Below, piece by piece: positions 1 to 32,307 of a DNA stretch of 32,307 bases. Numbering within the stretch: position 1 is the first letter of the stretch; every line of letters begins with the position of its first letter. The DNA is taken from positions 1 to 32,307 of the IMG/VR virus record IMGVR_UViG_3300020467_000024. One strand, given 5' to 3'. Under the pieces are notes generated by a model. The model made no database searches, was not told where the DNA came from, and worked only from the letters and a program-made list of their open reading frames with translations. The position numbers and the translations under genes were made by a program. The stretch is from a virus.

Positions 1-69
1 AATCATCCTAATGAATTGGGTCATAAGATTATTGCTCAAATGCTAATAAATTTTATTGATAAATTATGA
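1..69 (+). CDS. SGNH/GDSL hydrolase-like protein, C-terminal fragment (cut by window start)
   Basis: Frame 1 is open from the first base to TGA at 67-69 and gives 22 residues starting NHPNELGHKII. This matches the C-terminal block V of SGNH hydrolases, where the catalytic His lies in an HPN context followed by a helix. The next gene has the same signature (MHPNEEGSQIL near residue 189), so the two are tandem relatives. The stop overlaps the next start as ATGA (66-69), which suggests translational coupling. Only the tail is visible, so catalytic completeness cannot be judged. The ORF is too short to show up by length alone; the call rests on the motif and the overlap. Confidence 0.6.
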   Translation, partial: NHPNELGHKIIAQMLINFIDKL

Positions 70-830
70 AAATTTATTTTGATGGATGTTCATGGACTCA
101 TGGTTGTGAATTACAAGAACCTGAGAATACTAGATGGTCAAAATTAGTTTCTAATCACTACGGAGCAGAGGAATATAATATATCAGAAAATGGTAGTTGT
201 AATAGAAGAATAGTTAGAAATTTACTTGAACATAATTTAGATGACTATGATATTATAATTATACAAATGTCTATGAATATTAGACAAGAATATTTTGACG
301 GAGATAATTGGCAGAGAGTATCATTCTCATCATCTAATTTAAAAGACGCTTCACACCAAGAGTTTTTTATGCACTACTACTCTGAAATATATCACTCCGA
401 ATACGGACACACTGATGATAAAATTTATTACACGTTGATAAAAAAATTATTAGAGAAGAAAAAACACCTAGTTGTAAGTATTGATAGGGGAAAATCTCAA
501 AGCAAATTGCCTTTAGATATGGACTTATCTCTCATGTTAGATGACTCAATGAAAAGAAGAGATGCTTTGAAATCATTGGGAAAAACACCACCATACTCTA
601 GAAATAATAAAGATTATAGATGTAAAGGAATGCATCCCAATGAGGAGGGTAGTCAAATTTTGTCACATTATATTATAAGTGCTCTTGAATCAGAAGAATT
701 TAAAAATGATGCGATTTGTTCACATCATAATGGTTGGTGGTCAAAACTTGACCATGATCAATGGAACAAAGATTTGATTAAGGAAAGAATAAAACAAGAA
801 AGAGAAAAAGGGTTGACAAAACCTAAATAG
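66..830 (+). CDS. SGNH/GDSL hydrolase-like protein
   Basis: This 254-residue protein starts with a typical SGNH block I, FDGCSWTHG, with Ser9 as candidate nucleophile. Next come a block II-like NGSCNRRI (residues 42-49), a block III-like IQMSMNIR with Asn71, and HPN at 190-192 with candidate catalytic His190. The Asp normally two or three residues before that His appears to be replaced (CKGMHPN), so the triad may be incomplete or rearranged. SGNH enzymes are esterases or acyl-hydrolases acting on lipids and on acetylated sugars; the substrate here is unknown. The gene overlaps the previous SGNH fragment by ATGA. Its last codons contain the -35 box of the gene 32 promoter. The C-terminus is rich in Lys and Glu. 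Confidence 0.65.
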   Translation: MKIYFDGCSWTHGCELQEPENTRWSKLVSNHYGAEEYNISENGSCNRRIVRNLLEHNLDDYDIIIIQMSMNIRQEYFDGDNWQRVSFSSSNLKDASHQEFFMHYYSEIYHSEYGHTDDKIYYTLIKKLLEKKKHLVVSIDRGKSQSKLPLDMDLSLMLDDSMKRRDALKSLGKTPPYSRNNKDYRCKGMHPNEEGSQILSHYIISALESEEFKNDAICSHHNGWWSKLDHDQWNKDLIKERIKQEREKGLTKPK

Positions 831-841
831 TTGTTTATAAT
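813..841 (+). promoter_or_regulatory. Consensus sigma70 promoter for gene 32
   Basis: TTGACA (813-818) and TATAAT (836-841) are both perfect consensus boxes with an optimal 17-bp spacer. Transcription should begin near 848. The -35 box lies inside the end of the upstream SGNH gene. A host-type promoter fits early or middle expression of a replication protein and contrasts with the TATAAATA late boxes elsewhere in the window. Confidence 0.85.
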
Positions 842-847
842 AACCTT

Positions 848-909
848 TGTATATGCAAGGGATCAATCCCGTAATCTACTCAATCCGACGAATCCAACGA
901 ATCAAACTC
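848..909 (+). promoter_or_regulatory. Gene 32 mRNA leader: hairpin plus 9-nt repeat array, candidate gp32 operator
   Basis: Downstream of the predicted start of transcription is a small hairpin, GGGA-TCAA-TCCC (859-870). Four in-phase 9-nt units then run up to the start codon: AATCTACTC (873-881), AATCCGACG (882-890), AATCCAACG (891-899) and AATCAAACT (900-908). The units fit AATCNNACN. They lack G-rich complements, so they should be unstructured in RNA. No Shine-Dalgarno sequence is visible. In T4, gp32 represses its own translation by binding a pseudoknot and then the unstructured leader cooperatively; a similar role here is inference. Confidence 0.5.
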
Positions 910-1800
910 ATGACATTCGCAAACCTAAAGAAACAATCAAAACTTGGCAGTCTTACTTCCAAACTGACCAATGAGATCGAAAAGATGAACAAAGGCACTA
1001 ATGGTGCTGATGAAAGACTATGGAAGTTAGAGGTCGATAAAGCAGGTAATGGTTATGCTGTTATCCGTTTCCTACCTGCACCTGATGGTGAAGAACTACC
1101 TTGGGCAAAGTTATACTCACATGCTTTCCAAGGACCTGGTGGATGGTACATTGAGAATAGTCTCACCACATTAGGACAAAAAGATCCTGTATCAGAATAC
1201 AACAGACTCCTATGGAACAGTGGTATTGATGCAGACAAAGACTTAGCACGTAAGCAGAAGAGAAAACTTACATACATTAGTAACATCTATGTTGTAAAAG
1301 ATCCTACCAACCCACAGAATGAGGGTAAGGTATTCTTATACAAGTTTGGTAAGAAAATCTTCGACAAACTCACAGCAGCGATGCAACCTGAGTTTGAAGA
1401 TGAGGAGGCAATCGATCCATTCGATTTCTGGAAAGGTGCAAACTTTAAGTTGAAAGCAAAGAACGTAGCAGGTTATAGAAACTATGACAGTTCTGAGTTT
1501 TCTGCTGTCAGTCCTTTACTTGATGATGACGATGCACTTGAAGCAGTATGGAAGAAACAGTATGCACTTACTGAGTTTACAAATACTGATCAATTCAAAT
1601 CATATCAAGATTTACAAACACGTTTAGATGCTGTATTGAATAACAAACAGACTCGTGTCGCACCAGAGGTTGCTCAAGAAGAAGAAACCATCACACCAGT
1701 ATCACTTGAATCAGTAACCACCCCTGTAGGGTCAGGTGCAGGTTCAGCACCCACTGATGATGATGCACTATCATACTTTCAAAAGTTAGCAGAGGAGTAA
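910..1800 (+). CDS. 32: gp32 single-stranded DNA-binding protein
   Basis: From ATG 910 the protein has 296 residues and follows T4 gp32 throughout. A basic N-terminal LAST-like segment (KKQS, residues 7-10) mediates cooperativity in the family. The core follows with WKLEVDKAGNGYAVIRFLP, GGWYIE, NIYVVKDP and NEGKVFLYKFGKK. The C-terminus is acidic (DDDALSYFQKLAEE) and in T4 contacts replication partners. The protein coats ssDNA in replication, recombination and repair. The T4 zinc ligands Cys77, Cys87 and Cys90 have no counterparts: the matching stretch, residues 82-104, contains no Cys, although His71 is kept. The frame stays open upstream to TTG 847 and ATG 853, but ATG 910 was chosen because it restores the family N-terminus. 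A terminator follows. Confidence 0.95.
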   Translation: MTFANLKKQSKLGSLTSKLTNEIEKMNKGTNGADERLWKLEVDKAGNGYAVIRFLPAPDGEELPWAKLYSHAFQGPGGWYIENSLTTLGQKDPVSEYNRLLWNSGIDADKDLARKQKRKLTYISNIYVVKDPTNPQNEGKVFLYKFGKKIFDKLTAAMQPEFEDEEAIDPFDFWKGANFKLKAKNVAGYRNYDSSEFSAVSPLLDDDDALEAVWKKQYALTEFTNTDQFKSYQDLQTRLDAVLNNKQTRVAPEVAQEEETITPVSLESVTTPVGSGAGSAPTDDDALSYFQKLAEE

Positions 1801-1829
1801 TCCTGTACCAAAATTGACTTTTGTTTTAC

Positions 1830-1862
1830 AAAAATGGCGGAAAAAAATTCCGCCATTTTTTT
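1830..1862 (+). terminator. Rho-independent terminator after gene 32
   Basis: The stem pairs AATGGCGGAA with TTCCGCCATT around an AAAAA loop (1843-1847) and is followed by a run of seven T. The A-rich 5' side would give a U-tract in reverse too, but no minus-strand gene approaches it. It isolates gene 32 from the following oxygenase gene. Confidence 0.9.
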
Positions 1863-1879
1863 GCCCTTAAGGTTTTTTT

Positions 1880-2419
1880 ATGAAAAATATTATTATTATA
1901 AAGACGGGAATTAATCCAAAACCATTCGTAGACCAAATTACAGAAAATGATTGGAATTGGGTATCAAGACAAAAGGGTCTTGGTGGCGATACAAACCCAT
2001 ATGGGTTTTTACCACTTGTAATGGCAAAAGTAAAAAGAGGTGAAGATGCCCATGATGTTGATAGGCAGGGTAAAACAGCATTATATCAAAATTACTCATC
2101 TGTGCATGATTTTTGGAAAGAGTATGATATTACAGAAACAGGCAGAGCAGCATTTTTTAGATTGAAACCTGGCAGAAAGGTTTTATCACATATTGATAGA
2201 GGTTTATATTACCAAGACAAAGACAGATATCATTTATCTTTAGCGGGGACATATGAATACACAGTGGGTGATGAGAAAATTATCGTAGAACCTGGCACAT
2301 TTTTTTGGTTTTATAATAAAATACCTCACTCAGCGATAAACGTGGGTGAGGTAGATAGAGTTACTTTAGTTTGGGATGTTCCTCATAATAAGAAAAATCC
2401 TCATCATTCATCTAGGTGA
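1880..2419 (+). CDS. 2OG-Fe(II) oxygenase, aspartyl/asparaginyl beta-hydroxylase type
   Basis: This 179-residue protein shows the double-stranded beta-helix signature of the Asp_Arg_Hydrox family. Iron ligands are likely His104 and Asp106 (SHIDRG) and His150 (IPHSAIN), with Arg160 (EVDRVTLVWDV) positioned to bind 2-oxoglutarate. The family hydroxylates Asp, Asn or related residues using Fe(II), O2 and 2-oxoglutarate. T4-like marine phages often carry several such enzymes, but the targets are generally unknown. TAAGG at 1868-1872 is a fair Shine-Dalgarno site. The gene lies just after the gene 32 terminator with no clear promoter, so it depends on read-through or an unrecognised promoter. Its 3' end overlaps the convergent gp53 gene by 12 bases. 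Confidence 0.8.
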   Translation: MKNIIIIKTGINPKPFVDQITENDWNWVSRQKGLGGDTNPYGFLPLVMAKVKRGEDAHDVDRQGKTALYQNYSSVHDFWKEYDITETGRAAFFRLKPGRKVLSHIDRGLYYQDKDRYHLSLAGTYEYTVGDEKIIVEPGTFFWFYNKIPHSAINVGEVDRVTLVWDVPHNKKNPHHSSR

Positions 2420-3073
2420 TAATATTCTTAGATTGTCTCCCTTTTTGACTCTACTATTAATGAATTGAGATGAGTTGGTATATGTCATTATTTGCTCCAT
2501 GTCCTCTATAACCTGCTGTAGATACTCTTTTCTTAGTGTGAATATGGATCTTTTAGCGTCATTTTTGTTTACCTCATCATCATAGTGACTTATAGATTTT
2601 AGAACATTTGATCCACTAAATGATTGATTGAAGTTTCCATCATAGTATGTAAAAACAAAATCAGAATCTACGATTTGTCCTTTTTGTAAGAGTAGTTGTC
2701 CAAAGGCATTTCTTATCTCTATTGTTTCATAATATTTTACAGAATTTAGTTGCTCTGTTGTGTATTTGTTATTCAAATATCTTTGTAAATCATACTGACT
2801 CATTGGCCATTCATCTCTGACACTTATGATATTATTTGACAAAAGGACAACCCAGTCTAATTGAGGATCATCATACAATTCTTTCGCAACATTATCAGGT
2901 CTATCATCACCCTCAATGTAATGTTTGGTGAATGCTACCGTGCTTTCAAAAAAATCTTCTCTAATTTTACCTCTTTTGAAAAGATTTTTAGCAGTGACAA
3001 AATCATTGCTTGAAGTTCTATCGCTATTATACGATGGAACGAGTATATTTGGAAATAAATCGAAGTATGCCAT
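2408..3073 (-). CDS. 53: gp53 baseplate wedge subunit
   Basis: This 221-residue protein opens MAYFDLFPNILVPSY and continues with a conserved segment DDPQLDWVVLLSNNI. Both are recognisable in gp53 of T4-like phages, including marine ones. In T4, gp53 joins completed wedges around the hub and helps form the baseplate inner ring. It is the last gene of the minus-strand block. Its start overlaps the gp48 stop as TAATG (3071-3075), which suggests translational coupling. Its C-terminus keeps the NLRILSPR-type ending common in the family. The 3' end overlaps the opposing oxygenase gene, so there is no room for a terminator between them. Confidence 0.85.
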   Translation of the reverse strand: MAYFDLFPNILVPSYNSDRTSSNDFVTAKNLFKRGKIREDFFESTVAFTKHYIEGDDRPDNVAKELYDDPQLDWVVLLSNNIISVRDEWPMSQYDLQRYLNNKYTTEQLNSVKYYETIEIRNAFGQLLLQKGQIVDSDFVFTYYDGNFNQSFSGSNVLKSISHYDDEVNKNDAKRSIFTLRKEYLQQVIEDMEQIMTYTNSSQFINSRVKKGDNLRILSPR

Positions 3074-4728
3074 TAGAATCCTATGTCTACGCCAGTGTCA
3101 CCAGAAGAATCATCAAAGAATTGATTGAGAGGTCCTTGTTCTAGAACCTTATCTTGTAATGCCATAACAGAAGGTCTTGCTGACTCTGTATCATAATCAT
3201 CAGCGAGTATGGGTGATAATTCTGTAAATCCAAGAGTCATGATTGATCTTATTGGTTGTGATATTGCTGATGGATCATCATACGCTTGATACATGCCATC
3301 AGGAGTAAAGTTTATAGCACAATTTGTAAGAGCACAGATTTTGAAACTATTTAAGGATTTTATTCTCTGACCATTATTCATAAACGCCAATCTAAAAACA
3401 TTCGGAGAGAGAAGAAAAAGATCAGAGTCTGTGCCTCTAGAAGGTAGCATTCCTTGCTTGAAAAATCTCATGATTTGTCTTGCTATTTTTGCATCTTCTG
3501 GGTTTTGTGGTGCGAAGTTGAAAGAAAATTGAAACGATCTAAGTTTAGGTCCTGCGAATAGTAACTCTAAATTAGGATTTATTGCTTTGCCAGTTGATCT
3601 GGTCACGAATTGATTTTGATCAACATTTATATTGATCTGTGACAGTGCTGCTTTTGCTGCTGCAGCAGAAATCAGTGTATTTGCGTCACCTCCTTCTCCA
3701 GATGCCAAGCTATTTACTAAGGTTTTAGCTCCTGTGCCAATTCCTTTTATAAGATCTGCAACATTACTATCTCCTGATAGAGTATTTCTTATACCACCAA
3801 ATGTACCCATGAACGCTGCTGCTTCAAAAGCATTTGCTCTGCCTTCTCCCCAACTTACCCCATTAGAGGTTTCCAATTGATTTGGGATTGGCATCTTCAC
3901 GGTGCCCATATAATTTCTACCACCTACTCCACCAAGACCACTACTTGTTCTTTGTAGTCCTTTTGTTAAAATACTTGAGGTTTTTTGTTGCCTTACCTTT
4001 GCATCATCAAATTTTTTATTAAAATATCCACCCAAATAACCTGATTGAGGTGCAGTATATTTGAACATATCAAACTTCATGTAATCCTGTGAAGGACCTG
4101 CACCAGATTTATATACAGCATTCGCAGGGTACTTTATCGATTTACCACCAAAAAAAGGTTTTCTAGGTTTTGTTGTGTTTTTGTCTTTTGCTTCATTATT
4201 GCCTTTATTATCATCCTCCTTAATTTCAGCATCACCTGGTTCAATTACAAATTCTACCGAAGGAACTGCTGTCTCAACCCCCAATGTATTGACATTATCA
4301 CCCTCTACAATATTTTGTAAATTATTTGCTTCCAATGCAGCGTCATGAACATCAACACTATTTTTACTGAATAACACACCTCTTCTCATATTATTGAGAT
4401 TATTTTTATATGCTTGACTTCTCTCTCCATTCTCATCCTGTGCGATTATGAGTCCTAGAGGACTATTAGGTGATACATCTTCAAAAATATACCCTGTGCC
4501 TCCATTTACGCCTTTTTTAATCCTGATTTTAAGCGGTTGTCCGTAATTAGGACTATTTAAGTCACCCTCTAATACTTCATATACATTTAAACCACCTGGA
4601 TATAAGGAACCCACAGGACCTTTTGCATCCAATCTATATGAGAAGGAAGAAGAAGTATTTTTCCCATCATAGGGAATTCTAATACCGCTTCTTGGAAAAT
4701 TTGGAGTGGATGTCGGAGTGGATGTCAT
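3073..4728 (-). CDS. 48: gp48 baseplate tail-tube cap
   Basis: This 551-residue protein has a C-terminal half typical of gp48. Visible segments include FQFSFNFAPQNPEDAKIARQ, IMRFFKQGMLPSR, FTPDGMYQAYDDPSAISQP and LGFTELSPI. gp48 sits on top of the hub and, with gp54, forms the platform from which the tail tube grows. T4 gp48 is 364 residues, so this one is about 190 longer. The extra length is a low-complexity N-terminal half with a Lys/Asp/Asn-rich stretch (EDDNKGNNEAKDKNTTKPRK) and little recognisable similarity. Its start overlaps the stop of the upstream gene as TAATG. It is the second-to-last gene of the minus block. Confidence 0.85.
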   Translation of the reverse strand: MTSTPTSTPNFPRSGIRIPYDGKNTSSSFSYRLDAKGPVGSLYPGGLNVYEVLEGDLNSPNYGQPLKIRIKKGVNGGTGYIFEDVSPNSPLGLIIAQDENGERSQAYKNNLNNMRRGVLFSKNSVDVHDAALEANNLQNIVEGDNVNTLGVETAVPSVEFVIEPGDAEIKEDDNKGNNEAKDKNTTKPRKPFFGGKSIKYPANAVYKSGAGPSQDYMKFDMFKYTAPQSGYLGGYFNKKFDDAKVRQQKTSSILTKGLQRTSSGLGGVGGRNYMGTVKMPIPNQLETSNGVSWGEGRANAFEAAAFMGTFGGIRNTLSGDSNVADLIKGIGTGAKTLVNSLASGEGGDANTLISAAAAKAALSQININVDQNQFVTRSTGKAINPNLELLFAGPKLRSFQFSFNFAPQNPEDAKIARQIMRFFKQGMLPSRGTDSDLFLLSPNVFRLAFMNNGQRIKSLNSFKICALTNCAINFTPDGMYQAYDDPSAISQPIRSIMTLGFTELSPILADDYDTESARPSVMALQDKVLEQGPLNQFFDDSSGDTGVDIGF

Positions 4729-5141
4729 TATCTTCTATAAAAACTTTTTAATTTGGGATCAATATCTACACTGATACCACCTAGATTACGAACAAAGTCC
4801 TCAAGTCTCATTTCTATTGCCTTTTCCATGTCAGATCCAACAAGAGATGTGAACGTTCCTCTAACGTATGACTTCAGGTATTTATTATACCCGTTGAGTT
4901 TAGAGAAATCTCCACCATCATCAATAAACCTAAGAACTGGTAATCTATTACTTGGTAAGGTGTAATGAAGATTGACACCGTAGAATGCCTGACTCTCAAC
5001 ACCCACTATGTAACATAAAGGATTTCTATCGTAGAAAGGAAGTGTGTCTTTATACTTTGCAGTATACTGAAACAACATAAGATTACCTGGTGCTGGTGCA
5101 CCTACAGTTTTAGAACTGGGGAATACAGTTTCAAATTCCAA
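4728..5141 (-). CDS. Conserved T4-like hypothetical protein between gp4 and gp48
   Basis: No family function was recognised for this 137-residue protein. Its first part contains NLMLFQYTAKYKDTLPFYD followed by NPLCYIV, a pattern seen in uncharacterised T4-like phage proteins. The C-terminus is basic. The start is TTG at 5141 rather than ATG. It is supported by GGAG seven bases upstream on the minus strand; the first ATG would remove 21 residues and has no such site. The gene overlaps the end of gp4 by 11 bases and its stop overlaps the gp48 start, so it belongs to the tail and head-completion operon. Its position suggests a virion assembly role, but that is inference only. Confidence 0.7.
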   Translation of the reverse strand: MEFETVFPSSKTVGAPAPGNLMLFQYTAKYKDTLPFYDRNPLCYIVGVESQAFYGVNLHYTLPSNRLPVLRFIDDGGDFSKLNGYNKYLKSYVRGTFTSLVGSDMEKAIEMRLEDFVRNLGGISVDIDPKLKSFYRR

Positions 5142-5565
5142 GTTCTTTCTCCGTTAGTATTTGAAATTGCCATCGTCTGTCCTTACAAAATTCCTCTGCT
5201 GCCACCCATTTTGCTTGGTTTTTTGCATAAGTGATGACCTCATTGACATACTTTTTAGTACGAGTCTTTTGTTTTTTTGGTTCTTTGACTTGATTTGCAG
5301 GTTTTATTTCAACAACCTTTTCAATAATTTTTCCTGACACATCTTTATACTTGATATAAAAGTCTGGAAAATATCGATGTAAACGATTATCTAAAGGTGA
5401 TTTGTACGGTATAATTATTTCTTCACTAGACCACTTGACAATTCTCTTGTTACTGTCACAGTAACGCATGAATTTTAGTTCCCAAAGTGACCTATATACT
5501 ATATTAGTGGGGTCACCCTTATATTTTTTGGGTTCAGATGGTCTGAACTTGCCTTTATATGGCAT
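5131..5565 (-). CDS. 4: gp4 head completion protein, TnsA-like nuclease fold
   Basis: This 144-residue protein closely follows T4 gp4 (also called gp50/65): PEKYKGDPT-like start, YRSLWELKFMRYCD, SEEIIIPY and RYFPDFYIK. It carries a PD-(D/E)xK-type set of residues: Glu29 in WEL, Pro67-Asp68 in FPDF, and Glu86-Ile-Lys88 in VEIKPA. This is the arrangement seen in TnsA-like endonucleases. In T4 it is needed to complete heads after packaging so that tails can join. It is the first gene of the minus-strand block. A late-promoter-like TCTAAATA lies 23 bases upstream. No strong Shine-Dalgarno sequence is visible before the ATG. Confidence 0.9.
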   Translation of the reverse strand: MPYKGKFRPSEPKKYKGDPTNIVYRSLWELKFMRYCDSNKRIVKWSSEEIIIPYKSPLDNRLHRYFPDFYIKYKDVSGKIIEKVVEIKPANQVKEPKKQKTRTKKYVNEVITYAKNQAKWVAAEEFCKDRRWQFQILTEKELGI

Positions 5566-5587
5566 TTTTGCGATAAAAATACACTTT

Positions 5588-5595
5588 TATTTAGA
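5588..5595 (-). promoter_or_regulatory. Candidate late promoter for the gp4-gp48-gp53 operon
   Basis: The minus strand reads TCTAAATA, one mismatch from the T4 late box TATAAATA. It ends 23 bases before the gp4 start, matching the 23-32 base spacing seen at the clear late boxes in this window. It overlaps the first base of the divergent gp54 start. Confidence 0.5.
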
Positions 5596-6542
5596 TGGCA
5601 CAGATAGCAGACGTACTTAGAAGACAAAAACAACATCTCCCGACTGAGATGTTGTATAGGACTGACACAAAATTTGGTAATATTGTTCCAGCATATAATA
5701 ATTCTTATGATGTTTTTATAAATTTTAGTTCAGCAGCAGGGTTACTTAATTTTATAAACCAACATGGTTTCTACGATCAGTCAAATGAGGCAGAACCTGG
5801 CGACTATCTTCGACTCTTTTGTTCAGAAGCTGTTTTACCTGGTTCTTCACTAAGAACAACAGAAGTACCAGGTCAAAGACAGGGTATCATGTCACAAATG
5901 GCATTGATGAGAAATATGACTGATCTGACTCTTACATTTTTCTCGCAAAAAGATTATTATACCAATGATGTCTTCAATGCATGGATGGAATATACACAAC
6001 CCACTAGAAATGGCAATGGTGTATTTGGAGATAGCACAAGAGAGAGAAGAAATGCACAGAGTGCATATAGAAGAGCAAAATATCCAGTTTTTTACAAATG
6101 TGAGATAGAGATAACCGCTTTCAGTAATGATATATTCAACGAGGGTAGAAGATTAGAAGGACAGCAGAGATTTCCTATAATCAACACACCAAGTAGTATT
6201 ACATACTATATTCAGAATGCTTTTCCTGTAAACATAGTTGCAGCACCATTAGCATATGGTAATGCACAACTTATTAAAACTACAATTGCCTTCAAATTTG
6301 ATAATTTCTTTATTGATAGAACATCAAGAGTTGGTGGTATATTATCAATATCAGATAGACCTCCTATCAACAGAAGAGGTGCTAATATAAGTGTGCCAGA
6401 GGATCTCAAATCTACGACTCTTAAACCATTCAATCTGACAAGTGATGAAGCATCTACAAGTAACACGTCCGATTCGACAGAATCTGCTAGTGGATGGGAT
6501 CATCCATATGTCAGACAACGTTTCGGATTACCTCCTAAATAA
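5595..6542 (+). CDS. 54: gp54 baseplate tail-tube initiator
   Basis: This 315-residue protein is close in size to T4 gp54 (320) and has a tube-like beta architecture. Notable segments are FCSEAVLPGSSLRTTEVPGQ, LTLTFFSQKDYYTNDVFNAW and FPVNIVAAPLAYGNAQLIKT. gp54 binds the gp48 cap and starts polymerisation of the gp19 tail tube. The gene is divergent from gp4 with only 29 bases between the start codons. A weak GATAAAAA box at 5572-5579 could serve as its late promoter, although it lies closer to the start than the other boxes. The assignment rests on fold-level resemblance and on the baseplate neighbourhood, so it is less certain than gp4, gp53 or gp27. Confidence 0.75.
   Translation: MAQIADVLRRQKQHLPTEMLYRTDTKFGNIVPAYNNSYDVFINFSSAAGLLNFINQHGFYDQSNEAEPGDYLRLFCSEAVLPGSSLRTTEVPGQRQGIMSQMALMRNMTDLTLTFFSQKDYYTNDVFNAWMEYTQPTRNGNGVFGDSTRERRNAQSAYRRAKYPVFYKCEIEITAFSNDIFNEGRRLEGQQRFPIINTPSSITYYIQNAFPVNIVAAPLAYGNAQLIKTTIAFKFDNFFIDRTSRVGGILSISDRPPINRRGANISVPEDLKSTTLKPFNLTSDEASTSNTSDSTESASGWDHPYVRQRFGLPPK
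6534..6541 (+). promoter_or_regulatory. Weak candidate late promoter for gp26 operon
   Basis: CCTAAATA overlaps the gp54 stop codon and shares the core CTAAATAAA with the minus-strand gp4 box. It lies 21 bases before the gp26 ATG. It has two mismatches to TATAAATA. Confidence 0.35.
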
Positions 6543-6561
6543 ATCACTAAAGTAATTAATT

Positions 6562-7290
6562 ATGCCATTACCAAAGGTCGTAGCACCTACTTTTGAACTG
6601 AAACTTATCTCATCATCTAAAGCAATAAAGTATAGACCATTCCTCGTAAAAGAGGAAAAGGCACTTCTAATTGCGATGGAGAATGGAAACGATAAAGATA
6701 TTACTGCAACTATCAAAGAAGTAATGAAGGGTTGTATGATATCTCGTGTGAAGATTGATGATCTACCTACATTTGATCTAGAGTATTTGTTTTTGAACGT
6801 CAGAGGTAAATCTGTCGGAGAAACTGTTGATCTTATAGTAACATGTCAAGATGATAATAAGACACAGGTTCCTTTGACAATCTCACTAAGTGATATCAAA
6901 CTTCATATTCCTGATGGACACACTGACATTATTGATTTGGGTGGTGGTATCAAATTGAAAATGAAATACCCATCAATGAAACAGTTTTTAGAAAATAATT
7001 TTCTAGTAACTGGTTCTGATACAAATCAAAAACTGATTGATAAAGCTTTTGAATCAGTAGCAGAGTGTATTGATCAAGTATTCACAGAAGAGGATGCATG
7101 GTCATCTACAGATTGTACAAAAAAAGAATTGATTGCATTTGTTGAATCACTAAATTCACAGCAATTTTCAAAAATTGAAGAGTTTTTTACAACAATGCCT
7201 AGATTACAATACAAATCAACTGTGGTGAATCCTAACACTGAAGTTGAGTCTGAAGTTCTAGTTGAGGGTTTATCAAATTTTTTCGCATAA
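6562..7290 (+). CDS. 26: gp26 baseplate hub assembly protein
   Basis: This 242-residue protein fits the T4 baseplate protein family that includes gp26 (208 residues in T4). It shows the typical opening LPKVVAPTFELKLISSSK and the YRPFLVKEEKALLIAME segment, then a middle part with LPTFDLEYLFLNVRGKS. gp26 takes part in assembly of the baseplate hub. Its TAA stop overlaps the ATG of the next gene (TAATG at 7288-7292). In position it is followed by a short helical protein and then by long tape-measure-like proteins. This resembles the chaperone pair that precedes the tape-measure gene in lambda-like tails. Confidence 0.8.
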   Translation: MPLPKVVAPTFELKLISSSKAIKYRPFLVKEEKALLIAMENGNDKDITATIKEVMKGCMISRVKIDDLPTFDLEYLFLNVRGKSVGETVDLIVTCQDDNKTQVPLTISLSDIKLHIPDGHTDIIDLGGGIKLKMKYPSMKQFLENNFLVTGSDTNQKLIDKAFESVAECIDQVFTEEDAWSSTDCTKKELIAFVESLNSQQFSKIEEFFTTMPRLQYKSTVVNPNTEVESEVLVEGLSNFFA

Positions 7291-7481
7291 TGCTCTATCA
7301 TACGAGTCTTGATAATTATTATGAAACAAATTTTTCATTGATGCAACATCATAGTTGGAATCTAAATGAAATTGAAGGTATGATACCATTTGAACGAGAA
7401 ATTTATGTGACATATTTGAAAAATTATATTGAGAAGAAAAATTTAGAGGCAGCACAAGCACAAAATGCAAACTCCTGGTAG
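7290..7481 (+). CDS. 51: Short gp51-like hub assembly protein
   Basis: This 63-residue protein carries the pattern HHSWNLNEIEGMIPFEREIY followed by VTYLKNYIEKK. That Trp-x-Leu...EIE...PFER motif recurs in short proteins placed between gp26 and the tape-measure-like genes of T4-like marine phages, which are often annotated as gp51. T4 gp51 itself is 249 residues, so equivalence is uncertain. The gene overlaps gp26 at its start (TAATG) and the next gene by 17 bases at its end. A role as a tail assembly chaperone working with gp26 is likely from position and size. The C-terminus is low complexity (AAQAQNANSW). Confidence 0.6.
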   Translation: MLYHTSLDNYYETNFSLMQHHSWNLNEIEGMIPFEREIYVTYLKNYIEKKNLEAAQAQNANSW

Positions 7482-9069
7482 ACAAGTTGAATCTACTTCT
7501 AGCATGTTAGGTGGTAGGAGAAGGGATGGTGCATCAAGAAATACAGTTGCCACTTCAAAGTTATTACAGCAGGTTGATAAACTAAGTCAAAATGTTAGCG
7601 TTTTGAGGGGGCAATTAGAAACAGATAGAAGAGATAGACTTACATTTGACAATAAAAAAGATCAACTTCTAAAGAAAGAAAGGAAATCTTTAGAAGATCT
7701 GAAAGCAGCAACGATAAATTTTAGAAAAATAATTGGAGTAGCAGCAGGGGCAAATGCACTAAGGCAGTTTTCACAAGGAGACATTGGTGGAGGATTACAA
7801 GATACTGCTGTTGCTATAACAGCGTTTCTACCTGAAATAATAGGAATTACTCAAAATGTTGTCGTAGGTGGTCTTGCTACAAGAGGTTTACTTGGTGGTG
7901 GTAGAGGTTTAGGTGCAGCAGGTGCAGCAAGAGGTATGGGAGGTAGAGCAGGTTTATTGGCATTACCTCTTTTAGCACTAGCACCATTATTAATGGGTGC
8001 AGGTAGGCAAAATAATCAATCTAATGCTCCAACTGCAGAATTTAGAAGAGAACAACAAACAAGGAGAATAAGAAAGGATACGATATCTGCTCCAGACACA
8101 TTGAGATTTGATGCTCAATTAGATAAGTTCGATAGAATATTAAGTTCTTTAGGTAGAAAGGAGGATGTACAAATACCAGAGGAGGTCGATTTAAATTTTG
8201 GAGAAGATGAGGAACCTGAAAGAAATATGAATGATAAAATATCAAGTTTTATAGATTTATTGAACCCACTTCAAGGTACAAAAGATTTCTTTGGAAATTT
8301 GTTTGGTATAGGTCCTACTCGTGAAGAGGTAAGACAGAGGGGAGAATTAATTGGATTAGACAAACTGAATGATGCTTTCGCAAAGATGCTAATAAACATG
8401 GGTTTGATTGACCCTAAAAGTCCTAAATTAGAAGAATTAAGAAAGAAAGAAGAAGAGAAAGAAAGAAATAACACCAGAAATAGAACCGATTTAGGCAACA
8501 GCAATTTGGATAAAATCGATACGAGTGACTTTGAAGCTGGAGCTTTTAGTGATATAACTCAAGAAGATATCGATAGGGAAAATGCATTAGATAATGTACA
8601 GTCAGAAACACCTTTCATATCAGTGAGAGATCAGTTGAAAAAAATATCTGAATCTTTGGCAATAGGTGATGATAATAAGATAGATTTTAGTAGTATTATA
8701 AAAGATACAGATAAAGCAACTAAATTATCATCTACAGTGACTAATTTTCTTAATTTTATTGAGAATGATTTTATTCCTAACACTGATGAAAAGAAAATTG
8801 AGAAAAATGCAGAGAACCTCATGGGTAGTGTATTGAATAAGGTTCCAGAGATCAAGAAAGAATCGTTAGAAAATGCTCCACCTTTGATAAAAACTGTTTT
8901 TGGTGGTATGTTTGGTGAAGATGGTCAAACATCATTCTTTGATGAAGCAAAAACACAATTTCATGGTGAAACGGGAAATGCAGTATCTGATGTGCATGTT
9001 GATCCAAATTTCACAAAAAGTTTTGATAAGTTTATCAATGGTTTGATGATGGGTATTGTCAATGATTGA
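7465..9069 (+). CDS. Tape-measure-like hub protein (first of two)
   Basis: This 534-residue protein has a charged, helical N-terminus (residues about 25-90, coiled-coil-like). A Gly-rich hydrophobic region follows (about 125-185) with GGGRGLGAAGAARGMGGRAG and LLALPLLALAPLLMGAG. The rest is long, charged, helix-forming and ends with a short conserved-looking tail, FDKFINGLMMGIV. Coils flanking a Gly-rich hydrophobic segment are typical of tape-measure proteins; in T4 that role belongs to gp29 (590 residues). I could not align it to gp29 or gp28 by eye, so no symbol is given. The ATG at 7465 lies inside the end of the preceding gene, and the end overlaps the next gene. Confidence 0.65.
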   Translation: MQTPGRQVESTSSMLGGRRRDGASRNTVATSKLLQQVDKLSQNVSVLRGQLETDRRDRLTFDNKKDQLLKKERKSLEDLKAATINFRKIIGVAAGANALRQFSQGDIGGGLQDTAVAITAFLPEIIGITQNVVVGGLATRGLLGGGRGLGAAGAARGMGGRAGLLALPLLALAPLLMGAGRQNNQSNAPTAEFRREQQTRRIRKDTISAPDTLRFDAQLDKFDRILSSLGRKEDVQIPEEVDLNFGEDEEPERNMNDKISSFIDLLNPLQGTKDFFGNLFGIGPTREEVRQRGELIGLDKLNDAFAKMLINMGLIDPKSPKLEELRKKEEEKERNNTRNRTDLGNSNLDKIDTSDFEAGAFSDITQEDIDRENALDNVQSETPFISVRDQLKKISESLAIGDDNKIDFSSIIKDTDKATKLSSTVTNFLNFIENDFIPNTDEKKIEKNAENLMGSVLNKVPEIKKESLENAPPLIKTVFGGMFGEDGQTSFFDEAKTQFHGETGNAVSDVHVDPNFTKSFDKFINGLMMGIVND

Positions 9070-11011
9070 AATAACTAAGACATTTAATATAACAAAATCT
9101 TCTACAAGTCAGACACGTATTATGTCTAACAACTTGAGGAGAACATTTCTACGATCAAAAATATCAAGAGATAAACTTTTTAGACAAGAAGTAAAAGTAC
9201 AAAAACTTAGGGAAGAGACATTCAACGCTCTAAAAAATGCACTAAGAGATGCTAGAAATAAGCAAGACAGAGGTGGTGGTTTATTAGGAGTTGCACTCGG
9301 TTTGGGAGGAGCAGGTGCTATAGGAAGAAGATTTAGAGGTGGTGGAGGAGGACTGCGTGGTGGTGGAAGCACTCCAAAATTACCAAGAGGTCCTTTAGCA
9401 AAAAGTTTGTCCAAGTTTGGAAGAATAGGACCTATGGCGATTGCCACCACAGGTTTGGATTTCTTTCTACGAAAACAGCAAGGACAAAGTAATGTGCAAG
9501 CAGGGGGAGGTGCACTTGCAGGTCTTGGTGGTTTTGCAGGTGGAGCAAAAATTGGTGCAACTCTCGGTTCTTTTGTAGCACCAGGTGTTGGTACTGCTGT
9601 TGGTGGATTATTAGGTGGAGCAATTGGTGGATTAGTCGGTGGTAATTTATTTGATAGATTGTATGGTCAGAATATCAATAGAGCAGGTGCTGATTTACGA
9701 AGAATAAGAGAAGAAGAGGTAACAAGGGCATCTGATACTCTCTTTGGTGAAAATTTAGATAAATTTGAGATTGTTTTAGATAAATTTGCAAAAACTGCTC
9801 CAGAATTTTCTACAGCAATAGCGGTAAGAAAAAGAGTAAGAAGAAATTTTGGAGCTAAGGTAAGTGGTACAAAATTTCCAATAGGAAAACTTATAGGATT
9901 AGCGTTTGATGTAATTTCCATTGCAGTTCCTAAAGCTCAAATAATAAAATTGAGTAGTAAATTAAAAGTTGCAAATAATGCTAATAAGGTACTAAAAACT
10001 AAAAATGCATCTCTTCTTGATGATCTACTAAAAAATGTAAAACAAAAAGAAACAATTATAATTCAAAAAAACAAACTAAAAGAAAGAATTGCTGCATTCA
10101 TCAAAGCAAGAGACCTCAATAAAATTATAGGTGATGGATTCATAAAATTCAGTAAAGCAGCATCTAAGATCAAACCTGAAACATTGGTTGAAAGAATGAC
10201 AAGGGCATTCAATAGAAACTTTCCTAAAGGGTTCAAACCAGCTCTTAGTAAAAAGGGTTTAGCAGTAAGAGAAGCAGCTAGAATATTGAAGCAAGAACAG
10301 TTGAGTGCAAAACTTGCTAAAATGTTCAAGTTTATAAAAGTAAAAACAACAAAAATATCTGGCAGACTTAGTAAGAAAGCATCTAGTAAATATCTAAAAA
10401 ATAAGAATGCTGAAGATTTGTTTAGAGATACACAAGAGATTGATGGTATTCTTCAGGTAATCTCAAGAGCACTACGACAGGGTACAGTTCCAGAAGGAAT
10501 GAATATTGAGCAATTTAGAAAAACAGTAAAGGCGTTTCAAGATGTGATGGTAGACATGATGGATAGTAAAATCATGAGAATGTCTAAAACAGAACTTGAT
10601 GACATATTCAGAGAGTTGAGAATGTTGAGTGAGAAAGGGGTTGTGCCAAAAAGTTTTTCATCAGGTCCAAGAATTGAAAAATACATAAAGGATATATTAT
10701 CGGAAGTAGGACCACCACCAGGCGGAATGGTTGGTGGTAGATTTTCTGGTCCTGATACAGGTTATCCTGTAGTATTACATGGAACAGAGAGAGTAATTCC
10801 AGAGGAGAACCCACATACTAGATCAAGAGGTGCCACAGGAACAACAGAGAATACAATTGTTTTCTCAGGTTCCCCTAACACTGGTGGTGCGAGATCCAAT
10901 CCACCACGAGGGGATAGCAGTGGTGGAGGTGTCAGTGTCATCACGAATGAAGTTGACCCATTTACATTAGCAAATAAATACAGTCACATGATTGCCAGTA
11001 TAACAGTATGA
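9062..11011 (+). CDS. Tape-measure-like hub protein (second of two)
   Basis: Starting at ATG 9062 (an upstream in-frame TTG at 9056 is less likely), the protein has 649 residues. It has a basic coiled N-terminus (about 20-70), then Gly-rich stretches and a GxxxG-rich hydrophobic region around residues 145-195 (LGGAIGGLVGGNLF). A long Lys-rich helical middle follows. Near the C-terminus it carries GPDTGYPVVLHGTERVIP, which resembles a motif common at the end of phage tail tape-measure proteins (GYPV-LHG-E-V-P). It is therefore the better candidate for the T4 gp29 role. It overlaps the upstream gene by 8 bases and gp27 by ATGA. Confidence 0.7.
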   Translation: MIEITKTFNITKSSTSQTRIMSNNLRRTFLRSKISRDKLFRQEVKVQKLREETFNALKNALRDARNKQDRGGGLLGVALGLGGAGAIGRRFRGGGGGLRGGGSTPKLPRGPLAKSLSKFGRIGPMAIATTGLDFFLRKQQGQSNVQAGGGALAGLGGFAGGAKIGATLGSFVAPGVGTAVGGLLGGAIGGLVGGNLFDRLYGQNINRAGADLRRIREEEVTRASDTLFGENLDKFEIVLDKFAKTAPEFSTAIAVRKRVRRNFGAKVSGTKFPIGKLIGLAFDVISIAVPKAQIIKLSSKLKVANNANKVLKTKNASLLDDLLKNVKQKETIIIQKNKLKERIAAFIKARDLNKIIGDGFIKFSKAASKIKPETLVERMTRAFNRNFPKGFKPALSKKGLAVREAARILKQEQLSAKLAKMFKFIKVKTTKISGRLSKKASSKYLKNKNAEDLFRDTQEIDGILQVISRALRQGTVPEGMNIEQFRKTVKAFQDVMVDMMDSKIMRMSKTELDDIFRELRMLSEKGVVPKSFSSGPRIEKYIKDILSEVGPPPGGMVGGRFSGPDTGYPVVLHGTERVIPEENPHTRSRGATGTTENTIVFSGSPNTGGARSNPPRGDSSGGGVSVITNEVDPFTLANKYSHMIASITV

Positions 11012-12252
11012 GTAAAAAAGCAATCGGGACAAAGATAAAAAAATTTGATATATTTAACCCTGATGGGAGTGATCCCGTTGATTTTTCAACAAAAACCAGT
11101 GGATTCAAATATTTCGAGGACATTCTTGACCCAACTATTCACTGGGATTTTGGTATACAAGATGCGTTTGGTGAATTTAATAAAGTGCCTGTTAGAAGTG
11201 GAAATAAGGTAGAAATAGAGATAGAATCAAATAATGAGGAAACAATAAAATTTGATGATCTGAAGATCAGTAATATTATAGGGTATAACCCACAAGCGAA
11301 GAGAGAAGTGTATGGATTGATTATGGAGACACAGAGTGCCTTTGACAATCATACGACAAGAGTATTTGAAAAGTATAAAGGAAAAGTATCTGAAAGTGTA
11401 ACAAAAATATTGAAGGACAAACTAAACATTGAAGATCCAGATGTAGATGAGACATCTAACAATTATGATTTTTGTGGAGGATATCGCAGACCATTGCTTG
11501 CATGTTCATGGTTGGCAAAAAAATCTATAGGATTATCCACAAAAGATGATACTAAAGGATCTGCTGGATTCTTATTTTTTCAGACACAAGATGGTTATCA
11601 CTTCAAAAATATTGATAAATTATTTGAAGATGCAAAAAATGATAAGGACAGCGTAATCAAGTATCAATATAAAATTGATAAAAATGCACTAAAACCTGAC
11701 GAGAATTATCTTACATTACTATCCCAACCAACAACAACGACAAGTCATAATTTGCTGGTGCAACTCACACAAGGTCATTATAAGACTGCTAACTGGTATT
11801 ATGATATCATATCAAAATGTCCTAAATTTGTTGAATTTACTTATAAAGACAGTGTTGATGGAGATATGAAGACCTCTAATCCTCAGACACTCATACCAAA
11901 AGGCATAGATGAGAATTACTCTAGAATATTATTACAGACTGTAGATACTGGTTGTTTATCAGACAAGGGAGAGCAGAATACAACACCCTCAGAGCAATAT
12001 TATTATCAGGCACAATCTTCGACAAGGTATAGTTCAATGATGTCTCAGAAACTTTTTACAACTGTACCATTAAATCTCGCTCTTAGAGCAGGGATGGTTA
12101 TATTCCTTGATTTGCCTGAAATAAATAAAACCAGACTAGGCGGTCCTACTTCAGGATTCTATCTTATTTCCAAATTATGTCATGAATTTGGTGGTGATAG
12201 TGATAAAACTGGACTAGAATTAGTTAGAGATTCCTACAAGGAGCTAAAATGA
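11008..12252 (+). CDS. 27: gp27 baseplate central hub subunit
   Basis: This 414-residue protein (T4 gp27 is 391) shows hub signatures: DILDPTIHWDFGIQDAFGEF, VRSGNKVEIEIES, the tail-fold segment ESVTKILKDKL and RRPLLACSWLAKKSIG. The C-terminal part reads VPLNLALRAGMVIFLDLPE. gp27 forms the trimeric hub that joins the gp5 spike to the tail tube. Start and stop both overlap neighbours as ATGA (11008-11011 and 12249-12252), which implies tightly coupled translation with the tape-measure-like gene and the CP12-motif gene. Confidence 0.9.
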   Translation: MSKKAIGTKIKKFDIFNPDGSDPVDFSTKTSGFKYFEDILDPTIHWDFGIQDAFGEFNKVPVRSGNKVEIEIESNNEETIKFDDLKISNIIGYNPQAKREVYGLIMETQSAFDNHTTRVFEKYKGKVSESVTKILKDKLNIEDPDVDETSNNYDFCGGYRRPLLACSWLAKKSIGLSTKDDTKGSAGFLFFQTQDGYHFKNIDKLFEDAKNDKDSVIKYQYKIDKNALKPDENYLTLLSQPTTTTSHNLLVQLTQGHYKTANWYYDIISKCPKFVEFTYKDSVDGDMKTSNPQTLIPKGIDENYSRILLQTVDTGCLSDKGEQNTTPSEQYYYQAQSSTRYSSMMSQKLFTTVPLNLALRAGMVIFLDLPEINKTRLGGPTSGFYLISKLCHEFGGDSDKTGLELVRDSYKELK

Positions 12253-12476
12253 AATCAATTGAAGACCACATCGCAAAGGACAAAGAGATCCTTGCCGATC
12301 CTAAAACATCAGAACCCATGCGTCATCACGTTGAGGATGAGTTGCATGACTTGGAAGAGTATGTTGAGCACCACAAGGATGATATTGAGGCAGGTGATCA
12401 TCATGATCCCAATGTATTAGAAGTGTTCTGTGATGTTCATCCTGATGAACCAGAATGCTTGATATATGATGACTAA
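12249..12476 (+). CDS. Small acidic protein with a CP12-like C-terminus
   Basis: This 75-residue protein is rich in Asp, Glu and His and ends FCDVHPDEPECLIYDD. This matches the C-terminal region of CP12, the redox protein that binds GAPDH and PRK in the Calvin cycle. Two cysteines separated by eight residues (Cys61 and Cys70) flank the Pro turn, and an acidic Tyr-Asp tail follows. The N-terminal Cys pair and the AWD-VEEL core of full CP12 are absent; the rest is a charged helix (RHHVEDELHDLEEYVEHHKD). The gene lies between gp27 and gp5 with ATGA and TAATG overlaps. That points to late expression and perhaps a hub-related role, or a regulatory one. The function cannot be settled from sequence. 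Confidence 0.7.
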   Translation: MKSIEDHIAKDKEILADPKTSEPMRHHVEDELHDLEEYVEHHKDDIEAGDHHDPNVLEVFCDVHPDEPECLIYDD

Positions 12477-14680
12477 TGCTTGAACAAAGACTTACAAAAA
12501 TTGACTTTATAGGAAGGGATGGATTTCAGTGGTTTATCGCACAGGTGACCACTGATAAAAATTGGCGTGAGTATTCAATAGAAAATGGATATCGAGCAAA
12601 GATAAGAATTTTAGGATATCATCCAACCGATAAAACCATTCCAGACGAAGAATTACCATGGGCACACTTCCTAGTGCCACCAAGTCTCGGTGGAGGTAAT
12701 AATTTTGGTGGATCCTCATTTGCTCTGCAGGGTGGTGAAACTGTCATAGGTTTCTTTCTTGATGGTGAAGATGCTCAACAACCTGTTGTATTTGGAGCAT
12801 TTTCTGCGGGCACTCACATATGTCCTCCAATGCCATTCAAGGATGTAGAGGTAGAGAAATCATCAGGTTTCAAACCAATAGGAATAGATGGAGAAATTGA
12901 ATATGGTAGACACATAAGACCAACTGGTGATAATAAACCAAACATAAGAGGTGGTTTGAATGATCATAATAAGAAAGTATTCTCAGATGTAGCAGAAAAA
13001 TTAGAGGAATTAGCAGAAAATATAGACCCTGCAATATCAAAAGCACAGGCAAAGTTTGAAGAGGGATTCAAGAAACTTTCTGAAAACACACCACAAATGT
13101 TTTCTCAACTTGAAACTATGGTTGAGAATTTGAACAATGAAGAAATCATTATAAAGAAGGCACAGAAGATTGTAATACCTAAATCAGTGATGTCTGATGC
13201 TACTAAATCTATACAATCTTTCACAAAATACGCTCAAAGACTTGAACCTATTGGTGTAGGAAATGATGCAGGTGGATTTATTGATAAAGTATTCAACATA
13301 AAGATAACTAAAGAAAAATTTGAGACACAATTAGAAAAAGTATCAAAAGAAATGTCAGGTGCAATCTCAGTAAATATGAGAGTTGCTAAACAAGAATTAT
13401 TCAAAGAAATCAATGTCGCTGTAGATTCAAAATTAAATTTTCTTGACCCAGAGTTTCTTTTGAAAAAACTCAAGGTCGAAGATAGTCTTGGGGATGTGCA
13501 TTGTGCTTTAGAAAATGTATTAGGAGGTTTGACAAACACTATCAAAGACCTAATAAAAGAAACATTGGGTAAAGCAGTGAGTATACCCATTTGTGTAGCA
13601 GAGTCTTTACTTTCTGGTCTTATATCAGACCTCACTGAAAAAATCAATGGTGCGATTTCTGCACCTTTAGCAGACATAAGTGGTACAGTGGGAGCGACTA
13701 TGCCAGATTTTAGTAGTATAGTGGATAAAGCTATGAATTTAGCAGCAGTGGGAGAAAAATTATTCACATGTGAAGATGATGTTCCCTTCAATCCTACTGA
13801 TATAATAGCAAATGTGGGTCTTGAAGGTTTACAAATACCTGATGTAGGAAGAATGAAAAAACTTGCTTCTGCTATGAAAGGTAGTCCTCTCTCACTGGTT
13901 GAAAGTATATTTCCTGGTATTGGTGGACTCAATCCGTTTGGTGAATTGGGTGATATAGCAAAGGGTTTGGGTGTTACAGCACAACAGAAATCTCTTGCTC
14001 TTGATCTTGCAGGTGGTTTAGGTGGTTTAGGTGCTTTAGTTGGAGGATGTTCTGGAGCATCTGGTGCATTTGGTAAGAAATGTGGACCTCCTAGTGTCGA
14101 ATTCTTTGGAGGTGAAGGTATAGGTGGATTTGGAAAAGCGGTAATTAATGAAATTGGGGAGATAATTGGAGTAAGTATGGATGATTTAGGAGAAGGGTTC
14201 ACTGCTCCACCATTAGTCACGTTCAAAGATTCATGTGGTAATGGTGGTGGTGCATCAGGTAAAGCAATAATAAAAGATGGTAAGATAATTAAAGTTGTAA
14301 TGGAAGAGACTGGTGGTGGATATCTAGGTGGGGCAGTGTCTAATCAAATTTCTTCAACAGAGGGGGAACAGGTCATTGCTGTGCTTGACGGGATTGACAT
14401 CATCAATACTGGTGTAGGATATGAGGTGGGTGATACTATAACCACAGAGGATGGTCAGATACTTGAACCAGTAATACAAAATGGTCGTATCGTAGATGCT
14501 ATCCCAGTTGATGTCATCGATGGTATTTCTTCTCTTCCTAAACTAACAATAAATACAACGAATGGTTTTGGTGCTATTATTAGACCCACATTAGACTTTA
14601 TCAAGGTAAAGCAATATGAAAAACCTATATTACCATCAACTGAGGTAATACAAGTAATTGACTGTGTAACTTCTTACTAA
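12476..14680 (+). CDS. 5: gp5-like baseplate hub spike protein without a visible lysozyme domain
   Basis: The 734-residue protein begins with the gp5/VgrG-type OB-fold region (residues about 1-110): IDFIGRDGFQWFIAQVT, YRAKIRILGYHP, PWAHFLVPPSLGGG and GETVIGFFLDGEDAQQPVVFG. T4 gp5 then has a T4-lysozyme domain and a beta-helix. Here the middle (about 155-560) is helical and hydrophobic, and I see no lysozyme motif. The end (about 540-720) holds repeated Gly-rich units of the type ETGGGY or NTGVGYEVGDTI, also found in the fibres. The beta-helical needle appears to be a separate downstream gene. Starts and stops overlap neighbours as TAATG. Confidence 0.8.
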   Translation: MLEQRLTKIDFIGRDGFQWFIAQVTTDKNWREYSIENGYRAKIRILGYHPTDKTIPDEELPWAHFLVPPSLGGGNNFGGSSFALQGGETVIGFFLDGEDAQQPVVFGAFSAGTHICPPMPFKDVEVEKSSGFKPIGIDGEIEYGRHIRPTGDNKPNIRGGLNDHNKKVFSDVAEKLEELAENIDPAISKAQAKFEEGFKKLSENTPQMFSQLETMVENLNNEEIIIKKAQKIVIPKSVMSDATKSIQSFTKYAQRLEPIGVGNDAGGFIDKVFNIKITKEKFETQLEKVSKEMSGAISVNMRVAKQELFKEINVAVDSKLNFLDPEFLLKKLKVEDSLGDVHCALENVLGGLTNTIKDLIKETLGKAVSIPICVAESLLSGLISDLTEKINGAISAPLADISGTVGATMPDFSSIVDKAMNLAAVGEKLFTCEDDVPFNPTDIIANVGLEGLQIPDVGRMKKLASAMKGSPLSLVESIFPGIGGLNPFGELGDIAKGLGVTAQQKSLALDLAGGLGGLGALVGGCSGASGAFGKKCGPPSVEFFGGEGIGGFGKAVINEIGEIIGVSMDDLGEGFTAPPLVTFKDSCGNGGGASGKAIIKDGKIIKVVMEETGGGYLGGAVSNQISSTEGEQVIAVLDGIDIINTGVGYEVGDTITTEDGQILEPVIQNGRIVDAIPVDVIDGISSLPKLTINTTNGFGAIIRPTLDFIKVKQYEKPILPSTEVIQVIDCVTSY

Positions 14681-15333
14681 TGGCAAACGTAAATACCACA
14701 TCACCACCACCATTAACTTTTGGTAATCCTAGAAATGGATTTTTGACTATTGGTGAAGAAGATGATAAGAAAGTTCTGAGAAAATCCGAAGTACAATTGG
14801 CAGCAGGTTCAGCATCTGAATTGCGTTTGTTCAAGGATGGTGGTTGGGAACTGAAATCAAGTGACAATGATAAGGGTTCTTATATTATACAGAAAGGTGA
14901 TGGTGCTCTTAATATATTGTCAGAGGGAGACATCAATATTGAATGTAAGGGAACATTTGGTGTCAAAGCTAATGATATAATTCTGGAAACTACAAATTGT
15001 GATGATGGTGACATAGTTTGTAATGCCAAGCATAATTTCAAGGTAAACGCTTTGAATTATGCTATAATAAGTTCTACTGACGTAACTATAGATGCAAAGT
15101 GCAAACTTATTTCATTTTCAGAAAATATGAATTATATTATTGGTAGGTTCGTTAATTTTCATGAGTCAATGTCTCAAATTATTCCACCAACATATGCAAG
15201 GAATGTGAAAAAATTGACTGACACATTAGACACAAACAATAGTTATAGGCAATTTGATTTAAAAGATCAGAATAAAATAAAAAAATTAAAAGAAGAAAGA
15301 TTAAACAAAAATCGAGAAACACTTCCTTCATAG
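14680..15333 (+). CDS. Beta-helix spike-like protein (candidate detached gp5 needle)
   Basis: This 217-residue protein has a repeating strand-turn pattern in residues about 60-150: GDGALNILSEGDINIECKG, GVKANDIILETT, DIVCNAKHNFKVNAL, and SSTDVTIDAKCK. Such short regular units are typical of the triple-stranded beta-helix of gp5 C-termini and VgrG spikes. Its ATG overlaps the gp5 stop (TAATG), so the two should be made together and may form one spike. Alternatively it may be an independent baseplate structural protein. The C-terminus is basic, helical and unlike a needle tip. No PAAR-like tip protein was recognised in the window. Confidence 0.6.
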   Translation: MANVNTTSPPPLTFGNPRNGFLTIGEEDDKKVLRKSEVQLAAGSASELRLFKDGGWELKSSDNDKGSYIIQKGDGALNILSEGDINIECKGTFGVKANDIILETTNCDDGDIVCNAKHNFKVNALNYAIISSTDVTIDAKCKLISFSENMNYIIGRFVNFHESMSQIIPPTYARNVKKLTDTLDTNNSYRQFDLKDQNKIKKLKEERLNKNRETLPS

Positions 15334-15336
15334 GTT

Positions 15337-15348
15337 GATATATAAAAC
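15337..15348 (+). promoter_or_regulatory. Weak candidate late promoter (GATATATAAAAC)
   Basis: GATATATAAA at 15337-15346 is identical to the 10-mer at 29745-29754, and both lie 15-19 bases before a phage gene start. The best fit to TATAAATA has two mismatches. Confidence 0.3.
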
Positions 15349-15364
15349 ATGAATTATTAATTTT

Positions 15365-16177
15365 ATGGCAGAATTACGTGACCTTGATTCAGGTAAAATT
15401 TATATTGGACCTGTAGAACCAAATAAAGAAGATCGATCTGATGAGACACTCAATGGAAACAAACCTTTTGATGGCACTCTTGCTGTTACAGGACCTGCAT
15501 TTATAGGAAGTCATTCTAAAAAAGCAAGAGGTTTATTGAATGTTGGAACAGATTTGGGAGATTTTTCACCAAAAGTGGCAGGTCGTGCTGTGGATATTGA
15601 AGGAGACGTTGCTATTGAGGGAAATACCACTCAAAGAGGAAACACATTTACGGTGGGTAAAGTTACTGTCGATGGACCAATAAATGCTAGTAGCACTATA
15701 ACTTCAAGTTCTGAAGTTACTGCTGCTGCACATAAATTGACTGCAAAGAAAGATTTTGATATCCCACACCCAAATATAGAGGGATATAGACTTAGACATA
15801 CATGTGTTGAAGGACCTGAGGCAGCGATATATGTGAGAGGTAAGGTGTCAATTGATGGTATTATTGAACTTCCAGATTACTGGCAAAACTTTGTGGATAA
15901 GGAGAGTATTTCGGTTCATCTTACACCTTTCGGTGCTTATCAGGAATTATTCGTAGAGAAAATAGAATATGGTAAGAAAATATTTGTTAGAAACCAAGCA
16001 GGTGGTAAGATAGACGCATACTATCAAGTCTGGGCAGATCGTGCAGGTGAGAAATTGATTGTTGAGTATAAAGGCAAGAGTGCTGCAGATTATCCTGGTG
16101 ATCAAAGTGATCATTCTGTAGCAGGGTATAATTATGATATACGGGATGATGACCGTTGGTTTACATCTGATGTCTAG
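15365..16177 (+). CDS. VrlC-like virion structural protein
   Basis: This 270-residue protein has a strand-rich N-terminal half (GDVAIEGNTTQRGNTFTVGK, a fibre-like repeat). A diagnostic motif follows at residues 130-160: FDIPHPNIEGYRLRHTCVEG then PEAAIYVRGK. This RLRH-x-C-x-EGPE-x-x-V/IY-x-RGK motif marks a family called VrlC-like in cyanophages and also seen in other tail appendage proteins. The family lies with baseplate and fibre genes and is a virion component in several marine phages. It is probably a minor baseplate or fibre-attachment protein. It is the last gene before two small genes with their own promoter. Confidence 0.75.
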   Translation: MAELRDLDSGKIYIGPVEPNKEDRSDETLNGNKPFDGTLAVTGPAFIGSHSKKARGLLNVGTDLGDFSPKVAGRAVDIEGDVAIEGNTTQRGNTFTVGKVTVDGPINASSTITSSSEVTAAAHKLTAKKDFDIPHPNIEGYRLRHTCVEGPEAAIYVRGKVSIDGIIELPDYWQNFVDKESISVHLTPFGAYQELFVEKIEYGKKIFVRNQAGGKIDAYYQVWADRAGEKLIVEYKGKSAADYPGDQSDHSVAGYNYDIRDDDRWFTSDV

Positions 16178-16188
16178 AATGCTATACT
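16160..16188 (+). promoter_or_regulatory. Sigma70-like promoter with extended -10
   Basis: TTTACA (16160-16165) and TATACT (16183-16188) are spaced by 17 bases. A TG dinucleotide at 16180-16181 makes an extended -10 (TGCTATACT). Each box has one mismatch. Predicted transcription starts near 16195, about 15 bases before the small ORF at 16210. It overlaps the stop of the VrlC-like gene. Confidence 0.6.
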
Positions 16189-16209
16189 AGAGAAACTTAC
16201 ATCATTATC

Positions 16210-16410
16210 ATGGAACCATTCCCAAAATTTGAAGACGAGTATGTCGATAAATTAGAAATTTCTGTTACATCCAGAACATTCAAAGTGTATGGTTCAGATG
16301 GTGGAATACAACAATTGAATTGTGAGACTCCTGATGAATTTATGAGAGTTTTAGAGGTTTCCAAAATGGCAAGTAGTATAGATAATGAAATCAAGGTCAT
16401 ATATGTCTAA
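16210..16410 (+). CDS. Small hypothetical protein (66 aa)
   Basis: I do not recognise this protein. It is soluble-looking, mixed strand and helix, with KLEISVTSRTFKVYGSDGG in the middle, and has no membrane segment. It follows a sigma70-like extended -10 promoter rather than a late box, so it may be expressed early. It overlaps the start of the next small gene by 8 bases. No Shine-Dalgarno sequence is evident before ATG 16210, much like gene 32. Its position in a structural gene run is the main reason to believe it is real. Confidence 0.6.
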   Translation: MEPFPKFEDEYVDKLEISVTSRTFKVYGSDGGIQQLNCETPDEFMRVLEVSKMASSIDNEIKVIYV

Positions 16411-16741
16411 AGTTAGATTCCCATTATCTGATATAAAATTTCATAATATTCCAGTAGTAGGTCAGTTTTACACCAAACAAGAGGTGGATAAACTGATCAA
16501 GGATGCTGTGGATGAAGCAAGACGTATCGATGAAGAGTCGATGGCAAAGCACAATAGAGATGCAACTGTCATCAGTATGATTCTTGGTTTTACAACTCTT
16601 GCTTTGTTTGTTGATGGTCTTCTAAGACTGTTAGGAATAACACCTCCGTTCATGGATATAGACATTAATATTATAGATGATATTGTTCAAAAGGTTGAAA
16701 CAGATCTTGTACCACTGATTCAGAAAATTCCCCGAATCTAA
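16403..16741 (+). CDS. Small single-membrane-span protein
   Basis: Start ATG 16403 is preferred over ATG 16385 because AAGG at 16393-16396 is a well-spaced ribosome site. The product has 112 residues. A soluble N-terminus with a charged helix (EVDKLIKDAVDEARRIDEES) leads into one hydrophobic span at residues 56-78 (VISMILGFTTLALFVDGLLR). A C-terminal amphipathic helix with several acidic residues follows. The topology could fit a holin, an antiholin or another envelope protein, but no family was recognised and no endolysin gene is next to it. It shares the sigma70-like promoter at 16160-16188 with the preceding 66-aa gene. Confidence 0.65.
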   Translation: MSKVRFPLSDIKFHNIPVVGQFYTKQEVDKLIKDAVDEARRIDEESMAKHNRDATVISMILGFTTLALFVDGLLRLLGITPPFMDIDINIIDDIVQKVETDLVPLIQKIPRI

Positions 16742-16746
16742 GGGGG

Positions 16747-16754
16747 TATAAATA
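16747..16754 (+). promoter_or_regulatory. Late promoter TATAAATA
   Basis: Perfect match to the T4 late box, 29 bases before the 1859-aa fibre gene and just after the stop of the small membrane protein. Confidence 0.85.
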
Positions 16755-16782
16755 AGTTGAAGCAATGGTGTCAGGATAGGTA

Positions 16783-19700
16783 ATGCCGTTAAGTAGACTT
16801 GAAAATTTTCTAAAGAATGTACAGGGTAACGTTTTATACGTAAACCCAGAAGAACTTGATGCAACGGATGACGTAAGTAATAGAGGTAATTCTCGAACTC
16901 GCCCGTTCAGAACAATACAAAGAGCACTGATAGAGTCAGCAAGATTTTCATATCAACCAGGTCAAGATAACGATAGATTTGATAAGACAACAATACATGT
17001 ATCAACAGGTGTACACTTCATTGATAACAGACCAGGTTATCAAATAGACACCTCTGGTAATATAACTGACATAAATGGTAGTTCTCAATCCATATCTGAA
17101 TTTTCAATAGGCACAAATTTTGATATTCAGGATCCAGCAAACGTTTTACATATATTCAACTCTGCAGAAGGTGGTGTTATATTACCAAGAGGTACATCTA
17201 TTATAGGTGCTGACCTAAGAAAGACAAAGATAAGACCAAAATACATACCCGATCCTAATAACAATAGCATACCGAGCACTGCAATATTCCGTGTGACAGG
17301 TGGATGTTTCTTCTTTGGATTTACATTATTTGATGGTGACCCTGCTGACAGAGTATTCAGAGACTTCACATCAAATACATATAATCCAAATTATTCACAC
17401 CATAAACTTACCTGCTTTGAGTATGCTGATGGTATCAATCAAGTAGGAAGTAGTGGTAACACTGACTTAGACATGTATTATGCTAAGTTGACCAGAGCTT
17501 ATGGTACTAACTCTGGACGTGCACTACCAGTTTATCCAGCGAATAAAGATTTTCAGAAGATACCTGAAGAGATGAAGATTGTGGGACCTGTCTCACAGAT
17601 AGGTGCCATTGAGATTGAGGACATATTCTCTGGATCTAATTCTACTGATACTACAGCAACCAGAATTGTTACTGTAATAACAAAAGAATCTCACAATTTA
17701 GCTGCTGGCACTGCGATATTAGTATCCGATGTGAACGCTAGTGGTAATAACGGTGATGAGTATGATGGAACTCATGTGGTAGCACAGGTTATAAACGACA
17801 CCACATTTACATATTCATTATCAGTTGTACCTGCAACCACAGCATTACCTAATCTTACTGGTATCAACCCTTCAGTTGTACCTGAAAGTGATACTATAGC
17901 GTCAGCATCACCATATATCTTCAACTGTACACTTAGATCAGTGTTTGGAATGAATGGGTTGCATGCTGATGGTAACAAGGCAACTGGATTCAAATCTATG
18001 CTTGCTGCTCAGTTTACTGGTATAGGACTTCAAAAAGATGATAATGCATTTGTCAAGTATAATACCACATCTGGAGTTTATGAAGACCAAGCGACTCTTG
18101 GGTCATCTACAACACTACACGTTGATAGTCTAGCAAGATTCAAACCAGAATTTGAAAATTTCCATATCAAAGGTTCAAATAAAGCGGGTCTACAACTTGT
18201 TTCAGTATTTGCGATTGGATATGCGAAGCACTTTGTTGTAGAAACTGGTGCTGACTTCTCACTTACCAACTCTAACTCAAACTTTGGTGCTTTAGCACTC
18301 GAAGCAAATGGTTTCAGAGATGAGGCGTTTACGAAGGATGATAAAGGTTTTATAACTGCTATAGTTCCCCCACAGAAAAACCTTGCAAAAGATAAGACAA
18401 TTAACTATTTGTCTATCGCCACAGGTCTTACCACAACAACTGCAGGTGACACTAAATTATTCATTAGTAAATTCACCAGCAAAGGAAATCCACCACCTGC
18501 AACATCATCAGGTTTTATAGTGGGTAACAAAGAGGGTGATACAATTTCTTGTAATATTGAAAATGTAATTGAGACAGCGAATATATTGATGCCTACACCA
18601 CAGATTCCTGATGTTGGGGTGTCTGCAAAGAAAGTTGTAAGAGTTGGGCAAAACTCTGGTATTAATAGTATAACATCTGGTCTCTTCACTCTTGAAACAT
18701 TTCACCAATTATTACCTGGCGAGTCTGTAAGAGTTATATCAGAAAATGGATCACTTCCTGATGGATTGGAAAATAATAGAAAATATTTTGCTGTTACTAC
18801 AGGAGTTGGTACACATCAGGTCAAACTTGCAAATAGTAGAAATGCTGCTATCAATGGAAATGCAATCACTGGAATAAACAACTTAGGTGGTAAACTTTCT
18901 ATCATATCAAAAGTTGATGATAAAAAACCAGGTGATGAAGGGCATCCTATACAATATGATGATACAGCAGGTGGATGGTATCTGAATGTCGGCACTGCAA
19001 GTGGTTTGTCCACATCAATTGCAACTAATGCACTTGCTTTAGCACCTGAGACACCTACTACCACATTGATAAGAAAGTCAGATGACAGGGTAGATTTAGA
19101 AAAAATATACAGATTCAGATACTCAATACCAGAGGGATCATCTCTTGCTGCTGAACCTACAAATGGTTTCGTAATACAAGATAGTGCATCGGTAATTGAT
19201 GATAGTAAATTCCAAGATGATAATGCATCACTGACATCTGATACAGATCTAAGAACACAGAATAGTATTATAACAGCATCATGGGGTTCTAATGTTGGTA
19301 TTATAACAACAAAACAACCACACAATCTAAATGTAGGACAACCTGTTGAAATTAAGAGATTGCGAAGTGCAAATAATACTCTTGGTTTAGAGGGTCAAGG
19401 ATTCAACAGATTGTTCACAGTTACCTCTGTAGAAGATCCAAAAACCTTCAAGGTAGGTCTTACTACAGATCCTGGTGCTGTCACTAAAATAACCAATATT
19501 CCATATACCCAAGTTGATAGAACTGTAGTTGGTTCGGGACGTACATTTAGTCCATTCTTCACTAGAAAAGACTTCGGTCCTGATTATCAAATCTTCACTC
19601 AAGAAACAGTACAAAGATTTGCAAAATCATCACAAGATGGGATTTACGACCTTACAATACTAGGTTATCTTAATTCTGCAAATGTTTCACCATTTACAGA

Positions 19701-22362
19701 TCAATCTATAAAATTTGGGCAAGATGTCAACGACTTTAGACCTAGAATCAATAGAGACACGGGGGATGATGATCCTGATGCAGCAGTTAGTTTTGCTTTA
19801 AGAGACAAGATTGGTCAGGTAAAAACAAATGATCTCTCTAAAAGCATAACAAAAGAAACTGTATTCAATTTTGTTGAGAATACTGGTGTTGGATTAGGTA
19901 TCACTGCAGCGACTGTCACTGGAGCAGGTGCTATAAAAGATCTTACTATTGACCTTAACAGGGGACATAATTTCAATGGTATCGAAACAGTTACTAATAT
20001 CACAGGTGGTTCAAACTATGGTACTAACAGTGGTGCTGATGAATTCTATTTCAGTGTAAATCTTGTCGGAGGTACTGGTCAAGGAGCAACTGCAGATGTG
20101 ACTGTGGGAGCAGCTGCAACAATCACCAGCATAGACATTGTTGACGCAGGTTCTGGATATGCTGTAAATGATACTCTTACTATAAAGGGAGTTCCCTTCA
20201 TAGCACCAGGTACTGATTGTGAGGTGACAGTCAACACAATTGACAATAAGGTAGGTGATATTATGCAGACTGTTGGTATAGGATCAACAGCGTATAATGG
20301 TATCAATAAAATATCTCAAATCACTGAGAAGGGAAGATTTACCTTTAGAGGTAAAGCGGTTGGTGACTTCTCAACACCTGGCGGTTTTGCTTATCATGTA
20401 GGTGTGTCTACACAGATTACAAATATTGTTCATGATACCATAAGTGGTATTGCAACGGTCACATTGTTCCAAGATATAGGTTTGAGGCGTGGAGATCTTA
20501 TTGTAATCAATGATGCCAACTCGGAATATAATGGAACTCATGTAATTGAAGATAGGATAGGGTATGGATCATCCTTGTCAGTCAACATAGGGGCAAGTTC
20601 CTCACCTGCTTTCAGTGGTTCAAGTGCCTATGCACATGATGCAGGTATATCAATGAGAGCATTCAACCAGAATGTTCCAATTTACGGTGGTCATACCACA
20701 GTAATTGATACATCAATGTCTGAGACCACAACAACGATAGGACTACAAAATAAAAATATGTTCCGTCGTGGTGATTACATCATGATTGATGAGGAAATAC
20801 TTAGAATCGCAAATAAAAATTGTACTGAAGTTATAAGAGGATTATTTGGAACTCTTTCAGTTTCACATCTTAGATTCAATGCTGTCAGAAAGATAAAGGT
20901 ACTCGCTGTAGAGAATAGAAGAAACTCTATTATACGAGCATCAGGTCATACCTTTGAGTATCTTGGTTTCGGACCAGGTAACTATTCTACTTCATTACCT
21001 CAGACTCAAGATAGAGTATTGAGTGATGATGATCAACTATTTGCTCAGTCTATCAATGTCAATGGTGGTTCTGTTGTATACACGGGACTGAATGACAAAG
21101 GTGAGTTCTTCGTAGGAAGGAAAAAAATTGATGCATTAACTGGTGAGGAAGAGTCAACAATCGTACAGATTGATCAATCAGCAGTATCAAATAAACTCGC
21201 ATCCTCTGTAAGTTTTGATGATGTGGTGGTGAAAAATAGTTTGAGTAGTGAAAATGATACTGAGATAATTGATCTCAAGTTGAAAGGAAATAGAAGTGGT
21301 GGTATAGGACAATCACTTTTACTCGGTATATCACAGAATACTCCTACAAGTAGTGTAGATAATATTTTATTTGCAACATCATTTGATAGGGGTGGATATC
21401 TTGGTTGGGTTAGAACTACAGACTCAGGTCAACCATGGCAGAAGTTTGGTCCTATTTCAAAAGATGCTAATACTGAGCATTATGTTATTGACAAACTTGC
21501 TATCGGTCAATCAGATGCAGGTACAGGAAAGGTGCTTGGTGTTTCAGGTGATGTTACCATCACTGGTGGTATAGAAGTGTCAGGAGTGACCACAAGTGGT
21601 CAACTCGTAGCTGGCACTGCTAAAGTATCTGATCTTTCCTCTGGTAGAGTTGTAATTACAGGCACTGACGGTGAACTAGAAGATAGTTCATCTCTCACAT
21701 TCTCAGGTGCCACACTTACATCAAACACACTCAACGTCACAAACACTGTTACTGCTACGAACGTATCAGCATCAGGCACAGTGCAAGGTGAACATCTAAA
21801 ATCCACTGATGATGCTGAGATTACAGATGATTTGACTGTGGGTGGTGATGTATCAGTATCAGGATCACACACAGTTTCAGGTAATATTCAAGCAACTGGA
21901 CAAGTATCTGGAGGATCAGCAAGTATAACAGGAACTGCAACCGCTAATGCTTTTGTAGGTGCTGGTACGATACCTGTTGGTGGTATTATAATGTGGTCTG
22001 GAGCATCAGTGCCCTCTAATTTTGCACTATGTGATGGAAATGCAGGTACCCCAGATTTGAGAGATCGATTTATTGTTGGTTCTGGTAGTGCGTACACTAT
22101 CGGTGACACAGGTGGTTCTAAAGATGCGGTTGCTGTAGCACACAGTCACACAGTCACAGATCCAGGTCACAGTCATACTCAATCTGGTGGAGGAACACAG
22201 GATGATGGTGGTAGCAACGTACCAGGTTCTACAAGTGGGGGATCTCAGAGCAATATCAATGATGCCACAACTGGCATTTCTCTTTCATCTGGTGGTGTTT
22301 CTGGAACTGACAAAAACTTACCACCATATTATGCATTAGCATACATCATGCGTATCTCTTGA
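16783..22362 (+). CDS. Giant tail-fibre protein with N-terminal beta-helix region and C-terminal tail-collar domain
   Basis: This 1859-residue protein begins PLSRLENFLKNVQGNVLYVN and has a pectate-lyase-like beta-helix region (about 20-200; GNSRTRPFRTIQRALIES, ATIH-type strands). Long repetitive beta-rich segments follow, including a DAGSGY unit near residue 1123. A module with HTFEYLGFGPGNYST at about 1385-1458 is shared with the next fibre. The C-terminus (from about 1729) is a phage tail-collar domain, IPVGGIIMWSG ... LCDGNAGTPDLRDRFIVG. It has paired HxH motifs (HSH 1787-1789 and HSH 1796-1798) like the metal-binding histidines of T4 gp12. This end is the likely receptor-binding tip. Confidence 0.85.
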   Translation: MPLSRLENFLKNVQGNVLYVNPEELDATDDVSNRGNSRTRPFRTIQRALIESARFSYQPGQDNDRFDKTTIHVSTGVHFIDNRPGYQIDTSGNITDINGSSQSISEFSIGTNFDIQDPANVLHIFNSAEGGVILPRGTSIIGADLRKTKIRPKYIPDPNNNSIPSTAIFRVTGGCFFFGFTLFDGDPADRVFRDFTSNTYNPNYSHHKLTCFEYADGINQVGSSGNTDLDMYYAKLTRAYGTNSGRALPVYPANKDFQKIPEEMKIVGPVSQIGAIEIEDIFSGSNSTDTTATRIVTVITKESHNLAAGTAILVSDVNASGNNGDEYDGTHVVAQVINDTTFTYSLSVVPATTALPNLTGINPSVVPESDTIASASPYIFNCTLRSVFGMNGLHADGNKATGFKSMLAAQFTGIGLQKDDNAFVKYNTTSGVYEDQATLGSSTTLHVDSLARFKPEFENFHIKGSNKAGLQLVSVFAIGYAKHFVVETGADFSLTNSNSNFGALALEANGFRDEAFTKDDKGFITAIVPPQKNLAKDKTINYLSIATGLTTTTAGDTKLFISKFTSKGNPPPATSSGFIVGNKEGDTISCNIENVIETANILMPTPQIPDVGVSAKKVVRVGQNSGINSITSGLFTLETFHQLLPGESVRVISENGSLPDGLENNRKYFAVTTGVGTHQVKLANSRNAAINGNAITGINNLGGKLSIISKVDDKKPGDEGHPIQYDDTAGGWYLNVGTASGLSTSIATNALALAPETPTTTLIRKSDDRVDLEKIYRFRYSIPEGSSLAAEPTNGFVIQDSASVIDDSKFQDDNASLTSDTDLRTQNSIITASWGSNVGIITTKQPHNLNVGQPVEIKRLRSANNTLGLEGQGFNRLFTVTSVEDPKTFKVGLTTDPGAVTKITNIPYTQVDRTVVGSGRTFSPFFTRKDFGPDYQIFTQETVQRFAKSSQDGIYDLTILGYLNSANVSPFTDQSIKFGQDVNDFRPRINRDTGDDDPDAAVSFALRDKIGQVKTNDLSKSITKETVFNFVENTGVGLGITAATVTGAGAIKDLTIDLNRGHNFNGIETVTNITGGSNYGTNSGADEFYFSVNLVGGTGQGATADVTVGAAATITSIDIVDAGSGYAVNDTLTIKGVPFIAPGTDCEVTVNTIDNKVGDIMQTVGIGSTAYNGINKISQITEKGRFTFRGKAVGDFSTPGGFAYHVGVSTQITNIVHDTISGIATVTLFQDIGLRRGDLIVINDANSEYNGTHVIEDRIGYGSSLSVNIGASSSPAFSGSSAYAHDAGISMRAFNQNVPIYGGHTTVIDTSMSETTTTIGLQNKNMFRRGDYIMIDEEILRIANKNCTEVIRGLFGTLSVSHLRFNAVRKIKVLAVENRRNSIIRASGHTFEYLGFGPGNYSTSLPQTQDRVLSDDDQLFAQSINVNGGSVVYTGLNDKGEFFVGRKKIDALTGEEESTIVQIDQSAVSNKLASSVSFDDVVVKNSLSSENDTEIIDLKLKGNRSGGIGQSLLLGISQNTPTSSVDNILFATSFDRGGYLGWVRTTDSGQPWQKFGPISKDANTEHYVIDKLAIGQSDAGTGKVLGVSGDVTITGGIEVSGVTTSGQLVAGTAKVSDLSSGRVVITGTDGELEDSSSLTFSGATLTSNTLNVTNTVTATNVSASGTVQGEHLKSTDDAEITDDLTVGGDVSVSGSHTVSGNIQATGQVSGGSASITGTATANAFVGAGTIPVGGIIMWSGASVPSNFALCDGNAGTPDLRDRFIVGSGSAYTIGDTGGSKDAVAVAHSHTVTDPGHSHTQSGGGTQDDGGSNVPGSTSGGSQSNINDATTGISLSSGGVSGTDKNLPPYYALAYIMRIS
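20935..21156 (+). repeat. Fibre module 'TFEYLG...VVYTG' (copy 1)
   Basis: Encodes HTFEYLGFGPGNYST, then GGSVVYTGLNDKGEFFVG and a TGEEE end. A diverged second copy lies at 24471-24690 in the 782-aa fibre. Confidence 0.7.
21969..22362 (+). other. Tail-collar / receptor-binding domain coding segment
   Basis: Encodes the gp12-like collar domain of the giant fibre, including LCDGNAGTPDLRDRFIVG and two HxH motifs (22141-22149 and 22168-22176). It ends LPPYYALAYIMRIS, the usual collar-domain terminus. Confidence 0.85.
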
Positions 22363-22368
22363 TAAATA
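22361..22368 (+). promoter_or_regulatory. Late promoter GATAAATA
   Basis: One mismatch to TATAAATA, 26 bases before the 782-aa fibre gene. Its first two bases are part of the upstream TGA stop (22360-22362). Confidence 0.75.
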
Positions 22369-22393
22369 CAAATACTAAGGAGTATAATAGTAG

Positions 22394-24742
22394 ATGGCAT
22401 CAGTAAATAAAAAATTTGCTGTAGAAAAAGGTCTTGAAGTCGGTGATGACGCACTGGTTGTCGATGCTGATGGTAGAAAGACTGGTATAGGCAAAACTGA
22501 TCCCAAATTCGGATTGGATGTTGCTCTTACTGCAAATTTTGACGGAATAGTTGCAGCGTCTTCGGTTGGTATTGGTAGCACTCAACCAGAAAAAGATGTC
22601 GATATTAATAAAGATACTATAATAAGAAAGAAAGTATTTGATTCATTTGGTTCTTCTGGTACTGCAGGTCAGGTTCTTACTAGCACAGGAACTGGTATCT
22701 CATTCTCATCTGCTGCAAATTTAGAAGGATTAGCATCAGATGGTACCAAGACTCTACAATTCAAGAAGGCAGATGGTAAGTTTGGCGGAGCAGCAACCTT
22801 TGTTTATGACAGTGCAAATGATAGGGTAGGTCTTGGCACCACAGGTCCTGAATATCAATTACAAATTTCAGGTGGACAAGTTCATATTGAGAGTCAATTT
22901 CTTGATAGTAATAAGACTGTTGGTGTTGCTAAATCAGTCCTTGCATCTACTGCAGACGGTAAGACAATATGGGTTCCAAAGGGATCAGAAATAGCAAATG
23001 TCATTTTCGTATCTGAGAATGGAGATGATCAAAGTGATGGGTTATCGCCAGGTACAGCTAAGAGAACTGTTGGTGGTGCAACAAGTATAGCAGTTGCAGG
23101 TAGTAATATAAGAGTAGCAGCAGGGATATATCAAGAAAATAATCCAGTCTTTATACCAAGAAATGTCACCATAGACGGTGATGACATGAGGAATACACAG
23201 ATCATACCCTCAAATGCAGGTAAAGATCTATTTCATGTCAACAATGGTACACTGATACAGAATCTTTCATTTGTAGGTGCAGCTAATACGGGTGCTATCA
23301 TAGCATTTCCCCCTGAAGGTGTAACAAATAGACATAAATTTGTTGCTGGTTATGGTGCTACAAACGCTGTCAAGGTAGGTCCTAATTGGCATACAGGTGC
23401 ATCAATCACTCCTACATTTGTATCGTACGATCCACTTACAGGTATTACCACAATCACGAAATCATCTCATGGTTTGACAGTGAGTGATACAGTGGGCATT
23501 GTCACCAACAGTATAGCGTTTACCTGTGATCAGGATAGACATGCTACGATACATCCATACCCAAGACCAACTGATCCACTTGCAGGTATCTTTACTGCTA
23601 TAACTGCCACAACAGATGACACCTTTACAATAAATGTTGGTGATGCTGGATCTCATAAGAGGATCGCAGGTATCATAACACAGTCACCTTATATTAGAAA
23701 CTGCACGAACTTTGTTCCTAATTCGATTGGAATGAAGATTGATGGTAGTGTTATCGGTGGACTGAAGTCAATGAACGTTGACTCATATACACAGTATAAT
23801 CAAGGTGGTATTGGTGTTACGATATCTAATGATGGATATGCTCAATTAGTTTCAATATTCACCATTTGTGATGAGGCAGCAATCACTGCTGTGTCTGGTG
23901 GACAATGTGATCTTAATAATTCTAACGCATCATTCGGAACTAGAGGACTTGTAGCGTCAGGTGTTGGCACAGTTACTCAAACTGGTATTATTACCAGTGT
24001 TGCTGCTGCTGATCAAAACGTTATTGAAGTTGCTAATCTTACAACAGAAAGACCATATACAGGACAGGTATTATATCTTGGAGAGTTATTCAATGGTGTG
24101 AGGGATGTAACTGTAACTAACGCAGGTTCAGGATATACAAGTGCTAATCCACCTTTAGTCACTTTCTCTAGTCCATCTGGTCCTGATGGTATCACTGCAG
24201 AGGGTGTAGCAGTTGTTAGTGGTTTTGGTAGTATAACTTCAGTTACGGTCACAGCATCTGGTTCACAATACAGGGCAGCTCCCACGGTTTCAATCGCTGC
24301 TGGTTCAGGTGTCACTGCAATAGCATCTGCTAGTTTAGATCCATCTTATTTTACCATAAATAGTACGACTCCAGTTACAGCTGGTGTTTCTACTATAACT
24401 CTTGACCAAAATCTACCTTCTAGTGTGGGCGTTGGATCAACAGTTCCTTTCGCAAGACAATCACTTATTCTTGCATCATCATACACCTTTGAATACATAG
24501 GTGCAGGTCTTACGATCAGCGTTGCACAACCTAGAAAAGGTGGTCAAACAATACCTGAAAATGAAACTACCTCTGAAGAAGGAGGAAGAGTCGTATATAC
24601 ATCTACTGATGAAAGAGGTAACCTCAAAGTCGGTGATGGATTTACAATCAATCAACAGACAGGTACTGTCACGGGTGAGGCATTCAACAAGAGTATTCAA
24701 GCAACACTTACACCACTTATCATAGCACTCGGAGGATCATAA
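22394..24742 (+). CDS. Beta-helix tail-fibre-like structural protein
   Basis: This 782-residue protein starts with short GIG-rich fibre repeats (GRKTGIGKTDPKFGLDV, VGLGTTGPEYQLQISG). A pectate-lyase-like domain follows from about residue 205: IFVSENGDDQSDGLSPGTAK, then PRNVTIDGDD-type coils. A region of NAGSGYT repeats lies near 575-645, and the C-terminal module YTFEYIGAGLTIS...GGRVVYTSTDERGNLKVG is shared with the giant fibre. The protein is probably a fibre or a baseplate appendage that binds surface polysaccharide. Enzymatic activity is not evident. AAGGAG at 22377-22382 is a long-spaced ribosome site. The gene is probably cotranscribed with the next two genes. Confidence 0.8.
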   Translation: MASVNKKFAVEKGLEVGDDALVVDADGRKTGIGKTDPKFGLDVALTANFDGIVAASSVGIGSTQPEKDVDINKDTIIRKKVFDSFGSSGTAGQVLTSTGTGISFSSAANLEGLASDGTKTLQFKKADGKFGGAATFVYDSANDRVGLGTTGPEYQLQISGGQVHIESQFLDSNKTVGVAKSVLASTADGKTIWVPKGSEIANVIFVSENGDDQSDGLSPGTAKRTVGGATSIAVAGSNIRVAAGIYQENNPVFIPRNVTIDGDDMRNTQIIPSNAGKDLFHVNNGTLIQNLSFVGAANTGAIIAFPPEGVTNRHKFVAGYGATNAVKVGPNWHTGASITPTFVSYDPLTGITTITKSSHGLTVSDTVGIVTNSIAFTCDQDRHATIHPYPRPTDPLAGIFTAITATTDDTFTINVGDAGSHKRIAGIITQSPYIRNCTNFVPNSIGMKIDGSVIGGLKSMNVDSYTQYNQGGIGVTISNDGYAQLVSIFTICDEAAITAVSGGQCDLNNSNASFGTRGLVASGVGTVTQTGIITSVAAADQNVIEVANLTTERPYTGQVLYLGELFNGVRDVTVTNAGSGYTSANPPLVTFSSPSGPDGITAEGVAVVSGFGSITSVTVTASGSQYRAAPTVSIAAGSGVTAIASASLDPSYFTINSTTPVTAGVSTITLDQNLPSSVGVGSTVPFARQSLILASSYTFEYIGAGLTISVAQPRKGGQTIPENETTSEEGGRVVYTSTDERGNLKVGDGFTINQQTGTVTGEAFNKSIQATLTPLIIALGGS
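24471..24690 (+). repeat. Fibre module 'TFEYIG...VVYTS' (copy 2)
   Basis: Diverged copy of the segment at 20935-21156, with the same order of motifs: TFEY-G, P, GG-VVYT and a Gly-rich end with TG. Confidence 0.7.
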
Positions 24743-24745
24743 AGA

Positions 24746-25084
24746 ATGGCTGCGATTCCATTAAATAAATTCAGAACTATCACTCACACTCTGACTACAT
24801 CTGCAGTGGGAATATATACATGCCCGCCAGGTGTTGCAGCGTTGATTATCTACGGAAATGTTGCTAACGTTGGTAGTTCATCATCTGTGAGATCCTTTAC
24901 AGTATCACACAGCAGAAATGGGGTAGACACTGAAATTGTGAATGCAATAAAAATTCCAGATTCAGATGCCATGAACTTCATTGATGGTAGATTAGTTTTA
25001 GAAACAGGTGACATCCTGAAAATATCTGGGGATGTCAATAACACCATGAAAGGTATTATCAGTATTTTGGAGAACGCTAAGTAA
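24746..25084 (+). CDS. Small virion structural protein next to fibres
   Basis: This 112-residue beta-rich protein has the pattern IYTCPPGVAALIIYGNVANV, a central TVSHSRNG, then IPDSDAMNFIDGRLVLETGD. The same layout is found in small proteins next to tail-fibre genes of marine phages, which are usually listed as structural proteins. It may cap or attach a fibre. It lies four bases after the 782-aa gene and directly abuts the next gene, so all three should be on one late transcript. No enzymatic motif is seen. Confidence 0.65.
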   Translation: MAAIPLNKFRTITHTLTTSAVGIYTCPPGVAALIIYGNVANVGSSSSVRSFTVSHSRNGVDTEIVNAIKIPDSDAMNFIDGRLVLETGDILKISGDVNNTMKGIISILENAK

Positions 25085-26962
25085 ATGGCTAAACTGATGT
25101 CAGGAAGAGTGGGTGTGACCAGTTTTGCTGGTTTATCCACTACAAGAAATCAAACAACATCAGATCCAAACAAGTTCCTGTTGACTGGCGACATGGAACC
25201 CAACCTTGGGTTGCCAGCAGATAATGATTATCTTCTGTTTGGTAGCACTGATGGTACAAGAAGATGGGATGTCTTTACACCATCAGGTGCTGTTGATGGT
25301 ATATCGGTTCAGGACGAGGGAGTAACTCCAACAGGTTTTGCTGGATCTATCACCAAGATGAATTTCAAGGGTGATGGTGTTATAGTAACACAAGTCAAAG
25401 AAACTATTGGTAGTGCGGAAGTAGGTGTTGCAACAGTTACAATTCAGAGATTAGGAACGACATATATTGATCAACAGGAGTTTGCAGGTCAAACTCTTTC
25501 AGGAATCACCACTGTCAAGGTGGGTGCAGGTTTATCCTTTGTAGCACTTGCAGGTCATACTGGTATAGTGTCAATATTCAATACTGCAGACGCTAAATTT
25601 ACATTCCTCGATGATAGTGGACTTATATCAATAACAAATGTTGGACAGATTAGAGTAGGTGCAGGTCTTACACTTACAGATGGCGGCTCAGTGGGTATTG
25701 CATCCATCAGTCCAACTGGTCAATTTGAACATGTCAATGCGAGTGGTATCATAACTGCATCTAATGGTTTTGTAGGTAATGTAACTGGTAATGTTACTGG
25801 AAATACGAACGGAACACACACTGGGGCAGTGAATGGTAATGTGACTGGTGATGTGGTGGGTAATGTCACAGGTAATGTGACTGGAGATTTAACTGGAGAT
25901 TTCAACTCTGGAATATCAACTGTCACTGAATTGAGAGCGACCACAATCAACGCCACTGGTATTATAACAACATCACAAGGGTTCGTAGCACCTGTTGGCA
26001 GTTTCGGATTTTTAGGATCGCTGGTGTCTTCAGGTATATCGACTGTTGCATTTTTCAGTGGTACTAACATAAACATCAGTGGTATTGCAACTGCTGCAGG
26101 TGGATATGTAGCTCCTTCTGGGGGACAGGGATTTGTTGGAAATTTGACGGGTGATAGTACTGGTAATATAAACTCTTCAGGAGTTTCTACCACAACTTAC
26201 CTACAAACAACTCATGTGAATGCGAGTGGTATTATAACTGCATCAAATTTTGTGGGTGCTGTGACTGGTGCTGTGACTGGTGCAGCGACTCAACTTACTT
26301 TGACAGATGAGTCAGCAGACAGCACATGCTTCCCAATATTTGCAGGTGGTGCCACTGGTGATCAAGCACCACTGACTGATTCTAGTGCTTTATTATATAA
26401 TTCAAGCAATGGAACATTTACTGCTGCCATTTTCAGTGGTTCAGGTTCGGGACTTACAAATGTCCCAGCTGGTGAACTTACAGGCACATGTTCTGCAGTT
26501 GATGGATCTGCACTGACAAATGTTGAGGCAGCAAAAGTTGATCTTACTGCTACAAATACAACGAATGCTACATTCTTTATAACATTTGTTGACACTGCCA
26601 CAGGAACTGAGGAAGTAAGGACTGATACTAATCTAACGTATAATCCAAACTCAAATACATTATCGGCAACCACATTCAATGGTAACGCCACAGGATTGAC
26701 AGGTAACCCTACTGTAGCGATTGGTGAAGCAACTGTTGCAGGTAACATTATACCAGATGCCAATGGTACGAGGGATCTTGGTGCCAATGGTACAAGATGG
26801 GCAAATGTTTTCACCTCTGACTTACACTTCTCAAATGAGGGTGGTCAAAATGATGTTGACCAGACTTGGGGTGACTGGACTTTACAGGAGGGAGAAAATA
26901 ATATCTTCCTACTAAATAATCGTAATGGTAAAAAATACAAAATGAACCTCACTGAGGTATAA
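25085..26962 (+). CDS. Repeat-rich tail-fibre-like protein
   Basis: This 625-residue protein has an N-terminal part (1-210) with DYLLFGSTDGTRRWDVFTPS. A GNVTG repeat tract follows (about 231-273), then longer imperfect repeats starting GIST or GVST at residues 276, 317 and 366. The C-terminus (553-625) carries GNIIPDANGTRDLGANGTRW and ends LLNNRNGKKYKMNLTEV. The same C-terminal module ends the next protein. Such repeats form beta-structured fibre shafts. The GTRDLG...RW motif commonly lies near fibre tips and chaperone domains, although I see no S74 peptidase residues here. The stop codon lies inside the next late promoter box. Confidence 0.75.
   Translation: MAKLMSGRVGVTSFAGLSTTRNQTTSDPNKFLLTGDMEPNLGLPADNDYLLFGSTDGTRRWDVFTPSGAVDGISVQDEGVTPTGFAGSITKMNFKGDGVIVTQVKETIGSAEVGVATVTIQRLGTTYIDQQEFAGQTLSGITTVKVGAGLSFVALAGHTGIVSIFNTADAKFTFLDDSGLISITNVGQIRVGAGLTLTDGGSVGIASISPTGQFEHVNASGIITASNGFVGNVTGNVTGNTNGTHTGAVNGNVTGDVVGNVTGNVTGDLTGDFNSGISTVTELRATTINATGIITTSQGFVAPVGSFGFLGSLVSSGISTVAFFSGTNINISGIATAAGGYVAPSGGQGFVGNLTGDSTGNINSSGVSTTTYLQTTHVNASGIITASNFVGAVTGAVTGAATQLTLTDESADSTCFPIFAGGATGDQAPLTDSSALLYNSSNGTFTAAIFSGSGSGLTNVPAGELTGTCSAVDGSALTNVEAAKVDLTATNTTNATFFITFVDTATGTEEVRTDTNLTYNPNSNTLSATTFNGNATGLTGNPTVAIGEATVAGNIIPDANGTRDLGANGTRWANVFTSDLHFSNEGGQNDVDQTWGDWTLQEGENNIFLLNNRNGKKYKMNLTEV
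25775..25903 (+). repeat. GNVTG short-repeat tract
   Basis: Tandem imperfect 15-nt units encode GNVTG, GNVTG, GNTNG, then AVNGNVTGDVVGNVTGNVTG and DLTG. Units differ mostly at third codon positions, so the protein repeat is older than the DNA repeat is exact. Confidence 0.8.
25907..26270 (+). repeat. Long fibre repeats (about 41-49 residues)
   Basis: Three imperfect units begin SGIST/SSGVST at codons 275, 315-316 and 364-365. Each continues with an N-x-S/TGI-x-T/A core (NATGIITTSQGF, NISGIATAAGGY, NASGIITASNF). Confidence 0.7.
26741..26962 (+). repeat. Shared fibre C-terminal module, copy 1
   Basis: Encodes GNIIPDANGTRDLGANGTRW to the -TEV end. It is similar at the DNA level to 27648-27872. 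Confidence 0.8.
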
Positions 26963-26965
26963 ATA
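26958..26965 (+). promoter_or_regulatory. Late promoter TATAAATA with nested stop codon
   Basis: Perfect late box 32 bases before the 291-aa gene. Bases 26960-26962 (TAA) are the stop of the 625-aa gene. Confidence 0.85.
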
Positions 26966-26996
26966 CAAACGATAGGATTTTAACGAAAAACCAATT

Positions 26997-27872
26997 ATGT
27001 CTAGAGCTAGAGAATTAGCCAAAGTTGGTGGAAAGAATCAACAAGTGCTCGCTGGATTGAGTTCACACGTTGGTGTCTCAACCTTCCTAAACAATGTACA
27101 TATGTTCGCTAACCTAGATGTAGGTGGTAACGTTACTGTGACTGGCACAACCACATTTAATGGTGGTACACTAACACTTGGCGATGCCAATACAGATAAT
27201 ATAGTATTCGGTGGAGAAATTGATAGTCACATTATACCAGACGATGATGGTACATATGACTTAGGTTCTTCCACAAAAGAATGGAAAGATTTATTCATTG
27301 ATGGCACAGCACACATTGACACCTTAGATGTTGATGGTAATGCAGGGGTCATTGGTGATCTGACCGTAACAGGCACAACCACTCTGAGTACGAAATTAGC
27401 AAGTAGTAACCTTGCAAACTCAGGTGTATCGGCTGGAACATATGGTAGTTCTACTGCTATTCCAATTCTAGTTGTAAACGCTCAAGGTCAGGTGACTTCG
27501 GCAAGCACAACTGCAGTTGACAGTACAACAATTGAGCAGTTGAATACATCTGTTGCATGTACTGACACAGGTACGAACGGATTGGTCACTATCACTGTTG
27601 ATGGATCAACAGTTGCGGTGTTTGATCAAGCACTGCTAACTGTAACTGGTAATATTTTACCCGACGCAAATGGTACAAGAGACCTCGGTGCGAGTGGTAC
27701 AAGATGGCAAAACATCTACACCTCTGACGTTGACCTAAACAATCAGGCAAAAGGTGGAAACACAATCGATGGATCATGGGGGTCATACCTTATTGAAGAG
27801 GGTGAAAATGATTTGTTCTTGAAGAACAGAAGGTCTGGAAAGACTTACAAGTTCATGCTTCAAGAAGTATAA
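26997..27872 (+). CDS. Modular tail-fibre-like protein
   Basis: This 291-residue protein begins SRARELAKVGGKNQ. Internal segments include FGGEIDSHIIPDDDGTYDLG (a first copy of the PD-GT-DLG motif near residue 80), GTYGSSTAIPILVVN (shared with the next protein) and the C-terminal module GNILPDANGTRDLGASGTRW from residue 218. The last 75 residues align with the end of the preceding 625-aa fibre. It looks like a short fibre or a fibre tip built from recombined modules. It has its own late promoter upstream, and its stop lies inside the next late box. Confidence 0.75.
   Translation: MSRARELAKVGGKNQQVLAGLSSHVGVSTFLNNVHMFANLDVGGNVTVTGTTTFNGGTLTLGDANTDNIVFGGEIDSHIIPDDDGTYDLGSSTKEWKDLFIDGTAHIDTLDVDGNAGVIGDLTVTGTTTLSTKLASSNLANSGVSAGTYGSSTAIPILVVNAQGQVTSASTTAVDSTTIEQLNTSVACTDTGTNGLVTITVDGSTVAVFDQALLTVTGNILPDANGTRDLGASGTRWQNIYTSDVDLNNQAKGGNTIDGSWGSYLIEEGENDLFLKNRRSGKTYKFMLQEV
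27648..27872 (+). repeat. Shared fibre C-terminal module, copy 2
   Basis: Encodes GNILPDANGTRDLGASGTRW to the -QEV end, paralogous to 26741-26962. Confidence 0.8.
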
Positions 27873-27875
27873 ATA
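27868..27875 (+). promoter_or_regulatory. Late promoter TATAAATA with nested stop codon
   Basis: Perfect late box 25 bases before the 294-aa gene. TAA at 27870-27872 ends the 291-aa gene. A GAAGGAG ribosome site follows at 27881-27887. Confidence 0.85.
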
Positions 27876-27899
27876 ACAAGGAAGGAGAATTTTATCTAA

Positions 27900-28784
27900 A
27901 TGGCAATCTTCGGAAATGCTGCTAATGCTAATGTTACAGTTGACCCAGCTGCAGGTAATTATGGTTCTAGTACCGCAATTCCTATCATAACGGTTGATTC
28001 AAATAAAAGAATTAGTGCAATAAACACAACTGCACTGACATTAGATGCTTCAGTAAACACAAACTCAGCTTTAGGTGCGGTGGGTACCTACGGTTTCTTG
28101 ATGCAAGCATCAGGAAATACAGCATATAATCCAGGTCAAACACTCGCAGGGTCAAGTTTGAGATATGCTGATGCAACTGGAAACGTATCAAATAATGTGA
28201 CTCCAACAGGAACGTGGAGATTGATGGGTTACGATTCTGGTGCACCAAGAACTAACACAGGTGCAGGTTCTGGATCTGGTTCTGGATCAGGTAGTATTTC
28301 AGGTAACGTTGTTGGTGATGCTGCAGCAGCAAACCTAAACATAGATGGTAATACAACTGGTACATTGCAAGGTGGTAATGTTGATGCCAACATAGCACTT
28401 TCATCTGGTAATGCTCAAGGTAATACAAACGTCAACGTTTCAGGTAACATTTCTGTATCTTCACACACTCACGATGTCAACTCGTTCTTTTCTCACTATA
28501 CTGGTTTACGTCAATTTAGTGCAAAATCAGCGACTGCAGGTGGAAACTTCTCTGGATCAGGTACCGTATCTCTTAACAATATAGCTGTTGCAGGTAACGT
28601 TGCTACATCTAACTTGGGAGTTTCAGGTAATACAGCAGTTACAACTGATAACTTGAATGTCGTAGGTAACGTGACAACAGATAATTTGAACGTTGCAGGT
28701 AATGCGACGGTGAACGTCAACACTAACGTAAACGTAAACACAACAGTTGCTTATCCAGCTTCATTGTGGATGCGTACAGTATAA
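27900..28784 (+). CDS. Low-complexity fibre-like structural protein
   Basis: This 294-residue protein is very rich in Asn, Thr, Gly, Ala and Val. Its N-terminus NYGSSTAIPIITVDSNKRIS matches an internal module of the preceding protein. The middle has a GSGSGSGSGSIS linker, then repeats such as GNVATSNLGVSGNTAV and NLNVVGNVTTDNLNVAGN, and an SSHTHDVNSFF segment with an HTH metal-like pair. Short NxN-type beta repeats suggest a fibrous, trimeric structure. It is probably an adhesin or shaft component of the virion; no family name was recognised. It ends in Val because its stop is nested in the next late promoter. Confidence 0.7.
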   Translation: MAIFGNAANANVTVDPAAGNYGSSTAIPIITVDSNKRISAINTTALTLDASVNTNSALGAVGTYGFLMQASGNTAYNPGQTLAGSSLRYADATGNVSNNVTPTGTWRLMGYDSGAPRTNTGAGSGSGSGSGSISGNVVGDAAAANLNIDGNTTGTLQGGNVDANIALSSGNAQGNTNVNVSGNISVSSHTHDVNSFFSHYTGLRQFSAKSATAGGNFSGSGTVSLNNIAVAGNVATSNLGVSGNTAVTTDNLNVVGNVTTDNLNVAGNATVNVNTNVNVNTTVAYPASLWMRTV

Positions 28785-28787
28785 ATA
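28780..28787 (+). promoter_or_regulatory. Late promoter TATAAATA with nested stop codon
   Basis: Perfect late box 23 bases before the 133-aa gene. TAA at 28782-28784 ends the 294-aa gene. Confidence 0.85.
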
Positions 28788-28809
28788 AAACACGAAGGTA
28801 TTAAGAACT

Positions 28810-29211
28810 ATGGCGAGTTTCACAATAGTCAAAGCAAGAAACCCAGTTTGGGCGAATGACGACAAAAATGCTGTGACTCTAGAAGTTGATTTTCAGGAGA
28901 TTACCGATACAGAATACATCTCGTTCACTGCTGCTCCTGAAGATAGTGAAGAGCACTCTCGTACGCTTTATTCTAATGCAGTAAATGGGGATTATGGTAC
29001 CGTTGAGGATTATCAACATCATAGATTATGGCACCCTATTGACCAAACAACCGTAGATATATCACAAGTTGGTTTAGTTCAAATTCTTTTAGAAAAAGGT
29101 TTGATAGATGATTATGATGTGGACGCTATCTTGGTAGAAAACACAGAAACAGTCGCTTTTGCTCGTACTACTACCGATTCTTCTATGAACGGTATGTGGG
29201 ATGGCAGATAA
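28810..29211 (+). CDS. Hypothetical protein in fibre region (133 aa)
   Basis: I do not recognise this protein. It is acidic, opens ASFTIVKARNPVWANDDKNA and contains an AAPEDSEEHSRTLYSNAVNG segment. It has no membrane span or signal peptide. It follows a perfect late promoter and is surrounded by structural genes, so a virion or fibre-assembly role is likely. A small accessory protein for the preceding fibre is one possibility. The next gene follows after 18 bases, probably on the same transcript. Confidence 0.65.
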   Translation: MASFTIVKARNPVWANDDKNAVTLEVDFQEITDTEYISFTAAPEDSEEHSRTLYSNAVNGDYGTVEDYQHHRLWHPIDQTTVDISQVGLVQILLEKGLIDDYDVDAILVENTETVAFARTTTDSSMNGMWDGR

Positions 29212-29229
29212 CACCCTATTCAGAAGTCA

Positions 29230-29745
29230 ATGATTACAACAGAAGGACCAGCAAGACCAAGAAAAGGTATTGGTGTACAAATTGCCACCAACGCTAATGG
29301 TGGTAAGTTAGTCAAAACTGGTCAACCCATTAATTTTACACCATCTGGAGATAGTGGTGTACTCCCACAAACTTATAATGTGGGACTTGGATCTACCATG
29401 CCAACTGCAGCGTGGGTTGATTGGACTGCAGAACAATGTGTTACAGCAGGGGTGAATACATCATCGATGGATCCATCTAAACCAGATTCTACACAGAAAG
29501 TGCAAATAAATGTGCCAGCAGCAAATATTGCTACAGTTGGTTTATATGGAAGAACTAAGGGGTCAGGTATGATTGGGTTCTTTGAGTTATATGAGAGTCA
29601 GGATGATAGAAGAACAAGACATGCAGCGTTGAGAGCAGCAGGGTTTACTCCACCATTCCCAAGAGCAGATAGATTCTATAAAAACCAACACCAAGGGTCA
29701 GTGCAAGTAGGTTTACAAACATCCCCACATAATCTGAAGGAATAG
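29230..29745 (+). CDS. Hypothetical protein in fibre region (171 aa)
   Basis: I do not recognise this protein. It begins MITTEGPARPRKGIGVQIAT, has a Gly/Thr/Pro-rich middle and a basic C-terminus (RRTRHAALRAAGFTPPFPRA). There are no catalytic motifs or membrane spans. It is downstream of the 133-aa gene under the same late promoter, and a weak late-type box follows its stop. A structural or assembly role is inferred only from position. Confidence 0.6.
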   Translation: MITTEGPARPRKGIGVQIATNANGGKLVKTGQPINFTPSGDSGVLPQTYNVGLGSTMPTAAWVDWTAEQCVTAGVNTSSMDPSKPDSTQKVQINVPAANIATVGLYGRTKGSGMIGFFELYESQDDRRTRHAALRAAGFTPPFPRADRFYKNQHQGSVQVGLQTSPHNLKE

Positions 29746-29756
29746 ATATATAAACT
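29745..29756 (+). promoter_or_regulatory. Weak candidate late promoter (GATATATAAACT)
   Basis: Shares GATATATAAA with 15337-15346 and lies 15 bases before the 332-aa gene. The best fit, TATAAACT at 29749-29756, has two mismatches to TATAAATA. Its first base is the last base of the upstream stop codon. Confidence 0.3.
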
Positions 29757-29768
29757 GATTTCTTTATT

Positions 29769-30767
29769 ATGGCAGACAATTCGGATAAGTGGCATCATAC
29801 CATGTGTAGGTATCTGGGATTAAACCTAGATACCTATTTTGATTTTGGCATTCTGCCAGGTGTATGTAGAGAGGCACTAGGAAGAAATGATTACATTTAT
29901 ACTAAGACTGGCACGTTCAATAGTAATAAAGTATATGCATGGTCAGATTATCATTATAAAAGATTAGTAAAACAAAAAAGAGGTGTTATACCATATTACG
30001 GTACAGCACCATTTTTATGGGAACTTGGTAAGATAGCATACGCCCAAGAGAATACGCCAGAGTTTCATGCTTCACCTGCTGGATCGTTATTTTTTCTACC
30101 GAGAGATGATCAATGTACCATAAGAGAAGATGAGTATGAAAGTGTGCAGCGTATTATAGATGATATACCACGACCTGTCACATTTTTAGTACCATGGCGT
30201 AGTTGTGACATCTGGAAACATTGGGATAAATTAGATTTGGGTGGATCCAGCACGGTGATTCAAATGTCGGATCCTGTCACCAGACAATACACATTAGCGA
30301 ACCTTATGCTAACACACGAGCATATCTTTATACCATGGCCTGGTACAGACATATATTACGCTGAGTTCCTGAATAAGCAGGTGACTGTTTATGATGACAT
30401 TAGAAAGTATAGAACAAAGAAACCACATGAACAGGAAAGATTTGGTTCATCTATCTTACTATATCTCAAATGGGGATATGATTACTTAAATGATATACAA
30501 AAAGAGTTCTTTCACCTTACAGAGAAATGGAGTTCGCTGGAGCAGCAGGACAGAAAATTTTTGACCAACAAAATGCTTGGTCTTGATGTTATAAAACCAC
30601 CAGAGGAGTTATATTACGATCTAGTAGATAATAAGTTTATAACTGACGGCAGGTACGGGAGAAATTTTGGGGGTGAATATGATGCTGCTTATGAATGGTT
30701 GGTAAAACAAATAGATTATAATACCACATGTTCAGAAACCATATCTGATTTATATGAAAAACTTTGA
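29769..30767 (+). CDS. Putative glycan-biosynthesis (GT-B-like) protein
   Basis: This 332-residue soluble protein contains TPEFHASPAGSLFFLPRDDQ in the middle, then PVTFLVPWRSCDIWKHW. A late segment, LTHEHIFIPWPGTDIYYAEF followed by LNKQVTVYDD, has the feel of the C-terminal nucleotide-sugar domain of GT-B glycosyltransferases. It also resembles uncharacterised proteins in bacterial surface-polysaccharide loci with a GSL-F-P...TVCLYW-type pattern. Neither the donor nor the acceptor can be read. It is convergent with a SIS-HAD gene, overlapping by 18 bases, which supports a sugar-related role. It may instead be a host-derived protein of other function. Confidence 0.5.
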   Translation: MADNSDKWHHTMCRYLGLNLDTYFDFGILPGVCREALGRNDYIYTKTGTFNSNKVYAWSDYHYKRLVKQKRGVIPYYGTAPFLWELGKIAYAQENTPEFHASPAGSLFFLPRDDQCTIREDEYESVQRIIDDIPRPVTFLVPWRSCDIWKHWDKLDLGGSSTVIQMSDPVTRQYTLANLMLTHEHIFIPWPGTDIYYAEFLNKQVTVYDDIRKYRTKKPHEQERFGSSILLYLKWGYDYLNDIQKEFFHLTEKWSSLEQQDRKFLTNKMLGLDVIKPPEELYYDLVDNKFITDGRYGRNFGGEYDAAYEWLVKQIDYNTTCSETISDLYEKL

Positions 30768-31574
30768 GTCATGCATGCCTCTGTCATCAACATAATATTT
30801 TGCTCTTGGTTTACCAAAGAATAACTTATCGTACTTTACACCCCATTTCTTGAGTTGTGCCTCAGTTCTGGATCTGCAGTGATAATCTGCTTCTCTTTGT
30901 TGTGCTGGAATGTCTTTTGGATACCTGCCAGTGCTATGAATAAAACCTCTTGCTGTCATAAGATATATTATTGCACCGTTATCATGTAACTCATTGACTT
31001 TATCAATTCTATCTTGGCGTGGGACAGCATCCCAAGGTGATCCATCATGAGGTTCTGTTATTGTGCCATCAATGTCAATACAGTATATGTCATCCCTTTT
31101 TTCAGTTATATCATCATATCTCTGAACTCTCTTAGGTAACGTGGGAAGAACCACGCCAATCTGTTCCATCATCTCATATATTGTTGCTAGTGCCTTGATC
31201 TCAAACAGGTGATAATGAGTTGATTTGATCACCACAGTTTCTAATGTATCATGTTGTAGAGGACATAATAATATAACGTCTGTTGTTATCTTATCCAATT
31301 CGATTGCAAGTGGTGAGTCAACTCTGCAGGTGATGCCAATTATAAGATCAGCAGATCTACATGCATAATCTATCCAATCTTTTTTCCAATCATCATCACC
31401 ACCTAATGCAGTGGTATGGACACTATCAGGGGCAAAGCAAAACTTATCAGTATGACGACTGATATCGCTTGCCATATGTTGAGCAATAGCAAGATTGCCA
31501 CCATTACCAATCAAAGCAATGGATCTAGCATTACTAAAAATTTCTAATTGTTTAGAAGATAGTTTTCCGTCCAT
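30750..31574 (-). CDS. SIS-HAD fusion: phosphosugar isomerase-like plus phosphatase-like
   Basis: This 274-residue protein joins two domains. Residues about 15-145 are SIS-like: IALIGNGGNLAIAQHMASDI (GNGGN 23-27) and HTTALGGDDDW resemble GmhA, the sedoheptulose-7-phosphate isomerase. Residues about 160-272 form a HAD phosphatase with all four motifs: DIDGT (167-171), T207 in MTARG, K255 in GKPRAK and DD 263-264. GmhA and a HAD phosphatase (GmhB) both act in ADP-heptose synthesis, so a role in heptose or another surface sugar is plausible. The SIS part looks altered: the usual STSGN loop reads ITCRVDS, and the position of the GmhA catalytic His appears to be Lys127. The start overlaps the upstream gene by 31 bases. 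Confidence 0.7.
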   Translation of the reverse strand: MDGKLSSKQLEIFSNARSIALIGNGGNLAIAQHMASDISRHTDKFCFAPDSVHTTALGGDDDWKKDWIDYACRSADLIIGITCRVDSPLAIELDKITTDVILLCPLQHDTLETVVIKSTHYHLFEIKALATIYEMMEQIGVVLPTLPKRVQRYDDITEKRDDIYCIDIDGTITEPHDGSPWDAVPRQDRIDKVNELHDNGAIIYLMTARGFIHSTGRYPKDIPAQQREADYHCRSRTEAQLKKWGVKYDKLFFGKPRAKYYVDDRGMHDSKFFI

Positions 31575-32307
31575 GTTTTTACTTTTTCTCTGTATTTGTA
31601 TGGTAATGAAGTGAAACGGTCTTTGTGTGATGATGTATCTATACTTTTGGTCAAACCAAAAGTTTTACAATAATCATCACTATCTAAATTGAACTTCTCA
31701 TATGGTATTCTATAGTATTCTAGGACATTTATCAATAATTTTTCAAATAATCTTACATCATTAATTTTATTAGAAATGTGATTGAAATAAACATCCTCCC
31801 CTTCTCGTTCTAAAATATTTGAATAACTTTCAAGAAAAAAGTTTTGTACCCAATCAAATATATTTTCTTTATATGCTACGATATTGCATCTACTTCGTAA
31901 TTCTTTGAGTGAAAATTGTAAGTCAACATTCATTGGTGCCATTCTTCGTTCTAAATTGTAATTCATTTCTCTACTGCCAATACCAGAACAATACCCCAAT
32001 GACACAAGAGGATTTACTACAACATCTGATTCGTATACTTGAGGAAATATTTTATATAAACTTATAGGACATTGAGCAAAAGTATTCGTGTTAGTAAATT
32101 TTAAAGTATGTTCGGAATGTTGATATAAAACTTCCTCTTCTGTGGTCAAATGTCGCAACTCAAACCAATTCCTAATTTCGTGTGTAAATTTTTTTTCCCA
32201 ATACCATTGACAAATGTGAAATCCATTTATTGATGGTTTAGTTATGATTGAAAATGTATCTTGACCTGCACTTAGAAGTGAATATGATTTTTGATTATAT
32301 TGAAATA
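31544..32307 (-). CDS. Unrecognised protein, 5' end beyond the window edge
   Basis: The minus-strand frame stays open from the stop at 31544 to the last base of the window. The visible part is about 254 residues, and the true start lies outside. An apparent start at TTG 32158 is only an internal codon. The edge-side part reads SYSLLSAGQDTFSIITKPSI and CQWYWEKKFTHEIRNWFELR. The rest is helical and rich in Tyr, Asn and Phe, with no membrane span or motif that I recognise. It overlaps the SIS-HAD gene by 31 bases, so the two probably form an operon, perhaps for surface glycan modification. A transferase role would be a guess. Confidence 0.65.
   Translation of the reverse strand, partial: FQYNQKSYSLLSAGQDTFSIITKPSINGFHICQWYWEKKFTHEIRNWFELRHLTTEEEVLYQHSEHTLKFTNTNTFAQCPISLYKIFPQVYESDVVVNPLVSLGYCSGIGSREMNYNLERRMAPMNVDLQFSLKELRSRCNIVAYKENIFDWVQNFFLESYSNILEREGEDVYFNHISNKINDVRLFEKLLINVLEYYRIPYEKFNLDSDDYCKTFGLTKSIDTSSHKDRFTSLPYKYREKVKTWTENYLLNN

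Follow-up and report, generated by a model that had tools for sequence, protein, structure and literature searches.

A start-codon-registered array of short repeats in the gene 32 leader of T4-like cyanophages, a candidate operator for gp32 autocontrol

In phage T4, the means by which the single-stranded DNA-binding protein gp32 distinguishes its own message from other single strands has been called unclear ever since the work of the 1970s to 2000s (PMC535899, PMC3014915). The T4 operator combines a 5' pseudoknot with an unstructured stretch of UUAAA/UAAA repeats in which the ribosome-binding site lies, and both elements are needed for autogenous repression (PMC535899). A review from 2010 calls for studies of gp32 autocontrol in diverse T4-related phages (PMC3014915). 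The locus described here raises the question anew. In a viral stretch of 32,307 nucleotides (IMG/VR record IMGVR_UViG_3300020467_000024, hereafter the window), short repeats of other letters run at a nearly constant spacing up to the start codon of gene 32. Is this array an operator, and is gp32 its reader?

Gene 32 (910..1800, + strand) encodes a T4-type single-stranded DNA-binding protein of 296 aa. The product matches Pfam PF08804 (gp32, E 6e-46) and PHROG 224 (E 3e-120) and resembles the solved T4/RB69 gp32 structures 8gme, 2atq, 2a1k, and 1gpc. Its start at 910 is conserved among related loci. A sigma-70 promoter, TTGACA-17-TATAAT (813..841, + strand), matches the consensus at 12 of 12 positions and, by the usual promoter spacing, predicts a transcript start near 847-849. 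The predicted gene 32 mRNA leader (849..909, + strand) is about 61 nt long and, by folding, mostly unstructured; with a start near 849, the array occupies most of it.

The surroundings of the gene show several further features. The promoter spacer contains CTAAATA (823..829, + strand), a putative late promoter core one mismatch from NATAAATA, the T4-type late promoter core reported for cyanophages (PMC2984593). CTAAATA or ATAAATA is found in the same place in the related loci L001-L005, L014, L016, and L019, and its retention fits a proposed overlap of early and late promoters. The gene upstream of gp32 (window positions 66-830, 254 aa) has no Pfam or PHROG match, and P-SSM2, S-SM2, and SynMITS9220M01 have a DUF1825-family or small hypothetical gene in that place instead. 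Just 3' of gp32, the inverted repeat AAAATGGCGGAA...TTCCGCCATTTTTTT (window 1830-1862) resembles an intrinsic terminator, though it was not listed by the scan that gave the promoter.

Five AATC cores are present in the window leader, at 865, 873, 882, 891, and 900, with spacings of 8, 9, 9, and 9 nt. They define five repeat units on the + strand: AATCCCGT (865..872), AATCTACTC (873..881), AATCCGACG (882..890), at the position where many relatives have GAGG, AATCCAACG (891..899), and finally AATCAAACTC (900..909), which is AATCAAACT at 900-908 plus C 909 and adjoins the ATG at 910. An earlier note on this DNA, made from the letters alone, had all letters and coordinates right (GGGA 859-862, TCAA 863-866, TCCC 867-870, 9-nt units 873-908). 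Its four contiguous units at 873-908 are there, but the count was one short, unit 1 at 865-872 having been missed. The observation is thus confirmed and was understated; the interpretation attached to it is partly supported, being right in outline and wrong in some details that are taken up below.

When the 61-nt leader was shuffled 200,000 times, a chain of five cores at 8-10 nt spacing never arose, nor did a five-core chain of any 4-mer in 20,000 shuffles. Besides the array and its complement, the 32-kb window has just one further five-core chain, a low-complexity AGAA run near 8464. Lone matches to AATCNNACN are not enriched across the window (24 observed, 23.3 expected), so it is the phasing, and not the motif alone, that is unusual. 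Tandem Repeats Finder assigns merely 2.9 copies and a score of 38 to the array, values so low that an ordinary repeat scan would miss it. An Rfam scan of the window gave no match at the gathering score.

To place the array among its relatives, we took leaders of related gp32 genes from IMG/VR, of which 59 are non-redundant (below 90% nucleotide identity over gp32). Neighbouring ATC[CT] cores in these leaders are 8-10 nt apart in 176 of 184 pairs, with 17 pairs at 8 nt, 87 at 9 nt, and 72 at 10 nt; the other 8 pairs are longer, and none of the 184 is at 4-7 or 11-13 nt. In the last 50 nt of the 59 leaders, AATCC occurs 2.32 times per leader, compared with 0.49 in shuffles, and upstream of 189 other open frames at the same loci its frequency is 0.058 per leader. 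The cores are also registered to the start codon: the distance to the ATG is 5-6 nt for unit -1, 15-16 for unit -2, 25-26 for unit -3, 34-35 for unit -4, and 43-44 for unit -5. The earlier note had named, beforehand, a phase lost in close relatives as grounds for giving up its reading; the phase is kept.

A typical related leader reads AATCCCCCGAATCCAATTAATCCGAGGTAATCCAA-ATG, with the Shine-Dalgarno sequence GAGG built into unit -2. In a more strictly filtered set, 19 of 32 related leaders have a Shine-Dalgarno sequence, mostly as this GAGG, and the subclade of the window has none. The absence remarked on earlier is therefore correct for the window and peculiar to its subclade. Some gp32 leaders of the same clade (Syn9, S-T4, L051, and L052) have degenerate arrays. 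In P-SSM2 (L201), gp32 is annotated to begin at 2018, which is 75 nt inside the conserved frame; the conserved start, at 1943, comes after the array.

Similar spacing is found with other cores in other T4-like lineages, which were collected as gp32 with 46-62% identity to Stenotrophomonas phage gp32 or found together with T4 and KVP40-type gp32. An AUAC core, as in AATACAACGCAATACAACGC, recurs at 8-11 nt (86 pairs) far more often than chance would give, for example in 15 pairs at 11 nt where 0.5 would be expected, and T-even-type leaders have CUGU repeats at 10 nt. The mean spacing is 9.33 nt for AUCY, 9.79 nt for AUAC, and 9.86 nt for CUGU, the last from 7 pairs only. A motif-free autocorrelation is highest at 9-10 nt for the cyanophage-type set, at 10-11 nt for a second set, and at 10 nt for the T-even set, and is only weakly peaked for a fourth. 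Control leaders treated in the same way give the 3-nt period of coding sequence. On the gp32 tree, leaders with the same core type group together. Over 140 sequences, the ATCY label changes 5 times, compared with 28.3 in shuffles, and the ATAC label 20 times, compared with 36.4. In one gp32 lineage (L247, L250, L259, L264, and L316), the 80 nt ahead of gp32 contain no obvious array but two strong hairpins, in which a GGGGAGTTCCC core recurs and the outer pairs vary; the S-PM2 hairpin GGTTGGGAGTTCGCAACC resembles them.

The link between the phased array and gene 32 is near-exclusive. Whole genomes were searched with exact core chains; chain scoring without background correction gave long, meaningless chains. 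In the complete genomes of P-SSM2 and S-PM2, the gp32 leader contains the only three-core chain that ends at a start codon, and in that of Syn9 the gp32 leader is degenerate. Across ten complete cyanophage genomes, three phased ATCY cores give scattered matches, from which those in gp32 leaders stand out by position. No array was found in other leaders of these ten genomes, where the scattered matches are only partly annotated, and one non-gp32 match, conserved in several of them, falls inside the gp55 coding sequence. Among six large contigs of the AUAC type, three phased AUAC cores are located at the gp32 leader in five; the three other AUAC matches in these contigs comprise two within open frames and one before a UvsX gene. 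The array is missing from 36 of 37 uvsX leaders. The exception is a phased AUAC array at L475:800-860, before the UvsX gene at 857-1921, and L478 belongs to the same lineage; no other array turned up in a leader that does not belong to gp32. Since the array is confined to one lineage among the 37, uvsX serves as a negative control, and uvsX as a second regular target was rejected except in that lineage. A fixed-gap pattern scan of viral contigs returned gp32 leaders along with many coding repeats and was not used for frequencies. Apparently non-coding tandem arrays of AATCCCAGG and AAAATCTTAG were seen in unrelated viral contigs (L173, about 3809-3850; L135, - strand), with no gp32 downstream.

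The leader in which the array lies is low in structure. The window leader folds no better than its shuffles (z = +0.27), and related gp32 leaders have a mean MFE of -2.9 kcal/mol, compared with -6.6 kcal/mol for other genes at the same loci. An unstructured leader running into the ribosome-binding site is thus supported. Folding, in a model that leaves pseudoknots outside its scope, gave only a weak 4-bp hairpin, GGGA-TCAA-TCCC (859..870, + strand; centroid -4.9 kcal/mol), whose 3' arm falls within repeat unit 1. This hairpin is common to the window and L001; a GGUG-CACC stem is possible at a shifted place in L004, L014, and L016, a hairpin is possible only with a long loop in L002, L003, and L005, and most array leaders among the related gp32 leaders examined have none. 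The letters once proposed as a nucleation element are present, but for most relatives the hairpin was rejected as a conserved nucleator: even among the closest relatives its stem shifts place and changes letters, and most leaders have no such stem. In many related leaders, the predicted transcript start is almost where the array begins. Stronger 5' hairpins occur in S-PM2 and S-RIM44, together with sparse arrays, and a structured 5' element may stand in place of repeat units in some lineages.

The protein of this clade also differs from that of T4. The zinc module Cys-X3-His-X5-Cys-X2-Cys was found in none of 32 gp32 sequences (the window and 31 relatives), and the first 230 residues of the window gp32 contain no cysteine. 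Most T-even gp32, with pseudoknot or UUAAA/CUGU leaders, have the zinc module. The gp32 of L243 (S-RIM44), which has the strong 5' hairpin in its leader, keeps CPVC. Operator style and zinc module may be tracking together.

Comparison with the T4/RB69 operator (PMC535899, PMC3014915) shows the leader of the same gene, a homologous protein, and short, unstructured repeats that run into the ribosome-binding site. The differences are a core of AAUC(C)NNNN and not UUAAA/UAAA, units 8-10 nt apart in window-type leaders and about 5 nt apart in T4/RB69, at most a weak predicted hairpin with no demonstrated pseudoknot, no Shine-Dalgarno sequence in the window, and a gp32 without the zinc module. The window array therefore lacks two defining features of that operator, the UUAAA units and the zinc-module reader. 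Of the likeness to T4 and RB69 that had been proposed for this leader, the repeat half finds a counterpart in the array, whereas the hairpin as a conserved nucleation element is not supported. The RB49 gene 32 leader is reported to have no pseudoknot (PMC535899, PMC3014915); as to whether it keeps UUAA units, the two papers contradict each other. RB49-type leaders are alike in being gp32 leaders in which no pseudoknot has been found and different in their core letters. In the T-even-type leaders recovered here, taken as a group, the core is CUGU and recurs in phase about every 10 nt. The protein TRAP is an oligomeric reader of spaced (G/U)AG triplets that acts by attenuation in response to tryptophan. 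It shares with the present case short cores set at regular intervals along an unstructured leader, and an oligomeric reader, which on the gp32 side is proposed. It differs in protein and fold, which are unrelated, in spacing, and in its tryptophan-responsive attenuation, and we claim no membership.

The best reading of these sequences is that the window array works like the T4 gp32 operator in outline, with a new core and a fixed register of ~9.5 nt. We give a probability of roughly two in three to the array being an autogenous translational operator of gp32, whose cores (AUCY, AUAC, CUGU, and UUAAA) have drifted between gp32 lineages while the ~9.5-nt spacing was kept. Three steps of this reading are inferred: recognition of the array by gp32, repression as its effect, and cooperative gp32 binding as the source of the register. 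The leader mRNA would be kept unstructured and would present AAUC(C) cores 8-10 nt apart, registered to the start codon. Once gp32 is in excess of the available single-stranded DNA, monomers would bind the cores and align into a cooperative cluster along the leader. This cluster would cover the ribosome-binding site, and gp32 synthesis would stop. The core letters would be read only loosely, with the spacing retained.

Several points count against the gp32-operator reading: no pseudoknot was found by a folding method that does not cover such structures, though T4 repression needs one, some arrays in the same clade are degenerate, one uvsX leader has an array, and the zinc module is missing. 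Moreover, the site size of T4 gp32 is 7 nt whatever the sequence of the single-stranded DNA (PMC7826291, PMC10484735), so T4 biochemistry gives no reason to expect sequence cores that recur every 9-10 nt. This measured value does not bear out the suggestion that a 9-nt period approximates a gp32 monomer site. Either the register of RNA-bound gp32 differs from that of the DNA-bound protein, or cyanophage gp32, which is without the zinc module, differs, or the reader is another protein.

An unlikely alternative is that the array enhances translation and raises gp32 synthesis, loading ribosomes through ribosomal protein S1 or through AUCC:GGAU pairing near the 16S 3' end. The position of the array, unstructured and adjoining the start codon, would suit such a role, as would its retention in the window and its nearest kin, which have no Shine-Dalgarno sequence at all. 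In many relatives, the array surrounds GAGG to give GAGGUAAUCC, a near complement of the 16S tail, whose complement we take to be GAGGUGAUCC. However, the leaders have GAGGUA(A)UCC and not the fully complementary GAGGUGAUCC, and AUAC and CUGU arrays of equal spacing mismatch the 16S tail. Pairing with 16S rRNA is disfavoured because these other lineages keep the spacing with non-complementary cores. A general ribosome signal would also be expected before other strongly expressed phage genes, where the array is absent.

Another RNA-binding regulator might read the array instead, be it RegA or some unknown protein of the phage, or one from the host, which we consider improbable. RegA is found across T4-like phages and binds unstructured leaders (PMC3014915), RB69 RegA selects AAU/UAA repeats, and a reader other than gp32 could explain the array in the one uvsX leader. 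Yet RegA represses many genes, and the array is almost confined to gene 32. The tracking of core type with gp32 clades also speaks for gp32, weakly, since genes of one genome share their history.

It is very improbable that the array acts at the level of DNA, as phased half-sites for a transcription regulator or as an iteron-like replication site 3' of the promoter. A spacing of 9-11 bp is about one turn of DNA, and a consensus promoter is located just upstream. Against this, the register is set by the start codon, a Shine-Dalgarno sequence is embedded in the repeats, the period in the clade of the window is 9.3 and not 10.5, and the array lies entirely within the predicted transcript. Slippage can generate a 9-nt tandem repeat, but a minisatellite that expands and contracts without function is barely plausible, as cores are retained while spacers differ in sequence and length, and the start-codon register is retained across lineages with under half of their gp32 residues in common.

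Least credible is a coding array, translated as an in-frame N-terminal extension of gp32 from ATG 853, a start that the earlier note had listed as fatal to its proposal: the frame is open, at equal length, in the window, L001, and L004, but an open upstream ATG (-57) is found in only these 3 of 75 related leaders, their variable sites have no clear third-position bias, ATG 853 would sit ~4 nt from the predicted 5' end, and coding is ruled out in general because spacings of 8 or 10 nt, which shift the frame, make up 89 of the 176 and most relatives have in-frame stops within or near the array.

In the open-access literature searched, which leaves most subscription journals outside, we found no prior report of a phased array or of cyanophage gp32 leaders, and the open-access cyanophage reviews and papers searched do not mention gp32 autocontrol in T4-like cyanophages. 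Taken as a gp32 operator, the arrays predict such autocontrol in these phages, which are abundant in the ocean. They also provide natural operator variants by the dozen, which follow a simple rule of core and spacing that is directly testable. Tentatively, and with the odds somewhat against it, we suggest that gp32-family SSBs may in general read a phased RNA ruler, in which a lineage-specific core every 9-10 nt, registered to the start codon, would offer periodic weak contacts that cooperativity sums, with no need of a pseudoknot. Operator and protein would then have diverged together throughout the T4-like phages, also in the lineages that lost the zinc module. If this is true, a supposedly sequence-indifferent SSB would recognise its own mRNA through periodic weak contacts.
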